Assembly: GCA_009784935.1 (NCBI GenBank)
Contig: WQXI01000001.1
Span: 62,001 to 126,000 of the forward strand
DNA from: Treponema sp.
GTDB lineage: Bacteria > Spirochaetota > Spirochaetia > Treponematales > Breznakiellaceae
DNA: 64,000 bases
Direction of reading: 5' to 3'
The position numbers and the translations under genes were made by a program. Positions 1 to 64,000 of the stretch are shown in pieces. Position 1 is the stretch's first letter. The number at the start of each line of letters is the position of its first letter. The notes under the pieces were generated by a model, which worked only from the letters and a program-made list of their open reading frames with translations, ran no database searches and had not been told where the DNA came from.

Positions 1-1
1 C

Positions 2-133
2 TTTTTTAAATCCGGAGAAGACATTTTTAGCGCTTGGGAAGATTTTAAAGAATGCAGAAAATGGGTTATTAAAAACAAGTACAGATGGAAGTCCGACGCG
101 CGTTCTGTAATTAATTACTGGAGTATTAATTGA
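2..133 (+). CDS. C-terminal end of an unrecognised protein (truncated by window edge)
   Basis: An open frame enters from the left edge and gives 43 residues before TGA at 131-133. The tail is rich in aromatic and charged residues and ends YWSIN. The stop overlaps the TTG start of the next gene in a TTGA arrangement, which indicates the same operon and translational coupling. With so little of the protein visible I do not recognise the family. Its partner genes suggest a role in surface-sugar or glycan synthesis, but that is inference from context only. Confidence 0.6.
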   Translation, partial: FFKSGEDIFSAWEDFKECRKWVIKNKYRWKSDARSVINYWSIN

Positions 134-801
134 CGGCAGTTGTTTTACAGGCGCGTCTTGACTCGTCGAGGCTTCCGCAAAAAGCTATGCTTTGTATTGA
201 CGGCAAACCTCTTGTTTTACATGTAATGAATGCGCTAAAAGAAATATTCGCAAATATTCATGTGTTAGCCTGCCCGGATGATTCGTTCGGCGTTTTTAAA
301 CCTCTTGCTGAAGAAGCCGGATTCAAAATTGTTTCCGGTCCTAAAGAAGATGTTCTAGAACGTTTCTGCATTGTCATACGCGAATTTAAAATAGACCGAA
401 TTATCCGCGCTACAGGTGATAACCCCTTTGTTTTTACAGACGCCGCTTCATTATTAAACGAAGAAGCTGTAAAGCTTAACTGTGATTACGCGGGTTTTTC
501 GGAACTGCCTTACGGGGCAGGCGTAGAATCCGTCAGCGCGTCAGCTCTGTTAAAGGCAGCAAATGAAACTGAACTTCCTTTTGACCGCGAGCATGTCTGT
601 CCTTATTTGTATAATAATCCGCAGGTTTTTAAACTACACCGTCCTTCTGCTCCATCTCAGTGGAAATACCCGCAAATTCGGCTTACTGTAGACACACAAG
701 AAGACTTTGACAAAGCTAAAATTTTGTATAATGCGCTAAAAAACAATCCAAATAGATACAACGGAACAACCATAATTGAAGTATTTAAAAAATTGTTTTA
801 G
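130..801 (+). CDS. SpsF/NeuA-like cytidylyltransferase-family protein
   Basis: 223 residues with a nucleotidyltransferase start: hydrophobic strand followed by QARLDSSRLPQKAM, the usual QAR..S.RLPGK loop of the SpsF / CMP-sugar synthetase group, then RATGDNPF near residue 93, matching the R.TgDnP substrate/metal loop. Such enzymes activate acidic or amino sugars with CTP for cell-surface glycans; the exact sugar cannot be read from the sequence. The start is TTG at 130, overlapping the previous stop. The next gene is SpsG/PseG-like and a NeuB-like synthase lies at 41.8 kb, so a nonulosonic-acid-type pathway is plausible but unproven. Confidence 0.75.
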   Translation: MTAVVLQARLDSSRLPQKAMLCIDGKPLVLHVMNALKEIFANIHVLACPDDSFGVFKPLAEEAGFKIVSGPKEDVLERFCIVIREFKIDRIIRATGDNPFVFTDAASLLNEEAVKLNCDYAGFSELPYGAGVESVSASALLKAANETELPFDREHVCPYLYNNPQVFKLHRPSAPSQWKYPQIRLTVDTQEDFDKAKILYNALKNNPNRYNGTTIIEVFKKLF

Positions 802-807
802 AATACT

Positions 808-861
808 CTCACACAAAGGCACAAAGACACAGAGCTTAGTTTGGATTCTTCTCTGTGTGAG
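808..861. repeat. CACAGAG-family inverted repeat, intergenic
   Basis: The left arm at 808-834 reads CTCACACAAAGGCACAAAGA then CACAGAG, and the short right arm CTCTGTGTGAG at 851-861 is its reverse complement. It fills the gap between two glycan genes and ends just upstream of the AGAGGAG ribosome-binding site of the next gene. Confidence 0.7.
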
Positions 862-883
862 ATAATTAGAGGAGTTATTTTCG

Positions 884-2779
884 TTGAAAAATATTCTGGT
901 AGTCCCTGCAATTGAACAAAAACGGGGCGGAGGACATTTATGCAGATGCATTTCACTCACCTGTGATTTACGCGCTATGGGCTGTAAAGCCATGTTATAC
1001 CTTCCTTCTCAAACAGTAACATCAAATTTTGTTAACTTTTTTGAATCTATGAACTTTAACCGATCATGGCTCATTTTTGATGAAGAAATAAAAATTAAAA
1101 ACGAAAACTTTCTGGAGAAATTTGACTTTATTGTTTTAGATAGATTTAATACTCCTTTAGACGAACTATTACACTGGCAAACTATTGCGCCGGTTATTGG
1201 AATTGACGAAGGCTCCAAGCATAGAGATAAATTTGACTTTCTTATTGACATTCTTGTCCCTCTTAATTTTTATAAACACAGGGCAAATATCGCAAGTCCT
1301 AGATTGATTAATTTACCAAAAGATTTTATGCAGAAACACAAAGACACAGAGAAGATTAAAATTTTGGTTACTTTTGGACAAGAAGATTCGGCGGGATTAG
1401 GAATAAAGACGGCTGTTAAATTATCAAAAATAAAAACTCCTAAGCCGCTTGAGATTACATTATTAAAGGGCAATCTTAATACTGCTTCCAATAATAAAAT
1501 CCCGGAGTCGGTTAAAGTATTGGATTCAATTCCTAACTTGTCTGCACATCTTCATGAATACGATCTTGTTATTACCCACTACGGTTTAACAGCGTATGAA
1601 GCATTTTTTGCAGGCGTTCCGGTTCTTCTTGATCATCCGACAAGACTGCATAAAAAACTCGCCAAATCCGCCGGCTTTAAAACATTCTCCAAGTTCCTCA
1701 CACGGAGACACGGAGACACTGAGAACACAAAGTTAAAAACCCTCTGTGATCTTGGTGTTCTCAGTGCCTCTGTGAGAAATAAATCCGATAATTTCTCTTC
1801 TCTTTCCGAGCTAATCAACAGTTTTGCGCTGATGGTTAATCGCTGTTGTCCTGTTTGCGGCTCAGAAAAGAATCTCTGCTCTGCCCGTTTTAGCGATCGC
1901 ACCTACAGAAACTGTAAAAAATGCGGCATAATTTATATGGACAGAACCTGCCCTCCTCCAATTGAATACGAAAAAGAGTATTTCTTTGAAAATTATGTAA
2001 AACAATACGGCAAGACTTATCTGGAAGATTTTGAAAATATAAAAACCGCAGGGAAGAACCGTTTAAAAATAATCGCAAAGATTTCACACGGCGGCACAAA
2101 GACACAGAGAGCACAGAGAAGAAATAAACCAGCGGATTCTTCAACTCTTTTCTCTCTCCGTGCCCGCTGTGACTCCGTGTCTCTGTGTGATGAATCTGGG
2201 AAACCTTCTTTGCTGGATATTGGCTGCGCTTATGGACCGTTTTTAAAAGCAGCGCAAGAAGAAGGCTTCTCTCCCTTTGGTTTAGACCCTGCGCAAGACG
2301 CTGTAAAATACGTTAACGAAAAACTTGGTATTCCGGCTATTAATAGTTTCTTTCCTGTTTCTGACTCTAAACTCCCTGCTCCATTCGATGTTATTACTCT
2401 CTGGTTTACCATCGAACATTTTACAGATTGTAATGCTGTATTAACCGAGATAAAAAAAATACTAAAACCAGACGGCATACTTGCGTTTTCTACTCCATCA
2501 TTCAGCGGAATCAGCGGTAAAAAGTCATTAGGCAAATTCTTGTCTGCAAGTCCTGCCGATCACTTTACTGTTTGGTCGCCAAAGAGCGCAAAAAAAGCTC
2601 TTTCTCTTGCGGGCTTTAAAGTAAAAAAAATAAAAGTTGCAGGTCACCATCCTCAGCGTTTCCCTCTTTTAGGAAAATTAGCTAAGACAAAAAAAAGCCC
2701 GTTGTACTGGGCTTTACTGGCAATCAGCAAACTATTCGGTCTAGGCGATACATTTGAAGTCTATGCGCAAATTAATTAA
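884..2779 (+). CDS. SpsG/PseG-like glycosyl-nucleotide protein fused to a SAM methyltransferase
   Basis: 631 residues from a TTG start with AGAGGAG about 10 bases upstream. Residues 1-260 resemble SpsG/PseG (UDP-sugar hydrolase, GT-B-like): GGGHLCRCISL near residue 15 fits the G.GH..Rcl.L motif, and residues 230-250 carry the C-terminal sugar-nucleotide loop (THYGLTAYEAFFAGVP). Residues from about 320 form a separate unit with a Cys4 ribbon (CCPVCG, then CKKCG) followed by a class I SAM-dependent methyltransferase (LLDIGCAYGPF near 445). The two halves are joined by repeat-derived segments: residues about 271-298 and 401-436 are encoded by palindromic repeats, and a single arm encodes KHKDTEK at about 151. 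Fusion of two pathway enzymes is the simplest reading; the substrate is unknown. Confidence 0.7.
   Translation: MKNILVVPAIEQKRGGGHLCRCISLTCDLRAMGCKAMLYLPSQTVTSNFVNFFESMNFNRSWLIFDEEIKIKNENFLEKFDFIVLDRFNTPLDELLHWQTIAPVIGIDEGSKHRDKFDFLIDILVPLNFYKHRANIASPRLINLPKDFMQKHKDTEKIKILVTFGQEDSAGLGIKTAVKLSKIKTPKPLEITLLKGNLNTASNNKIPESVKVLDSIPNLSAHLHEYDLVITHYGLTAYEAFFAGVPVLLDHPTRLHKKLAKSAGFKTFSKFLTRRHGDTENTKLKTLCDLGVLSASVRNKSDNFSSLSELINSFALMVNRCCPVCGSEKNLCSARFSDRTYRNCKKCGIIYMDRTCPPPIEYEKEYFFENYVKQYGKTYLEDFENIKTAGKNRLKIIAKISHGGTKTQRAQRRNKPADSSTLFSLRARCDSVSLCDESGKPSLLDIGCAYGPFLKAAQEEGFSPFGLDPAQDAVKYVNEKLGIPAINSFFPVSDSKLPAPFDVITLWFTIEHFTDCNAVLTEIKKILKPDGILAFSTPSFSGISGKKSLGKFLSASPADHFTVWSPKSAKKALSLAGFKVKKIKVAGHHPQRFPLLGKLAKTKKSPLYWALLAISKLFGLGDTFEVYAQIN
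1697..1776. repeat. In-frame CACGGAG/CACAGAG palindromic repeat inside a coding region
   Basis: The left arm starts CTCACACGGAGACACGGAGA and contains CACTGAGAACAC. The right arm ends CTCAGTGCCTCTGTGAG and is its imperfect reverse complement. The whole element is open in the frame of the surrounding gene and adds about 27 residues between the SpsG-like unit and the Cys4 ribbon. Confidence 0.8.
2084..2190. repeat. Second in-frame palindromic repeat in the same gene
   Basis: The left arm is TCACACGGCGGCACAAAGAC followed by ACAGAGAGCACAGAGAAG; the right arm ends CGTGTCTCTGTGTGA, its imperfect inverse. The element is about 107 bases and encodes about 36 residues between the Cys4 ribbon and the methyltransferase core without breaking the frame. 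Confidence 0.8.
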
Positions 2780-3087
2780 AGAAGACCTCTTAGGCTGCAG
2801 GGAACACAGAATATTATTACCGCAAACCTCACGAACTTAAAGCTTTGCAAAGGCGTGCGCATGCTGCTGCCCAGAAAAACTTTGCAAGAACACGCCTACG
2901 GAGCCTCTCACTTCGTTCGGTCTCCTCCGGCTCAGAACTGCAAAAGATGTTTTTCTTGTCAGCTCCTGCGCCGCCTATGTAAAAAGTTTTATCTCATTAT
3001 CTATTGGCACCTCCTTCTTTATCTTGTGTGAGGTCTTCTCTGTGCCCTCTTAAAACACTGTGCCGCTGTGTGATAATATAGAAAACT
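2780..3087. other. 308-bp non-coding stretch with hairpins and repeat fragments
   Basis: No convincing gene is present. One segment holds GGCGTG (about 2850) and a matching CACGCC (about 2892), and the following part pairs GAGCC with GGCTC around a CTTCGTTCGG loop. The last 60 bases contain right-arm fragments of the CACAGAG repeat family. I see no clear promoter and no simple terminator with a T run. Confidence 0.5.
3034..3072. repeat. Right-arm fragments of the CACAGAG repeat family
   Basis: Contains TCTTCTCTGTGCCCTC and then CTGTGCCGCTGTGTGA, both typical right arms of the family, without matching left arms close by. It lies directly upstream of the ATP-grasp gene. Confidence 0.6.
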
Positions 3088-4899
3088 ATGAAAGAAGCAA
3101 TTATAATTTTAGGCGCGGGAGTCATGCAAGAGCCTGCCATCAATATAGCAAAGGAACTTGGTTTCTATACTATCGTTCTTGACGGCAGTTCATCGGCTCC
3201 GAATGTTTCGCTTGCTGACAGATTTGAACAAATCGATCTAAAAGACAAGGAAAGTATCGAAACCTTTGCAAGGTCTATTCAAAGCTCTTTTAGCCGTCTT
3301 GGAATAATGACGGCAGGTACAGATTTTTCGGCAAGTGTCGCATGGACAGCGGAAAAACTGGGGCTTCCCGGCATTCCGTACGAAGCGGCGCTTAATGCTT
3401 CTGATAAGGGCCGGATGAGAGAATGTTTTAGGAGAGCAAATTTGCCTTCTCCCGATTTTTTTACTATAACCGCCAATAACGATTTATTATGCTCTGACCC
3501 GCGGCGCGCTGTGCTGGATAAACCCAGCACGTATAATTCATCTCAAACGGATTTTACTTGCGCCGGAACGTTTTGCATTAATTCATCCACACCTCTTGAC
3601 GAGGTGCTTTTTCGGTTCCCTTTAGTAATCAAACCTGTAGACAATATGGGAAGCCGGGGGTGCAGGCGTATCGATAACATCGATGAGTTTCCGGAAGCGG
3701 CAAAAACAGCTATAAACTTTTCACGCTCGGGAAACGCGATTATCGAAAGCTACATGGATGGTCCCGAGTTTTCTGTTGACGCTATTGTTTACAAGGGCGA
3801 AATTACAATCTGCGGTCTTGCCGACAGACACATTTTTTTTCCGCCGTATTTTATCGAAATGGGCCATACAATGCCTACTGTTATTGATAATGAAAAACAA
3901 AATTCAATGCTCAAAACTTTCTGCAAAGGCATTCATGCTCTTGGTATTGCGGGAAAAGAAAATATAGGAGCTGCAAAAGGTGATATTAAACTAACGGTCA
4001 ATGGTCCAATGATCGGCGAAATTGCCGCGCGTCTTTCTGGCGGATATATGTCAGGCTGGACATACCCGTATTCTTCGGGGGTTTACCCAATAAAAGCTGC
4101 GATTCTTGCCGCAATGAATAAAACCATCGAAGGGCTAATTCCAACCAAAAAATGGACATGCGCCGAGAGAGCGTTTATTTCTATACCGGGAACCGTAAAA
4201 CAAATCATCGGTGCGGAAGACGTTAAATCCGTAGAGCATGTAAATAATTTCTTTCTGCGTATCAAGGAAGGCGATAAGGTCGCTTTCCCCGAAAATAATG
4301 TGACAAAGTGCGGGAATATTATCGCTTCTGCGCCGGAGAGGGAAACAGCAATAAAAGCCGCAGAAACAGCAGCAAGATCGATCTTAGTCCGCCTTGACCC
4401 TAACGACATGGAAACCGCTGATTTCCTATCAAAAAAGAATAATAAACCACGGAGTACACAGAGTTTCACGGAGAAAGAAAAAGTTTCCGAACAAATACCT
4501 CCGTGTTCCTCTGTGGTTAATAAGGATATAGATATATGCTTTCCGCCGGATGCTTTCGAGCTTACCAAAGAACTACAAGAGGCTCTTTCACAAGTCCCGG
4601 AAATTGTAGATATAAGCACACAAATTTTTCTTCCTTATCTCATTCCCTTTCCTGAGTTTGAAGCTTCGGGTCTCACCGATTACATGGGAAGGTCGGTTCA
4701 AGAAGTCCTAGACGCAGTCAGTATATTGACAGGTTTTCCACTCCCAAAAGCTCCTGAAAATGCCGAAAATAATATAAGGCTGGGTCGTTCTTTTTGGACA
4801 GCCCTAATCCGCGGCTCATATCAGGGCGCGGCTTACTACATAGACAATTTGGGAGAAAAATGGACAACAAATTACAAATCTGCAGAAATGTATATGTAA
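3088..4899 (+). CDS. ATP-grasp carboxylate-amine ligase-like protein with extra C-terminal domain
   Basis: 603 residues. The N-terminus has a nucleotide-binding pre-ATP-grasp fold (ILGAGVMQEPAINIAKELG), then ATP-grasp features: FPLVIKPVDNMGSRG near residue 175-190, SVDAIVYKGE, and a metal-binding GEIAARLSGGYMSG near 310. This resembles the CarB/PurK-like ligases that join a carboxylate to an amine at the cost of ATP. After an in-frame palindromic repeat (residues about 453-477) comes a tail of about 125 residues I do not recognise. Residues about 133-170 look like a further insertion before the FPLVIKP strand. It sits between glycan genes and a cell-wall amidase, so a cell-envelope substrate is possible. 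Confidence 0.7.
   Translation: MKEAIIILGAGVMQEPAINIAKELGFYTIVLDGSSSAPNVSLADRFEQIDLKDKESIETFARSIQSSFSRLGIMTAGTDFSASVAWTAEKLGLPGIPYEAALNASDKGRMRECFRRANLPSPDFFTITANNDLLCSDPRRAVLDKPSTYNSSQTDFTCAGTFCINSSTPLDEVLFRFPLVIKPVDNMGSRGCRRIDNIDEFPEAAKTAINFSRSGNAIIESYMDGPEFSVDAIVYKGEITICGLADRHIFFPPYFIEMGHTMPTVIDNEKQNSMLKTFCKGIHALGIAGKENIGAAKGDIKLTVNGPMIGEIAARLSGGYMSGWTYPYSSGVYPIKAAILAAMNKTIEGLIPTKKWTCAERAFISIPGTVKQIIGAEDVKSVEHVNNFFLRIKEGDKVAFPENNVTKCGNIIASAPERETAIKAAETAARSILVRLDPNDMETADFLSKKNNKPRSTQSFTEKEKVSEQIPPCSSVVNKDIDICFPPDAFELTKELQEALSQVPEIVDISTQIFLPYLIPFPEFEASGLTDYMGRSVQEVLDAVSILTGFPLPKAPENAENNIRLGRSFWTALIRGSYQGAAYYIDNLGEKWTTNYKSAEMYM
4446..4518. repeat. In-frame CCACGGAG palindromic repeat in the ATP-grasp gene
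   Basis: Left arm ACCACGGAGTACACAGAG, right arm CCGTGTTCCTCTGTGGT, imperfect inverse complements. It lies at the junction between the ATP-grasp part and the C-terminal tail and is read through in frame. Confidence 0.8.
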
Positions 4900-6035
4900 A
4901 AAATTTATTTGGGGTCCCGTCAGGGTCAAAAAAACGCCTTGGCAGAGCAAGCCATTTTTTTACCCTGACACCCCTCAAGAATCATTCTAAATATACATTT
5001 CTAATAATATTATTTTTTATAATTCTAAATCCCAATTCTCTCTTTGCTATGTCTTTAGATGAAACATTGAATTCACTTTCTTCTGTGTCATCAATTCAAT
5101 CTGTACAATTCCGCTGGGATCCGCTTTTTAGAGACGGAGTTTTTAATATCGGCGATAATTACGGAACATTTTCTGTAGCAGCCAAAGAAGGAGAAACCGG
5201 TTTTCTTATTTTTAACAACCGTGAGCTTTTTAATGTTACCCTCCCTTACAATGACAACGGAAGACTCGTTTTCCCCGAATCTTTTGTAGCTACCTTAAGA
5301 ACAACATTCACTCGTCTTAGCGAAAATGATTCTTCTCGTTTTAGGATTGCGGCAATTGTAATTGATCCGGGACATGGAGGAAGAGACCCCGGCGCTGTCG
5401 GAAGCTTACCGATAAACGGCAGAAACACCCAAATTAATGAAAAAGATATTGTTTTAAGGGTCGCAACCGCGCTTAGAGATCAGCTTATACGCACATACCC
5501 TGATAAACGTATATTAATGACAAGAGACTCAGACAGATATCTTACTCTGGATCAGCGTTCTGATATGGCAAATTCCGTTACAGTTCGCGATAACGAATCA
5601 GTTATTTTTATCTCGATACATGCAAATGCAGCCAGAAATACAAGCGCGAGAGGTTATGAGGTTTGGCATATAACATCGGGCGGACGGCCTAGACAACTCT
5701 TGGATTCTTCTATGAGCAGCCATTCACCTGATATTCAGGCAATTTTAAACCGAATGCTCAACGAAGAATTTACCTCAGAAAGCATACTTTTAGCTAATTC
5801 GATTCTTCAGGGTTTTGAAGGTGTTTTCGGCAATACTTTGCCTTCCAGAGGACCTAAAGCGAATGACTGGTTTGTTGTAAAAAACAGCCATATGCCTGCG
5901 GTTCTTGTAGAACTTGGTTTTTTAACAAACAGGCAAGATGCCCAAATTATGACCAGCGAAGAGGGCTTGCAAAGACTTACCCGTTCATTGTATAATGGGA
6001 TAACAGATTTCATTGGTATATTCGAAAAAAAATGA
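4860..6035 (+). CDS. N-acetylmuramoyl-L-alanine amidase (Amidase_3 family)
   Basis: 391 residues when started at ATG 4860, which follows GGGAG by a short spacer and overlaps the end of the ATP-grasp gene; a longer frame reaches back to 4794 but lacks such a site. A hydrophobic export segment (FLIILFFIIL) lies at about residues 57-66. The catalytic domain shows VIDPGHGGRDPGA (first zinc His), a Glu-containing NEKDIVLRVA, ISIHANA (second zinc His) and a final VLVELGFLTN, the standard zinc set of Amidase_3. It cleaves the amide between MurNAc and the stem peptide in the periplasm. Residues about 18-38 come from a palindromic element placed before the export segment. The stop overlaps the next start. 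Confidence 0.88.
   Translation: MDNKLQICRNVYVKNLFGVPSGSKKRLGRASHFFTLTPLKNHSKYTFLIILFFIILNPNSLFAMSLDETLNSLSSVSSIQSVQFRWDPLFRDGVFNIGDNYGTFSVAAKEGETGFLIFNNRELFNVTLPYNDNGRLVFPESFVATLRTTFTRLSENDSSRFRIAAIVIDPGHGGRDPGAVGSLPINGRNTQINEKDIVLRVATALRDQLIRTYPDKRILMTRDSDRYLTLDQRSDMANSVTVRDNESVIFISIHANAARNTSARGYEVWHITSGGRPRQLLDSSMSSHSPDIQAILNRMLNEEFTSESILLANSILQGFEGVFGNTLPSRGPKANDWFVVKNSHMPAVLVELGFLTNRQDAQIMTSEEGLQRLTRSLYNGITDFIGIFEKK
4911..4974. repeat. GGGGTC-type palindrome translated at the amidase N-terminus
   Basis: GGGGTcccGTCAGGGTcAAAAAAA is followed by an inner GGCAGAGCAAGCC and then TTTTTTTACCCTGACACCCC, giving a long hairpin of about 64 bases. It differs in sequence from the CACAGAG family but is also open in frame, lying between the likely start codon and the export segment. 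Confidence 0.65.
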
Positions 6036-6529
6036 GTGCGCTTTTTAATACAATTTTTAGACCCGTTGCAGAGTTTCTGGAATCCCCGGTAAAGCGGTGC
6101 TTTGTGATCGCCGGAATCCTATTTCTCATAGCTGTAATAGAATTTTTCTCATTAGGGCTTGCAAGAAGGACTTTTGTATTCTATACTATAAAAGACGGGA
6201 TTGTTGTTGTAGAAGATCGGATGCTCAAGCATTCTCAGTCCAGAGAAGGCGATATTATCCGGTATGTGGAGGAGACGCTTTTAGGGCCTGTCTCGCCTGA
6301 GCTTCTTCCCCTTGTACAGAGGGGTACACAGCTAAAATCCCTATTGTTTAGAAATGGCATAGTTTATGCTGATTTTACATCAGATGCAGCTATGCCTCCG
6401 GCAGAAGGCGGAAGAACTTTGGAGAACTTCCGCACCTTTCATGCCAGTATTTTAAGGAACTTTTCATACGTAAAAGAGGTGCGTTTTTTCATAGAAGGTA
6501 CTGCTATTTTTGCGGAAAACTTTCTTTAG
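6032..6529 (+). CDS. GerMN-domain membrane protein
   Basis: 165 residues overlapping the amidase stop (ATGA). One membrane segment at about residues 22-42 (CFVIAGILFLIAVIEFFSLG) anchors a small extracytoplasmic domain. The part from about residue 75 (EGDIIRYVEETLLGP...LFRNGIVYADF) matches the GerMN/sporulation-germination-type fold, in which a short repeat follows the pattern V..G.vyvdfs. The function is unknown; coupling to the amidase suggests peptidoglycan remodelling, perhaps around the periplasmic flagella since flaA follows. Confidence 0.7.
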   Translation: MSALFNTIFRPVAEFLESPVKRCFVIAGILFLIAVIEFFSLGLARRTFVFYTIKDGIVVVEDRMLKHSQSREGDIIRYVEETLLGPVSPELLPLVQRGTQLKSLLFRNGIVYADFTSDAAMPPAEGGRTLENFRTFHASILRNFSYVKEVRFFIEGTAIFAENFL

Positions 6530-6620
6530 GGGGGGGAAAAAGGGGTAAAAAAGGCTGGTTTTTCGGGATAAAAATATTTTCGAAAAATCAATAAAAAATG
6601 AAAATTTTAGTGTTTTGCCG

Positions 6621-6649
6621 TTGACAAAACATTATTATTTCTGTAAAAT
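6621..6649 (+). promoter_or_regulatory. Sigma-70-type promoter for flaA
   Basis: TTGACA at 6621-6626, a 17-base spacer and TAAAAT at 6644-6649, about 50 bases upstream of the flaA start. It is the only strong match in the 171-bp gap. A strong housekeeping promoter fits an abundant sheath protein. Confidence 0.75.
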
Positions 6650-6700
6650 GGAAATTAACAAAATTTAAATGAAAGAAGTGTTTTTTTAAAGGAGCTTTAC

Positions 6701-7753
6701 ATGAAAAAGTTGCTCATTCTAGTCATTATTACGATGCTAGCGGTTCCGCTGTTTGCCGAGGAAGGTGTTCTCATTGATTTCTCCCTGCTTGCTGCGGATA
6801 TTAATGTCAGGGTAAGTGAAAACGATACCAACGATAAGCCAAACCAGAACCAGCGAACATTGATGGATTTTTCCAGTGCGGCTGGCGGTAGTTTTACAGC
6901 CCAGCAGAGAAGGTACATGCAGTCCTCTCTCGCTATCGAAAACTGGGAAGTAACCCTTGCTTCATCTTCCAGAACAGTAGGCAATGTTTCTAACAGCTTT
7001 ACAAGACAAGCTGCTTCTAGAGACCATGGTACCGTTTTGGGCGTAAGAGTTCTCTTCCCTATCGAACCGTTCAATTCATGGGCGATGATTAAACCGCCTT
7101 TTGATATTCCTGCTTACGAAAACTCAACAGTAGGTACTGACGGTACAATCACAGCTATGGATCAAGAAGGCGGTATCACAAAAATCAGAAGCCGCTTTGA
7201 ATCAGACGAACCGGGTCAGCCGGCTTACGGCGTTATCAAGAACGTCGGCGTTATCCGCGAAATTCAGGTTCGTGTATACGGCCTTAACTTCCCGCACGGT
7301 CTTACAACTATCCTTATTAACGGCATGGGCGAAGAATCCAGACACTTCATGGGTTACCTCAACTTTGACGGCTGGGGAGAACTTGTATGGAGAAACCCGG
7401 CTTATATGCAGGAAGTAAGAAACCGCGACCTCAGAATCGTTCCTCTTTATCCGTTTAACACACCGTTTATTAAGTTCGGCGGATTCTTAATTCAGCGCGA
7501 TGCAGCTCATGTCGGCGGAGACTTTGTAACATACTTTAAAGATGTTCAGGTTATCTATGACAAAGCAGTTCTCGATGATGACCGCGATATCAATGACGAA
7601 GCAATTTGGGGCATTATCCAGAACCGTGAAGAAGCACGCAAAAACTGGGAAATGGAACGCTTTGGACAGAATCAGGTACTTCGCTATCTCGAACAGCAGA
7701 GACAAGCAACAGAACCTGATTTCAGAGATCCTTCACGCAGAGATCAGGAATAA
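6701..7753 (+). CDS. flaA: FlaA flagellar filament outer-layer (sheath) protein
   Basis: 350 residues, with AAAGGAG six bases before the ATG. Residues 1-20 are a cleavable signal peptide (MKKLLILVIITMLAVPLFAE), as expected for FlaA, which is exported to the periplasm and coats the FlaB core of spirochaete endoflagella. The body matches the family in length and in segments such as RVLFPIEPFNSWAMIKPP, IREIQVRVYGLNFPHG and FIKFGGFLIQRD. It is monocistronic: its own promoter lies upstream and two hairpins follow. From memory, Treponema pallidum also has an amidase gene near flaA1. Which FlaA paralogue this is cannot be decided here. Confidence 0.93.
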   Translation: MKKLLILVIITMLAVPLFAEEGVLIDFSLLAADINVRVSENDTNDKPNQNQRTLMDFSSAAGGSFTAQQRRYMQSSLAIENWEVTLASSSRTVGNVSNSFTRQAASRDHGTVLGVRVLFPIEPFNSWAMIKPPFDIPAYENSTVGTDGTITAMDQEGGITKIRSRFESDEPGQPAYGVIKNVGVIREIQVRVYGLNFPHGLTTILINGMGEESRHFMGYLNFDGWGELVWRNPAYMQEVRNRDLRIVPLYPFNTPFIKFGGFLIQRDAAHVGGDFVTYFKDVQVIYDKAVLDDDRDINDEAIWGIIQNREEARKNWEMERFGQNQVLRYLEQQRQATEPDFRDPSRRDQE

Positions 7754-7762
7754 TAACATAAT

Positions 7763-7786
7763 CTAGGGGAGATTTATCTCTCCTAG
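7763..7786. terminator. Perfectly inverted hairpin after flaA
   Basis: CTAGGgGAGAT and ATCTCtCCTAG pair across a very short loop ten bases after the flaA stop. It has no T run of its own and may act with the next hairpin, or protect the mRNA 3' end. Confidence 0.6.
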
Positions 7787-7790
7787 GCAT

Positions 7791-7834
7791 AAAAGCTGTC
7801 TAGAAATCATTTGATTTTTGGACAGCTTTTTTTT
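7791..7834 (+). terminator. Rho-independent terminator of flaA
   Basis: AAAAGCTGTCtA pairs with TgGACAGCTTTT around a loop of about 20 bases, followed directly by a run of T residues. Confidence 0.85.
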
Positions 7835-7845
7835 ATATTTATATT

Positions 7846-9084
7846 ATGAATAAAGAATTAAAAGACAGTTCTACTCCAGTTCAAAATTCCTTAAAAAATG
7901 AGTATGAAAATTTTTCGGAGATACGTCATTTAATTGTTAATGAACTCAAAGAACAGGTAGAATCTGTACTTACTGCGCTTGACTCTAACCCTGTAATAAG
8001 CGGCAGAATAAAGAACTTTACATCCTATTTTTCTAAGTATCTAAGACTAAAAAAAGCCGGAGTAAGCAAACCCAAAATAACAGACCTTTTGGGAGTAAGA
8101 GTAATCTGCCCTTTTATAGAAGACCTTGCTGCCGGAGAAAATTTAATAACCAGGAATTTTGATGTTATAGAACGAGAAGTAAAAGGGCACTTTACATTTA
8201 AAGAATTCGGTTATGAATCGACCCACCTTTTGGTTAAAATTCCTGCTTCTATTATTAATAAATACGGCGACCCCGGTACAGATATAGCGGAGATTCAAAT
8301 TCGCACCATTTTACAAGATGCATGGGCAGAAGTTGAACACGAACTTGTTTATAAAGCGGAGTTTAGCCCCTTTGACGAACCTATGAAACGTAAACTGGCA
8401 GCTGTTAACGCCAGCCTTTCGCTTGCGGATATAATTTTTCAGGAGATCAGAAGTTATCAGAGAAAATACAGCCAAGAAATGGGAAAACGCCGTGAAAGTT
8501 TTTTCCAAAAGATAGAAGAATCAACTGATAAACTGCTTTTTGTAAATGAGCAGGAAAAACCTGATACTTCTTTAATTACTGCAGATCCTTTTTCTTCTGA
8601 CAATTATGACGCTTCTATCGATGATCTGCTTGTCAGCGCTTTATCTGCTCATAACCAAAACCGTTTTAACGAAGCAATAAATCAATATACAAAAATACTC
8701 GAATTAAAACCGGACAAATCGATATGCTCTATTATTTATAAACACCGCGGAATGGCTAACTTTGCCTGTTCCAATTACAATGAAGCTATCAAGGATTTTT
8801 CTTCTTCCCTTGAGCTTGACGGTGCTTCATACAAGTCAGCATACTACCGCGGCGTAGTTTACTCTGTTTTAAAAGAGTATTCTAAAGCAATAGATGACTA
8901 TACCCTATCACTTACTATCAATCCTTATCAGTCATTCTGCCTTTTTAGGCGAGGACAGGCATTTTATCATATAAGCGACTTCCCTCAGGCCTTAGCAGAC
9001 TGTGAAAACTCCCTGTCGCTGGACCCTGATAATAAATCCGCTGTAAAGTTTAAAGAACTCTTACTAGGCAAACTAAGAATGTAG
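7846..9084 (+). CDS. RelA/SpoT-like (p)ppGpp synthetase domain with C-terminal TPRs
   Basis: 412 residues. Residues about 40-180 carry RelA_SpoT synthetase features: SGRIKNFTSYFSKYLR (substrate-binding basic segment), KITDLLGVRVICPF with the metal-binding Asp, and EIQIRTILQDAWAEVEHELVY with the catalytic Glu. No HD hydrolase domain and no TGS/ACT region is present, so it is of the small-alarmone-synthetase type. From about residue 215 the chain changes to at least four tetratricopeptide repeats (ALSAHNQNRFNEAINQYTKI..., FRRGQAFYHISDFPQALADC). The TPRs may bring a regulatory partner; that part is inference. It starts right after the flaA terminator and ends before a tRNA gene. Confidence 0.85.
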   Translation: MNKELKDSSTPVQNSLKNEYENFSEIRHLIVNELKEQVESVLTALDSNPVISGRIKNFTSYFSKYLRLKKAGVSKPKITDLLGVRVICPFIEDLAAGENLITRNFDVIEREVKGHFTFKEFGYESTHLLVKIPASIINKYGDPGTDIAEIQIRTILQDAWAEVEHELVYKAEFSPFDEPMKRKLAAVNASLSLADIIFQEIRSYQRKYSQEMGKRRESFFQKIEESTDKLLFVNEQEKPDTSLITADPFSSDNYDASIDDLLVSALSAHNQNRFNEAINQYTKILELKPDKSICSIIYKHRGMANFACSNYNEAIKDFSSSLELDGASYKSAYYRGVVYSVLKEYSKAIDDYTLSLTINPYQSFCLFRRGQAFYHISDFPQALADCENSLSLDPDNKSAVKFKELLLGKLRM

Positions 9085-9091
9085 CCGGGTA

Positions 9092-9120
9092 TTGATAATT
9101 TCTTTTAAATTTTATATAAT
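9092..9120 (+). promoter_or_regulatory. Promoter of tRNA-Arg
   Basis: TTGATA at 9092-9097 and a perfect TATAAT at 9115-9120 with a 17-base spacer. The -10 ends seven bases before the tRNA 5' end, the spacing expected if transcription begins at or very near the mature end. Confidence 0.75.
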
Positions 9121-9127
9121 AATTATA

Positions 9128-9200
9128 GGTCGAGTAGCTCAGTGGATAGAGCCCCTGCCTTCTAAGCAGGTTGTCGCATGTTCGATTCATGCCTCGATCA
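9128..9200 (+). tRNA. tRNA-Arg (anticodon UCU)
   Basis: A 73-base cloverleaf: acceptor GGTCGAG/CTCGATC (one G-U), D stem GCTC/GAGC, anticodon stem CCTGC/GCAGG with loop CTTCTAA giving anticodon TCT, a five-base variable region, T stem GCATG/CATGC with loop TTCGATT, and discriminator A. The 3' CCA is not encoded. It reads AGA/AGG codons. Confidence 0.95.
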
Positions 9201-9271
9201 GAAATTAATTTGTCCGCAAATTAACGCAGAAAAAAGATAACAGCATGTTTTAATTTTTCAAAGTCTTATTT

Positions 9272-9319
9272 AACGGCGGTTTTATAGGGCGGGTTCACCG
9301 CCCGTAAACCGTTTTTTTT
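9272..9319 (+). terminator. Rho-independent terminator after tRNA-Arg
   Basis: Stem with outer AACGGcGGTTT / AAACCGTT and inner GGGCGG / CCGCCC around GTTCA, followed by eight T. The T run is on the plus strand, so it serves the tRNA rather than the V-ATPase operon that ends from the other side. Confidence 0.85.
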
Positions 9320-9330
9320 ACTTGCATAGA

Positions 9331-9414
9331 GAGCTTAGAACGCAAAGCACACAAAAAATAAGAATCTTCTTTCTTCTCTGTGTTCTTTGCGTCTTTGCTC
9401 CCCTGTGTGAACTC
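9331..9414. repeat. CGCAAAG/CACAGAG-type inverted repeat downstream of the V-ATPase operon
   Basis: Left arm GAACGCAAAGCACACAAAAA, right arm TTCTCTGTGTTCTTTGCGTC with an outer CCCTGTGTGAACTC. It sits between the tRNA terminator and the end of atpK and may form a hairpin in the 3' end of the V-ATPase transcript. Confidence 0.7.
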
Positions 9415-9421
9415 TTTTTTG

Positions 9422-9856
9422 TTAAACGATAATCATTGTAAATGCCATCGCGAAAAGCGATACAGTTTCTGCGATACCAATTACCATTAGGAAGTTACCA
9501 AAGCCCTTCCCTGTTTCTGCATAAGCATCTGCAGCGGCTGCGGAACACATAGACTGAGTTATAGCAACAGCCCCGATTGTAAGACCGGCACTAAGCCCTA
9601 GCGCGAATATTTCAGTTCCGTCACGAACGCTTCCCAAAAGAGCCATCATAACGATAAAACCGTATATTACGTTTGTTAAACAAGTACCTGCAAAAACTGT
9701 CAAAATAAAAGGCGCCGGTTTATTTTGGAGATAACATTTTTTCCAAGATCCGATAACGGCTGGACCGTTAAAACCCATCCCAAGAGCAGCGCCCAATGCG
9801 GATAGTCCAAAACTTCCTCCGATTCCAATAGCTGCCAGCAATGTGACTTCTTCCAT
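9422..9856 (-). CDS. atpK: V-type ATP synthase subunit K (membrane rotor)
   Basis: 144 residues with four membrane segments arranged as two hairpins, the usual duplicated proteolipid of V-type enzymes. The second hairpin has the ion-binding carboxylate in VIGIAETVSLFAMAF (about residue 129). The first hairpin reads FAGTCLTNVIYGF. Multiple copies form the ion-carrying ring in the inner membrane. It is the last gene of the operon, 18 bases after atpI. The sequence alone does not let me assign Na+ or H+ as the coupling ion. Confidence 0.92.
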   Translation of the reverse strand: MEEVTLLAAIGIGGSFGLSALGAALGMGFNGPAVIGSWKKCYLQNKPAPFILTVFAGTCLTNVIYGFIVMMALLGSVRDGTEIFALGLSAGLTIGAVAITQSMCSAAAADAYAETGKGFGNFLMVIGIAETVSLFAMAFTMIIV

Positions 9857-9874
9857 TTTAAAACTCCTTATAAA

Positions 9875-11905
9875 TTATTCTTTCTTTTTCCTTAATGCAA
9901 AAGGTTTATATAAATATCCTGACCAATCCATCTCAAGATGATTGCCGGCATATTCCAAAAGATTTAAACGAACCCCGTGAACAATTACAGACAGAGCAGT
10001 TAAAACAAGATTGAGCGCGTGTCCTATTACAATAATAAGAACCGCAATTAACAGATTAACAAAGAACATAACTCCGATACTTCCCAGACCGCCGCCTACC
10101 GCCATATCATTTACAATCTGCGCTATAATAGCTCCCGCAAGTCCAACAGCAAACAAACGAATATAACTGATAATATCCGCAAAGCAGCTGACAGCTTTTA
10201 AGAATAACTGGAATGAGTTGCCTAAACCTTTTCCTATATTGGCAAAGAAATTACCTCCCTTTTGTTCGGCAAAAAGAAGGTTAAGACCAAGACCGCCTAA
10301 TATAAGAATTACTGCAAAGAACGGAAGCTCCATTCCCAAAAGCATATTTAATACAAGGAAATAAAGCCCTAACATCATTATTAACATTCCAAACTGCGCG
10401 ACAGCAGTGAGCGATTTTATTTCGCTAATGATTCTTTTTCCTCTTGCATACACTAATTGGACAACAGCGAGGAAGAAGCATAAGAATTGAATATTCCATT
10501 GTGTCTTGTCAGCTATTACTTCCGGCGTTTTAAAGATACCCTGCAGGAAAGAAGGGAATGCCACTACAGCATCACCGCCGTTAAACTGCGGAATAATAAG
10601 CATTTTTAAAGCAGCCGGAAGATGTTCATGCGGAATCGCAAACCAAGAACCATTAATAGCTCCCCAAATAATAGTGCAAGAAGTAAGTATTATCAGCAGT
10701 TTTGATATATCAGGGAATATTCCGGTTTTAATTTTTCCAGTAACCCCAATTGCTAATGCCAGAGTAAATATAAGAACACCGTATCCCGCATCCCCAAGTA
10801 TCATCGCAAAGAAAATACTAAAGAAGAATAAATATGACGGGCTTATATCAAATTCCTTGTAGCCGGGAATTGTTCCTAAAAGATAAAGCAATGGATGCAG
10901 TAATCTCGAAACCGGATTGCCGGCTAATTTTGTAGGCGGCGCGTCATCCGGCGAAGGATCATAAGATGTCATCGCCCATCCGTTTTCTAAAGCTGCTTTT
11001 TCTACTTTATCAAGATCATCAATAGGTATATAACCTGTAAGCCAGCAAAGAGCAAGTTCTTCCGGAATACCGTCAACTTTTTTTAGCGAAGAATGAGCAA
11101 TTTCAAATTCCAGATCCTGCTCTATTTTTTCAATTTCTTTATCTAAAGAAGGCTTGCGGTTAGAAAAACCTTTTATTTTATCATCTATATTTGTAAGCGC
11201 AATTTTAACTTTTTCCCATTCATCGATGTATTCACCTAGAGATTTTTCCGGCAGAGTAAATGGATTAATACCCGGAATTTTTTCATCAAATACCAAAAGG
11301 CGTACGATCGATTTTTCGCCTTTTAATTTTATATATTTTATATTTTCATCCAAGCGGGAAAAAGCATCTAATGAAATTTCGTAAAGATAAACAGGAACGC
11401 CGTAATCGTTTATTTCTTCGAGTATAGAAGGATCAAAATTCCCCCAGCCTTCTATTCTGCTGATTTCTCTGCTTAATGTAACATCCTGCTCATTTAATTC
11501 TTTTCTTTCTTCGCCGAAACCTACGATTAGATCTGGAAGATACGGCCTGACATCAGCTCTTACAGCGTTTAAAGAAAACGGCTCTTCGTCTTCTGTTCCA
11601 AAAACATCTTCTGCGCGCCGCCCTCTATGAAGCCCAGCCGTTTTATGGCGTCTTTCGAGATCACTGTCATCATCTTTTTCTGTTGTTATTTTAGAAGATT
11701 TTTTTTGTTTTGGCTGTTTATATTCGCTTATAAGCCCGATTGCGTTATCTACTTTTACTTTATTTTTTACGGCAGCCGAATTATTGTCGATAGGCGTATC
11801 TGACTTTTCTATATGAAGAACGCCGACATCCCTAAGTTTTTTAAGGGCTTCGTTCTTGGATTTTTCCTGAGCTACAAGACAAACCTTTTTCATTCTTACA
11901 ATCAT
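9875..11905 (-). CDS. atpI: V-type ATP synthase subunit I (stator membrane subunit a)
   Basis: 676 residues. The first 350 or so are the soluble, partly coiled-coil arm (MIVRMKKVCLVAQEKSKNEA...). The rest has seven to eight membrane helices, including the conserved SYIRLFAVGLAGAIIAQ with the arginine that faces the rotor. It forms the ion channel and links rotor and stator. A charged segment at residues about 75-105 (with ERRHKTAGLHRGRRAE) looks like a lineage-specific linker insertion. It lies seven bases after atpD. Confidence 0.92.
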   Translation of the reverse strand: MIVRMKKVCLVAQEKSKNEALKKLRDVGVLHIEKSDTPIDNNSAAVKNKVKVDNAIGLISEYKQPKQKKSSKITTEKDDDSDLERRHKTAGLHRGRRAEDVFGTEDEEPFSLNAVRADVRPYLPDLIVGFGEERKELNEQDVTLSREISRIEGWGNFDPSILEEINDYGVPVYLYEISLDAFSRLDENIKYIKLKGEKSIVRLLVFDEKIPGINPFTLPEKSLGEYIDEWEKVKIALTNIDDKIKGFSNRKPSLDKEIEKIEQDLEFEIAHSSLKKVDGIPEELALCWLTGYIPIDDLDKVEKAALENGWAMTSYDPSPDDAPPTKLAGNPVSRLLHPLLYLLGTIPGYKEFDISPSYLFFFSIFFAMILGDAGYGVLIFTLALAIGVTGKIKTGIFPDISKLLIILTSCTIIWGAINGSWFAIPHEHLPAALKMLIIPQFNGGDAVVAFPSFLQGIFKTPEVIADKTQWNIQFLCFFLAVVQLVYARGKRIISEIKSLTAVAQFGMLIMMLGLYFLVLNMLLGMELPFFAVILILGGLGLNLLFAEQKGGNFFANIGKGLGNSFQLFLKAVSCFADIISYIRLFAVGLAGAIIAQIVNDMAVGGGLGSIGVMFFVNLLIAVLIIVIGHALNLVLTALSVIVHGVRLNLLEYAGNHLEMDWSGYLYKPFALRKKKE

Positions 11906-11912
11906 AAACTCA

Positions 11913-12506
11913 TTACCTTGCCGTTGCCGATTTTGCTATTTTACCGCGTACAACAGAAGCAGTCTGCTGATCACCGAGATAAACCTGTATCTTTTTAATA
12001 TTGCCTCTGGTTTCGGGAATCTTTACTTTTTCAAAAAGATTTACACGCTGGGTTGTTGTTCTAAGTTCTTTATCCAGCCTTTTTTTCTGTTCTTCTACGA
12101 TCTCCGCTTCCAGTTCTAAAAGTAAAGCTTTTTTCATACCTTCTACCGCTTTATCAAGCCAAAGCGGGGTCTGTATTAAATCATAAGAAAAAACTTCAAA
12201 ATCCGCACCTTCAAAAATCGGTATTGCTACGCCTGCGATATTTCCCTGACCTGTGCGAAGGCTTGTGATTTTTAGAATGTCCTGCGTAAATATTCCAGTT
12301 TCTCCGAAAACACCAATCCATGCTTTAAAGGATTCATCTAAAAATTCCAGTTCGTCATAAAGCTCTTTAAGCCGGATATCAGTAAGCCTTATCTCTCCCT
12401 GCAATTGCTGTTTCTTTAACATCAATGTAGGGAGATACCTCCTGTACATTTTAAGAGAATCTTTTTGCTTTTTCAGCTCATTTTTTGTGAGCCTGATTTT
12501 TGCCAT
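11913..12506 (-). CDS. atpD: V-type ATP synthase subunit D (central stalk)
   Basis: 197 residues, starting RLTKNELKKQKDSLKMYRRYLPTL, which fits the family opening (l.p.k..L..lk..L......lL..K). Both ends form long coiled coils, as expected for the rotating shaft inside the A3B3 head. It is encoded between atpB and atpI with a gap of 21 bases upstream. Confidence 0.92.
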   Translation of the reverse strand: MAKIRLTKNELKKQKDSLKMYRRYLPTLMLKKQQLQGEIRLTDIRLKELYDELEFLDESFKAWIGVFGETGIFTQDILKITSLRTGQGNIAGVAIPIFEGADFEVFSYDLIQTPLWLDKAVEGMKKALLLELEAEIVEEQKKRLDKELRTTTQRVNLFEKVKIPETRGNIKKIQVYLGDQQTASVVRGKIAKSATAR

Positions 12507-12527
12507 CTATCCCCCTAAAGGCGGCGT

Positions 12528-13826
12528 TTATTCGCTCTTTGGCCAGAACTTGCTTGTAAGTTCTGTACGTAAGCCTGTTTCTTCCGGATTAAAACAACCG
12601 GCAAGAATCTCCCATCCAAGATCCAGCGCTTTTTCCAGCGGAATATTTACTGAAAGATCCATCATTCTTTTTTCGAACTGATCGCCGTACTTTAAAAGTT
12701 TTTCGTCCCAATGAGTCATTATAAAACCCATTGCCTTTTTTTCCAGCGTGTCACGGAAAGCAGAATACAACTTGATCATACCGTCCATAAGAGCGCGGTG
12801 ATCTTCGCGTGTTTTGCCGTTTACCTGCTGTTTAAGACGTGACAGTGAACCAAAAGGTTCGATACGTCCGTTCTTTAAATAGTACTGGCCTTCTGTAATG
12901 TAACCTGTATTGTCAGGAACAGGATGAGTAACGTCGTCACCTGGCATTGTAGTAACGCCAAGAACTGTAATAGAACCAGCTGTTTCAAAGTCTACCGCTT
13001 TTTCATAACGGCTTGCCAATTGGCTGTAAAGGTCACCAGGATAACCTCGGTTAGAAGGAACCTGTTCCTGAATAATCGAAATTTCTTTCATTGCGTCAGC
13101 AAAGTTTGTCATATCGGTTAATAGAACAAGTACGTCTTTACCTTGAAGCGCAAATTGTTCCGCTACTGCCAAAGACATATCTGGAATCATAAGACATTCT
13201 ACTGTCGGGTCAGAAGCTGTATGAATAAACATTACAGTTCTTGCTAATGCGCCGCCGTTTTCCAGCGTTTCTTTAAAGTTAAGATAGTCATCGTATTTGA
13301 GCCCCATGCCGCCGAGAACGATTACGTCAACTTCTGCCTGCATAGCGATTCGAGCGAGAAGCTCATTGTACGGCTCGCCGGATACAGAGAAGATCGGAAG
13401 CTTTTGTGATACAACCAGCGTATTAAAAAGATCGATCATCGGGATACCTGTGCGGATCATGTCACGAGGAATAATACGCTGAGACGGATTAACAGAAGGA
13501 CCGCCGATCGGAATTTTATTTTCGGTTAATTCGGGACCCTTATCGCGGGGTTTACCGGAACCGGAAAAAACGCGCCCCATGAGGTTTTCAGAAAAAGGAA
13601 CCTGCATTGGGCGTCCCAAAAAGCGTACTGTATCCCCGGTAGAAATACCGCGGCCGCCTGCAAAAACCTGCAGCGAAACAATGTCGCCCTGAAGACGGTT
13701 AACTTCTGCGAGAGAAGTGCCAAAGATTGTATCAACCTCTGCAAGGTCTCCGTAACAAACTCCGTCTGCTTTTACAGTAATAACGCTTCCCGTTATTGAT
13801 TCAATTTTGCTATATACTTTATTCAT
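12528..13826 (-). CDS. atpB: V-type ATP synthase subunit B (non-catalytic head)
   Basis: 432 residues, normal length for B. It has the beta-barrel N-terminus, [20 protein letters not shown], then the nucleotide-fold region without a true P-loop ([21 protein letters not shown] where A has GxGKT), and [15 protein letters not shown] and PGYPGDLY-like segments. Three copies alternate with A in the cytoplasmic head. It starts nine bases after the atpA stop. Confidence 0.94.
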
Positions 13827-13835
13827 GTGTTTACC

Positions 13836-15596
13836 CTAAAAAATAATTTTTTCGGCCAGCTTATCAAGGCCGCTGGATTGACTTTTTACGGATTTTTCAA
13901 TTTCCGATTCCAGACTGTCAAAGCGTTCACTCTTCCACTGCGCTCCGTTAAAGTCAAGGAATTTCTGCCTTAACTTGTTAAACCAGCTGCGCGCTTCGTT
14001 TTTGTCAGCAAATGCAAACTGAGAAGCTAGAATGATTAGGAGTTTTGTAAAAACATATTTTTGTCGTTCTGGTTTAACTGCAGCGTCTACCGCGTCAAAC
14101 GAGTTTTGCTGGAAGTAAACAGTGTCGATTAAATCACCCTTTAGATAAATGATATAGTCATCTATGCTTGTTCCTTCTTCGCCTACAACTTTCATCATCT
14201 GTTCTACTTCTGCGCTGCGGCGCATAAAGCCGTGCGCGTAGTTTACTTTTTCCGCTTCTATAATGCCTTTGTACTTTGACCATGATTCCAGCGGATGAAT
14301 TGCAGGGAACTTACGAGCGTCTGATCTCTCACGGCTAAGACCGTGGAAAGCGCCGACAACTTTAAGTGTCGCCTGCGTTACAGGTTCTTCAAAGTTACCG
14401 CCGGCAGGACTTACAGTACCGCCGATTGTTACTGAGCCAAGAGAGCCGTCTCGCAGGCGGGTAATACCGGCTCTTTCGTAGAAGCTTGCTATTGTTGATT
14501 CCATGTAAGCGGGGAAAGCTTCTTCGCCGGGGATTTCTTCCAAGCGGCCGGACATTTCGCGCATTGCCTGCGCCCATCGGCTTGTGGAGTCAGCAAGCAA
14601 GAGAACGTGCAGTCCCATCTGTCTGTAGTACTCAGCAAGAGTTACAGCTGTATAAACCGAAGCTTCGCGCGCGGCGACCGGCATCGAAGAAGTGTTACAA
14701 ATAATAATGGTTCTTTCCATGAGAGAGCGGCCTGTTCTTTCGTCTGTAAGTTCTGGGAACTCTTTTAGAGTTTCTACAACTTCACCGGCGCGCTCACCGC
14801 AAGCTGCGACGATAACGATGTCAACGTCAGCAAAGCGGCTGGTAATCTGCTGAAGAACTGTTTTTCCTGCGCCGAAAGGACCGGGAATACAATAAGTTCC
14901 GCCGCGCGCGACAGGGAAAAAAGTATCGATAAGGCGTACGCGGGTAACCATAGGGTCTACCGGTTTAAGGCGTTCTTCGTAGCAGTCTACTGCTCTTTTT
15001 ACAGGCCATTTAAAACTAAGCGTTACTTGAACTGTACCGCCTTTTTCGTCAGAAAGCTCTGCGATTGTTTCTCTTATTTTGTATGAGCCGGCAGGCTTTA
15101 TCCAATTAACTGTATAGCTTCCGTACAGGTTAAACGGAACCATTATACGGTGGGTAAAAGATCCTTCCGGTACTGTTCCTAATGTGTCAGCTCTTTCGAC
15201 TTTATCGCCGGGATTAGCTTTAGGCGTAAACTGCCAGCTTGATTCTGTAGATAACGCGTCAAGATACACGCCTCTTTCCAGAAAATAACCTGCAGCTTGC
15301 GCAAGCTGAGGGAGCGGATTCTGAAGACCGTCTTAAACCTGACCTAATAGACCCGGACCCAGCTCTACTGATAACATATCTCCTGTAAATTCTACTGAGT
15401 CTCCAATCGAGATCCCTTTGGTAATCTCAAAGACCTGAAGCTGGCTTATCTCGCCTCGAATACGAATTACTTCGCTCTTTAACTGTGTATCGCCGACTTT
15501 GACAAAGCCGACTTCGTTCATGGAAACAATTCCGTCAAAGCGAACGCTTACCATGTTGCCGTTAACGGCAGTTACTGTTCCTTTAGTTCCTGTCAT
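13836..15596 (-). pseudogene. atpA: V-type ATP synthase catalytic subunit A, interrupted by an in-frame TAA
   Basis: The frame runs 587 codons, the normal size for subunit A, with one stop (TAA at 15333-15335, codon 88). The flanking residues are ELGPGLLGQV before and DGLQNPLPQLAQ after; in this family the position is normally Tyr or Phe in the GLLGxxyDGlqRPL motif, so one base change from TAT/TAC explains it. The rest is complete: catalytic P-loop GPFGAGKTVLQQ, ACGERAGEV, LLADSTSRWAQAMRE and the family C-terminus. An internal GTG (15269) could start a fragment lacking the N-terminal barrel, which is unlikely to work. The operon is otherwise intact. A sequencing error or a fresh lesion are both possible. 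Confidence 0.88.
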
Positions 15597-16147
15597 GTAG
15601 ATTCTCCCAGGGTATTCTGCGCGCTTTCTACGATAGAAGCGTACAGTGATTTATATTCGGCAAATCCTTTTTCTGCGTTAAACGCTTCGCAGCGTTCCAG
15701 CAATAATAATTTTAGATAATATGCGTAAACATTATTTCTGTTAAAAAAATCATTCCAAGTAAAACTGTCAATTGCATACCAGCGCGCTTTGTCAATTACT
15801 TCTTCTCCGTCAAGAGGAGAAGTTTCGTCGATCGCTTTAGAAGCTGCCGCAGCCGCATCCATAAAAACAGGAGCGCCGCTTGGCTGGTCGTTTTCTCTTT
15901 TAAGTTTTACAGCTCTTTGTTTTGCAAGGCTCAACCTTAATGAGTTTTCCCAGTTGTTCCATTTATCAATAAAACTGCATCCAGTTTTTTTAAATGATGT
16001 TTCGTTTAACGAAAGCTGATCTAAAAAAGACGCGTCTTTTTTTGACATTTGAGATCGCGCAAGTTCTTTAAAATCAGCCGAAGACATTGGCTTTTTTTGT
16101 TCATGTATAAGACATGGCAATTGAGCCATGAGGTAATAATATGCCAC
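15593..16147 (-). CDS. DUF2764 protein, V-ATPase-associated (subunit C-like role)
   Basis: 184 residues from a GTG start with AGGAAA upstream, overlapping the atpA start by four bases. It begins YYYLMAQLPCL, the hallmark of DUF2764, a family found in V-ATPase operons of spirochaetes and Bacteroidetes where an ordinary subunit C gene is absent. Helix-rich and probably cytoplasmic. Its place between E and A supports a stalk role equivalent to subunit C, which is inference from the operon. Confidence 0.82.
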   Translation of the reverse strand: MAYYYLMAQLPCLIHEQKKPMSSADFKELARSQMSKKDASFLDQLSLNETSFKKTGCSFIDKWNNWENSLRLSLAKQRAVKLKRENDQPSGAPVFMDAAAAASKAIDETSPLDGEEVIDKARWYAIDSFTWNDFFNRNNVYAYYLKLLLLERCEAFNAEKGFAEYKSLYASIVESAQNTLGEST

Positions 16148-16150
16148 CTA

Positions 16151-16765
16151 TCAGTTTCCTTTAGCTGCTTCTTTAAGAAGTTCGGAAAGTTTAGGATTTA
16201 AATAGGTAGAAAGCAGGTTAGAGACAGCTTCTGCCGAAAAATCATAATATAAAGAGCCGTCTTTATTTGAAATTCTAAAACCGCATGGCAATTTTCTGTT
16301 TGATTTTAATTCGACACCCTTAGAAAGTTCGCCTGTAAGCCTTTCTTTAAAGAAACCTTCGAGCCTTGAAAGTTCGCCTTCTGGTAAAATAACAGATAAA
16401 TTATCGCCGCCTTTGGCTGCCCAAGCTTTTAACAGTTCGGGAAGAGCAGCTTTAAGAACATCATCATTATAGTTGGCGCCAACATTGCCGCTGACTATTC
16501 TGTTTAACAAAGATTGAATTTCGTCTTTAAAAGCTAAAACAAGATTACGAGAAGCCTGCTGGAGTGCGGCGATACCGGCTTTTTCTGATCTTTCGGCATC
16601 TTGCTTTGCTCTAGAGGCTATGTCATCAGCTTCTTTTTTGGCAGTTTCTACGATTCTGCGGGCTTCTGCTTCTGCTTCTGCCTTTATACGGCTGGCTTCG
16701 TCAGTGGCAAGCTTAATTCCATCCTTTTTTATTTTTTCTATAAGTTCTTGAACTTGTATTTCCAT
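16151..16765 (-). CDS. atpE: V-type ATP synthase subunit E (peripheral stalk)
   Basis: 204 residues. Residues 1-80 are a long Ala/Glu/Lys/Arg coiled coil (ASRIKAEAEAEARRIVETAK), followed by a globular C-terminal domain with LPEGELSRLEGFFKERL, the usual E layout. It is the first gene of the ATPase operon, with AGGAAGAGGA before the ATG and a promoter 45-70 bases upstream. Confidence 0.9.
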   Translation of the reverse strand: MEIQVQELIEKIKKDGIKLATDEASRIKAEAEAEARRIVETAKKEADDIASRAKQDAERSEKAGIAALQQASRNLVLAFKDEIQSLLNRIVSGNVGANYNDDVLKAALPELLKAWAAKGGDNLSVILPEGELSRLEGFFKERLTGELSKGVELKSNRKLPCGFRISNKDGSLYYDFSAEAVSNLLSTYLNPKLSELLKEAAKGN

Positions 16766-16808
16766 AATATCCTCTTCCTTTTTGTTTAATCAAAACATTT
16801 ATCGTTAC

Positions 16809-16837
16809 ATTATACATTACATTGTAATTTCCTGCAA
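16809..16837 (-). promoter_or_regulatory. Promoter of the V-ATPase operon
   Basis: On the minus strand TTGCAG, a 17-base spacer and a perfect TATAAT (plus-strand ATTATA at 16809-16814). It lies in the 77-bp gap between the DUF5312 gene and atpE, so the operon can be transcribed separately from the gene upstream. Confidence 0.65.
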
Positions 16838-16842
16838 GGTTA

Positions 16843-18357
16843 TTACTGAGTGCACAAATGCATTAACTGTATAAAGTAATTGATTTTCTTAAAATTGCTC
16901 ACCATTCTCTGCGGCAAGGGTTCCTTTGACGCCAGATTTACCTCCCTCCAGTTTACAAGCAATTCCGGGTGTTTTTTTTGCAGGTCTTCGATTAGGTTCT
17001 TCATGTGCTTCCCGATTACTATCATTGATTGAGCAGCTTCATTGATAATTTCTACTGCTTGACCGTTAACCTTGCCGACTATGCTGTTTATATACCTTGC
17101 CTGAGTCGGGTCTCTGTCTATACGAAGCATAGCAGCTCTCAAGCGGGAGCCGTCTGCGCCGTCTTCGGACATCACAGTATCGAGATCCGATATATCCAGC
17201 GGGGCTTCCAGTAGTTTATGTAAGGAATCGCTCATTTCCCGCGCCATAGTATTATTGGTCCATTGACCGCGGATTAAGAGGAGATCGCAGAGCTCTTTTA
17301 TTTCTTTTTCTACATAGTCGTCCATAAACGCCTTAAGGTAATTAAGCCCCTCAGCATACATAAAATACTCAACTTTCTTTTTTCGGTAGGCTTCGCTTAA
17401 CTGAACATTATAGTTTTCCATTCTGACAAGGTCTGCGGATTCAAATATTTGCTTTGTCAGCGCGCTAATCTGGCTGTTCTTTTTGCTGTTATTGATCTTT
17501 GCAATATAATTCTGAGCTTCTGCTCTTTTGCCTTCCAGCCAGTTTTCGCCGATTGTTTCTTTAAAGAATGAATGTTTAAACTGCCATACAGGGTTTCTCA
17601 GGGTATACTGAACCATTAATTCGAGGATTTTTGAAGTGTGCACTTCTCTAAGCATTTTAATCATTGAATTAAATTGTTCCGGATTTACAAGTTCCGCGCC
17701 TTCTATCATTTTTAGAATATTTAAAAGGCCTGTCCAGTCTTCTTCCGGTTTTAGAGGCTGAGAAACAGTTAAAAATTCGCCGATTTGTTCGATGATTAAT
17801 ATTGTTTTTATAGCGGGAAATCTTGGCTCAACAAGAAAGCTTCCGTCTGCAAAATGCGGGTCGAATTTCTTAAAAAAACCCGCAAAATTATACTTTACAA
17901 ACTGATTTAAAGCCGAAGTCAGCCCGTACCGGCGGTTTACAGCGGCAATATGGTCGCCGTCAAACTGTCTTGCCAGCGTTTCAATATCCTTTTGAATTTC
18001 GCCGATCATCTGCTCGCCAGGCATTGTCTTTGATTTTTCGTCGAGTACGTTATAATCCAGTTTTTTAAGGGTTTCCTGAATTGGGGGTTCTATGCAGGAT
18101 TCTACGGTTAAATGGCGTAAAATTGCCATTTTTTTGTCATCTTTCATAAATAATTTTATAGGAAAGATGGTTTTATAAACAGAAAACAAAAATGAAGAAA
18201 AAGAAGGGTCTACTTCTTCTGTTCTGACCCTAAAAAACTTGGCGTATTTACTCTGCCCAAGCTCCTTAGCGATCGCTTTAAGCATATTCGCCTTTTCATC
18301 GGTAATACCTTCTCCCGAGAAAAAAGAAAAGACTTTATCCATTAGGTCTTCTGCCAT
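16843..18357 (-). CDS. DUF5312-like spirochaete protein of unknown function
   Basis: 504 residues, no signal peptide or membrane segment, rich in charged helices (for example SEAYRKKKVEYFMYAEGLN), starting MAEDLMDKVFSFFSGEG. I place it in the DUF5312 group by overall look and by its position upstream of a treponemal V-ATPase operon. The role is unknown. It precedes atpE by 77 bases on the same strand, with a promoter between them. Confidence 0.65.
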   Translation of the reverse strand: MAEDLMDKVFSFFSGEGITDEKANMLKAIAKELGQSKYAKFFRVRTEEVDPSFSSFLFSVYKTIFPIKLFMKDDKKMAILRHLTVESCIEPPIQETLKKLDYNVLDEKSKTMPGEQMIGEIQKDIETLARQFDGDHIAAVNRRYGLTSALNQFVKYNFAGFFKKFDPHFADGSFLVEPRFPAIKTILIIEQIGEFLTVSQPLKPEEDWTGLLNILKMIEGAELVNPEQFNSMIKMLREVHTSKILELMVQYTLRNPVWQFKHSFFKETIGENWLEGKRAEAQNYIAKINNSKKNSQISALTKQIFESADLVRMENYNVQLSEAYRKKKVEYFMYAEGLNYLKAFMDDYVEKEIKELCDLLLIRGQWTNNTMAREMSDSLHKLLEAPLDISDLDTVMSEDGADGSRLRAAMLRIDRDPTQARYINSIVGKVNGQAVEIINEAAQSMIVIGKHMKNLIEDLQKKHPELLVNWREVNLASKEPLPQRMVSNFKKINYFIQLMHLCTQ

Positions 18358-18408
18358 ACTTCTGCTCCTGCCTAATTTTAGCGTATTTGTATGAAATTGG
18401 CAATATTT

Positions 18409-19506
18409 TTAGAGCATTGACACTATCTTATTTTTAAGAAAATCCAGCCCTATTCTATCTTTTACTGACATTGCGATACTGCCGGGAAAGCGGTTTTTAA
18501 GGCTATCCTGTAAATCTTCGTCATTTTTTGGAATTTTATCGATTTTGTTTAATATTGTAATTACTGGGATTTCGCCGGCTCCAAGCTCTCTTAAAACTGA
18601 CAGGGTAGTTTCGTACTGGCTTTCTATATTTGGATCAGAAGCGTCTAAAACTACAATAAGAGTATTTGCCAATGCGGCTTCTTCCAGTGTTGAGCGGAAT
18701 GCTTTTATTAAGGTATGCGGAAGATCCCGTATAAAACCTACTGTATCTGTGAGAAGAACCTGTTTACCGGGCGCAGGTTCAAAGCGCCTTGTTATTGCAT
18801 CCAGTGTTGCAAAGAGTTTGTTTTCGGCAAGAACATTCGCGCCGGTTAAAGCATTTAAAAGGCTCGATTTACCGGAGTTTGTATACCCAACAATCGCACA
18901 AGTGTGAACCCCTTGGCGCTCCCTTTGACGGCGCTGCATTTGACGCTGCTTGCTTACTTGTTCAATTTCTTTTTCAAGCTGGGAAATTCTTTTTTCTACC
19001 TTTCTGCGGTCTGTTTCGAACTTTGTCTCACCGGAACCTTTTGTCCCGTATCTTCCTCCCCTCTGACGCGAAAGGTCAATATATTTATGAGTAAGGCGCG
19101 GTAAATTATAATTTAGCTGGGCAAGCCTTACCTGAAGCTCAGCTTCTCTTGTTGTTGCCCTCTGAGCAAATATTCGTATTATGATCTCCTGCCTGTCCAA
19201 TACAGGAATTCCGCAGAGTTCTTCCCAGCTCCTTTGCTGTGAAGGGCTTGGGTTTAAATCCAGAACAATGAGATCGGTTTTGAGCTCTTTTGCTTTTTCA
19301 CTAATCTCCTGCGCTTTTCCTGTGCCGGCTATGTATTTAGAACTCTTTTCTCTAATGCGGATTTTTGTATGATAAATTATATCAAGTTCCAGTGTCTGAC
19401 AAAGGCCGCAAAGCTCATTAGCGAAAGGTTCATCTGACGGATCACCTTTAACAACACTAACCAAAAAGGCTCGCTTTGGTTTTTCTTGTGTTTCGTAAGT
19501 TTTCAA
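18409..19506 (-). CDS. hflX: GTPase HflX
   Basis: 365 residues, normal length. An N-terminal HflX domain ends in the glycine-rich RQRGGRYGTKGSGETKFETD linker, followed by a coiled coil and the GTPase: G1 GYTNSGKSSLLN, G3 DTVGFIRDLP, G4 NKID. HflX binds ribosomes and rescues stalled 70S particles in other bacteria. It is transcribed leftwards after the interrupted lipoprotein gene, with only three bases between them. Confidence 0.95.
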   Translation of the reverse strand: MKTYETQEKPKRAFLVSVVKGDPSDEPFANELCGLCQTLELDIIYHTKIRIREKSSKYIAGTGKAQEISEKAKELKTDLIVLDLNPSPSQQRSWEELCGIPVLDRQEIIIRIFAQRATTREAELQVRLAQLNYNLPRLTHKYIDLSRQRGGRYGTKGSGETKFETDRRKVEKRISQLEKEIEQVSKQRQMQRRQRERQGVHTCAIVGYTNSGKSSLLNALTGANVLAENKLFATLDAITRRFEPAPGKQVLLTDTVGFIRDLPHTLIKAFRSTLEEAALANTLIVVLDASDPNIESQYETTLSVLRELGAGEIPVITILNKIDKIPKNDEDLQDSLKNRFPGSIAMSVKDRIGLDFLKNKIVSML

Positions 19507-19509
19507 TAA

Positions 19510-20463
19510 TTACCGGCTGCTGCGATTGTCAGAATATTCATATAGTTTGTCAAGAATCATGTTCATATTTAATCTGTATCTATGCGCGTCTTGAGTCCAT
19601 ACCGGATAGACTTGATCAAATGTTCTGACTGTCCCATGGATTCTTTCTAAAAAATTCCATCTTGGATCAACATTTACTGTACTTGGGTTTTTTAGAGTAC
19701 TTGACGCATAACCTCTCAAATGCTGAATATGCGCGCGGACACCTTCTGTTAAACCGTCGTTTCTCATCATGTACGGGAATCGTCCGTTCCATTCGCGTGT
19801 CGAACTCAAACCGCCGAAATTATTACTTTCTACACGCTGTCTGTTGCTTAAAAAAGCTGTCCAGTAAAGCATTTGAGCAATCGCGATATCATAGTTAACA
19901 TCTTCGGCTGCAGCTTCGCTTATATAGGTGTTAATTAATCTTCTTATTGCTGAGTCATTTATTACTGGATTTCTGTTTCTTAACTTTATGTAGTCCATTA
20001 CGCCTTCTGTGTTTAATGAACCTCTTCCCAGAATGTTACTGTTTCTTATATTTGATAATACAGCTATAGCAAGATCCGACCTTTCCTGAGGTGATTGCGT
20101 TACCTGCGGAACTTCTGGTAATTCAGGTAATTGAGGTAAAGGAGTCGTTAGATTTTCAAGCGATTTTTCTAGACTCTCTTTTCTTTCTTGTTCGGCAGCA
20201 ATATCGGTTCCCTGCTCAGTTTCTGTTATAGTCTGAGCACCTTCGTTCTCTTGGGCAATTTCGTTTTCTGTTTCCCATTCTGAAATATGAAATCTTTCAT
20301 TATCTAAATAATCAAAATCTTCATCAAAAAATTCAAAATTCGAATCAAAATCATGATCTGTCCCATCGGCTAAATATTCGATACTTTCGTCTATTAACTC
20401 AGGTTTACTTGCACAAGCCGAGAATCAAAAAACCAAAACTAAAACCAGTGACAGATACTTCAT
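19510..20463 (-). pseudogene. Lipoprotein with glucosaminidase-like C-terminus, interrupted by TGA in its signal peptide
   Basis: Reading from ATG 20463 gives a signal peptide MKYLSLVLVLVF, then TGA (20425-20427, codon 13), then FSAC as the end of a lipobox and an uninterrupted frame of 304 codons to 19510. The middle is an acidic, Glu/Asp/Pro-rich linker. The C-terminal 160 residues (IAIAQMLYWTAFLSN, NNFGGLSS, GVRAHIQHLRGYAS) resemble the lysozyme-like glucosaminidase fold that cuts peptidoglycan. A start at ATG 19998 would give only the cytoplasmic C-terminal part. One base change restores the lipoprotein; whether the stop is real is unknown. Confidence 0.7.
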
Positions 20464-20471
20464 ATTTTTAG

Positions 20472-21032
20472 TTACCTGCCCGAATTTAAAACAGCGAATA
20501 CTTCGTCTGCTTCGGAATTTAAATGCGACTGTATAAGAAGCTGCGGCAGCTCCGATTGAGAGCTTAAATTGTAAACCCTTGTGTTAATTACTGCAGAAAA
20601 AACAGTAAATACATTCTTCTCAGCGTTTCTTCTAAATCTTAAAACAACCAGCCTATTGTTAGCATGAAAAACTACTTCTATTATATCACTGCCGGCAGGA
20701 GGAAAATTAACGATTCTACCTATATCTGTATTACGTATATTCAGCGTTTCAAATTCTTCGCCTGTAAACGCTAAACCTTCATTAGCTATAGAAATCGAAG
20801 GGATTTCGCCGCCTTCGTTTAAAATAACGATTCTTAGGGGTTTAGAAATATAAAATCTTATATCTCCGATATTTTCTCCGGAATCCCTAAGCTGAGTGAG
20901 CATATTTAAATGCGCTGAGCTTACAATAGCTGTTCGTGCTGTTTGAGCAGCTTGAGTAGTCTGAGTAGTCTGAGCTGACAAACCTGCTGTAATTATAAAT
21001 AAAAACAAGCAAACAATAGCAAAAAACCGCAT
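20472..21032 (-). CDS. Exported protein of unknown function
   Basis: 186 residues from ATG 21032, chosen because AGGAG lies five bases before it and a signal peptide starts there (MRFFAIVCLFLFIITAGLSA); an upstream ATG at 21074 is less likely. After cleavage comes a Thr/Gln/Ala repeat (TTQTTQAAQTA), then a beta-rich domain without motifs I recognise. It sits directly upstream of the interrupted lipoprotein gene and may share its transcript. Confidence 0.6.
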   Translation of the reverse strand: MRFFAIVCLFLFIITAGLSAQTTQTTQAAQTARTAIVSSAHLNMLTQLRDSGENIGDIRFYISKPLRIVILNEGGEIPSISIANEGLAFTGEEFETLNIRNTDIGRIVNFPPAGSDIIEVVFHANNRLVVLRFRRNAEKNVFTVFSAVINTRVYNLSSQSELPQLLIQSHLNSEADEVFAVLNSGR

Positions 21033-21070
21033 TTTAACTCCTGTAATGAATGGTCTAGGCTTATTATAAT

Positions 21071-23386
21071 TCACATATTAACCGCTGTCAATAAATCTTC
21101 AGAGGCAGATTTATTCCCATTGGGGCCTACGCAAGACGGACAGCCTTTATCGCAAGGACAGCGGCTTAGCGCATTATGAACAGAGCTTAAAAGCAAATCA
21201 ATTTTATCGGCGAGGCTTTCTGTTAATCCTGTTCCGCCGGGATATTTATCATAAATATAAAGGGCGGGAACCCCAAAATGAGGATCTTTAACACGTTCGG
21301 CAATCCCTAAGTCACGAGGATCGCAGAGCAAAAACAAAGGGGCAATTGATCTTATTAATGTACCGGCTCCGTTTAGAGCAAGACCTTTGTCTTTTTCGTT
21401 CATTTTTTCGAGTGTTTTGCCGCCCTTAGTCTGAGGCGGAAAAAGCAGTATAAGCCCCCTTGTTTGAATCTCTTCTTCCGGCAGGTTTATATCTCCGTAT
21501 CCGATATTCTGTTCGCTTCCTGTTTTATTGTCTGATTCATTAACATCGCTGAATCTTAATTTTTTAAATTTAGTTACCTGCGAACGCACAAGTACATCAG
21601 ATAATACGCCATGCCCTGATGAAAAATTAAACTTTTCGTCTTCTGTCAGCACTTTAATATCTGTTTTAACAACGCCGTCTGTATAATAATTAACTTCTGT
21701 TTCCCTTACATGGCATTTTCTGTTTTCTATATCAAGCTCTTCTACAATGTACTGCCTGCCTCGGTGAATATAAACTGCATTAACAAAGATCATTTCTTTT
21801 GCGCTTGGCCTGTCCATTTCGCCAATTACAATATTTCTGCCTTCTGTTATATCAATTATTACTACATTGTCAGCGCCGGCGCTCCTTAAACTCACTCCCT
21901 CTGCAGGATATGAACGATCCGCCCAATGCCATTTTTCTCCGGTATGCCTTACGATTCCTGCATCCTGTAAATATTCTAATGCTTCTCTCGCATTCTCGCT
22001 GTAAATATCTTCTTCTGCTGCCAATTCTTCATCTGTAAACGGAAGCTCAAAACATGCGCACTTAACATGATCTGTTAATATATACGGGTTATCCGGATCG
22101 ATATTTGCCTCTTCTGCGCTTTTTTTAAAGAACCATTGCGGGTCATTCATTATATATTGATCGATTGGAGAGTTAGTCGCAACAAAAACAGAAATAGATG
22201 TTCCTCCCCTCCTTCCCGCTCTTCCTGACTGCTGCCAAAAACTGTTAAACGATCCGGGAAATCCGGCGACTACAGAAGCGTCTAGTCCTCCGATATCGAT
22301 TCCAAGTTCTAAAGCGTTTGTCGAAACAACTCCATGAATCGTACCTTCTCTTAATCCTTTTTCTATCTCGCGCCTTTCGTTTGGTAAAAAACCGCCGCGG
22401 TATGATTCTACCCTAATGCCGCTGTTGTCATTGTAAATATTTTTTAACTGATCTTTTACATATGATGCGGCGACTTCTGTTCTAATGCGGGAGTGCGCAA
22501 AAAGAATTGTTTTAATTCCTATTTTTAAAAGCGCTGTCATCCAGCGGGGGCTTTCTATTACAACAGAACGGCGGATACCCTGTACCTTATCAACTAACGG
22601 AGGATTATAAAGTATTATTCTTTTTTCGCCGCGCGGAGCTCCGTTTTTATCGATAAGTTCAACATCAAGCCCGATTAATGATTTTGCAAGATGAGCTGGA
22701 TTAGCTATTGTAGCGGAACAAAGAATAAACTGCGGTTTTGATCCGTAAAAAGCCGCGATTCGGCGCAGCCTGCGGATAACATTTGCTACATGGCTTCCCA
22801 TAACACCTCTGTATGCGTGCGCTTCGTCAATTACGATAAATTTTAAATTAGAAAAAAACTTAATCCATTTGGGATGATTCGGTAAAATCCCCGCATGAAG
22901 CATATCGGGATTAGAAATTATTATCCTGCCGGAATCGCGAGCGGATATCCTCAGTGATTCGGGCGTATCGCCGTCATAAGTGGCAATTTTTATATTTAAC
23001 GCTTCATTATCCTGCGTAATCTCGTTTAATTCTGACTGCTGGTCTTGAGAAAGCGCTTTTGTAGGAAAAAGATAGAGACACCGCGCTGTTTCGTCATTTA
23101 AAAGAGCATTTAAACAGGGTAAATTATAGCAAAGTGTCTTTCCCGAAGCTGTTGGCGTTACAACTACTGTATTTTTGCCCGCTTGTGTCTGCTTCCAGAC
23201 CTGCGACTGATGAATATAAAGCTGATCAATCCCTTTATTTTGAAGCGCCTTAACGATTCTTGGGTCTAAATCCTTTGGGAAAGGAGTATATTCGCCCTTT
23301 TGCGCTTCTAAAAGGCGGTTCATTACAATATTTGGAGCAAATTCGGGGCTATTTATTAATTGTTCCAATTCATTACGGCTATCCAT
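21071..23386 (-). CDS. DEAD/DEAH-box helicase of the MrfA/YprA type
   Basis: 771 residues. The helicase core has QSQVWKQTQAGKNTVVVTPTASGKT (residues about 60-84: Q motif and motif I), VIDEAH (II), CSATIANP (III), STNALELGIDIGGLD (V) and QQSGRAGRRG (VI). The C-terminus has the zinc-binding cysteines of the DUF1998 region (SRCPCDKGCPSCVGP). This fits MrfA of Bacillus, a 3'-5' helicase for mitomycin-type DNA damage repair; the gene name is by similarity only. It is divergent from glgC. Confidence 0.85.
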   Translation of the reverse strand: MDSRNELEQLINSPEFAPNIVMNRLLEAQKGEYTPFPKDLDPRIVKALQNKGIDQLYIHQSQVWKQTQAGKNTVVVTPTASGKTLCYNLPCLNALLNDETARCLYLFPTKALSQDQQSELNEITQDNEALNIKIATYDGDTPESLRISARDSGRIIISNPDMLHAGILPNHPKWIKFFSNLKFIVIDEAHAYRGVMGSHVANVIRRLRRIAAFYGSKPQFILCSATIANPAHLAKSLIGLDVELIDKNGAPRGEKRIILYNPPLVDKVQGIRRSVVIESPRWMTALLKIGIKTILFAHSRIRTEVAASYVKDQLKNIYNDNSGIRVESYRGGFLPNERREIEKGLREGTIHGVVSTNALELGIDIGGLDASVVAGFPGSFNSFWQQSGRAGRRGGTSISVFVATNSPIDQYIMNDPQWFFKKSAEEANIDPDNPYILTDHVKCACFELPFTDEELAAEEDIYSENAREALEYLQDAGIVRHTGEKWHWADRSYPAEGVSLRSAGADNVVIIDITEGRNIVIGEMDRPSAKEMIFVNAVYIHRGRQYIVEELDIENRKCHVRETEVNYYTDGVVKTDIKVLTEDEKFNFSSGHGVLSDVLVRSQVTKFKKLRFSDVNESDNKTGSEQNIGYGDINLPEEEIQTRGLILLFPPQTKGGKTLEKMNEKDKGLALNGAGTLIRSIAPLFLLCDPRDLGIAERVKDPHFGVPALYIYDKYPGGTGLTESLADKIDLLLSSVHNALSRCPCDKGCPSCVGPNGNKSASEDLLTAVNM

Positions 23387-23452
23387 TAAGTTAATTTTAT
23401 CCCTATTTTTAAAAATTTGGAATAGTATTACATCAGTAATATTGAAGAGTAT

Positions 23453-23481
23453 TTGACAAAAATCATATCTTTATGTATAAT
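23453..23481 (+). promoter_or_regulatory. Consensus promoter of glgC
   Basis: TTGACA at 23453-23458, a 17-base spacer and TATAAT at 23476-23481, a perfect sigma-70 match 27 bases before the chosen glgC start. It also argues against the longer TTG start at 23481, which lies inside the -10. Confidence 0.8.
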
Positions 23482-23507
23482 TGGTAAATTCTGAGAGGAG
23501 GAAAAAT

Positions 23508-24779
23508 ATGGCAGAAGTTTTGTCCATTATATTGGGCGGCGGTAAAGGGACTCGTTTGTTCCCATTAACCCAGTTTCGTTCAAAACCGGCTGTCCCTTTC
23601 GGAGGCAAGTACCGTCTTGTCGATATTCCTATTTCTAACTGTATAAACGCCAATTTAAGGCAAATTTATGTTGTTACCCAGTTTAATTCAGCTTCGCTTC
23701 ATCTTCATATCGGTCAGACCTATGTTTTTGATTCATTTACCAACGGCTTCGTAGAAATCCTTGCCGCAGAGCAGACATTTGAACATTCCGGCTGGTACGA
23801 AGGCACTGCCGACGCTGTCCGCAAAAATTTCCCGCATTTTAGAACACAAAACCCGTCTTATTATATGATTCTTTCGGGCGATCAGCTCTACAGAATGGAT
23901 CTGCAGGAACTTATGAAGAGCCATATTGATTCCAAAGCTGCTATTACAATTGCATGTACCGGCGTTTCGAGAGAAAACGCAAGCGGGCTTGGGATTCTTA
24001 AAGTCGATAAAAAAAATCAAATTACAGAATTCCTGGAAAAACCGGGTCCTACAAAAGATATTTCTGATTATAAAGCGCCGTCTGAGCTCATTACAGAAAA
24101 AAATAAAGACGACTGCTATTTGGCTTCTATGGGTATTTATGTATTTAACGCAAAAGCAATGGATGATTGTCTTGCCAACGAACTTACAGATTTTGGAAAA
24201 GAAATTATTCCTGCCGCTATCAGCAAACTTAAAGTAAACGCATATCTTTTTAACGATTATTGGGAAGATATCGGTACAATTAAAAACTTTTATGACACAA
24301 ATCTCGAACTAACCACAGTAAAACCAAGCTTTGACTTTTATGATGAACATAGGCCTATTTACACTCATATGCGAAACCTTCCGCCATCTAAAATGAACTT
24401 TTCTAACATGAACCAATCAATAGCGGCAGAAGGCTGTATTATTACAAACGCAAACATTACCAATTCTATCGTTGGTATCCGTACTATTGTCGAAACAGGA
24501 TCGAGTTTAAACGGCGTTGTGTGTATGGGCGCCGACTACTACGAAACAGAAAAACAAAAAAACCAAAACGCGGAAGCGAGGATTCCCAATGTTGGAATCG
24601 GACGCGGCGCTATTATTAAAGGCGCAATTATCGACAAGAATGTCTGTGTCGGCGAAGGCTGCAGAATCGGCGTAGATGATATTAAACGTATAGACGGCAA
24701 TTACGGTCATTACTATATCGTTGACGGTATAATCGTTATTCCCAAGAATACAATTCTTTACCCGGGAACAGTAATTTAA
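23508..24779 (+). CDS. glgC: Glucose-1-phosphate adenylyltransferase
   Basis: 423 residues from ATG 23508 with AGAGGAGGAAAA just upstream. It has the nucleotidyltransferase loop LGGGKGTRLFPLT, then KPAVPFGGKYRLVDI, GTADAVRKN, YYMILSGDQLYRMD, a catalytic EFLEKP and YWEDIGTI. A left-handed beta-helix follows, ending in the activator-site region. It makes ADP-glucose for glycogen synthesis. No other glycogen gene is in the window; the next gene, immediately adjacent, is a cell-wall peptidase. Confidence 0.95.
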   Translation: MAEVLSIILGGGKGTRLFPLTQFRSKPAVPFGGKYRLVDIPISNCINANLRQIYVVTQFNSASLHLHIGQTYVFDSFTNGFVEILAAEQTFEHSGWYEGTADAVRKNFPHFRTQNPSYYMILSGDQLYRMDLQELMKSHIDSKAAITIACTGVSRENASGLGILKVDKKNQITEFLEKPGPTKDISDYKAPSELITEKNKDDCYLASMGIYVFNAKAMDDCLANELTDFGKEIIPAAISKLKVNAYLFNDYWEDIGTIKNFYDTNLELTTVKPSFDFYDEHRPIYTHMRNLPPSKMNFSNMNQSIAAEGCIITNANITNSIVGIRTIVETGSSLNGVVCMGADYYETEKQKNQNAEARIPNVGIGRGAIIKGAIIDKNVCVGEGCRIGVDDIKRIDGNYGHYYIVDGIIVIPKNTILYPGTVI

Positions 24780-25529
24780 TTGAAGCGATTCTTTGCGCTT
24801 GTTTTAATTGTTTTTTCTTTTTTTTCCTGCGCGAGAGCCGCATTGCAAACTCTACCGTCCGATACAGAAAGTGTTTCAGAATCGGTTCCTCAAATTACAC
24901 CTCAAATTACAATCGATCTTTTAGTTATCCTAGAAAAAGACCCGTATCTTTATTTTCTTGTAGATAAAAAATATCCATTGCCTTCTAATTATGAACCTGA
25001 CGATCTAATACCGCTTAGAAACGCTCCCAATATATCGTATAGGGTAAACAGAAACGACCTTTCGCTAAGAAGAGAAGCTGTCGAAGCGCTCGAAGAAATG
25101 GCAGCTGCAGCTCTTAGAGAAGCCGGACTTACATTGGTTGTATCTTCGACATACCGTTCTTATGCTTATCAAACGACAGTTTATAACCGCTATGTTAATC
25201 AATACGGCAGAGCGCAGGCAGACCGATTTTCTGCGCGGCCGGGTCACAGTCAGCACCAATTAGGAACAGCGGCAGACTTTGGATCGATAACAAACGCATT
25301 TGCAGAAACTCCCGAAGGCCGCTGGATCTATAACAATGCTTCGAGATTTGGGTGGTCACTCTCTTATCCGCAGGGTTATGAAGAAATTACAGGTTATATG
25401 TGGGAAAGCTGGCATTACCGCTATGTAGGAAAAGAACTCGCAAAATTTATCGATGATTATTTTGAAGGAATACAGCAGTACGCGCTAGAGTATATATTTA
25501 GATTCTTAAATCAAAATAAAACTAGTTAA
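24780..25529 (+). CDS. VanY/M15B D-alanyl-D-alanine carboxypeptidase-like lipoprotein
   Basis: 249 residues from a TTG start that directly follows the glgC stop. The signal peptide ends in FSFFSC, a lipobox with Cys17. The catalytic domain has STYRSYAYQ, SQHQLGTAAD (His159 and Asp166 as zinc ligands) and ESWHYRY (His212), the M15B set. It trims stem peptides or free dipeptides in the periplasm. The 3' end overlaps the convergent clpC gene by a few bases with no terminator between. Confidence 0.85.
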   Translation: MKRFFALVLIVFSFFSCARAALQTLPSDTESVSESVPQITPQITIDLLVILEKDPYLYFLVDKKYPLPSNYEPDDLIPLRNAPNISYRVNRNDLSLRREAVEALEEMAAAALREAGLTLVVSSTYRSYAYQTTVYNRYVNQYGRAQADRFSARPGHSQHQLGTAADFGSITNAFAETPEGRWIYNNASRFGWSLSYPQGYEEITGYMWESWHYRYVGKELAKFIDDYFEGIQQYALEYIFRFLNQNKTS

Positions 25530-28075
25530 ACAATTAGAGCAGATACTTCCTTAACATTTTTGCCTTTTATCTTAATTTCGTTATTTTTGACATCTGCTGT
25601 AAATACCGCTCCCGGTTTCCAGTTTCCGTCAAGTATAAGCTCTGATAATTGACATTCCAGTTCTTTCTGGATAGTCCTGCGTAAAGGTCTTCCGCCGTAC
25701 TTTTGATCCCAGCCTTTTTGTACAAGAATGCTTTTTGCGGCGGCTGTTATTTTAATACTAAAATCTTTTTCTGCAAGACGCAGCGAGAGTTCTTTAAACT
25801 CAATATCAAATATTTCTTCTATCTGTTTTTGGCTTAACGGATTAAATACAACGATTTCGTCAACCCTGTTAATAAACTCAGGATTAAATATTTTACGAAG
25901 CTCGCTCATCGCCGCGGATTCAATCTCGTTTGTACTCATAAGACCGGAACCTGCGGTAAAGCCGAGGCGTGAATCTTTTGTTATTTCCCTTACGCCTGCG
26001 TTACTCGTCATTATTATTACAGTATTGCGGAAGTTTACCGTATGGCCGAGGCTGTCTCTTAATTCGCCTTCTTCCATTACCTGCAATAGAATATTAAAAA
26101 TATCATGATGAGCTTTTTCGATTTCGTCAAAAAGAATAACACGGTAAGGGTTACGGCGTATTTTTTCTGTAAGCATACCGCCTTCTTCATAACCGACATA
26201 CCCGGGAGGCGCGCCGACAAGGCGGGAAGCATTATGTTTTTCCATGTAATCTGACATATCAATGCGCACCAGAGCTTCTTCGCTTGCAAATAAATATTCT
26301 GCGAGTTTTTTGGCAAGCAGAGTTTTTCCTACGCCTGTCGGACCAAGGAAAATGAACGAACCCATTGGACGGCGCGCCGAGGAGACGCCTGCTCTTGAAC
26401 GTCTAATCGCAGAAGCAATGCGTTTTACAGCGTCATTCTGCCCAATAATGTTTTTTTCCAGTTCTGATTCTATTTGTAAAAGTTTGTTCGATTCTTTTTC
26501 TTCTAAATGCATTAACGGGATTCCTGTCGCTTCTGTTACAATTTGACGGACATCATCTTCCGTTACTATCGGCCGTTCGTTTAAAGAAGCGCGTTCCCAT
26601 TTGTCTCTGGCTTCTTCCAGCCGTAATTTTAAAATCCTTACCTTATCTCTGACTTCTGCGGCATGCTCATAATCCTGTGTACTAACAAACGCGTTTTTTT
26701 CTTCGCATAATTTTGCAATTTCTTCTTCTAATCCGGTGATTTCCGGCGGCTGTTCTCTGTTTTCCAGTTTACGGAAAGCGGCTGCTTCATCAAGAATATC
26801 AATCGCCTTGTCAGGCATAAAACGACCCATTATATATCTCTGCGCAAGTTTTGCGGCAAGGCTTACCGCGTTATCTGAATAAAAAACCTGATGATGATCT
26901 TCGTACTTTACTTTTATGCCTTTTAAAATCTCAAGAGTATCTTCGAATGACGGCTCTTCTACAATCACTGACTGAAACCGGCGTTCCAGAGCGGCATCTT
27001 TTTCAAAGTGCTTGCGGTATTCGGCTAATGTAGTGGCGCCGATACATCTTATTTCACCCCTCGAAAGTCCCGGTTTTAGCATATTAGAAGCGTCAAGCGT
27101 TCCTTCGGCTCCGCCCGCTCCGATTATTGAATGTATCTCGTCTATAAAAAGTATTATATTTCAAGCCTGACTAACTTCTTTTAATATCTTTTTTATGCGG
27201 TCTTCAAACTCTCCGCGGTACTTTGTTCCCGCGACAACAAGACCCATATCAAGACATAAAATTCTTTTGCCCTGCAGAGCATCGGGAACCGCTTCGCTGA
27301 CCAACAGCTGTGCAAGTCCTTCTACAATTGCGGTTTTTCCTACGCCCGGCTCGCCGACCAAAATCGGATTATTCTTTGTTCTTCTTGCAAGGATACGCAC
27401 AGTTCTGCTAATTTCTGATTTTCTGCCGACAACAGGGTCCATCTTTCCTGCTCTTGCCAATGCGGTAAGATCACGCGAAAAATTATCGAGTATCGGAGTA
27501 AGCACAGGATATGCCGCAGGTTTTATTCTTGGATGACGTTCTGTTTCTACACCGGCTTTTTGATGAACTCTTTCCCTGTGAATATAAAAAGGCTGATACC
27601 TTTCTGCGCCTGCATAGGTTTCTCTTTTGGATGAAGGCTGATTAAAAGTAGTTTGAATTATAACCCTCATCATGTCTGTATCAACAGCCCGTTGATTTAG
27701 GTACACTTGAACCGAAGAATCCTGTTCCCGCATTGCGGCAAATAGAATGTGTTCGGTACCAAGATAGTCAGAGCCCATTGCCCTTGCTTCTTCTGTAGCA
27801 ATATCCAGCATATTCTTAGTACGTCTGGAAGGAGGTACTTCTCCTTTTATAATAAGACCAGGGATTCTAGGGATGGAGCTTTCTAGGATATTCTTAAACT
27901 CGGGGATGTCGATTCTGAGGAACATAAGCGCTTTGCAGGCAGTTCCCCCGCCTTCTTTAAGGAGCGCAATAATTATGTGTTCCGGCAAAAGCTGATCTGA
28001 GTTAAATCTTTTTGCTTCTTCTTGAGCATGAATCGAAAGAAGCCGCTGTACCCGGTTTGTTAATCCTTTAAACAA
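25526..28075 (-). pseudogene. clpC: ClpC-type AAA+ unfoldase, interrupted by an in-frame TGA
   Basis: A single frame of 850 codons has one stop (TGA at 27161-27163, codon 305). Before it: the Clp_N repeats (LLPEHIIIALLKEGG) and Walker A GEPGVGKTA. After it: [20 protein letters not shown], the normal continuation, then the UVR-like middle segment, the second AAA+ module (GPTGVGKTLLAKK, VILFDEIEKAH) and the C-terminal D2-small domain. Most relatives have Gly where the stop lies, so GGA to TGA would explain it. As written, neither half has a complete first ATPase. Real loss, base error or readthrough remain open. The gene feeds ClpP, which is not in the window. Confidence 0.85.
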
Positions 28076-28116
28076 AAATGCACCTCTTTTTAATTATAAT
28101 CTATTTTTTTCTATTT

Positions 28117-28647
28117 TCAACGAAAAGCGTCAATATTTACTCTATCCCCTTCTTTAACCCCAACACGGGAAAACCAGCCCTGAGGCACTTCTAATGCATA
28201 ACGGACAGACCTCGAAGAATATACCGAAGTCGTATCGTGGGGGTACATATTTTTGATATCGATAATTATGCCTTCTGATGTTATGTATGCGATAGAAAGC
28301 GGAACAAGTGTATTTTTCATCCAGAACGATAATATTCTGTCTGTTTCAAAAATAAATAACATGCCTTCTCCGTCGGGTAGTTTTTCCCTGAACATCAGCC
28401 CCTGCATATGCTCTTCCGGTGTACGGGCAATTTCTGCTTTAACTACTGCAATTTCTTTTCCATCTCTCTCTATTATTACATTATGAAAAACCGTCTCATT
28501 CGATGTGCAAGAAGCCAAAAAGAATAACAAAAAAATCCACGGATTTACGCGGATTTTACGGATTAAGTCAAAAAATTTTAATCCGTTATAATCTGCGATA
28601 ATCTGCGGACAATTAATAGATTTTAGACTTAATTTCTCAGAATTCAT
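28117..28647 (-). CDS. DUF192 lipoprotein
   Basis: 176 residues. The start at ATG 28647 overlaps the stop of the gene upstream by 11 bases. The core (IARTPEEHMQGLMFREKLPDGE..., FWMKNTLVPLSIAYI, ALEVPQGWFSRVGVKEGDRV) matches DUF192, a small secreted domain of unknown function. The lipobox LASC ends at about residue 47, unusually late, because residues about 13-38 are encoded by a palindromic repeat inserted before the hydrophobic FLLFFLASC segment. An internal start is not obvious. Export as a lipoprotein is inferred. Confidence 0.8.
   Translation of the reverse strand: MNSEKLSLKSINCPQIIADYNGLKFFDLIRKIRVNPWIFLLFFLASCTSNETVFHNVIIERDGKEIAVVKAEIARTPEEHMQGLMFREKLPDGEGMLFIFETDRILSFWMKNTLVPLSIAYITSEGIIIDIKNMYPHDTTSVYSSRSVRYALEVPQGWFSRVGVKEGDRVNIDAFR
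28534..28610. repeat. CCGCGGATT-family palindrome inside a signal-peptide region
   Basis: One arm reads TCCACGGATTTACGCGGATT on the plus strand; the other, reverse complemented, begins TCCGCAGATTATCGCAGATT. Arms of about 30 bases flank a loop of about 15. It is in frame with the DUF192 gene and supplies the charged RKIRVNP part of its signal peptide. Confidence 0.8.
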
Positions 28648-29182
28648 TTATAAAATCCTGGCGTAGTTTTACCTGCCCGGATTCAATCAGCCCGGATTCA
28701 TTTAAAATATCATTAAAAACTGTGCGGTCAATATACTTTACAGTTAGAGGTCTTTCTATCGCTACTCTGGTTTCTTCTGTTTCCCAAACCGACATTAAAG
28801 GATCCAGATAAGAAGGCTGTCCGTATTTTTCGACAAACTGCGTAAATATCGAATAATGATCGATTATATCAGTATTAAGAGTAAAAGCCATTATATATAC
28901 TTCACCGTCTCTAAGCTGAAAAAACGCTCTTTTAATAAAAGATGAACCCGTAGTTTCTACGAGACTTTGTTCTCTTGCCGGAAGGAACGAGACGTCTCTG
29001 TCGCCCCTAAAATGAAAAAGTCCGTCATTTAAAAGCCCGGTTTTTAGATCATCGAGGCTCATTCCGAGCGAGAGCTCCCTAAACTGTCTCGGAAGCTCTT
29101 CTGGTTCTGCAGCTTCATCAGCAAAAACCGGTATAAAGAGGGATAAAGTAATTATCAAAAATATTATCTTTTTACTCATCAT
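28637..29182 (-). CDS. Exported protein of unknown function
   Basis: 181 residues with a signal peptide (KKIIFLIITLSLFIPVFA). The mature part has FRELSLGMSLDDLKTGL, a pattern seen in small periplasmic proteins with a SmpA/OmlA-like start, but the rest is not a match I can name. It is coupled by overlap to the DUF192 lipoprotein gene. The gap of about 40 bases to the next gene upstream suggests they may be co-transcribed. Confidence 0.65.
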   Translation of the reverse strand: MMSKKIIFLIITLSLFIPVFADEAAEPEELPRQFRELSLGMSLDDLKTGLLNDGLFHFRGDRDVSFLPAREQSLVETTGSSFIKRAFFQLRDGEVYIMAFTLNTDIIDHYSIFTQFVEKYGQPSYLDPLMSVWETEETRVAIERPLTVKYIDRTVFNDILNESGLIESGQVKLRQDFINEF

Positions 29183-29221
29183 TATATTATCGGAAGAAAA
29201 GAACCCTTTAAAAGCAAAAAA

Positions 29222-30454
29222 TCAGGCAAGGGGTTTGTTTCCAAGGCGGACTTTTTCCAGCTGCTGCATTTTGCGGAAATAAGCGTTTTGCTTGGCAATT
29301 TCTTTTACGTCTTTTATAAAAAGCTTATCATTCATAACCTGAAAAGCGCGGTTTTCCATCAGTTTTCTTCCGAATATGGTTCCGTCTCCCTTGGAAAGCC
29401 CAACCATATTAACAAGTTCATTAACGCCGAAATCGAATGAATAATTGGTTGCTGTAGTTACATCTACCCTTTTTTTGTCTAATTGAATCTGAAGCATGTC
29501 ATACATACGCCCAAGAGGTTCGTTAATCTGAGTATTGCTAAGCTGCCTGTAAATAAGCCAGATTCTTTCTGATAAAAGCGTTGTAAGGCGCGCAATTAAC
29601 TGAGGCTGAGATTGAATCATTTTTTGGAAGTTTTCGCGGTTTACTGCCATTAGCTGACAGTCTTCGTATGCAACGGCTCCTGCGGCTCTGGGCTTTGATT
29701 CTAAAAGCGCCATTTCGCCGAAAATATCGCCTGTTTTTAACACAGCCAAAAGAATCTCGTTAGTATCGGTTATTTTTATAATTTTTACCGAGCCTTTTTG
29801 GATAACAAAAAGTTCATCGCCCGGTTCGCCCTCGCAAAAAACAATTTGATCTTTTGTAAAAGCACGGGTCATTTCTCCGGCTGGCGGCGGCTGCTGTACA
29901 TTCTTTACATAGGGAGCAATTTTTTTCATACGCTCTACAGCAGCCCCAACATTGTCTCCTTTTGGGCAGCATTTTACATATTTTTGATAAGCGTAAAACG
30001 CTTGATTAAACTGATTGAGCTTTGCGTAATATTCGGCAACATGAAAAATATGAGAAGGATCTTCGGCAGCATTATTTTTTAATGTAAGTCTCGTAAAAGC
30101 TTCGTCTAAAAAGCGCATTCTCTTAGAGAATTGAAGAATTATCTTCATGGCAACAGGGGCATTGTTTTGGATTAACTGGCTAAACTGGTCTTTTTGAACA
30201 GAAATAAGGGTAACGTCTGTAAGAGCCTGCGCTGTTTCGATATGACTGTGACCAGACATAGTGGAAACAACGCCGAAAAAATCACCCGGTCCTAAGGTGT
30301 CCCCCTGTTCTTCGGAGACAATCTGGACTTCCTTGGAAAGCCTTACTTTCCCTGAGCGGATGATGAAAAACTTGTCTGCATTCCTTTTGCCTTCTACAAT
30401 TATGTAAGAATTTGCGGCAAAATTAACAAATGCAAGTTGCAGTGGCGCTGCCAT
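29222..30454 (-). CDS. Protein with two cyclic-nucleotide-binding domains
   Basis: 410 residues, starting at ATG 30454 behind GGGGGG. Residues about 10-115 and 195-310 are two CNBD/Crp-like beta-barrels (GPGDFFGVVSTMSG; GDIFGEMALLESKPRAAGAVA, with the phosphate-binding cassette GEMALL...RAA in the second). Between them is a short TPR-like helical part (EYYAKLNQFNQAFYAYQKYV). The C-terminal 90 residues end helix-rich (FDFGVNELVNMVGLSKGDG), where Crp-type regulators have a winged helix; I see at best a divergent one. Only the second barrel has a convincing ligand loop, so cAMP or a related ligand is plausible. Monocistronic. Confidence 0.8.
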   Translation of the reverse strand: MAAPLQLAFVNFAANSYIIVEGKRNADKFFIIRSGKVRLSKEVQIVSEEQGDTLGPGDFFGVVSTMSGHSHIETAQALTDVTLISVQKDQFSQLIQNNAPVAMKIILQFSKRMRFLDEAFTRLTLKNNAAEDPSHIFHVAEYYAKLNQFNQAFYAYQKYVKCCPKGDNVGAAVERMKKIAPYVKNVQQPPPAGEMTRAFTKDQIVFCEGEPGDELFVIQKGSVKIIKITDTNEILLAVLKTGDIFGEMALLESKPRAAGAVAYEDCQLMAVNRENFQKMIQSQPQLIARLTTLLSERIWLIYRQLSNTQINEPLGRMYDMLQIQLDKKRVDVTTATNYSFDFGVNELVNMVGLSKGDGTIFGRKLMENRAFQVMNDKLFIKDVKEIAKQNAYFRKMQQLEKVRLGNKPLA

Positions 30455-30477
30455 GTCCCCCCTCTGGTTTCAATGTC

Positions 30478-30507
30478 AGTATAGAAATTATATCGACATC
30501 TTGTCAA
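30478..30507 (-). promoter_or_regulatory. Promoter of the double-CNBD gene
   Basis: Minus-strand TTGACA (plus TGTCAA at 30502-30507), an 18-base spacer and TATACT (plus AGTATA at 30478-30483), about 25 bases upstream of the start codon. Confidence 0.6.
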
Positions 30508-30625
30508 CAGCTCCTTAATGCCTGATAACCTTAATATTTATGTAAAAATTACCTTGAATTCATCAAAATACGTTACTTTATGCTTGTATTTTACTGAGTT
30601 TCTAACCGATAATAAGGATAATAGT

Positions 30626-31069
30626 ATGAATAAACGTATAAATTTTGAAGATACAATTTTTATTCTTAACGTTAGAATCCGCATGATCCGCGATCTTATG
30701 CAGTTGGATACAGACGCAGAAGTTTTTTACAGGCAAACCATGGGCGACATTGAATTTATCAGCATGGTTTTGGACATATTAACTGATAAGTTTGTAGCTA
30801 ATTTAAAATTTCTTGACAGAGAAACTGAAGCAGACAACATTCTTGACGCTGAATGGCAGTACAATCAGTTATTAAACGAGATTACCAGTAATTCAAGTCC
30901 TTTTACACCTGCGCTATTCCCTGAATTACCTGTAATAATTGCCAAATTAAAAACGGACAGCGTTAAACGCAAAAAGCAGATTGAAGAATCATACGTACCA
31001 TCCGAACAAACCTCTAATGAACCAGTAGTGAGCCATGCCGAACTAAACGGTCTCCTCGGCAGTGCATGA
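30626..31069 (+). CDS. Conserved helical protein of unknown function
   Basis: 147 residues from ATG 30626, chosen for the AAGGA about ten bases upstream; a longer frame back to 30518 lacks a site. Mostly alpha-helical and acidic, no signal peptide, no membrane segment, no motif I recognise. Its stop overlaps the rsmD start (ATGA), so it is translationally coupled to it and is the first gene of the rsmD-TPR-rlmN transcript. Confidence 0.6.
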   Translation: MNKRINFEDTIFILNVRIRMIRDLMQLDTDAEVFYRQTMGDIEFISMVLDILTDKFVANLKFLDRETEADNILDAEWQYNQLLNEITSNSSPFTPALFPELPVIIAKLKTDSVKRKKQIEESYVPSEQTSNEPVVSHAELNGLLGSA

Positions 31070-31620
31070 GGATAACTGGCGGAGTCCTCTCTGGCAGAAA
31101 GGTTTCTGTACCCAATGGAAATAACGAAATAAGACCCAGTATGGACAGAATGAGAGAATCCGTCTTTGCCTGTCTAGGTGATATATCCGGACTTTCCTTT
31201 CTTGATATTTTTACCGGCTCCGGAATAATCGCGCTGGAAGCCGCCTCCCGCGGAGCTTCTGTTATAGAAGCTGTCGAACAGGATAAGTTAAAGAGAAAAA
31301 CCCTTCTTGAGAATGTTTCAATTTCGCCTGTAAGAATTAACTGCAAATTTATACCGGCAGAGTTATACGTAAAGCGCTCAAGCCTAAAAAACGAACAGCC
31401 TCCTTTTGATATTATTTTTTTAGACCCTCCATTTTATTATAAATTTAAATGGGAACTCGTAGAAAACATAGCAAAATCTTCTTTAGTTACAGGCGGAAGC
31501 CGTATTTTAATCCATAGACCAAGAAATGATTATTTAAACGCTGATATCGAAGGTTTAAAAAAAATTGACTCCAGAGAATACGGCAGATCTATCGTAGATT
31601 TCTTCTTGTTTTTTAATTAA
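31066..31620 (+). CDS. rsmD: 16S rRNA (guanine966-N2)-methyltransferase
   Basis: 184 residues, normal length. It opens MRITGGVLSGRKV, then RPSMDRMRESVFACL, SAM motif FLDIFTGSGIIALEAASRGA and the catalytic DPPF at residues 120-123. RsmD methylates G966 of 16S rRNA during 30S assembly. It starts on the overlap with the previous gene. Confidence 0.92.
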   Translation: MRITGGVLSGRKVSVPNGNNEIRPSMDRMRESVFACLGDISGLSFLDIFTGSGIIALEAASRGASVIEAVEQDKLKRKTLLENVSISPVRINCKFIPAELYVKRSSLKNEQPPFDIIFLDPPFYYKFKWELVENIAKSSLVTGGSRILIHRPRNDYLNADIEGLKKIDSREYGRSIVDFFLFFN

Positions 31621-31655
31621 ATATAACCTATAATTTAATAATATAAGAAAAAAAT

Positions 31656-32021
31656 ATGGATAGAAAAAAATTATTTGAAAATTTCGACGACAAAAACGCA
31701 TTTATAAAAGTAACTGCTCCAGTTCCCGTAGACGGGTCTTCCAAAGCCGCTTTAAACAGAAAAGGCAACCAAAAGTTTAACGAAGGGGATGTTGAAGGAG
31801 CAAGAAGAATATTTATGACAACCGGGTATTCTGACGGATTATCCAGAGTCGGAGATTATTATTCCAAAAACAACAGGCCTTTAGAAGCGCTGCGAATGTT
31901 CTGGCTCGCCCATGACAAGAAAAAATCTGAACCGATTATAGAAAAACTTGGGTTTATGTTACAAGGAATTATAAGCGAGCCTTCCCCTCTTAATTCATTA
32001 AAAGAGGCTCCCAATGACTGA
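31656..32021 (+). CDS. Small TPR-like protein of unknown function
   Basis: 121 residues, no signal peptide. Residues about 30-95 form helical repeats (ALNRKGNQKFNEGDVEGARRIF, GDYYSKNNRPLEALRMFWLA) of TPR type. The stop overlaps the start of the next, longer TPR gene by eight bases, so the two are made together and probably act together. Confidence 0.7.
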   Translation: MDRKKLFENFDDKNAFIKVTAPVPVDGSSKAALNRKGNQKFNEGDVEGARRIFMTTGYSDGLSRVGDYYSKNNRPLEALRMFWLAHDKKKSEPIIEKLGFMLQGIISEPSPLNSLKEAPND

Positions 32022-33090
32022 AGAAAAAATCACAGATATTTCCAAGCAGGGCTATCAGTTATTAAAAGAAAATAAGGTAAGCGATGCCATTGATTGTTTT
32101 ACCAGAATCCTCTTGACTGACGAAAACAACAATTATGCCCTTGTCGGCATGGGAGACGCAACGAGAAAAGCAGGCTCAATCCGTGACGCTGTAAAATATT
32201 ATCAAAGATGCCTTATTCATCATCCCGGCAATAACTATGCCCTTTTTGGACTTGCCGACTGTTACAAAGTATTAAACCAGTTCCAAAAAGCAATAGAAAT
32301 TTGGGAACAGTATCTTATGCATGACGATAAAAATATTACTGTTCTTACCAGGATAGCTGACGCATACAGAAAAGTCAGGGATTTTGCCAATTCTAAAAAT
32401 ACATACCAAAGGGTTTTGGATATGGAAGATTCTAACCCTTACGCGATAATAGGACTTGGACATTTACACTATGATTTTAAAGAGTATAAAGACGCTCTTT
32501 TTTACTGGGAAAAAATGCTTAAAACCGGATTTGATGACGTTGATATAAGAGTCCTCACATCTATCGGAAACTGCCACAGAAAATTAAAAACTTTCGATTC
32601 GGGTATTCCTTATTTTGAAGCCGCATTAAAAAGAGAAAGTCAAAACTTTTACGCTCTCTTTGGGCTGGCTGACTGTTACAGAGGTTTAAATCAAATAGAA
32701 AACTCACTAAAATACTGGAATCTTATTTTAGAACAAGACCCAAGAAATAAAATGATTCTTACAAGAACGGGAGATGCATACCGAAATCTTAAAGATTACG
32801 AAAACGCTAAATCATTTTATGAGAGAGCCTTAAATGTAGAGTTTGACACTTATGCTGTTATGGGGCTTGCTCTTCTTGCAAAAGAACAGGAAAAATACGA
32901 AGAAGCTGTAATTTCTTTAAACCGGCTGATTCAGCAGGATCATAAAAATTACCGTCTTTATATAGAACTTGCGGACTGCTACTTAAAAATGAATGATAAA
33001 CGCAAAGCCAAAGAATCACTGGAAGCGTTTCAGAAGCTTGGAGTAAAAAGCACTAGAATAACAGAAATGCTCGAAACTACCGCATGGTAA
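32014..33090 (+). CDS. Cytoplasmic TPR-repeat protein
   Basis: 358 residues made almost entirely of tetratricopeptide repeats, at least nine, with a repeated phrase YALxGLADCYxxLNQ (for example at about residues 76-90 and 212-226). There is no signal peptide or membrane segment, so it is a cytoplasmic scaffold. The partner is unknown. It overlaps genes on both sides (rlmN starts seven bases before its end). Confidence 0.85.
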   Translation: MTEEKITDISKQGYQLLKENKVSDAIDCFTRILLTDENNNYALVGMGDATRKAGSIRDAVKYYQRCLIHHPGNNYALFGLADCYKVLNQFQKAIEIWEQYLMHDDKNITVLTRIADAYRKVRDFANSKNTYQRVLDMEDSNPYAIIGLGHLHYDFKEYKDALFYWEKMLKTGFDDVDIRVLTSIGNCHRKLKTFDSGIPYFEAALKRESQNFYALFGLADCYRGLNQIENSLKYWNLILEQDPRNKMILTRTGDAYRNLKDYENAKSFYERALNVEFDTYAVMGLALLAKEQEKYEEAVISLNRLIQQDHKNYRLYIELADCYLKMNDKRKAKESLEAFQKLGVKSTRITEMLETTAW

Positions 33091-34181
33091 ACTCCGGTAA
33101 ACGAATGACTTCTATAGCCGGACTTTCTATCACAGAACTTGAAAAATTACTTTCATTTTTACCTCGTTACCGTATCGGACAAATCTACAAATGGATAACA
33201 AAGAATGTCTTTAATTTTGAGGATATGACAAATATTCCTATCAAATTAAAAAATGAATTATCGAGAGACTTTAACTTTTTTTCCAGTACCATTAAAAATA
33301 TAGAAAAAGACAGTCAAACAAAAAAAATAGTGATTTTATTAAAAGACCATAGCACAATAGAAGCAGTTCTTTTAAGGGATAAAAAAAACCGTCTCACTGC
33401 ATGTCTTTCTACTCAAGCTGGCTGTCAATGCGGCTGTATTTTCTGCAAAACAGGATATCTTGGCTTTAAAAGAAACCTAGAAAGCTATGAAATCACCGAA
33501 CAGTTCTTTCATTTATGCGCTTTAATTAAGAATGAAAATGCTAAACAATCTGGTAAACTATCAGATAAAATATTAATCGATAATATTGTAATAATGGGAA
33601 TGGGAGAGCCGCTTTTAAATTTAGATAATCTGCGCAAGGCAATAAACGTATTTACCGATCCAAAAGGACTTAATATTTCCAGACGCAGGATTACCGTCTC
33701 TACCTGCGGTATTTATGACGGACTCATTGATCTTGCAAAGAACGGACCTTTTGTCCGCCTCGCTTTTTCGCTGACTGCAGCGGATGAAAATTTAAGGCAA
33801 AAGCTCATGCCTATAGCAAAATCAAATCCGCTTGATAAGATAAAAGACACTCTAATCGAATATCAAAAAAACAGCGGCGCAAGAATCACTTTAGAAATAC
33901 CGCTTCTCGCGCAAAAAGACAGAGGCGGCATTAATACAGGCGAAAAAGACGCAGTAAAAATCGCTGATTTTTGTAAAGGATTAGATACTGTTATTAATTT
34001 AATTCCGTGGAACTATGCGCCTGATCTTTTATACGAAGGAAAACCGCTTTGCGAACCTTCAAAGGCAGAAATAGAATCCTTTAAAAACATGCTAGAAAAA
34101 CATCAGTTAAATGTAACAATGAGGATGAGCAAAGGGGGGGCAGTAAACGGAGCATGCGGACAGCTAGGTTCGGTTATTTAG
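33084..34181 (+). CDS. rlmN: Dual-specificity RNA methyltransferase RlmN (23S A2503-C2)
   Basis: 365 residues. The radical-SAM cluster cysteines are C114, C118 and C121 (GCQCGCIFC), followed by NIVIMGMGEPLLN, RITVSTCGI and the C-terminal catalytic cysteine near 358 (NGACGQLG). It methylates C2 of A2503 in 23S rRNA and A37 in some tRNAs. The ATG at 33084 overlaps the TPR gene; ATG 33105 is an alternative. Last gene of the rsmD transcript. Confidence 0.93.
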   Translation: MVNSGKRMTSIAGLSITELEKLLSFLPRYRIGQIYKWITKNVFNFEDMTNIPIKLKNELSRDFNFFSSTIKNIEKDSQTKKIVILLKDHSTIEAVLLRDKKNRLTACLSTQAGCQCGCIFCKTGYLGFKRNLESYEITEQFFHLCALIKNENAKQSGKLSDKILIDNIVIMGMGEPLLNLDNLRKAINVFTDPKGLNISRRRITVSTCGIYDGLIDLAKNGPFVRLAFSLTAADENLRQKLMPIAKSNPLDKIKDTLIEYQKNSGARITLEIPLLAQKDRGGINTGEKDAVKIADFCKGLDTVINLIPWNYAPDLLYEGKPLCEPSKAEIESFKNMLEKHQLNVTMRMSKGGAVNGACGQLGSVI

Positions 34182-34623
34182 GACTTAACTCGGAAGCGGT
34201 TCTTGCCTGACTTTCGTTATTATAGATTTCCATTACATCTTCTCTTAGCCAACCCATTTTTACTTCGCCCGATTCTGACCATTCATCAATCAAAACCCAC
34301 GAAATAAATCCTTCTGCTGTCCTTAAGACCTGCCTTCTTATTATTTTTACTAGAGAACCGCGCCTTAAATAGCCAAGAGAACGGCTTTCTTCTGTTGGAT
34401 CTTCATTTATATGGGTAAAAGAAGAAGTAATTACTCCAAAACCAATGTAGTTTCTGGTTAAAGGAGATGTTTCCGGCGGAACTATCGTTAAATCATCGCC
34501 ATTTCCGTTACAGGAGATCAGAGAAACTATACAAAGGATAATGCATAATTGACCAATAATGCGGATAACTGGTATTCTGATATTAATGAAAAATGCATCT
34601 GTTTTAACAGGTTTAATTGTCAT
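34174..34623 (-). CDS. SH3-like lipoprotein
   Basis: 149 residues with an N-terminal hydrophobic stretch ending in a lipobox (IVSLISC, Cys near residue 38). After a short linker comes a domain with the bacterial SH3 pattern (SRSLGYLRRGSLVKIIRRQV ... WVLIDEWSESGEVKMGWL). Such domains usually bind cell-wall peptides. The 5' end overlaps the start of the divergent outer-membrane gene and the 3' end overlaps rlmN. Confidence 0.7.
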   Translation of the reverse strand: MTIKPVKTDAFFINIRIPVIRIIGQLCIILCIVSLISCNGNGDDLTIVPPETSPLTRNYIGFGVITSSFTHINEDPTEESRSLGYLRRGSLVKIIRRQVLRTAEGFISWVLIDEWSESGEVKMGWLREDVMEIYNNESQARTASELSPK

Positions 34624-35572
34624 ATTACTTTTATTTTCGGCAAAAAATCCGGTTTTTTGCGAAATTCTGCCGGATTATTATTTCTCTGTTGGAACTCATT
34701 TTGGCATTACTTACGGGCAGACTTTTGAGCTTGTTTACCCTACTGCTCAAACAAAGGGTGAACTTTTAAGCGAACTTATATGGGACATGAAACCCATTTT
34801 TTATCTTGGACTCAATCTTGAATACGGCCTCGAAAATATTATGCGAAGCGCCGGGTTTTTTGCTTCTCTTTCATTTAGAGCAGGTATACCGGGAGACAGC
34901 GGAGTTATAGAAAACAGGGACTGGATGTCTCAGCAAAACGGCAATCTTACCCATTTTTCTTCTCATACCAATAATACAAGAGAGTTTTTTATGCTGGATG
35001 CAGCGATTGGAGCGTCGATTCCTATTGGTAAAAACTTTTATATTAAACCGTTTTTAAGCACCACTTGGATGCATTTTGCATTTACAGGGAGAGACGGATA
35101 CGGGATTTATGCAAGAGAGACCCCTCCATTGTCAGGAGTATTTCAAGATATAAATGACAATCCTGTCACGCGATCATTTGACGGTGAAGATGTAATTCAC
35201 TATAAACAAGACTGGTTTATAATAGCTGCCGGTATTTCTGCCGGTACAAAAATGTTTTATCCTTTTACATTTGATGTTTCTTTTTTAATAAGTCCGCTTA
35301 CATACTGTACCGCAGACGATGTGCATATTGAAAGAGGAATTAGATTTTTGGATTACGCATTATTCGGTCTTTATATGGAACCTCGAATTAAAATTACTTT
35401 TTCTATAGAAAGGTTTGATTTATCGCTGGAAGCCGCTTATCGTTATATAGGAAGAACGAGAGGACCGTCATACGCCAGAACAAACACACAATCCTCTTTT
35501 TCTTCAAGCGGGCAGGCAGGGTCGAGCCTTTCACTTTATGAAGCGCGTTTTTTATTAGCTTATAGATTTTAA
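34586..35572 (+). CDS. Omptin-like outer-membrane beta-barrel, possible protease
   Basis: 328 residues from ATG 34586, giving a signal peptide (KNASVLTGLIVILLLFSA); a start at 34559 is possible. The rest is amphipathic beta-strand ending YRF, typical of an outer-membrane barrel. The segments NRDWMSQQ (residues 110-117), FSSH (124-127) and CTADDVHIER (241-250) line up with the omptin signatures DYDWMN, SSH and the Asp-x-His dyad (here Asp245 and His247). The first Asp of the DxD pair is Asn110, so activity is uncertain. Omptins are aspartate-type proteases of Gram-negative outer membranes. The match is by eye. Confidence 0.65.
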   Translation: MKNASVLTGLIVILLLFSAKNPVFCEILPDYYFSVGTHFGITYGQTFELVYPTAQTKGELLSELIWDMKPIFYLGLNLEYGLENIMRSAGFFASLSFRAGIPGDSGVIENRDWMSQQNGNLTHFSSHTNNTREFFMLDAAIGASIPIGKNFYIKPFLSTTWMHFAFTGRDGYGIYARETPPLSGVFQDINDNPVTRSFDGEDVIHYKQDWFIIAAGISAGTKMFYPFTFDVSFLISPLTYCTADDVHIERGIRFLDYALFGLYMEPRIKITFSIERFDLSLEAAYRYIGRTRGPSYARTNTQSSFSSSGQAGSSLSLYEARFLLAYRF

Positions 35573-35580
35573 CTTGTTTA

Positions 35581-35982
35581 CTAAAGAAATAATGCTTTTG
35601 GGAAAAGAAAATGTAAAAGACCTATTGCCATAAGAGCCAATCCTATCGGTTTTCTAAAAACAAGAAGACTCACTCCCAGACGATCAAGTTCTCCGGCTTT
35701 TGCGGATAAATCCTGCCTGTAAATACCAAAAATCAGCATAAGACCGGCAATTAACCCAGCGGCGGCAGGTAAAAGGTCTCCTATGACAAGAAGATCGCCT
35801 TCGAACGGAGAAAGCAGTTTTAAAACGCCTGTAACAGCGCACATAATACCTAAAATAAGATTAAAAGTAGGACCTTTTATAGAAAATTGAGCGATTTCAC
35901 CTGCGTCACCCTCAGAGTCTTTAAAGAGAACATATCCTGCCAAGCCATTGCAAAGAATGGATAAAAAGTACAATTGGGGCAT
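35581..35982 (-). CDS. Small integral membrane protein
   Basis: 133 residues with about four membrane segments (for example NLILGIMCAVTGVLKLLS, LPAAAGLIAGLMLIFGI, GLALMAIGLLHFLFP). I do not recognise the family; similar proteins of spirochaetes are annotated only as membrane proteins. It converges on the omptin-like gene with eight bases between stops. Confidence 0.7.
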   Translation of the reverse strand: MPQLYFLSILCNGLAGYVLFKDSEGDAGEIAQFSIKGPTFNLILGIMCAVTGVLKLLSPFEGDLLVIGDLLPAAAGLIAGLMLIFGIYRQDLSAKAGELDRLGVSLLVFRKPIGLALMAIGLLHFLFPKALFL

Positions 35983-36037
35983 ACTTCATATTTAACGTTT
36001 TATAGAGGCTTTGTCAAGGGTATCCGCTAATATTGAA

Positions 36038-37087
36038 TCAATAAATCAGCATTGCATCGCCGTAACTGAAAAATCTGTACTGCTCTTTTATTGCCTCAGC
36101 ATAACTTTGCATAATAACCTCTTTTCCCGCAAATGCAGAAACAAGCATTAAAAGAGTCGATTCTGGCGTGTGAAAATTAGTAAACAAAGCGTCTATTACA
36201 TTAAATTTATATCCCGGATATATAAAAATTGAAGTATTTGATTTTCCCTTTTTTAATTTACCGTCTTCCCAAGCGCTTTCTAAGGTACGTACGCTTGTTG
36301 TTCCGACTGCAATTATTTTACGGCCTTCATTTTTTGCGTTTTCTATTTTAACTGCTGTTGAGTCATTAATACAATAAGTTTCGCTGTGCATTGTATGGTC
36401 TTGAATATTTTCGCTTCGTACAGGAAGAAATGTGCCAAGCCCCACATGCAATGTAACAAACGCGCTGTCTATTCCATTTTTTTTTAGTGATTCAATAGTT
36501 TCCTTTGTAAAATGCAAGCCGGCTGTAGGAGCCGCCGCAGAGCCTGTCTCTTTTGCATAAATCGTCTGATACCTTTCTGAATCAGCTCTTTCGTCTTTTC
36601 TTTTTATATAAGGCGGAAGCGGAACATGACCATAGTTCTCGAGCCATTCATCTGTTACCGCATTTTTAAATCTTAATAAAATATATCCGTCTTCATGTCC
36701 AATAACTTCTGCTTTTACTTGCTCTACTTCAAAAATACTTCCTATTTTTATTCTGCTTGCCCTTTTTGCCATCGCTTTCCATAAAAAACCATCGTTTTTT
36801 TTATCTTCCAGCAAAAGAAATTCTGTTTCTGTTCCTGTTTTGATATTCTTTGCGCAAAGCCGCGCTTTTCGCACCTTTGTATCATTAAAAACCAATAATG
36901 GCTTTTTTCCGGATGGACTTAAAAATATTTTCTCGCAAAGAATTTCCGGCAGCTTCGAAACAGTCTCATGTTTTATAAAACCATAAGTTCTATCCAGCGT
37001 CATTAATCTGCTCTGCCCGCGTTCCTTTGGCGGAAACTGCGCGATTAAATTTTCGGGCAAATCAAAACAAAAATCTTTCGTCTTCAT
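36038..37087 (-). CDS. queA: tRNA preQ1(34) ribosyltransferase-isomerase
   Basis: 349 residues, full length. It opens with FDLPENLIAQFPPKERGQSRL and contains ARLCAKN, TGSAAAPTAGLHFTKE, VGLGTFLPV and TNFHTPESTLLMLVSAF, all diagnostic of QueA, which transfers the ribosyl part of SAM to preQ1 at tRNA position 34 in queuosine synthesis. It follows ruvB with a 120-bp gap filled by a repeat. Confidence 0.95.
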   Translation of the reverse strand: MKTKDFCFDLPENLIAQFPPKERGQSRLMTLDRTYGFIKHETVSKLPEILCEKIFLSPSGKKPLLVFNDTKVRKARLCAKNIKTGTETEFLLLEDKKNDGFLWKAMAKRASRIKIGSIFEVEQVKAEVIGHEDGYILLRFKNAVTDEWLENYGHVPLPPYIKRKDERADSERYQTIYAKETGSAAAPTAGLHFTKETIESLKKNGIDSAFVTLHVGLGTFLPVRSENIQDHTMHSETYCINDSTAVKIENAKNEGRKIIAVGTTSVRTLESAWEDGKLKKGKSNTSIFIYPGYKFNVIDALFTNFHTPESTLLMLVSAFAGKEVIMQSYAEAIKEQYRFFSYGDAMLIY

Positions 37088-37122
37088 CTCAATCCCTTAA
37101 TAAATTTATTATAAAAATATAT

Positions 37123-37210
37123 AACCACAGAGTATTGGCAACTGTAGTTGCCCGGAGTTATTACTACAAAAGCCTTTCTCCTCCGTGAAACTCTGTGGAC
37201 TCCGTGGTTA
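37123..37210. repeat. CCACAGAG palindrome with nested GGCAACTGTAGTTGCC
   Basis: Left arm AACCACAGAGTA, right arm CTCTGTGGACTCCGTGGTTA; inside is the small perfect palindrome GGCAACTGTAGTTGCC. It fills the queA-ruvB gap, and its last bases form the ruvB stop codon on the minus strand. Confidence 0.8.
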
Positions 37211-38224
37211 AAACAAAGAATCATTATTAACAGGCGTAAGACCTAGGTGTCCATACCCTAATGCTGTCACTACCCTGCCTCTTGGCGTTCGTTGTATAAG
37301 TCCCGCCATAATCAAAAATGGCTCATAGTAATCTTCTAATGTTTCTACAGATTCTCCTATAGAGATTGCGAGAGTTTCCGCTCCTACAGGTCCGCCTTTA
37401 TAACGTTCTATAATAATTTTTAAAATTTCTCTGTCTTGTTTTTCTAATCCAAGCTCATCAATTTCTAATCTTGATAAACCCATACGAACAACATCAACTG
37501 TTATCGAAGGCTCTCCTTTGTGCTGGGCAAAATCTCTCATACGTTTTAATAATTGATTTACAACTCTTGGAGTCCCTCTCGATGATTTTGCCAAAAGAGC
37601 CGCTGCGTCTTTTTCTATTTTAACATTTAATAATCCTGCAGAACGATGTACAATGTCTTCTAAATCCTTTTGTTCATAAAAAGAAAAACGGCATGTTATT
37701 CCAAAACGGCTGATAAGCGGGCTTGAAACAACTCCTGCTTTTGTTGTCGCGCCTACCAGTGTAAAAGGTTTTATTGCAATACGGATTGTCCTTGCCATCG
37801 GTCCCTGCCCTACAACCCAGTCAATTCCATAATCTTCCATTGCTATATATAAAAGTTCTTCTATTGCAGGTTTTAAACTGTGGATTTCGTCAATAAAAAA
37901 CACATCACCCTTTTTTAAATTTGTTAAAAAACCTACAAGGTCTTTAGGTTTATCAAGCGCCGGAGCTGTAGTTTGAATAAAACCGCTTTCCATCTCATTA
38001 GCGACAACCTGCGCCATTGTGGTTTTTCCAAGCCCTGCAGGTCCGATTAAAAATAAATGATCGAGAGAATCACCGCGTTCTTTGGCGGCAGAAATAAAAA
38101 CTGACAAGTTGTCTTTCATTGCCTTCTGACCTAGGAACTCTTTTAAACTTCGCGGACGCAGAGCAAGATCATGAGTGTCTTCTATTATGGTCTCCGGTCT
38201 AACCGGGCTTTCGTTATTTTTCAT
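37208..38224 (-). CDS. ruvB: Holliday junction branch-migration ATPase RuvB
   Basis: 338 residues. It has LRPRSLKEFLGQ, Walker A GPAGLGKTTMAQ, Walker B DEIHSL, GATTKAG (sensor 1) and ERYKGGPVGAETLA in the winged-helix end, the standard RuvB set. It forms the hexameric motor on Holliday junctions with RuvA, encoded just upstream. Its TAA stop coincides with the edge of a dispersed repeat. Confidence 0.96.
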   Translation of the reverse strand: MKNNESPVRPETIIEDTHDLALRPRSLKEFLGQKAMKDNLSVFISAAKERGDSLDHLFLIGPAGLGKTTMAQVVANEMESGFIQTTAPALDKPKDLVGFLTNLKKGDVFFIDEIHSLKPAIEELLYIAMEDYGIDWVVGQGPMARTIRIAIKPFTLVGATTKAGVVSSPLISRFGITCRFSFYEQKDLEDIVHRSAGLLNVKIEKDAAALLAKSSRGTPRVVNQLLKRMRDFAQHKGEPSITVDVVRMGLSRLEIDELGLEKQDREILKIIIERYKGGPVGAETLAISIGESVETLEDYYEPFLIMAGLIQRTPRGRVVTALGYGHLGLTPVNNDSLF

Positions 38225-38240
38225 AAATTAACCCCATATA

Positions 38241-38369
38241 TCACACGGAGGCACGGAGGCACAGAGAACACGGAGGATTGGCAACTGTAGTTGCCCAGAG
38301 TTCGTTGTACGAAAACTATTCCTCCCCTGTGAAATTTTAAGCAACTTTAGTTGCAGTACTCCGTGGTTA
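38241..38369. repeat. Long composite CACGGAG repeat between ruvA and ruvB
   Basis: The left part TCACACGGAGGCACGGAGGC is followed by the nested palindrome GGCAACTGTAGTTGCCC and, near the right end, by GCAACTTTAGTTGC; the right arm is ACTCCGTGGTTAT. It fills most of the 161-bp gap in the ruvAB unit. Confidence 0.8.
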
Positions 38370-38385
38370 TATTCTTTTTTTATCA

Positions 38386-38976
38386 TCATGTGCCGCTCAA
38401 GTATACGATTGCTTCATGAAAAAGCAATTTTTCTTTTTCTGCTGCCGGCATTTCTTTATTAATCCCTTCTTCTGCCTTTACAATAGCTTCTGCCGCTTTT
38501 CGCCTGTCGTAGCCCATTCCAACAAGAGCTTCTACAAGATCGTTATAAGGAGTTGTAACAGCTCCAGAGCCCTGCGTTTGAACCAGTTTACCCTTTAATG
38601 ATAAAAGCATTTTTTGCGCTGTCTTTTTTCCGAGTCCCGGCACTGCCTCCAGTCTTGTAAGATCGCCGTTTTCCAAAGCCTGCTCAAGATCTTCCTGACT
38701 AATACCGCTCATTATTTTTATAGCCCCTTTTGGACCGATACCTTCAACCTTTAATAATTCTAAAAAGGTATTACGCCGTCTTTCTGCATAAAAACCGTAT
38801 AACTTTACTTGATCTTCGCGGTGGTAAAGCCATGTAAGCACTCTGCATTCACTGTTAAGAGCCAAACTGTGTATATCATTGGCGGGCATAGCTACATCCC
38901 ATTCGATATCACCGGATAGGATAAAAACAGAGTCAACGCCCTTTGCGGTCAGAGTGCCGCGAATACTGTTAAACAT
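38386..38976 (-). CDS. ruvA: Holliday junction DNA-binding protein RuvA
   Basis: 196 residues: an OB fold at the N-terminus (MFNSIRGTLTAKGVDSVFI), then tandem helix-hairpin-helix motifs (LLKVEGIGPKGAIKIMSG; LEAVPGLGKKTAQKMLLSL), and a C-terminal UBA-like domain that contacts RuvB (VEALVGMGYDRRKAAEAI). It is upstream of ruvB on the same strand. Confidence 0.95.
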   Translation of the reverse strand: MFNSIRGTLTAKGVDSVFILSGDIEWDVAMPANDIHSLALNSECRVLTWLYHREDQVKLYGFYAERRRNTFLELLKVEGIGPKGAIKIMSGISQEDLEQALENGDLTRLEAVPGLGKKTAQKMLLSLKGKLVQTQGSGAVTTPYNDLVEALVGMGYDRRKAAEAIVKAEEGINKEMPAAEKEKLLFHEAIVYLSGT

Positions 38977-39053
38977 ACATCAAGTATATCATTTTATTGA
39001 TAAATAAAGAAGTCCATTGACTGTATTCAATATATTAATTTAGAATGTTCTAA

Positions 39054-40253
39054 GTGAATAAACCAGAACTCCTTGCTCCTGCAGGCGACATGACCAAATT
39101 AAAACTTGCTGTAAAATACGGCGCTGACGCTGTTTATTTCGGAGGCAGGTTCGGCTTGCGGGCAGGAGCAGCCATAGATGATGAATTTTTAAAAGAAGCC
39201 GTCTCTTACGCTCATTCTTTTGGTAAAAAAGCTTATATTACTTTAAATATATTTGCGCGTAATTCTGATTTTAATAATATAAAAACATATATAAAACAAC
39301 TGGAAGAAATAGGCGCAGACGCGGTAATAGTTTCTGATCTTGGCGTTTTAAAACTTGTCAGAGAAAATTCATCGCTAAATATACATATTTCTACACAGGC
39401 AAATGTAATAAATAAATTTACAGCACAGGAATATGTTAATCTTGGAGCAAAGCGCATTATTCTTGCCCGCGAATGCAGCAGTAAAGAAATTAAAGAAATC
39501 GCAGATTTTATAAAAGACCGCTGTGAAATAGAAATTTTTGTTCACGGAGCTATGTGTGTAAGTTATTCCGGACGCTGTGTAATTTCTAACTATATGACTA
39601 ACCGCGAAGCAAACCGCGGCGAATGTTCCCAGCCCTGCCGTTATAAATATTTTACATCCGGCACACTAACAGAAGAAAAAAGACCCGATGAGCATTGGGC
39701 TGTCGAAGAAGACGCAAACGGCACATATATAATGAACAGCAAAGACCTATGCCTTATAAATCATCTTGACGAATTAACTGCCTGCGGAGTAACAAGTTTT
39801 AAAATTGAAGGCCGAATGAAGTCCGATTATTATACAGCTTCGGCAGTTAATACATACAGACGCGCATTAAATAAAGAAGATTTTGATTTTATAACAGAAA
39901 TTGATAAAAGCCCTCATAGACCGTGGACAACAGGTTTTGTGTTCGAAAAAAATGACAATCTATTTATCAAACACACAAATCAAGTTTCTACCCATGAGGT
40001 TGTCGGAATGTGCCTCGGCGGAAACAAAATCCTTCAGCGTAATGTTTTTAACGAAGGCGATGAACTCGAAATATTATCACCGGGCAAAAATCATAATTTA
40101 ACATTTATTGTAAAATCCATCAAAGACGAACAGGGGCAAAGTATAACAAGGGCAAACAGAGCAGGCGCTGTTTACCTTATAGAAATTGACGGAATATCGC
40201 TCGAGCCTGATGAGTTTTTAAGAAAAAAATGCGTTAATAAAGAAGATTTATAA
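39054..40253 (+). CDS. Peptidase U32 family protein (TrhP/RlhA-like)
   Basis: 399 residues from a GTG start. It opens PELLAPAGDMTKLKLAVKYG, the U32 signature, with AVYFGG and a Cys-rich core VSYSGRCVISNYMTNREANR then GECSQPCRYKY. Despite the family name, relatives hydroxylate RNA (tRNA U34 or 23S C2501) rather than cut peptides; which applies here is not clear. Its last bases overlap the convergent ruvC end. Confidence 0.88.
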   Translation: MNKPELLAPAGDMTKLKLAVKYGADAVYFGGRFGLRAGAAIDDEFLKEAVSYAHSFGKKAYITLNIFARNSDFNNIKTYIKQLEEIGADAVIVSDLGVLKLVRENSSLNIHISTQANVINKFTAQEYVNLGAKRIILARECSSKEIKEIADFIKDRCEIEIFVHGAMCVSYSGRCVISNYMTNREANRGECSQPCRYKYFTSGTLTEEKRPDEHWAVEEDANGTYIMNSKDLCLINHLDELTACGVTSFKIEGRMKSDYYTASAVNTYRRALNKEDFDFITEIDKSPHRPWTTGFVFEKNDNLFIKHTNQVSTHEVVGMCLGGNKILQRNVFNEGDELEILSPGKNHNLTFIVKSIKDEQGQSITRANRAGAVYLIEIDGISLEPDEFLRKKCVNKEDL

Positions 40254-40739
40254 TTTTGCTATTCCCACGGCGGCGTTTACTGCGCAAATAGCCGCTCCCA
40301 GAGCGTCTGCCGCATGGTCGGGTTTGGGAGCTTTTTCCAGTCCCAGAATAATACGCACCATTTCCTGTATTTGTTTTTTATCAGCTGACGCGCTTCCTGT
40401 AATTCCTTTTTTTATTGCGTTAGGTGTAAATTCGTGGAGAGGTATTCCCTTTTCGGCAACTGCGGCGGATATAACTCCCCTGGCTTCTGCTACAGGGATA
40501 GCGCTTGTTACATTTTTGCCGAAAAAAAGTATCTCTATCGCGGCTTCTGACGGTTTATATTTTTTTATAATTTCTCTAATACTCTGAAAAATAAAAAAAA
40601 GACGTTCTGCCCTTGGACAGCCCGCCTTTGTAATTATAGTGCCATGATCGATATAAACAATTTTTCCGTCTATATCATTTAGAACGCCCCAGCCTGTACT
40701 TGCAAGACCCGGGTCTATCCCTAATATCCTGCGCTGCAT
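40248..40739 (-). CDS. ruvC: Crossover junction endodeoxyribonuclease RuvC
   Basis: 163 residues. The acidic catalytic set is visible: GIDPGLASTGWG (first Asp), AAIEILFFGKN (Glu) and KPDHAADALGAAICA (two Asp). It resolves Holliday junctions with RuvAB. It follows yebC by three bases. Confidence 0.94.
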   Translation of the reverse strand: MQRRILGIDPGLASTGWGVLNDIDGKIVYIDHGTIITKAGCPRAERLFFIFQSIREIIKKYKPSEAAIEILFFGKNVTSAIPVAEARGVISAAVAEKGIPLHEFTPNAIKKGITGSASADKKQIQEMVRIILGLEKAPKPDHAADALGAAICAVNAAVGIAKL

Positions 40740-40742
40740 TTG

Positions 40743-41483
40743 TTACCCAGCGTCAAATCCTTCGGGGATTGCTATATTGCTGTAAACATTCTGCACATCG
40801 TCATTTTCTTCAAGTTTGTCGATAAGCTTTAACACCTTTGCAGTGCCGTCATTGTCCAAAGAAACTTCTGCTTCTGCAACCATGCTGACCTGCGCGCTCA
40901 TTGTTTCAAACTCTTTTGTCTGAAGAGCGTTCAACACACTTTCAAAATCTTCCGGAGCTGTGGTAACTTCGATTATTCCTTCTGCCGCAGCTACATCTTC
41001 CGCTCCGCCTTCTATAGCGACTTCCATAACAGCATCTTCTGTATACTTTTCGCCGTCCATGGTAATTACGCCTTGGCGCTTAAAAAGTCTCGAAACAGAA
41101 CCTGTTGTAGCAAGCTGTCCTCCGGCTCTTGTAAGAATATTGCGTATATCTGCGGCAGCCCGGTTTTTATTGTCCGTAAGGACTTCTATAAAAATTGCGA
41201 CACCGCCCGGCGCATATGCTTCATATACAAGTTCTTCGTAGCTTACGCCTTCCAGCTCTCCTGTTCCTTTCTTAACAGCCCTGTCAATATTGTCTTTGGG
41301 CATATTGGCAGCTCTAGCTTTAAGAATAGCTGTACGCAGTCTGGGGTTTCCGTCAAGACTTCCTCCGCCCATGCGGGCGGCTATGGAAATTTCTTTTATT
41401 AACTTTGTAAACATCTGCCCGCGTTTTGCGTCGGCAGCGCCTTTTGCGTGCTTAATTGTCGCCCATTTACTGTGGCCCGACAT
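40743..41483 (-). CDS. YebC/PmpR-family protein
   Basis: 246 residues, opening SGHSKWATIKHAKGAADAKR, then PRLRTAILKARAANMPKDNI and YEAYAPGGVAIFIEVLTDNKNR, all YebC signatures. Members act as DNA-binding regulators or as translation factors at proline stretches. It is commonly next to ruvC, as here. Confidence 0.95.
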   Translation of the reverse strand: MSGHSKWATIKHAKGAADAKRGQMFTKLIKEISIAARMGGGSLDGNPRLRTAILKARAANMPKDNIDRAVKKGTGELEGVSYEELVYEAYAPGGVAIFIEVLTDNKNRAAADIRNILTRAGGQLATTGSVSRLFKRQGVITMDGEKYTEDAVMEVAIEGGAEDVAAAEGIIEVTTAPEDFESVLNALQTKEFETMSAQVSMVAEAEVSLDNDGTAKVLKLIDKLEENDDVQNVYSNIAIPEGFDAG

Positions 41484-41523
41484 AGGTACTCCTTAAATGT
41501 GAGAAAATATTATGTAAGTAAAA

Positions 41524-41748
41524 TTACGCTCTACTTCTCTGAGCTGCTCTGCCCAAGGTATCGCGCATAGTTTTCTGATACCAGTCCATTGCAAAAGGTT
41601 CTTTTGCTCTTACCTGAGGTTTAACTGAGTATTCAATCTTGTCCTTGCAGTCTTCGCACATACTGAAATTTGCATAGTAAAAGAATGTTTTGTCTGTGAT
41701 AGGATTATCCATTTTTTTCTTGCAGATGTCACATGTAATGGTTATCAT
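41524..41748 (-). CDS. Small zinc-ribbon protein of unknown function
   Basis: 74 residues with CDICKKK near the start and CEDCKDK at about residues 31-37: two CxxC pairs that probably hold one zinc. The rest is basic and helical, ending RAAQRSRA. There is AGGAGG before the ATG. The function is unknown; it is upstream of the yebC-ruvC pair, separated by about 40 bases. Confidence 0.75.
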   Translation of the reverse strand: MITITCDICKKKMDNPITDKTFFYYANFSMCEDCKDKIEYSVKPQVRAKEPFAMDWYQKTMRDTLGRAAQRSRA

Positions 41749-41799
41749 AAAAGCCTCCTGATTTATTATCTTGTTATAGTATACAAAACCTTTTACAAT

Positions 41800-43053
41800 A
41801 TGTCGAGTACCTATATGAAGAAAAATGAAAATTTACTTAAAATTGAAGGGAAGCTGTACACCCCCCAAAATCCGCTAATAATAGCCGAATTAGGTACCTC
41901 TCATAACGGCGAATTATCTAAGGCAAAATCATTAGTAAATGTGGCTCAGGACAGCGGAGCGGACTGTATAAAAGTCCAAATGGTTTATGCTGACGAGATT
42001 CTTCACCCTAATACAGGTATAGTTCCGCTTCCCGGCGGCAATATAAGGCTTTATGATCAGTTTAAAAAGCTCGAAAAAGAGCCTGATTTTTATATCGAAG
42101 TTAAAAAATACGCAGAATCTAAAGGAATTTTGTTTCTTTGCACCCCTTTTGGGTTAAAAAGCGCTTCGATATTGAGGGAAATGCAGCCCAAAATGGTAAA
42201 AATCGCCTCTCCGGAGTTAAATTTTACTAGTTTGCTGGAAGAAATCGCCGACTGGGGGGTACCTGCATTACTTTCGAGCGGAGTTTCGACTCTAGCAGAT
42301 ATCGAAAGAGCTGTGGAAGTTTTTAAAAACAAAAAAACAAATTCTACCACGAACCAACACGAACCTTCGGTAGGCAGACGGACAGAGATAAGAGAGCGAA
42401 GTACAAGTTCGTGTGGTTTGTGGTTAAAAAATGTATGTCTTCTTCATTGTGTTACGGCTTATCCAGCGCCGGAGACTGACTACAATTTAAGAGTACTGCC
42501 TAATTTAGCTTCGGTTTTTGGTGTCTCTGTCGGGGTGAGCGATCACAGCAGTGATCCGCAGTTAGTGCCCGCGTTATCGGCTGCAATGGGAGCTTGTGTC
42601 ATAGAAAAGCATTTTTGCCTTTCCAGAAACGATCCGGGTCTTGATGACCCCATCGCCCTTGAACCTCAGGCTTTCTCGATTATGGTAAATGCCGTACGCC
42701 GTGCCGCCGAAGAAGGCAGCGAAGAAACTATAAACCGGTACAGCCGCGAAAAAGGAAGCGAATTAATCGAGCAAATTTTAGGCAGCGGCGTTAAAGAACT
42801 CGCTCCTTCGGAAAAAGACAATTACAACCGTACCAACCGTTCGATTCACACCCTTAGAGATATTCAAAAAGGCGAAGTATTAAAAAAAGAAGACTTTGCT
42901 GTTCTTAGAACAGAAAAAGTTCTTCGACCGGGTCTTGAGCCTTATTGGGAAAACGCGCTAATAGGAAGAACTGTGCAAGACTTTATCCCCGCCGGAGAAG
43001 GGATTAGATTCGAGGATGTTAAAAATCTAGAAATTAACACACCTCAGCTTTGA
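41800..43053 (+). CDS. NeuB-like sialic-acid-type synthase with SAF domain
   Basis: 417 residues. The TIM-barrel part has PLIIAELGTSHNGELSKA, GADCIKVQMVYADEI, PFGLKSASILREM, ASPELNF and VGVSDHSSDPQL, the NeuB/SpsE pattern for joining phosphoenolpyruvate to an amino sugar to give a nonulosonic acid. The C-terminal 80 residues (RSIHTLRDIQKGEVLKKEDF) are the SAF antifreeze-like domain. Residues about 183-209 are an in-frame palindromic repeat between the barrel strands before LLHCVTAYPAP. Its 3' end overlaps the convergent xylanase gene by 20 bases. It may supply the SpsF/SpsG-type genes at 0-3 kb. Confidence 0.88.
   Translation: MSSTYMKKNENLLKIEGKLYTPQNPLIIAELGTSHNGELSKAKSLVNVAQDSGADCIKVQMVYADEILHPNTGIVPLPGGNIRLYDQFKKLEKEPDFYIEVKKYAESKGILFLCTPFGLKSASILREMQPKMVKIASPELNFTSLLEEIADWGVPALLSSGVSTLADIERAVEVFKNKKTNSTTNQHEPSVGRRTEIRERSTSSCGLWLKNVCLLHCVTAYPAPETDYNLRVLPNLASVFGVSVGVSDHSSDPQLVPALSAAMGACVIEKHFCLSRNDPGLDDPIALEPQAFSIMVNAVRRAAEEGSEETINRYSREKGSELIEQILGSGVKELAPSEKDNYNRTNRSIHTLRDIQKGEVLKKEDFAVLRTEKVLRPGLEPYWENALIGRTVQDFIPAGEGIRFEDVKNLEINTPQL
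42346..42425. repeat. In-frame ACCACGAAC palindrome inside the NeuB-like gene
   Basis: Left arm ACCACGAACCAACACGAACC, right arm AAGTTCGTGTGGTTTGTGGT, close inverse complements. A variant subfamily (CACGAA in place of CACAGAG). It is open in the gene frame and encodes about 27 residues that interrupt an otherwise normal barrel. Confidence 0.8.
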
Positions 43054-44239
43054 TTGTTTTATCCATATATGAGACTTCGTAGCTGCCTTTAAAGCCTTTA
43101 ATTGTAACATTGCCGTTTGCGTCAGTGCGTTCTGTTGTTTCTGTGCGCCAATCTGTAAGTATTTTTTTCTCCATAGACTTATAAGAAGGTTTTTCGCTGT
43201 TATCAATGCGAAGGAAACCGGCAGGCGCATGAAGCCATGCATTATCTCCTCCTGACCAAGTTGTAATAGCTTCGACTTTTGGGTGCGCAAAGAGAATATC
43301 GTACAAATGCGTTATTTCTTTTTCTTGCCGTTCTTCGCCTTCTTTGGTAGTAGGCCATTCTTCTACCTGCCAGTCGTTTAAATCAACAATGTGAGGAGGC
43401 ATTAAATCGCCTGAGATAAGAGTGTTCTCGGTAAAATGAAGCGGAAGCCCAAAGCGGGAAAACCTTTCTAAAACATTATAAACCTTGTTGTCTCCCCAGT
43501 ATCCCTGGTGCTGGTGCGACTGAAGCCCGATTACATCGATTGGAATCCCTGCGTCAAGACACTTTTCTAACAAGACTTCGTAATCATTTGACATATCAAA
43601 ATCATTTAAAAGCAAAACAGCATTGGGGTTTGCCCGTTTTGCAGCTTCGAAAACTTCTTTTACAATACGCACTTGTCCGTACTCTTTGCAAATCCGGGTT
43701 ATCGCGTTATCATATTTATCAAAAACAGGCATTATTACAACTTCGTTAATAACATCCCAAATGTCAATTATTCCTTTAAATGCAGAAACATCACGCTCTA
43801 CCCTTTCTATCACTTTTTTTAAAATTTCTGCGTTAGAATAATTCATTAGCCAGTCCGCGCAGACTGTATGCCAGCACAACGGATGCCCCTTTGTCGTAAT
43901 GTTTTTTTCTGTAAAATAGCGAGCCCCTGCCATTAAGCGCTTTTCGTCTGGTTTACCTTCATTCGGCTCATATCGTCCAATATAGAAAGGCAGAGTAGCA
44001 AAATTATTAAATTTAAAAAGTTTCCCTAATTTTTCGGTAAGGTGAGCTTTTCTTGAGTCGTCAATCGGCTCTCCGTCAGATTTACCGCCCATTAGCTCGA
44101 CGGCTTCAAAACCGCCTACGCCAAACAAAAATTTATGGCTTTTTTGGGTTATTTTAACATCACAATTTGCCAAAGGCGTTCCATCGTCTTTTAAAAGCTG
44201 TACTGTAACAGCTCCTTTTCTATGTTCAAGATTATTCAT
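43034..44239 (-). CDS. GH10 endo-1,4-beta-xylanase, no signal peptide
   Basis: 401 residues. The GH10 barrel shows GHPLCWHTVCADWL, IIDIWDVINEVV with the acid/base Glu166, and LHFTENTL with the nucleophile Glu271, plus ITTWSGGDNAWLHAPAGFL late. The first 40 residues form a small beta domain. No export signal is present, so it may work on imported xylo-oligosaccharides in the cytoplasm, as intracellular GH10 enzymes do. It fits the GH67 glucuronidase at the right edge. ATG 44239 is the only reasonable start. Confidence 0.88.
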   Translation of the reverse strand: MNNLEHRKGAVTVQLLKDDGTPLANCDVKITQKSHKFLFGVGGFEAVELMGGKSDGEPIDDSRKAHLTEKLGKLFKFNNFATLPFYIGRYEPNEGKPDEKRLMAGARYFTEKNITTKGHPLCWHTVCADWLMNYSNAEILKKVIERVERDVSAFKGIIDIWDVINEVVIMPVFDKYDNAITRICKEYGQVRIVKEVFEAAKRANPNAVLLLNDFDMSNDYEVLLEKCLDAGIPIDVIGLQSHQHQGYWGDNKVYNVLERFSRFGLPLHFTENTLISGDLMPPHIVDLNDWQVEEWPTTKEGEERQEKEITHLYDILFAHPKVEAITTWSGGDNAWLHAPAGFLRIDNSEKPSYKSMEKKILTDWRTETTERTDANGNVTIKGFKGSYEVSYMDKTIKAEVC

Positions 44240-44330
44240 ATTTGCATAGTTTACACTATATTTACATAATATTCAATATTAGATACTTTTTGGGGTAGAA
44301 AAACCTGAATAATTATAGGATAATTCAAGT

Positions 44331-44564
44331 ATGGGTGACAAATCTCATAATGATAATTTTAATCCTCAAAGTGATGAGTCTTTCCTTAAATTTTGGGGTG
44401 AAGAACTCGAAAGACAGCAGGCTATCAGCGATCAGGTCATAGAAACTGAAGAAAATATGAATCGTCAGGCAATAGAAAACCAGCGTCAAATCGAAGAAAG
44501 CGAAAAAAAGTTCCTCCTTTTATTTGAAGAAATAGTAAGCTTTATCAGGGGTATCAAAAAATGA
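44331..44564 (+). CDS. Small coiled-coil protein, partner of the next gene
   Basis: 77 residues, strongly charged, mostly one coiled coil (EELERQQAISDQVIETEENM..., RQIEESEKKFLLLFEEI). No known domain. It overlaps the next gene in ATGA and shares its pattern of W..x..LE.Q..I...E.., ending IEESEKK, so the two look like a duplicated pair. Confidence 0.65.
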   Translation: MGDKSHNDNFNPQSDESFLKFWGEELERQQAISDQVIETEENMNRQAIENQRQIEESEKKFLLLFEEIVSFIRGIKK

Positions 44565-45133
44565 CGCCCAGTAATGCCCCGGGTAATGATTTAGTTGACA
44601 AAATCTGGTCTGTTTTACTAGAAAAACAAAATTCAATTAACAGGCAGCTGGAAGAATACGATAGAAGGGTTAATCTTCAGAGCGAATTAAACAGCCGGCT
44701 TATAGAAGAAAGCGAAAAAAAATTATTTAAGCGAATCGACAGAAGAAATCTCGAAATGAAAGAGATTGACCATAAGATCAAACAGCAGTTAGAAAAAAAC
44801 AAGGTAAAAATTGACGAAATCCCCGAAAAAGAAAATAAAGATCAAGGCAGAAAAAGAGCAATCCTCGGTAAAACAAATAATATAACTGTTAACAATTACA
44901 GCGCGCCTATTGCAGAAGAAAATGAAATAAAAGAAAGTCCTGCCAAAACAAGAGCTTCTATTATTAAGGGTTTTAAAAAGAAAGGATGGAAAGTTTACGG
45001 CGCAGTCAGCGGCGAGCAGCTTTCTGCCGAAGATAAAAAAGAAATAAAAGAAGCCGGCTTTTTTGTTCTGGAAAAATACGGAAGCTCATTTGTACTTGAC
45101 GGCTCTGATGATTTTATGCCATCCGAACATTAA
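44561..45133 (+). CDS. Coiled-coil protein with basic C-terminal domain
   Basis: 190 residues. The N-terminal 80 are coiled coil and resemble the preceding protein (IWSVLLEKQNSINRQLEEY ... LIEESEKK). A linker (NITVNNYSAP) leads to a compact C-terminal part, RASIIKGFKKKGWKVYGAV ... FFVLEKYGSSFVLDG. I do not recognise it. Translational coupling to the preceding gene suggests a two-part complex. It converges on the aminotransferase with 16 bases between stops. Confidence 0.65.
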   Translation: MTPSNAPGNDLVDKIWSVLLEKQNSINRQLEEYDRRVNLQSELNSRLIEESEKKLFKRIDRRNLEMKEIDHKIKQQLEKNKVKIDEIPEKENKDQGRKRAILGKTNNITVNNYSAPIAEENEIKESPAKTRASIIKGFKKKGWKVYGAVSGEQLSAEDKKEIKEAGFFVLEKYGSSFVLDGSDDFMPSEH

Positions 45134-45149
45134 TTAAATCTAACAAGAA

Positions 45150-46340
45150 TTACCAAGTTTTAACAGCTTCTATAAAAGCATTTAAGGAAGCCTTGATTAT
45201 TTTCTCGTCAACGCAGTAGGCAAATCTAACCCACTTTGGTTTTCCAAATCCGCTGCCTGGCACTCCAAGTATAAGGTACTTTTTTAGATGTTCGATAAAT
45301 TCTTTATCATCTGTTGAGCCGTTTTTTCCCTGCGGAACTTTACAGAACAAATAAAACGCGCCTTGCGGATTATTATATTCGATTCCTGCAGCGTTAAGTA
45401 CTTTTATAAACTCATCACGCCTTCTCGCGTATATAGAAACATCTATGCTTTCGTCTGTAAGCTGGCTTACGATTCTCTGCATAAAAGCAGGAGCGTTTAC
45501 AAAACCAAGTATCCTTGTAGAGTAAGCTAACGCGTTAATTAAATCATCTTTATCAGAAATGTCAGGGTTTACCGCGATAAAACCAATACGTTCTCCCGGC
45601 AAAGAAAGGCTTTTTGAATATGAACTAACTACAATTGACTCTTTATAACAGCTTAAAACAGGCGGTACTTCGCAGTCATAAGCTATCTCTCTGTATGGTT
45701 CGTCAGAAACAATATAAGGAAGACGTCCTGTTTTTTTCCCTTGTTCATTTAAAATCGAAGCGAGATCATCAAGCTCACTTTTACTGTATATTTTTCCTGT
45801 CGGATTATTCGGAGAATTAATAATAACAGCAGCGGTTTTTTCGTTTAGAGCATTTTTTATTAAATCCAGATTAAGCGAAAAATCTTCTTTAGTATCAACT
45901 TCTATAAGCTTAGCGCCATGGTTTGCTGTGTATGCTCTATACTCCATAAAATACGGACGGCTTACGATAACTTCATCGCCGGGATTGCAGATTGTTTTAA
46001 ATACCGCGTTAAGTCCTCCGGCAGCGCCTGCCGCCATAACAACAAAAGAGCCGTCAACTTTTACATTTTGCTCTCGGCATACTTTTTTTGCCAGAGCTTC
46101 TCTGACAAACGGGTATCCGCCGTTTGGCATATATCCGTGCGAACCTTTTTCATCTTCATTTGCTAATTTAACAAGTACATCATGAAAAGCCTGCGGCGGA
46201 TCAACATCAGGGTTTCCCAGCGAAAAATCAAAAACTTTATCAGCGCCATGCTGTTTTTTTAATTGAATCCCTTCTTCGAACATCTTACGAATCATCGATG
46301 CTGAAACTAACGCATTTTTTATTCCTTCTGCTATTGGCAT
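45150..46340 (-). CDS. Class I/II pyridoxal-phosphate aminotransferase
   Basis: 396 residues of the aspartate-aminotransferase fold: DFSLGNPDVDPP, GYMPNGGYPFVREALA, AAGAAGGLNAVFKTICNPG, NSPNNPTGKIYS, SDEPYREI and the lysine in SSYSKSLSLPGERIGFI. The substrate cannot be read from the sequence. It lies downstream of thrA on the same strand with a repeat-filled gap, so an amino-acid biosynthetic role is plausible. Confidence 0.88.
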   Translation of the reverse strand: MPIAEGIKNALVSASMIRKMFEEGIQLKKQHGADKVFDFSLGNPDVDPPQAFHDVLVKLANEDEKGSHGYMPNGGYPFVREALAKKVCREQNVKVDGSFVVMAAGAAGGLNAVFKTICNPGDEVIVSRPYFMEYRAYTANHGAKLIEVDTKEDFSLNLDLIKNALNEKTAAVIINSPNNPTGKIYSKSELDDLASILNEQGKKTGRLPYIVSDEPYREIAYDCEVPPVLSCYKESIVVSSYSKSLSLPGERIGFIAVNPDISDKDDLINALAYSTRILGFVNAPAFMQRIVSQLTDESIDVSIYARRRDEFIKVLNAAGIEYNNPQGAFYLFCKVPQGKNGSTDDKEFIEHLKKYLILGVPGSGFGKPKWVRFAYCVDEKIIKASLNAFIEAVKTW

Positions 46341-46365
46341 AATTTACTCCTAATAAAAAAAATAT

Positions 46366-46461
46366 AACCACGGAGTACACAGAGTAACACAGAGGAATAA
46401 AAACCATCTTCTCTTTCACTCCGTGAAACTCCAAGCAACTTTAGTTGCAGTTCTCTGTGGT
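46366..46461. repeat. CCACGGAG repeat with nested GCAACTTTAGTTGC
   Basis: Left arm AACCACGGAGTACACAGAGT, then ACACAGAGGAATA; right part TTCACTCCGTGAAACTCC, nested palindrome GCAACTTTAGTTGC and TTCTCTGTGGT. Lies between thrA and the aminotransferase gene. Confidence 0.8.
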
Positions 46462-46475
46462 AAAAAAATCTTCTC

Positions 46476-48956
46476 CTAAACAAGTGTTCGGGCGGTTCTT
46501 ACGATGTCGGCAAAAATACCGCCTGCTGTTACCTGCGCTCCCGCTCCCGGTCCCTTTATAACCATCGGCAGTTTAGAATAACGATTTGTAGTAATAACTA
46601 CAATGTTATCACTGTCTGTTAATGAGCGGAAAGGACTTCCCTCTTCTTCTGCCCTCAGCGATAATTTTGCTTTTCCTTCTTCTATTACCGCAATATAGCG
46701 CAGGCGTTTTCCTTCTTTTTCTGCATTAGATCTTTTCTTTTCATAATCACTGTCAGAGTTTTCCAGTTCTTTAAAGAAAGCATCGATATCTTTTGCTTTA
46801 AAACAAGCCTGAGGTAAAATTGGCTCTATATTAACATTCTTAAATTCAATATTTAAGCCGCATTCACGCGCAAGAATCAAAACCTTTCGCGCCGCGTCCA
46901 TAGCATTAAGATCATCCCGCGGATCCGGCTCTGTATAACCTTTTGCCTTTGCTTCTTTTACAAGAGCGGAAAAAGGAATCTTTCCGTCAAAGTTATTAAA
47001 GATAAAACTCAATGTGCCAGAAAGCACAGCTTCTATCCTTACTATTTTATCACCGGAAAGAAACAGATCGCGTAAAGATGAAATAACGGGGAGCCCTGCT
47101 CCTACAGTACATTCGTATAAATACGGAATACCGCGCGTTCTTGCATAAGAAGTAAGCCGTTTATAATAATCCAAAGAACCTGAGTTTGCTTTTTTATTAG
47201 GCGTAACAATCGGTATCGCATAATGCAGTATTTTTTCGTACAAGTTTGCTATATCTTCGCTTGCTGTACAGTCGCAAAAACATGAATTAGGAAGATTAAA
47301 AGACGCCATTTTTTCTATAAAGGCATTTGCTCCTTTTGCGCCGGGCTCAATTGCTTCTGTACCTTCTACTTTGCCTTGAGTCGTAAGCATCTTTTTTACT
47401 TTTAATGGATCAAGTCCATTAAGCGAAAAAATCATTTTATCATAATTTGCGGCGCCGATAAGATTTACTTTAATCATGTTGTCAGCAAGCTTTTGCTGAT
47501 TTGCGGAAATTTGTTCGAGCAATGTGCCGCCGATAAGACCTGTGCCGACAAGAAAAAGATTAACTGATTTTTGCTGACTAAAAAAGAAAGCGTCATGAAT
47601 CGCATTAAGAGCTTTTCCTTCGTCTGCAGAAGGAATAACAGCCGAGATATTTGCCTCTGATGAACCTTGAGCAATTGCCACGATATTTATGCCGTTCCTT
47701 CCCAGCGCATGAAAAAATTTACCGGAAACACCCGTAGTACTTTTCATCGCAGAGCCGACAACTGCAATAACAGAAAGATTTTTTTCTATAATGGGCTTAT
47801 CGATAGAGCCAAGCTGTATCTCATAAACAAATTCTTCTTTTAGAGCGGCTTCTGCTCCTGCCGCATCTTCCGGCAGTACTGCAAAACAAATTGAATACTC
47901 GGATGAACTCTGAGTAATGAGCATTACGCTGATACCTTTTTTAGAAAGCGCTCCGAAAACCCGCGCGGAAAAACCGGCGACTCCTACCATACCGGCGCCT
48001 TGAATCCTTACAAGCGACGCATTACTTATCGAACTTATTCCCCTAATTGGAAATTTTCCCGGAGCGGGATTTGTCGTAATTTTTGTACCGCTTCCTTCGC
48101 TGTTAAAAGTATTGCGAATCGAAATAGGGATTCCTTTTTCGAACGCAGGTTTAACAGATGGCGGAAAAATTACTTTTGCGCCGAAATGCGAAATCTCCAT
48201 TGCTTCTGTGTAGGATATTTCGTCTATATGAAAGGCGTTTTTTACCTGATTAGGATCGCAAGTCATAAGCCCGTCAACATCACTCCAGATCTCGAGCTTT
48301 TTTGCTCCAAGAGCCGCAGCGAATAAAGCTGCTGTTAAATCAGAGCCGCCCCTTCCTAAGGTCGAAGTATGACCGCAGTTTGTTGAGCCGATAAATCCTG
48401 CAGCTACCTGCAATGTTTTCTTTCCTTTAAAAAACGCGCGGATATTTTCTTCTGTTTCTTTTTTAAGAATTTCGGCTCTGCCGAAATTTGAATCTGTTTT
48501 TATTATGTTTCTTGTATCGAGAAATTCTGCTTTTATGCCGTTAGCGCAAAGAATAGAAGTAAGTAAGTCAGCGCAGAGTATCTCACCAAAACTCATAACC
48601 AGATCCAGCGTTCGTTTTGACAGTTCGCCCAAAAGCGATATTCCGTCTAGTACAAGAGATAATTGATTTATAGTTTTTTCAATTTCTTTAACAGCGTTTT
48701 TTTTATCTGAGCCCTTTAAAAATAAAGAAGCGCATTCTGCATGACGGGTGTTTAGTTCATCTGTCTGTTTTTTGCAGGATTTCCCCTGAACAGCAGTGTT
48801 TGCAAGTTCGATAAGCGTATCAGTAACTCCGCAGAACGCAGAAACGACTACTACGGCAGTATTACCGTTGTGTTCCTTGTCTTTTAGAATGCGTGAAAAG
48901 CTTTCGATACCTTTTTGGCTTCCTACAGATGAGCCGCCGAATTTAAGTACTAACAT
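46476..48956 (-). CDS. thrA: Bifunctional aspartokinase / homoserine dehydrogenase
   Basis: 826 residues, the size of ThrA/MetL fusions. Residues 1-300 are the kinase (MLVLKFGGSSVGS, FIGSTNCGHTSTLGRGGSD), then paired ACT domains (VRIQGAGMVGVAG, LSVIAVVGSAMKSTTGVSG), then homoserine dehydrogenase from about 465 (LFLVGTGLIGGTLLEQI, YTEPDPRDDLNAMDAARKVLILAREC). It performs the first and third steps to threonine and methionine in the cytoplasm. Regulation by threonine through the ACT domains is known for the family. It is divergent from the cysteine desulfurase, 55 bases away. Confidence 0.96.
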   Translation of the reverse strand: MLVLKFGGSSVGSQKGIESFSRILKDKEHNGNTAVVVVSAFCGVTDTLIELANTAVQGKSCKKQTDELNTRHAECASLFLKGSDKKNAVKEIEKTINQLSLVLDGISLLGELSKRTLDLVMSFGEILCADLLTSILCANGIKAEFLDTRNIIKTDSNFGRAEILKKETEENIRAFFKGKKTLQVAAGFIGSTNCGHTSTLGRGGSDLTAALFAAALGAKKLEIWSDVDGLMTCDPNQVKNAFHIDEISYTEAMEISHFGAKVIFPPSVKPAFEKGIPISIRNTFNSEGSGTKITTNPAPGKFPIRGISSISNASLVRIQGAGMVGVAGFSARVFGALSKKGISVMLITQSSSEYSICFAVLPEDAAGAEAALKEEFVYEIQLGSIDKPIIEKNLSVIAVVGSAMKSTTGVSGKFFHALGRNGINIVAIAQGSSEANISAVIPSADEGKALNAIHDAFFFSQQKSVNLFLVGTGLIGGTLLEQISANQQKLADNMIKVNLIGAANYDKMIFSLNGLDPLKVKKMLTTQGKVEGTEAIEPGAKGANAFIEKMASFNLPNSCFCDCTASEDIANLYEKILHYAIPIVTPNKKANSGSLDYYKRLTSYARTRGIPYLYECTVGAGLPVISSLRDLFLSGDKIVRIEAVLSGTLSFIFNNFDGKIPFSALVKEAKAKGYTEPDPRDDLNAMDAARKVLILARECGLNIEFKNVNIEPILPQACFKAKDIDAFFKELENSDSDYEKKRSNAEKEGKRLRYIAVIEEGKAKLSLRAEEEGSPFRSLTDSDNIVVITTNRYSKLPMVIKGPGAGAQVTAGGIFADIVRTARTLV

Positions 48957-49011
48957 AATTTTACTCCCATTGAATATTACAGAATTTTTTTATATTTTTA
49001 TAGTAGTAAGT

Positions 49012-50121
49012 ATGGAAAAACGCTTTTATTTTGACTGGGCGGCTTCCGCCTATAGAAATCCTTCTTCGCAGCACGCCGAAGGCAAGGCAGCCAAAGATGC
49101 TTTAGAACAAGCAAGAAACAGGTGCGCTAATATTTTAAACGTCTCTCCTCAAACCTTATATTTTACGTCTGGCGGGACAGAATCCAACAGTATTGCCCTT
49201 TTTTCTAACCTGATGCGCCCAGGTAACGGCAGGATTTTATCATCCCTTGCTGAACACGCTTCTATAAGGGAAGCTATGGAAACTCTCGTAAAAATTGGGA
49301 GATCTACTGGTAAAATAAACGTTGATTCTGCCGGCAGGGTTACGCCTCATTTATTATCCAAAGCTTTATCGCAATATAATGATGTTAGATTTGTTTCTAT
49401 TATGTCAGTAAATAATGAAACAGGCGCTATAACTGATATTTCATCTCTTACAGATATTTTACATAATTCAACTATCGGGAGCGCTCCTGTTCACTTTCAT
49501 TGCGACCTTGTCCAAACTGCAGGAAAAATACCAATGGATATTTCTGCATGGGATATTGATTCTGCGTCTATCAGCGCGCATAAAATATCAGGACCGCGCG
49601 GTATCGGACTTTTATATCTAAAAAAACCAATCGAAGTATTTTATTCAGGCGGCGGTCAGGAAAACGGCAAAAGGGGCGGCACAGAAAATGTCGAAGGCGC
49701 TCTCGCTCTAGCGGACTGTCTCGAAATGTACGCTGACTCTAAAAGAGTGCAAGAGAATTACGCACAAGCAAAATCCCGCTGGACTAAATTATTGGAAACT
49801 CTAGTTTCTAATAAACGCTGTACGATTATCCCCAAAGAACGCACCGCCAGTGACGACACTTTTTCTCCGTATATTTTACAGGCAGCTTTTAAAGATATCC
49901 CGGGCGAAGTCATGGCGCGCGCTTTAGACGATCTTGGCTTTGCTGTTTCTACAGGTTCTGCCTGCTCTTCTTCCTCTCCGGAACGCCCAGTTCTTGCAGC
50001 GATGGGTGTAGAAGAAAGCTTAAGGATCGAAGGTATTCGTATCTCGCAGGGACATTCAACAACAGATGAGGATATCGAATTATTATTAAATGCGATTGAT
50101 CAAGTACTAAAATTTTTGTGA
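49012..50121 (+). CDS. Cysteine desulfurase (NifS/IscS family)
   Basis: 369 residues from ATG 49012, chosen because the family begins YFDWAASA; the upstream frame to 48796 runs into the thrA coding region. It has TSGGTESNSIAL, HFHCDLVQTAGKIPMD, the PLP lysine in SISAHKISGPRGIG and the sulfur-carrying Cys318 in STGSACSSSSP. It delivers sulfur for Fe-S clusters or thio-tRNA. No scaffold gene (NifU/IscU) is adjacent. Confidence 0.92.
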   Translation: MEKRFYFDWAASAYRNPSSQHAEGKAAKDALEQARNRCANILNVSPQTLYFTSGGTESNSIALFSNLMRPGNGRILSSLAEHASIREAMETLVKIGRSTGKINVDSAGRVTPHLLSKALSQYNDVRFVSIMSVNNETGAITDISSLTDILHNSTIGSAPVHFHCDLVQTAGKIPMDISAWDIDSASISAHKISGPRGIGLLYLKKPIEVFYSGGGQENGKRGGTENVEGALALADCLEMYADSKRVQENYAQAKSRWTKLLETLVSNKRCTIIPKERTASDDTFSPYILQAAFKDIPGEVMARALDDLGFAVSTGSACSSSSPERPVLAAMGVEESLRIEGIRISQGHSTTDEDIELLLNAIDQVLKFL

Positions 50122-50143
50122 GAGATTTTTTGAAGAAGACTTT

Positions 50144-50188
50144 ATCCACGGATTTACGCGGATGAAGACCTCACACGACGACACAGAG
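50144..50188. repeat. Left composite arm: CCACGGATT plus CACACGACGACACAGAG
   Basis: TCCACGGATTTACGCGGAT, then GAAGACC, then TCACACGACGACACAGAG. Its inverse partner is not close by but beyond the toxin-antitoxin genes. Confidence 0.75.
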
Positions 50189-50233
50189 ATCTTTTCTCTT
50201 GTTTTTTTTACTTTTATATATTAAGATTACAAT

Positions 50234-50470
50234 ATGTACGATGAAAACCTTGACCGTATAACTCAAAATCCCGCTGTAATGGGTGGCAAGCCCTGCATTC
50301 GAGGCATGCGTGTTACGGTTGGAATGATTGTTGGACAAATAGGCGCTGGTATCGGAATTGATGAACTTCTTACTGATTATCCATACCTTGAACGTGAAGA
50401 TATTTTTCAAGCATTACGGTATGCTGCTGCATTGTCTCAATGGCGTGAGGTTTCACTCGTAGAAGCATGA
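50234..50470 (+). CDS. DUF433 antitoxin
   Basis: 78 residues. It begins YDENLDRITQNPAVMGGKPCI and continues RGMRVTVGMIVGQIG, the DUF433 signature (I..dP.i.gGkP.irGtRitV), a winged-helix/HTH antitoxin that binds its own promoter and the toxin. The preceding AT-rich stretch (ACTTTTATATATTAAGA) is the likely promoter. It overlaps the toxin start (ATGA). Confidence 0.88.
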   Translation: MYDENLDRITQNPAVMGGKPCIRGMRVTVGMIVGQIGAGIGIDELLTDYPYLEREDIFQALRYAAALSQWREVSLVEA

Positions 50471-50832
50471 AAATTCTTATAGATATGAACCTTTCGCCAA
50501 CATGGGCTGACTATCTAAGTGCAAATGGTATAAATGCAATTCACTGGTCATCTATTGGTTATGCTGATGTTCCTGACACTGAAATCATTTCGTATGCCAA
50601 AGAACATGATTTTTCCATTCTTACAAACGATCTTGATTTTGGCTTTATTCTTGCAATTACCCATGGTAAAAAACCAAGTGTTATACAAATAAGAAGCGAG
50701 ATTCTTTCTCCTGATACAATTGGTGGTATAGTAGTTAGTGCTATTAAACAGCTCTATACCGAAATAAATGATGGTGCTCTTGTTACTATCGATCCACGCA
50801 AGACTCGTGTGACCTTGCTTCCTTTACAATAA
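50467..50832 (+). CDS. DUF5615 PIN-like toxin
   Basis: 121 residues. It opens MKILIDMNLSPTWADYL (first acidic position) and has DVPDTEIISYAKEHDFSILTND-type acidic residues (TNDLDFG), as in DUF5615, a PIN-domain-like nuclease fold. Such proteins pair with DUF433 as type II toxin-antitoxin modules; the target is probably RNA. Translationally coupled to the antitoxin. Confidence 0.87.
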   Translation: MKILIDMNLSPTWADYLSANGINAIHWSSIGYADVPDTEIISYAKEHDFSILTNDLDFGFILAITHGKKPSVIQIRSEILSPDTIGGIVVSAIKQLYTEINDGALVTIDPRKTRVTLLPLQ

Positions 50833-50856
50833 ATTCTCGCAGTCGATACCCCTCCC

Positions 50857-50922
50857 TTCTTCTCCGTGGTCTCTGCGTCGCTGTGCCTTTGTGTGAGTCT
50901 CTTTTCCGCGAAAATCCGCGGA
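50857..50922. repeat. Right composite arm, inverse of the arm at 50144
   Basis: CTCCGTGGTCTCTGCGTCGC, then TGTGCCTTTGTGTGA, then TTTTCCGCGAAAATCCGCGG. Its reverse complement begins TCCGCGGATTTTCGCGGA and continues TCACACAAAGGCACAGCGA, matching the left arm in the same order. Confidence 0.75.
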
Positions 50923-50923
50923 C

Positions 50924-51535
50924 CTATTTTGAGTTAATCTTTATCTGCAGTGAGGCGCGTTCATTCTGGAGCACCATTAAAAGTTCTGGATCGTCAAATG
51001 GAACTACAAAACGGTATATTTCGTCATTTTCTTTTGTAAAAAAGATACGGTGATAAAAGACAGGATAGTTTTCTTCCTCCGGTAAAGCAGGAACAGATAC
51101 AGCAATGTCCACAGCTCCGGTGTACGCTTTTTCATTTTTAACATTCTTTCTTAAAACAAGTATCGTACTGCCCTCGAATATTGTCCCGTTAATTTCGATT
51201 TTGTTTCCTTCCAGTATATGAGTAGTATCAAAATACCCAAGTCTGGAAAGCATAAATACAGCGATACAAAGCAGTATGATTACTATAAAAAGCAGTCTTC
51301 TTGGTTTATCAGCAATTAGTACGCCTAAAAAACCAAAGCGGCTGGTCTTTTTTTCTTTATAAAGATCCTGAACTTCTTTGGGAGCATTTTCGAGTCTTCT
51401 TTCGCGGCTGTAATGATAAACAATGCTGTCATCTCTTTCAATTTCTCTGTTAGAACTACTTAGACTATAATTCGTGTTTGGTCTCTTTTTAATATTATCG
51501 ATTTCATTTTCGTTATCTTTATTTATATCACTCAA
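50924..51535 (-). CDS. Single-pass membrane protein of unknown function
   Basis: 203 residues from a TTG start at 51535 that overlaps the upstream stop (TTGA) with GGAGAA in front; a longer frame to 51571 is less likely. A charged cytoplasmic N-terminus of about 80 residues (KKRPNTNYSLSSSNREIERD) is followed by one membrane helix (LLFIVIILLCIAVFMLS) and an extracytoplasmic beta-rich domain of about 100 residues. No known family. It appears to form an operon with the lipoprotein gene. Confidence 0.7.
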   Translation of the reverse strand: MSDINKDNENEIDNIKKRPNTNYSLSSSNREIERDDSIVYHYSRERRLENAPKEVQDLYKEKKTSRFGFLGVLIADKPRRLLFIVIILLCIAVFMLSRLGYFDTTHILEGNKIEINGTIFEGSTILVLRKNVKNEKAYTGAVDIAVSVPALPEEENYPVFYHRIFFTKENDEIYRFVVPFDDPELLMVLQNERASLQIKINSK

Positions 51536-52731
51536 TGCGCTTCTCCGATAAATCTGTCGGTTCGCCACCAAACAAATTTTACGCTAAAGTTATCTGCAAA
51601 CATAGCAGACAGGATTCCTTCCGGTGAAAGAAAAAAGTCGTTATATCTGAGTTCGTCAATTGTAAAATGTATAAATCCCCTGCGCTGTTCGCGCGAATGA
51701 GTGTCAACAAACAACAGCGAATTTCCGTTTCCTGATTCTACAGGAAAATAAAGAAGCAGTTTTCCGTTTCGCGCGGCACCCATTACCGAATAAAAAACTT
51801 TATTATGCCGGTTGTTCTCAAAAGTCTCGTAAAGTGGGATTTCTACAGAGCCGATATAAGAGCCGTTTTCTACATTAAGTGTCCAAATAACAGAACTAAT
51901 AGGCTCGCTTCCTGTACGCGCGTTCGTCGATTGATCAAATGTATCTCGGCTGTAATTTACTTTCATATAGAGCCTTCTGGAATCAGGAGAAACAGTAACG
52001 CTGTCTATATAAGCAAGAGCTTCCGGCCAGTCAGCAAGCGCAGGCACTTCTGACGAAGATATTTTTACGATATAAAGGTGCATTCCTGATGAATTAAACC
52101 AATAAATTTCCCAGCCGTCAGGAACACGGCAAGTTACGGCGATTTCGTCTCTGATGGTAGAAGTCAGTCCAACAATTCTTGGGAAAGGACTGCCGCCGAT
52201 TCCTTCTCTGCCAAGAAAATTAATGTAACGTCCGTTTTGATCAAAATGAAGTATTATACCGTCAAGCAACGCCCTTGTTTCTGTGTCGGAACGGTGATCC
52301 TGCAAAGGAAGCCTGTCTTCTACAAATATGTGTCTTCTGGAATCTACAGTTATCCAACCGGGTCCTTCCAGCGGATATGAATATGCCCAGCGTGTTACCT
52401 GTTCGCTGCCTGTTATATTTGGTCTTAGAGTAATAGGCGGCGGATTTGTTTCTTCGTTATAAATCATAAATAATAAATTACCGTACGAATTATAACGGAC
52501 AATCTTGGCGCTGTTTCCGTCAGATATATAAAAGGAGCCGTCGCGCATTGTAAAACTGATACTCTTTATGCCTCTGTTTCCTTCAATGCTGTAAAGGGCA
52601 AGCTGATCTTCCATGGGACCGATTTCCAGCGAAAACCGGTCTTCTCTTTCTACAGACCCAATACCTGTATTTCTGCAGGAAAAAACGAGTAAAACTGTAA
52701 TAATCAGCACTAAACCTTTCATTTTTGTCAT
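51532..52731 (-). CDS. Lipoprotein, probable beta-propeller
   Basis: 399 residues with lipobox LVFSC (Cys at about residue 19). Repeated strands with phrases such as GSFYISDGNSAKIVRYNSYG, GWITVDSRRHIFVEDRLP and GIILHFDQNGRYINFLG suggest NHL/YVTN-like propeller blades of about 45 residues. Spirochaetes have related lipoproteins of unknown role. It is coupled to the membrane protein gene downstream. Confidence 0.72.
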   Translation of the reverse strand: MTKMKGLVLIITVLLVFSCRNTGIGSVEREDRFSLEIGPMEDQLALYSIEGNRGIKSISFTMRDGSFYISDGNSAKIVRYNSYGNLLFMIYNEETNPPPITLRPNITGSEQVTRWAYSYPLEGPGWITVDSRRHIFVEDRLPLQDHRSDTETRALLDGIILHFDQNGRYINFLGREGIGGSPFPRIVGLTSTIRDEIAVTCRVPDGWEIYWFNSSGMHLYIVKISSSEVPALADWPEALAYIDSVTVSPDSRRLYMKVNYSRDTFDQSTNARTGSEPISSVIWTLNVENGSYIGSVEIPLYETFENNRHNKVFYSVMGAARNGKLLLYFPVESGNGNSLLFVDTHSREQRRGFIHFTIDELRYNDFFLSPEGILSAMFADNFSVKFVWWRTDRFIGEAH

Positions 52732-52750
52732 ACTTTAAAATCTCTTTTTT

Positions 52751-52779
52751 TTGACATTTTGTCAATATCGCTATATACT
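52751..52779 (+). promoter_or_regulatory. Promoter of the tandem beta-barrel genes
   Basis: TTGACA at 52751-52756, a 17-base spacer and TATACT at 52774-52779. The -35 is part of the palindrome TTGACATTTTGTCAA, which also offers a TTGACA on the other strand. The -10 ends only seven bases before the ATG at 52787, so the leader would be very short or the message leaderless. Confidence 0.55.
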
Positions 52780-52786
52780 GTAGTAT

Positions 52787-53470
52787 ATGAAGAAATATGT
52801 GTCTTTTTTCCTGCTTCTTTTTGCCTGTTCCTTGTGTTTTGGACAGCAGGCGGCACAGGCAGATGTTGATATGGAGTTTACAACAGGATATTCTTTTTAT
52901 TTTAGAAATGACGATTTTGGAAGAACTATTAACCACGGTATTCCGCTTGGAATGTCAACAATTATAACAATAGAAAGCGAACAAATAATCAGCGTATCAT
53001 CTTTAACTTTTATATTAATACCTGTTACTAATTTTGACGACTCAAACGGTAAAAGAACAATTTATAATGGAAACGGAAATTTTTTATATTCATTCGAAGC
53101 CTACTCCGGGTTTGTATTCCCGCTTATAAAAACCGAAAAACTTACCATGCCGCTTTCTATCGGGCTCAGAATTAATTTTAACGGATTTTTTTATTCAGAT
53201 GATGTTCCTCTGTATGGAAGCAGCTCAAGAGATGTTGATTACCTTTCGCTTGCTGTCGGCGTTGCATTTAATTTTGGAGTAAATTATTCCTTTAATGATA
53301 CTTTTTATTTTACAGCAAAGCTGCATGGCGCTATTGATTTTTTAAGCATGTATTCACGTATTAACAAGTTCCCGGGTGAAAGCTGGGGATTTATGAGTGA
53401 TAAAGCCGGCTTAATAACAGGATTCGAAATCCGCCCTCAAATCGGCATTGGCATGCGGATAGGAGGATAA
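52787..53470 (+). CDS. Small outer-membrane beta-barrel-like protein
   Basis: 227 residues with a signal peptide (KKYVSFFLLLFACSLCFG) and alternating hydrophobic/aromatic strands (DMEFTTGYSFYFRNDDFG, LSLAVGVAFNFGVNYSF) ending GIGMRIGG. No known domain. The next gene, two bases downstream, encodes a similar protein, so these are tandem paralogues. Confidence 0.7.
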   Translation: MKKYVSFFLLLFACSLCFGQQAAQADVDMEFTTGYSFYFRNDDFGRTINHGIPLGMSTIITIESEQIISVSSLTFILIPVTNFDDSNGKRTIYNGNGNFLYSFEAYSGFVFPLIKTEKLTMPLSIGLRINFNGFFYSDDVPLYGSSSRDVDYLSLAVGVAFNFGVNYSFNDTFYFTAKLHGAIDFLSMYSRINKFPGESWGFMSDKAGLITGFEIRPQIGIGMRIGG

Positions 53471-53471
53471 A

Positions 53472-54194
53472 ATGAAAAAAATATTATGTTTTTTTATACT
53501 AATTTTTATCTGTAATATCTGTTTTGCAGAAACGCAGCCAATAATCGTACGGCACAATATTGAATTTTCCAGCGGATATTCTTTCTATACAATAATTGAA
53601 GACGGCTCGTATACAATTAACAATGGTATTCCTTTTAACTTCTCTTATAATAATTTTGGAGAAGGATATATAGGCATGGAATTTTCTATGGGTATAATTT
53701 ACCTGCCAAGAACTGTTTCTACAGACGGTTATGGGGCAGTAACAATAAAGAATGGAAACGGGAATATTTTATTAGCCATGGATATGTATGTCGGTTACGG
53801 CGGATATTTAATTAATAAAGGCAGATTAAAAATCCCTTTTTCTGCAGGGATTCATTTTAATGCTTTTATGTGGGAATCTTCTATAATCGGTATTCTTCCC
53901 TATCCCTCTTCTTATGGAATTATTAATATAACCAATCCAAAACTGGAATATACAGAATTTAATTTTGGTATCGGCTTTAATTTAGGGATTCAGTTTGATA
54001 TAAGCTATAGATTGTATTTATTTGGAAAATTCCAAGGTTACTTTGATTTTTTAAATATAAACGAAACCATTATTTCTTCTAGATATAATTTTTCACCCTC
54101 ATATGGCGGAGAAAGGCAAATTGGAGAATGGCGGTTTGGATTCAGCGCCGCTTACGGATTTAGCCCCCAGATAGGTATTGGCTTTCGTTTTTAA
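53472..54194 (+). CDS. Paralogue of the preceding beta-barrel protein
   Basis: 240 residues with a signal peptide (KKILCFFILIFICNICFA). Shares with the preceding protein the start IEFSSGYSFYTI..., the INNGIPFNF pattern, the IKNGNGN motif and the end PQIGIGFRF. Tandem duplication with divergence. Role unknown; the final aromatic fits insertion by the Bam machinery. Confidence 0.7.
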   Translation: MKKILCFFILIFICNICFAETQPIIVRHNIEFSSGYSFYTIIEDGSYTINNGIPFNFSYNNFGEGYIGMEFSMGIIYLPRTVSTDGYGAVTIKNGNGNILLAMDMYVGYGGYLINKGRLKIPFSAGIHFNAFMWESSIIGILPYPSSYGIINITNPKLEYTEFNFGIGFNLGIQFDISYRLYLFGKFQGYFDFLNINETIISSRYNFSPSYGGERQIGEWRFGFSAAYGFSPQIGIGFRF

Positions 54195-54221
54195 AAATGA
54201 TATATTGTCTTTGGTGCGTTA

Positions 54222-55121
54222 ATGATATATAAAAAATTAGCTATTATTCTTTTTTCTCTTTGTATTTTATTATTTTCTCTGTCCGGCTGTGCTTCTGCCG
54301 CCGCTTCTGCTGAGGAATATTATTCAATCGGCATGGCATATTTTGAACTAGGCAGATACGAAGAAGCCGAAAAGTGGCTAAACCGCGCAAGACAAGCTGA
54401 CAGGACAATGATTGCGTCAACTTATAACCTTGGACGTCTTGCTTACGAACAAAAAAGATATGAAGAAGCAACAAGGCATTTTGAAAGTATCCTAAGAATA
54501 GACGCAGATAATGTTCTTGCCTTAAAAGCTGCCGCATACTCAAGAATTATGATGAGGGATTTTCCTTCTGCAGAAAAGCATTATACAAGACTATTTGAGC
54601 TTGTGCCGGAAAGCGCGGATTCAGGGTACAATCATGCGCTGGTTTTACATGCACTAGGAAGACATGCAGAAGCGCAGATTGTTTTAGAAAGATACCCTTC
54701 ATCATTACTCGAAAATAAAGACAACCTTCTTCTTTATGCACGCATACAAGCTGCGCAAAATAAAGTAGAAGCGATTAATAGTTTTACTTCTTATCTTAGC
54801 GAAAATTCTAATCCATTAGCCAGATATGAATATGCGCAGGTTCTGGAACATCATCAGTTTTTTGCAAGAGCGCTGGAAGAATTCCGTAAAGCTCTGTCGG
54901 AGACGCCTGCTGCTTCATTAAATCCAAAGAGAAGCGATATCCGTTTTTCTATTGCGAGGATTTTATTAACAGCGGACAATAACAGCGAAGGTATTGCAGA
55001 GCTTCAAACGGCAGTTAATGACGGATTTAATGACAGAGCTGCAGTAGAAAGACTATTAACAAGGGTAAGCGCTGCTCACAGAGAACCTGTAAGAAATATT
55101 CTAAGCAGTATGCGTAACTAA
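54222..55121 (+). CDS. TPR lipoprotein
   Basis: 299 residues with lipobox SLSGC (Cys at about residue 23). The rest is helical with at least five TPR units (YYSIGMAYFELGRYEEAEKW, STYNLGRLAYEQKRYEEATR). Periplasmic or outer-membrane-anchored scaffold; the partner is unknown. It follows the barrel genes and converges with the 1557-residue gene, ten bases away. Confidence 0.8.
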   Translation: MIYKKLAIILFSLCILLFSLSGCASAAASAEEYYSIGMAYFELGRYEEAEKWLNRARQADRTMIASTYNLGRLAYEQKRYEEATRHFESILRIDADNVLALKAAAYSRIMMRDFPSAEKHYTRLFELVPESADSGYNHALVLHALGRHAEAQIVLERYPSSLLENKDNLLLYARIQAAQNKVEAINSFTSYLSENSNPLARYEYAQVLEHHQFFARALEEFRKALSETPAASLNPKRSDIRFSIARILLTADNNSEGIAELQTAVNDGFNDRAAVERLLTRVSAAHREPVRNILSSMRN

Positions 55122-55131
55122 AAAATAGCAA

Positions 55132-58100
55132 TTAAAAACTTATTCTGAGCGTTGTTCCTATTGCAGCATCAAAAGTAAAAATCTCTGTCGTAAGATTTTC
55201 TGTAAATCTTAATTTAATAAAAGCAGTAAAATTGAGCCTTCCTAAAATCCTAACAATTTCTTCGTGGCAGGCAATTATGCTCCAGCGCAGATTATCCTGT
55301 GATTTATCAAAAATTATTTCTAAAGTTTCTCTTCTTAATTTTTCGTAGTTTGAATTTAAAAGTGCTGACAGGCTTAACCATCCTTCCTGATTTTCGACAG
55401 AAGAAGCTACCCAGTCATAAATACCGCTTAATATACTTTTTTCTACTGGAGTCTCCCATGCGGCAGAAAAACTTTCTATCCAGTGTCCGCCGGAACGCGC
55501 TGTAAAAGTATTTGTAAATTTTAAAACGCCTCCGGAAAAACCCCTAAAACCCGCATTAATAACAGACTGTACTCTCCAAGTGACACTATCGTCTTTTGGA
55601 ATAAAAAAAGATGTTTCTATCCCATGGGTAAACTCATCTGTTTGATAAAATTTAAAAATTGGAGTATTGCCCATAGCGCCGAACATATTAATAGCAGAAA
55701 ATCCAAGGCTGCCTCCGATATTTAAAATATCAGTTTTAGTTTCGAGTTTTTGCTCTAATACTCTTTCCAGCCGTAAATTTATTCTTGACGGAATATAAAA
55801 CGCTTTTAAATCGTGCATTTGAGGCAGATTTATTCTTACATTGAATTGGTCATTAAAAGCAGTATACTGCGAAACACTAACATACAAAGAATTATTTAAC
55901 ACACTGTCCATAACGCTTTCAAGATCCGGAGTAAAAAGAGAGTAAATCGGAAAAAATCCAAAAAGATGAAGCGAATCGCTTATATTGCTAAAAAAAACAT
56001 TATTATCGTCTATTATGTTGCTTCCAAAATTTGTAACATGTTTTCTAAAACCGCGCCCTGCCCTAAAATTAAAACTTAATCTGTCAAAAATTACCGGTAT
56101 ATCAAGAAAAATAGAATTTTCGGTTCTTGTTAAGCTGTTTACCGCTGTAAAAGAAGTGTTTCCCATGAGCGTTAAAACAGCTCCTACAGGCCTTGTCCTC
56201 TGCGTTAGTATAATTTGAGTCTGCATCCTTCTTGAATCAGCGCCGCTTCCATCATCAGGAATGAGAGGAATAAATGTCTTTAACCAAAGTTCGCCGTAAT
56301 TTTCATGTTCTTCTATTTTATCGTGTTTTGTCCATGACGCATCTGTAAAAATAGAAATCGAAGGTATAAGATTATTCTTTGGTGTAAAACCTGTATTTAA
56401 CCCCCATCTCTGCCTGAGTCTTGCTAAATCATATACAGCGTCAGCTTCGAACCGCGCGAAAAAATCTGATACATAAGAAAGATTAAGCGTATGACGCGCG
56501 GAACCCGAATATGGCGAAGCAAAAAAAGTCTCTCTTATAGAAAAATTACCGAATGATCTTGCGATGGAATGATCCGCGCTCCATAAAAATGAATCTTCTG
56601 CCGCTGTAAACGAAAAATTTCCGGCAACTTTTGCTCCTAAAACAGAAACTGACAATCCTGTACGCGCACCAGCGCTTCCGTTAAAATCAGCATTTTCCAA
56701 ATCGCTTTCTGTATGCGCTTCTGACTCTGCGGCTGCCGTTATAGTAAAATCTTCTAATATAGGGATGTTTCCGATTGAGATTAATGTTCCCGGTCTTGTA
56801 TACTCAACTGCTGTACCTGCATTCATTCTGTAGACCATAACAGAATCTTCTAGGATTATTTCGTCTATATAGAGTGAACCTTTATCATGCAAATTGGAAT
56901 AGTCTCCGGGATCAACTAAAATTGCGGCATAACTCGTTAAAGATGGATCCCCAAGAGATACTCTTTCCGGCCTATAATACACAGAACCTGTAATATTGCT
57001 TCCGTCTACTCTAAAACCTGTATTATTCCCGCTATATCTAATCGTAACTTTTCGCCATTGATCCTGAGCAAACGCTTCTAATGGAATACTTGCCTTTAAC
57101 TGCGGATTTGATATCGAATCAGGACCCGAGGCAATGATAAAATGTAAAAATCCATTTCCCGCAGGAGTGAGCGTCGGGCTTCCCTTTACAAAGAATGAAA
57201 TCTCTCTGTAATCGGCAAGCGGAATCCGCGCTAATCTTCCGTCTGCTCCGGCAGAATTATTTCCTGTTAAACCTTCCCAATCAATCTTAAGAACCATATT
57301 CGTTTCATTATTTGGATGAAGCCGTCTTATATAATCGGGATATCTTGATTCAATTCTATTTGCATCAGTTTCTCTTGTTTCTATAGCATTTACTTTTGAT
57401 GTGATTGGATTAATTATATTGTTATTTTCTTCTACAGGTCTGAATGCGCTTCCCCGCACAAATGGCGGAGCGAGTAATACTCTCCCTGTTACTGTGCTTG
57501 CGGTATCGTTAGCAATAATAAGCCGTAAATATTTTGCTTCTGATAGTTTTACCCTGTCAGAATCATTCAATTGAATTCTTATTAGACGCGCAGATTCATC
57601 TGTTGTCCATGGACCCGTATACAGAACATTTTGCCAAATAAGCTGAGGGTCTTCGTCAAACGGAAAATCTCTCGAAGAAAGCTTTCCTATTTGAATAATT
57701 ACTCTTATATTACCGGTGTCTCCCTTAAAATCATAAAATCTAAAAGGGATTTCGATTTCGGAAGCTCTGGATAAAATTTCAGAATTTGCGCCTAACGGAA
57801 CTTGAAACCCTGTCCATTTACCGCTTCCTAAATTTCTAAATTCGGCAGCAAGCACCTGCGTATCGCCGAGATGGCGGTCTTTTGCAGGGTACGGTCTTGC
57901 AATCCCGGAGATTTCGGGCGCATTCCAATCGATATTCATTAATGTGGAGCCAAGCACATTATTGCTGTAATAGTTTCTGTAAATTAAATTTTCTCTGTCA
58001 GAAAGATTAAAACCTATTGTTTGATTTGAAGCAAACGAAGTATCCAGCGAAAGATACAATATCGTTTCATGTCCTTCGAAGCCTGCAATGCGGTAAAGCC

Positions 58101-59805
58101 CTGTCGAATCTGTCTGCACAAAGGTAAAACCGCCTGTAATCTGCGCTTTTAAATTATCAAAATCCCACGCGGTCTTTGCGCTGATTCCTACAGTTCCTGC
58201 GCTTGTTTGATTTGCTTCTGTGAATGAATCATCGGTAAGATTCCATCTTATTCCTACTGCAGCCTGCGCAGAAAAAGGACTCGATGCTCTTTTATAAACC
58301 GCGCCGATACCTGCAGCAATGCTTCCTACGCGGGCGCCTTCGCTTTGTTTTAAATATGTTATACGTATAATTTCGTTTTGCTGCGTACTGCTGTTAAGAG
58401 AGACTTCGCCGGATGACTGATTATAGCTAAAGTTAGCGTCTTGTATCCCGCTTCGCCATACTTGAATAGAACCGGGAATAACATCCTGCCCGATAAAAAA
58501 TCCATTTGTACTGTTAAAGTTTGTAAAACGGATTATTGCGTCACCGGGAAAAGCGCCGAACGGCGGAAGATATGCTTCTGGAAATTCTTTTGCCAGCGGA
58601 AAACGGCTTTCTGGCAATCGCGCGTTTGCTCCTCCGGCTCTTATAAGTTCGTAGACAGCTCTTTGAGACGCCGATGCCGAACCAAAATTGCTGCCGATAT
58701 TTTCGTATTGAATAAGCTCAAAACCTGAGATTTCTGTTCCTGTCGAGATTCTAACAAAAGCCGCTCTCTCAGAAGCGGAAGAAGGCGCGTCATAACGGCT
58801 CAATCTTTGGAACGGAGAAAAAGTTCCCGGCTGATAAATAATTAAAGCATATCTATTGTCGATACTAAAATTCGAATCATCCCAAAATTTTGGATACTTA
58901 TCTAGATTTAAACCAAACCAAGCCTGAACAGCACTAAAAAAACTTCCTATTGTACCTGTCCATGGTCTAATTCCATCCGAATAAGCTATCGCAATCATCT
59001 TGTCTGTCCTTAAACTTAACTCTAAAAGACCGTCTAGGCTGGAAGCCGCATATTCAGAATGAGAAGCGACACGCCAGCGTCTTCCGTATGTATCAATTAA
59101 ACTGCCTCTTTCGTCTTCTATATATACGATGATTTCGGAATTAATATTTTCGTTTGGTAAAACAAAAGAAACTCCCTGTATCGAATTCTGAAGCGAAACA
59201 TCGCCAAAGGTTCTTTCTCTATTTCCGTAAAAAACACGCTCTTCCCTTGAGGCAGCGTCATAACGGACAAGAGCATGAATGTTAAAATTATTATTTTCAA
59301 AACGGCTGTAAAACCCAAATGAAGAAGGAGAATCGCCCCCCAAATCAAGATACGGAAAAGACGGAAAATCGAGACCTGTGTTTCCAACGCCTGCGTATTG
59401 CAGAAACTCTCCCGGTTTTCCCTGATAGCCTGCTCTGTAAGTGTTCTGCGCGGAATTATCAAGAAAGTTTGCTTCGACAAACCATCTGTCGTCTATCCAC
59501 AATGACAGGGACAAGTCTACTTCCTGTTTAAACAGCAAAGGCGTTTCCGGAGAAATAAAACCTGTACCGACAGGCGAAACAAAAAAGCCCAAGTTACCCT
59601 GTAATTCACCTTTCCATGAACCTGTCACAAACAATGAGACATTTGTGTCCCCAAGCGAATAGTTCATAAGCTCATTCGGCGCTTCTCCTAAGATTCTTCG
59701 CCTTAGTTCTTCCATATTAAGTTCTGAGGCAGGCTCTTCTGACTGGGCGGACAAACCTGACGTTAGAACCAAAAACAGGAGAATGAATCCAATGGTACTT
59801 CGCAA
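55132..59805 (-). CDS. Giant (1557-residue) exported protein, probably outer-membrane associated
   Basis: The start is set at TTG 59805, where a signal peptide begins (RSTIGFILLFLVLTSGLSA); the frame runs open to 59931 but that region is the promoter side of a divergent gene. The mature protein is beta-rich throughout: an N-terminal part with DTNVSLFVTGSWKGELQGNLG, a middle with domains of about 150 residues that resemble carbohydrate-binding or galactose-binding sandwiches (IDEIILEDSVMVYRM), and a C-terminal 500 residues of porin-like strands ending TTLRISF, with final Phe. I do not recognise a family. It may be a large barrel with plug domains, or a surface scaffold. Confidence 0.6.
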   Translation of the reverse strand: MRSTIGFILLFLVLTSGLSAQSEEPASELNMEELRRRILGEAPNELMNYSLGDTNVSLFVTGSWKGELQGNLGFFVSPVGTGFISPETPLLFKQEVDLSLSLWIDDRWFVEANFLDNSAQNTYRAGYQGKPGEFLQYAGVGNTGLDFPSFPYLDLGGDSPSSFGFYSRFENNNFNIHALVRYDAASREERVFYGNRERTFGDVSLQNSIQGVSFVLPNENINSEIIVYIEDERGSLIDTYGRRWRVASHSEYAASSLDGLLELSLRTDKMIAIAYSDGIRPWTGTIGSFFSAVQAWFGLNLDKYPKFWDDSNFSIDNRYALIIYQPGTFSPFQRLSRYDAPSSASERAAFVRISTGTEISGFELIQYENIGSNFGSASASQRAVYELIRAGGANARLPESRFPLAKEFPEAYLPPFGAFPGDAIIRFTNFNSTNGFFIGQDVIPGSIQVWRSGIQDANFSYNQSSGEVSLNSSTQQNEIIRITYLKQSEGARVGSIAAGIGAVYKRASSPFSAQAAVGIRWNLTDDSFTEANQTSAGTVGISAKTAWDFDNLKAQITGGFTFVQTDSTGLYRIAGFEGHETILYLSLDTSFASNQTIGFNLSDRENLIYRNYYSNNVLGSTLMNIDWNAPEISGIARPYPAKDRHLGDTQVLAAEFRNLGSGKWTGFQVPLGANSEILSRASEIEIPFRFYDFKGDTGNIRVIIQIGKLSSRDFPFDEDPQLIWQNVLYTGPWTTDESARLIRIQLNDSDRVKLSEAKYLRLIIANDTASTVTGRVLLAPPFVRGSAFRPVEENNNIINPITSKVNAIETRETDANRIESRYPDYIRRLHPNNETNMVLKIDWEGLTGNNSAGADGRLARIPLADYREISFFVKGSPTLTPAGNGFLHFIIASGPDSISNPQLKASIPLEAFAQDQWRKVTIRYSGNNTGFRVDGSNITGSVYYRPERVSLGDPSLTSYAAILVDPGDYSNLHDKGSLYIDEIILEDSVMVYRMNAGTAVEYTRPGTLISIGNIPILEDFTITAAAESEAHTESDLENADFNGSAGARTGLSVSVLGAKVAGNFSFTAAEDSFLWSADHSIARSFGNFSIRETFFASPYSGSARHTLNLSYVSDFFARFEADAVYDLARLRQRWGLNTGFTPKNNLIPSISIFTDASWTKHDKIEEHENYGELWLKTFIPLIPDDGSGADSRRMQTQIILTQRTRPVGAVLTLMGNTSFTAVNSLTRTENSIFLDIPVIFDRLSFNFRAGRGFRKHVTNFGSNIIDDNNVFFSNISDSLHLFGFFPIYSLFTPDLESVMDSVLNNSLYVSVSQYTAFNDQFNVRINLPQMHDLKAFYIPSRINLRLERVLEQKLETKTDILNIGGSLGFSAINMFGAMGNTPIFKFYQTDEFTHGIETSFFIPKDDSVTWRVQSVINAGFRGFSGGVLKFTNTFTARSGGHWIESFSAAWETPVEKSILSGIYDWVASSVENQEGWLSLSALLNSNYEKLRRETLEIIFDKSQDNLRWSIIACHEEIVRILGRLNFTAFIKLRFTENLTTEIFTFDAAIGTTLRISF

Positions 59806-59839
59806 GATTGACACTTCATTATATAATATATATATTTCT

Positions 59840-60127
59840 ATGGTTGTTTCAATGATACAAATGATTTTTGAGATTCCTGATACTGCCAGCATTAAGGAAA
59901 AACGCCGTATTATCAAGTCAATAATTGACAAAATGCGCCGCCGTTTTAACTTAAGCGCTGCAGAAGTAGACCTTCAGGATTCTTTAGCGTTTTCCCAAAT
60001 CGGAGCTGCGTTGGTTTCCAACTCCCGCACCTTTGGCGAGACCGTACTTCAAAAGGCATTTGCAATGGTCGAAAAAGAAACCCCTGTCCGTATTCAGGAC
60101 ATGAAGATACATTCGGAGGAATTTTAA
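59840..60127 (+). CDS. DUF503 (YlxP-like) protein
   Basis: 95 residues from ATG 59840. It has FEIPDTASIKEKRRIIKSII and then KMRRRFNLSAAEVDLQDS, matching DUF503, a small alpha-beta protein often next to rbfA or truB genes; its role is unclear. It overlaps the following lipoprotein gene (stop and start at 60127). Confidence 0.82.
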   Translation: MVVSMIQMIFEIPDTASIKEKRRIIKSIIDKMRRRFNLSAAEVDLQDSLAFSQIGAALVSNSRTFGETVLQKAFAMVEKETPVRIQDMKIHSEEF

Positions 60128-60777
60128 TGAGATTGATTACCGCTAAAAAATATATTTTTCTTATTGCCTGCGCGGCGATACTTTTTAGTTCCTGTATCGG
60201 AGCGTCTATTGATATCCAAATGAACAGAAACGGCTCCGGCAGAATTACCCTCGAATATAAAGTCCCTAAGATTATAGAAGCAATAGGAAGGCTTGACGGT
60301 AATGAATCTAATCCAATTATTCCTGTCAGCCGTCAGGATTTTGAAAGAACCGCTTCCCGTATTTCGGGTTTAAGATTGGTTTCTTATTCTTCCAGAGAAA
60401 GAGGTGGCGATATCGTTACTTCCGCTGTACTGGAATACGACAACCCGCAGACTCTTTTTGCTTTTTTGGGCTCTTCCAGCGAGGGCTCTTCTGACGGAAA
60501 AATTGTAATTCGTTTTAACGGACAGAATGAATCTAGACTCGCTTATAACGAAAACATGCCGGATTTACCAAAGAGCATTTTTACTGATTATCTTTTTTCT
60601 GTCAGCTTTAACGGACATTCTCCTTCTGTAATGACATTAATAAAAGAAGACGGAGGCGCTGCTTCTGTTCCGCCTCATTCACAGGCTGTAATGTCAGGCA
60701 ATAAAGTATCTTTTTCTATTCCAATTTTAGAATTATTAGATAACCGAGAAATATCAGGGCTTACAATTACTTGGTAA
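60127..60777 (+). CDS. Lipoprotein of unknown function
   Basis: 216 residues with lipobox LFSSC (Cys at about residue 23). The beta-rich mature part (SIDIQMNRNGSGRITLEYKV) resembles the LppM-like type of small lipoprotein, but the match is weak. Coupled to the DUF503 gene by overlap; the gene ends just before the largest repeat block. Confidence 0.65.
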   Translation: MRLITAKKYIFLIACAAILFSSCIGASIDIQMNRNGSGRITLEYKVPKIIEAIGRLDGNESNPIIPVSRQDFERTASRISGLRLVSYSSRERGGDIVTSAVLEYDNPQTLFAFLGSSSEGSSDGKIVIRFNGQNESRLAYNENMPDLPKSIFTDYLFSVSFNGHSPSVMTLIKEDGGAASVPPHSQAVMSGNKVSFSIPILELLDNREISGLTITW

Positions 60778-60780
60778 TAG

Positions 60781-61135
60781 CGAACCACCGAAGGACCGAA
60801 GAGGAAGAAATTGTCCGCGGACGAAGCCCGAAGGGATTTTCGCGGATGAAGAGGTTCACACGGGGAGCACAGAGAACACGGAGAAGATCTAAGGTTAAGA
60901 CTAGATTTCTTTCTTTAACCTTCTTATATTCTCTGTGTCCTCAGTGTCTCTGTGCCTTTGTGTGAACTCTTCTTTATTAAACCCTTCGACACTTCGACAT
61001 CCTTCGACGAACTCAGGATTCAGCTCAGCGACATCATGGACATTCTCTGTGTTACTCTGTGGTTAAATTCTTCTTCATTATCCTCTGTGATCTCTGCGTC
61101 GCTGTGCCTTTGTGTGAAGTCTTCCCCGTGAGGCT
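60781..61135. repeat. Block of composite repeats filling a 355-bp gap
   Basis: From left to right: GTCCGCGGACGAAG ... TTTTCGCGGATGAAGAGG, a long CACAGAG hairpin (GTTCACACGGGGAGCACAGA to GTGTGAAC at about 60964) whose loop holds AAGGTTAA/TTAACCTT, a CTTCGACACTTCGACATCCT stretch with GAACTCAGGATTC, then two right-arm-type segments (TTCTCTGTGTTACTCTGTGG; GTCGCTGTGCCTTTGTGTGA). No gene is supported in this stretch. Confidence 0.8.
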
Positions 61136-61813
61136 CTAAGCCCAGCTAGAACTCTCTCCCAGTACTTCCTTAAATCTATAAACTTTCCAGCCTCTTTTTT
61201 TTGCAAGCCGAAGGAGCGAACTGTCAGGGTTTACTGCCACAGGGTTTCCGCAGTATTCTAAAAGCGGAATATCAGTGTATGAATCCGAATAAAAATAAAC
61301 GTTAGACGGATTGATATTATTGTTTTTCATCCATTCTATTGCGGCATCTTTCTTTTTTGAACCAAAAGAACTGTATCCGACAAGACTTCCTGTCGTTATA
61401 CCGTCTTTATATTCCAGCTGACATGCTATAGAACCTTTAATATTAAAAAAATCTTCCAGCGGTTTAATAATAAAATCGAAAGAAGATGTTGCAAACAAAA
61501 CCCTCTCTCCCCTGTTTTGCGCTTCCCTTATAAGCTGTGCGGCTCCTTTGTAAATATTCATTTTCATTTTTTTGTTAAAGCACGTCAAAGATATACGCTC
61601 CAGCTCTTCTTTTTTTAAACCTTTAAGTTTCTTTACAGTATTCTCAATAAAGTCCATATTTGGACATTTTAATTTATATTTTATCAGTTCTAATAAAAGA
61701 GAACTTATCTGAGAAAAACGGATAATTTTTTCTTTTAACGCGAGCTTTAAAAAATACTCGACGGATGTTTTTTTTATTGTAGTATAATCAACATCAAATA
61801 AATGAACTATCAT
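61136..61813 (-). CDS. HAD-IB family phosphatase
   Basis: 225 residues. Motif I DVDYTT (Asp nucleophile and second Asp), motif II in LFATSSFD, a basic residue in SKKKDAAIEWM and motif III YSDSYTDIPLL, the SerB/CicA-like subfamily IB. Its coupled position after an acyltransferase and a diacylglycerol-kinase-family gene suggests phosphatidate- or lipid-head-group dephosphorylation, which is inference. It overlaps plsC by four bases. Confidence 0.85.
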   Translation of the reverse strand: MIVHLFDVDYTTIKKTSVEYFLKLALKEKIIRFSQISSLLLELIKYKLKCPNMDFIENTVKKLKGLKKEELERISLTCFNKKMKMNIYKGAAQLIREAQNRGERVLFATSSFDFIIKPLEDFFNIKGSIACQLEYKDGITTGSLVGYSSFGSKKKDAAIEWMKNNNINPSNVYFYSDSYTDIPLLEYCGNPVAVNPDSSLLRLAKKRGWKVYRFKEVLGESSSWA

Positions 61814-62493
61814 ATATATTCCAAAAACTTTAAGTCATTATAATTATTATCGGAATAAATACCGCGTTTATCTTTGGGCAGTAAAACCGCAAGCTGTCCC
61901 ATTAGCTCTTCCAATATTGATTCGCGTTCTTTTTTTCCGGGTCTTCCTTCGATTTTAATGCGGAACGGTCTGCCTGCTTTAATACAAAAATTAGTCTTTT
62001 TAATTTTTTTTATATTTTCCCATATTTTTTCTCCGCCATGATGCGCTACAGGAAGTATCGGCACATCTGCGTCTAATGCCAGCTGAATAATCCCGCCTTT
62101 TCCTTTTCCGAGAACACCGTTTTTGTTTCTTGTTCCCTCCGGCGCAATACAGACAAAAAAACCTTTATCTATCGCGTTTCTCACACGCTTAAACGGTTCT
62201 CTAAAAGCGCCTTCTCTGTCAATGGGGATCGCATTGTATGTATTAAAAATAAACGCAAACAGCGGGTTTTTCCATGTTTCTGCTTTTGCGAGAGCGGAAA
62301 GTTTAATCGGATAACTATGCGCCGCCAGAATCGGCACTTCTAAAAAGTTTACATGGTTTACTATTACCAGTAATGGTTTGTTTTCTGAAAGCGCTTTTAC
62401 ATATTCACGGCTGTCTATCCTGCAGATTAAATTAAATATCCCTTTTAATATATAATTTAAAGCTGCTTTTCTAAACCCCATTTTACGGTCCAA
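61810..62493 (-). CDS. 1-acyl-sn-glycerol-3-phosphate acyltransferase-like (PlsC family)
   Basis: 227 residues. Motif I is NHVNFLE (His47, Glu52), where most members have HX4D; motif III is APEGTRN, and PVAHHGG resembles motif IV. One hydrophobic membrane-binding region lies in the first 30 residues. It would place the second acyl chain on lysophosphatidate at the inner membrane. The HX4E form is unusual and may indicate another acyl acceptor. It overlaps the kinase gene by 11 bases. Confidence 0.82.
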   Translation of the reverse strand: MDRKMGFRKAALNYILKGIFNLICRIDSREYVKALSENKPLLVIVNHVNFLEVPILAAHSYPIKLSALAKAETWKNPLFAFIFNTYNAIPIDREGAFREPFKRVRNAIDKGFFVCIAPEGTRNKNGVLGKGKGGIIQLALDADVPILPVAHHGGEKIWENIKKIKKTNFCIKAGRPFRIKIEGRPGKKERESILEELMGQLAVLLPKDKRGIYSDNNYNDLKFLEYI

Positions 62494-63409
62494 TCAGTCT
62501 CAGCGCGCTTGGTACGCAGGAAACTTCAAGCTCTTTTCCGTCATAACAAACTGTTTCGCCGTCGCAATGAACTGCCATTCCGCCTTCGAGCGCTTTTATT
62601 TCGAACTTAGCGGCTTTTCCTGTATAGACTCCCTGACATTCTGCCTGGGTGCCTTTTTTATAATGCGAAAAAATATCCAATAATTGCGAGCGTTTTTCCT
62701 GATGACGCACATAACAAATATCAAAAAGACCGTCATCCAAAAGCGCATTTGGTCCCATATAAAAACTTCCGCCCATGCGCCTTCCGTTTACAATTGAAAT
62801 AATTACAGCGGCAAGAGTCACTTCTTTGTCGTCATATTTCATTTGAATAACAGGCGACGGTTCATAGCGAATCAGCGTAATAAGCGCGCCGATTGTATAT
62901 GAAATCCCGCTTTTTATTTTCATCTTTGCCGCTTCAAAACCTACCTTAGTATCAAAGCCTATTCCGATTCCATTTACAAAATAACGTCCGTCAGGAAAAA
63001 ATCCGCCTTTTACAAGACCTACATCGAGCGGACGAACTTTTCCTTCCAAAAGATAGCTAAGCGCTTGATCTGTATTTTCTGGTATTCCCGGCGTAGAAGA
63101 AAAATCATTTCCTCTTCCTACCGGAATGATTCCAAAAAGAGGCGGAACAGCAGAACGCGGTCTTCTTGTCAAAAGCCCGTTAACAACTTCATTTACTGTA
63201 CCGTCGCCGCCTGCCGCTATTGTAATATCATTGTCGCCTATGGGAAGATTCCTTACAATATCTATAGCGTGACCTGTTTCCTTTGTTGTATGTATCTGAA
63301 AGTTACAATTTTTTGATTCCAGATACCTTTCGATCTTTCTAAGCCGTTTTCTGGCTTTTCCTTTACCTGCAGTGGGATTTAATATAACCCATATCTTTCT
63401 TTTTTCCAT
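62483..63409 (-). CDS. Diacylglycerol/lipid kinase (YegS/DagK family)
   Basis: 308 residues with NPTAGKGKARKRL, the nucleotide loop AAGGDGTVNEVVNGLL (residues 66-81), GIIPVGRGNDFSSTPG and a C-terminal beta-sandwich. Such kinases phosphorylate diacylglycerol or related lipids with ATP at the inner membrane. First gene of the three-gene lipid operon, with overlapping genes downstream. Confidence 0.9.
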   Translation of the reverse strand: MEKRKIWVILNPTAGKGKARKRLRKIERYLESKNCNFQIHTTKETGHAIDIVRNLPIGDNDITIAAGGDGTVNEVVNGLLTRRPRSAVPPLFGIIPVGRGNDFSSTPGIPENTDQALSYLLEGKVRPLDVGLVKGGFFPDGRYFVNGIGIGFDTKVGFEAAKMKIKSGISYTIGALITLIRYEPSPVIQMKYDDKEVTLAAVIISIVNGRRMGGSFYMGPNALLDDGLFDICYVRHQEKRSQLLDIFSHYKKGTQAECQGVYTGKAAKFEIKALEGGMAVHCDGETVCYDGKELEVSCVPSALRLIGP

Positions 63410-63472
63410 TTGTACAATTATAACATAATATTATTAAGAAAGTCCATTATTTTGCTAAATAATTATGAAAAA

Positions 63473-64000
63473 TTAATCAAAGATTTTTCTGCCATTTTTA
63501 TCGCCGATACCAGTCCTGCGGAAAAAGTATGTATTGATCTGATCTCGCCATTCACGGGCATTAACAAGCTGACGCTCGAACCTTGATAGAACGCTCTTAT
63601 AAACATCTTTTTCTAATATTTTGCTAAGGCTCTTCCATTCTTCTGTCATAGAAACAGCTTCATCATAACCTTCAAAATGATTGTCATAAATATTCTGTAA
63701 GAGGGTTTTACCGTTTTTCATTATAAAATCATACTTTAATCTGTGAAAAAACAATAATTGGTTCTCAGGACAAACTGCCGGATCTTCATATATGGACTCA
63801 TTGTTAGGTGAATACTGCCCTGTGTAACCTGTTCCTTTCTTAGTACGATCTATCCCTATCTCTTTTGCATCAGCGCGGTGATATGTTCCCCATCTGCTAA
63901 ACTCATAACCTTCGATATTAGGACCGTAATGAGAATTGGGAGTGACCATAAAACAAACGCCGAACGGAGCGTTGTATTTTTCATAAGCGCGGTATGATTT
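63473..64000 (-). CDS. Alpha-glucuronidase (GH67), C-terminal part
   Basis: The window holds 175 C-terminal residues; the 5' end lies beyond 64000. FGVCFMVTPNSHYGPNIEGY, SRWGTYHRAD, GTGYTGQYSP, CPENQLLFFHRLKYDF and INTYFFRRTGI fit GH67, which removes 4-O-methyl-glucuronic acid from xylo-oligosaccharides, normally in the cytoplasm. It complements the intracellular GH10 xylanase at 43 kb. No frame break is seen in the visible part. Confidence 0.88.
   Translation of the reverse strand, partial: KSYRAYEKYNAPFGVCFMVTPNSHYGPNIEGYEFSRWGTYHRADAKEIGIDRTKKGTGYTGQYSPNNESIYEDPAVCPENQLLFFHRLKYDFIMKNGKTLLQNIYDNHFEGYDEAVSMTEEWKSLSKILEKDVYKSVLSRFERQLVNAREWRDQINTYFFRRTGIGDKNGRKIFD

Follow-up and report, generated by a model that had tools for sequence, protein, structure and literature searches.

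A predicted DUF433–DUF5615 toxin–antitoxin pair between mirrored palindromic arms in a Treponema genome: probably a passenger of repeats whose usual cargo may be a GxxExxY gene

1. A Gene Pair Between Mirrored Repeat Arms

Do the mirrored repeat arms that enclose a predicted toxin–antitoxin gene pair in this Treponema sp. genome form a single mobile unit with that pair as its cargo, or does the pair lie as a passenger between copies of a repeat family that spreads by other means? The window, i.e., the whole stretch of 64,000 nucleotides that was analysed, belongs to an assembly of 2.37 Mb in 68 contigs (94.6% complete). The initial annotation of the locus had proposed a palindromic element whose loop carries the pair as a stabilising cargo, which could explain the spread of the repeats. 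The features of the locus, in window coordinates, are the following:

50135..50145, + strand: outer extension of the left arm, GAAGACTTTAT, common to the composite arms at C11:1950 and C4:3580 and lacking in the right arm
50146..50162, + strand: module A of the left arm, CCACGGATTTACGCGGA, 1 mismatch against CCGCGGATTTNCGCGGA
50171..50188, + strand: module B of the left arm, TCACACGACGACACAGAG, 0 mismatches against TCACACRRNGNCACRGMG
50234..50470, + strand: DUF433 gene (COG2442-type predicted antitoxin), 78 aa; PF04255, E 1.6e-23; PDB 2ga1, E 3.7e-4
50467..50832, + strand: DUF5615 gene (PIN-like, predicted toxin), 121 aa; PF18480, E 4.5e-25; PIN_10, E 1.9e-8
about 50860..50896, - strand: module B of the right arm, longer than that of the left arm; match to the module-B pattern
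50905..50921, - strand: module A of the right arm, CCGCGGATTTTCGCGGA, exact match to module A

Both arms (50146-50188 and 50860-50921) carry the same two modules, A outside and B inside, in mirrored order, as had first been noticed, and their pairing is far above chance. Aligned with the reverse complement of the right flank, the left flank obtains a score of 24, whereas mismatched flanks of the other DUF5615 loci do not exceed 14, and the arm–arm duplex reaches -56.7 kcal/mol (RNA parameters) against -28.8 +/- 3.8 for 300 shuffled left arms, an energy that 0 of 310 window segments equal. Open reading frames and profile matches confirm that only the DUF433 and DUF5615 genes, whose frames overlap by 4 bases, lie between the arms; there is no GxxExxY gene (see below) at this place. 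A DUF433-type antitoxin gene beside a PIN-like toxin gene is the composition of the COG2442-PIN type II toxin–antitoxin systems, to which the pair is predicted to belong.

A single palindromic mobile unit, the loop of which carries the toxin–antitoxin pair as stabilising cargo, would account for mirrored composite arms that pair strongly and enclose only these two genes. However, the left and right arms are not each other's best partners: eight other arms outscore the right arm as partner of the left one (rank 9 of 133), the B part of the left arm is the shorter, and the two differ in subtype at their outer ends, with no counterpart of the left extension outside the right module A. By eye, no target-site duplication was seen at 50135-50923. 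The right arm adjoins the stop codon (50924-50926) of the next gene.

2. A Dispersed Family of Palindromic Repeats

The module-A pattern (CCGCGGATTTNCGCGGA-like, at most 3 mismatches) has 59 matches in the genome, compared with 10 for the reversed-pattern control, the module-B pattern (TCACACRRNGNCACRGMG-like, at most 2 mismatches) has 163 compared with 25, and a further class, C (CCACRGAGNACACRGAG, at most 1 mismatch), has 130 compared with 1. Across 195 genomes of the bacterial family, class-C matches range from 0 to 251 per genome, the maximum being that of G182, with at least one match in 89. Moreover, when arms were sought with a detector for two CACRGAG-like units, 447,685 bp yielded 85 of them, against 3 in a Markov control, and a larger sample of 847,685 bp, partly chosen because it contained hits, yielded 134. 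In this larger sample, 46 of the 134 arms have a facing partner at most 250 bp away, which bears out the early remark that elsewhere the arms close on a short loop. Copies that close in this way, and copies placed within reading frames, are found in the window itself:

60815..60985, no strand: cargo-free hairpin of an A-like stretch and B arms; DNA fold z = -8.6, a value that none of 200 shuffles reached
28537..28608, no strand: class-A palindrome with a short loop
1698..1785, no strand: B-type palindrome, in frame in ORF 884-2779, in a linker that varies widely among relatives and is longer in some
2077..2199, no strand: B-type palindrome, in frame in ORF 884-2779; the linker is shorter in 20 of 20 aligned relatives
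4445..4521, no strand: class-C palindrome, in frame in ORF 3088-4899; the frame runs through, as seen in this genome only

Thus, three palindromes sit in frame in two protein genes, as in the Rickettsia type of insertion, and their absence in relatives was compared for ORF 884-2779 alone, of which 20 of 29 relatives' loci were aligned. Arms able to pair directly outside an operon could also be transcription boundaries, i.e., terminators or mRNA-stabilising hairpins kept around it with no link to mobility, but the same arms occur inside reading frames and are missing around the pairs of relatives, which makes this explanation very improbable. Flank scores, folding, and duplex energy give the arm family the terminal inverted repeats of miniature inverted-repeat elements (MITEs). 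As judged from sequence, the arms are a dispersed, mobile-looking palindromic family that includes short hairpins, in-frame inserts, and gene-enclosing copies.

In a genome so rich in repeats, two independent insertions could have come to flank an accessory gene pair by coincidence, an explanation that is conceivable but rather doubtful. The frequency of the modules and the different subtypes of the left and right arms would agree with it, and so would the base rate: on C1 (to which the window belongs), C2, C3, and C6-C10, 812 intervals comprising one or two ORFs were counted, and inward B/C-type arms lie on both sides at 4 of them (3 independent sites, the present locus included), against 2 with outward, 1 with ++, and 1 with -- orientation. 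Given this base rate, B-type arms on both sides are unremarkable here and it is the mirrored A+B order that is distinctive. Of the 21 best module-A copies, only 8 are, by eye, such A+B composites, whereas at this locus both sides are, and in mirrored order, which argues against coincidence. The solo arms lying 300-3000 bp apart in the 847,685-bp sample (13 inward, 5 outward, 7 ++, and 3 --) point in the same direction, although this sample was partly chosen for its hits and at least 3 of the 13 inward pairs are, by eye, not real pairs. A general excess of inward arms around any gene was considered and set aside, the less biased count being only 4 inward (3 sites) against 2 outward.

3. The DUF433–DUF5615 Pair in Other Genomes

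DUF5615 is present in 39 of the 195 family genomes. At none of the 19 usable loci of relatives do mirrored arms surround the DUF433–DUF5615 pair, and they are likewise missing at the second copy of this genome; the 22 loci with usable flanks consist of the 2 own ones, the 19 of relatives, and L073, which was dropped since its short contig produced a false direct repeat. An inverted score of 18 at L076 was rejected as arms, being a gappy A/T-rich alignment. Around DUF5615, the detector found 2 arms in 86,760 bp (29 relatives' loci). Furthermore, at least 4 class-C matches occur in 10 of the 39 genomes with DUF5615 and in 28 of the 156 without it (p = 0.27), so that the gene does not track class-C abundance in a test that ignores ancestry and takes class C as a proxy for all arms. 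The repeats are also numerous away from the pair, as the class-C counts in this genome and in G182 indicate.

The gene pair therefore exists without the mirrored repeats, contrary to the idea that it spreads them. The part of the initial proposal that holds is the dispersed palindromic family with some copies that enclose genes, not the toxin–antitoxin pair as the spreading cargo, and a single unit of this kind is accordingly quite unlikely. In its favour, a genome from another family of the phylum (G386) holds the DUF433–DUF5615 pair among 4 arms in 3,193 bp, compared with 3 arms in 117,061 bp of the genome; against it, the long flanking copies in G386 are direct (score 56 over 78 alignment columns), the inverted flank score is 7, and on the left side there is, by eye, only a short facing arm. 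In G294, a genome rich in arms (20 in 135,143 bp), a truncated DUF433–DUF5615 pair is flanked by an arm on one side and by a hairpin on the opposite one. Nothing was found in the literature searched on DUF433 together with DUF5615. The pair is most likely a passenger and not a regular cargo of the arms.

Direct repeats scoring at least 20 flank 8 of 31 DUF433–DUF5615 loci, 4 of 28 loci of the 23S IVP protein, and 3 of 28 loci of the control gene, each of these three with a score of exactly 20. When L408 and L410 (gappy alignments) and L086 (weak) are set aside, five of the eight are clear (L072, L070, L083, L411, and L405), and at these the pairs lie between direct repeats whose sequences differ and whose lengths run from 25 to about 146 nt. 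A search for four of the five repeats in 41 to 100 kb of the respective genomes gave only two matches of 17-18 nt, both to one repeat. In G386, a second toxin–antitoxin-like pair (PHD-like and PIN-like, by eye; L405, 1896-2549) follows the DUF433–DUF5615 pair.

The gene next to the right arm (window 50924-51571) encodes 215 amino acids and is found in 168 of the 195 family genomes, this one included. Among 29 relatives' loci of about 1.5 kb each (L132 ends at a contig edge), none has a cysteine desulfurase match beside the 215-aa gene and none is syntenic with the 50135-50923 locus. In many relatives (L120-L148), the 215-aa gene is, by eye, followed by another shared gene, and here it is adjoined instead by the arms, the DUF433–DUF5615 pair, and a cysteine desulfurase gene. 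The differing neighbours in relatives suggest a rearrangement at the place of this gene.

4. GxxExxY as a Recurrent Enclosed Gene

It had been proposed to search for loci where the same arms enclose different small genes, and arms of the family do enclose other genes in this genome: two with GxxExxY genes (C2 and C28), a composite on C5, and lipoprotein/HTH pairs on C24 and C33. The GxxExxY gene at C2:22991-23362, which surfaced when inward arm pairs were inspected, is enclosed by class-C arms and matches both models of its family (PF13366, E 4.3e-40; TIGR04256, E 1.5e-42). The second own copy, at C28, lies between class-B arms, the arm class of the DUF433–DUF5615 locus, and, by eye, copies elsewhere lie between class-B arms in G155 and class-A arms in G070. 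In addition, C4:45727-45966 aligns with the C2 element on both sides of a gap (95% across 192 nt and 98% across 133 nt) that takes out the central part of the gene, and it is clearly an internal deletion of the gene-bearing element.

Across phyla, the best 80 of 129 GxxExxY loci (from Bacteroidota, Kiritimatiellota, Cloacimonadota, and one Treponema of the Spirochaetota) contain 124 arms in the 47,187 bp that lie at most 300 bp from the gene and 23 in the 334,272 bp farther out, a density about 38 times higher near the gene, with a query gene that itself lay between arms and could favour arm-flanked relatives. Inward arms lie on both sides at 36 of the 80 loci, a figure that is too low, given that any arm overlapping the start of the gene was scored as far. 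The two arms of a locus match each other, with a mean score of 23.6 compared with a maximum of 17.9 in 2000 permutations over 77 loci, and they also do so when each of 32 groups is represented by one hand-picked locus (p <= 2e-4).

Within the bacterial family, the association is weaker than across the 80 cross-phylum loci. The 30 GxxExxY loci of the family, one of them from this genome, contain 29 arms in 82,341 bp, about nine times the density at control-gene loci (4 arms in 102,948 bp), and a second family search found arms in 16 of 27 loci; B/C-type arms within 350 bp are present at only 10 of the 30, which weighs against GxxExxY as the usual cargo, and at a further one class-A modules flank the gene on either side. 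At least 4 class-C matches occur in 21 of the 53 genomes with GxxExxY against 17 of the 142 without it (p = 6e-5), and with a threshold of at least one match p is 0.075, under the same limits of ancestry and proxy as the DUF5615 test. Moreover, no GxxExxY hit was obtained in eight genomes that contain at least 10 class-C matches, among them G002 with its weak PF13366 hit, which also speaks against such a cargo and implies that the gene is not needed for the arms to persist.

The residues E27, D67, E77, and K79 are the same in all of the 21 chosen GxxExxY proteins, and they may form a PD-(D/E)XK active site, as the general pattern of that fold and the Pfam name suggest; no solved structure matching the protein by sequence was found. 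In G131, from the same bacterial family, the GxxExxY flanks look, by eye, identical to those of a Treponema metagenome bin. A literature search on GxxExxY, PDDEXK_3, and PF13366/TIGR04256, judged by titles and the starts of abstracts and with most subscription journals outside its coverage, returned nothing on palindromic elements, nor on palindromic arms that enclose members of this family in several phyla.

5. A Possible Route of Spread

The best explanation, with a probability of about 0.58, is that the palindromic repeats are the spreading unit, that their usual cargo is GxxExxY, and that the DUF433–DUF5615 operon is a passenger between two half-copies. Full copies would consist of a GxxExxY gene, probably encoding a PD-(D/E)XK nuclease-like protein, between arms of class A, B, or C, and the short hairpins would be either deletion derivatives or arms closed on themselves. 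In cis or in trans, the nuclease could cut at or near extruded palindromes or their targets, repair of the break could copy the palindrome into the cut site, and template switching between the arms could keep the left and right ones matched. The DUF433–DUF5615 pair might then have entered a palindrome, or ended up between two halves of one, via recombination or insertion. Nevertheless, with modules in the mirrored order A-B...B'-A', a single element carrying toxin–antitoxin cargo is plausible, and the similar composite at C5:39047 encloses other genes; both points count against the passenger model.

The hypothesis that the GxxExxY nuclease moves the repeats fits its association with the arms, the matching of the arms, the internally deleted copy on C4, and the absence of Y1 transposase hits. 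The Y1 transposase (PF01797) was rejected as mobiliser, with 0 hits in this genome (94.6% complete assembly). The earlier impression that no transposase is visible is correct in this respect but not entirely, since a Transposase_31 gene is present, and there may thus be a mobiliser other than the GxxExxY nuclease. More generally, it is proposed, only tentatively, that GxxExxY genes with inverted CACRGAG/CCGCGG arms could be a cross-phylum class of selfish palindromic elements, moved by a PD-(D/E)XK nuclease and not by a known transposase, which would shed hairpin derivatives into genes and intergenic regions and sometimes take up foreign small genes such as the toxin–antitoxin pair or lipoprotein/HTH pairs.

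6. Comparison with Known Systems

Rickettsia palindromic elements are, as outlined in an excerpt of PMC10969869, palindromic repeats inserted in frame in protein genes. The in-frame palindromes described here resemble them by description (PMC10969869, same excerpt), whereas the present arms are built of CACRGAG and CCGCGGATTT modules and the larger copies enclose genes. In the REP/RAYT systems (REPtrons), palindromes are dispersed and a palindrome-flanked gene is proposed as mobiliser, according to a part of PMC3733652, which also presents CGTC-type REPs as seemingly without a dedicated transposase. Dispersed palindromes and a gene flanked by palindromes are found here too, but with no Y1 transposase hit and with a flanked gene that is PD-(D/E)XK nuclease-like. 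As with MITEs, there are small inverted-repeat elements, one of them an internal deletion of a gene-bearing copy; unlike MITEs, no target-site duplication was seen by eye at 50135-50923 and no matching transposase was identified in the Y1_Tnp search. COG2442 (DUF433)-PIN is a predicted toxin–antitoxin pair in the portion of PMC2701414 that deals with it, and both gene types are present here as a predicted pair, although the predicted toxin is of the DUF5615/PIN_10 type.

Some bacterial palindromic repeat families have no known mobilising enzyme, as stated in the excerpt of PMC3733652, and GxxExxY would be a concrete candidate for this role. The gene recurs between matched arms in Spirochaetota, Bacteroidota, Kiritimatiellota, and Cloacimonadota, and it could help to explain why class-C matches vary from 0 to 251 per genome within one family. 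If this is true, the DUF433–DUF5615 pair illustrates the uptake of a passenger and not the cause of repeat spread.

7. Other Enclosed Genes and Neighbouring Elements

Two different small genes lie inside the composite that runs from C5:39047 to about 40440, the right-hand module A of which is, by eye, degenerate. At three places, C24:32147-33515, C33:1212-2355, and C33:7191-8229 (L114, L116), inward arms enclose a small lipoprotein-like gene paired divergently with an HTH regulator, and the left flanks of the two C33 pairs are near-copies. The 23S IVP four-helix protein (PF05635) was tried as another cargo and discarded, with 1 arm in 96,097 bp over 30 loci; four of its loci (L398-L401) have strong flanking direct repeats, with scores of 73 to 97.

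At C2:22890-23700 (L150), the GxxExxY copy lies between the start and the end of a Transposase_31 (Rpn-like) gene, the middle of which is missing, and an intact reference copy of the latter is located at C2:35660-36550. By BLAST, remnants of the Transposase_31 gene are also found at C28:310-1205 (L337), where its end is present, and at C4:45763-45990 (L105), where its start is.
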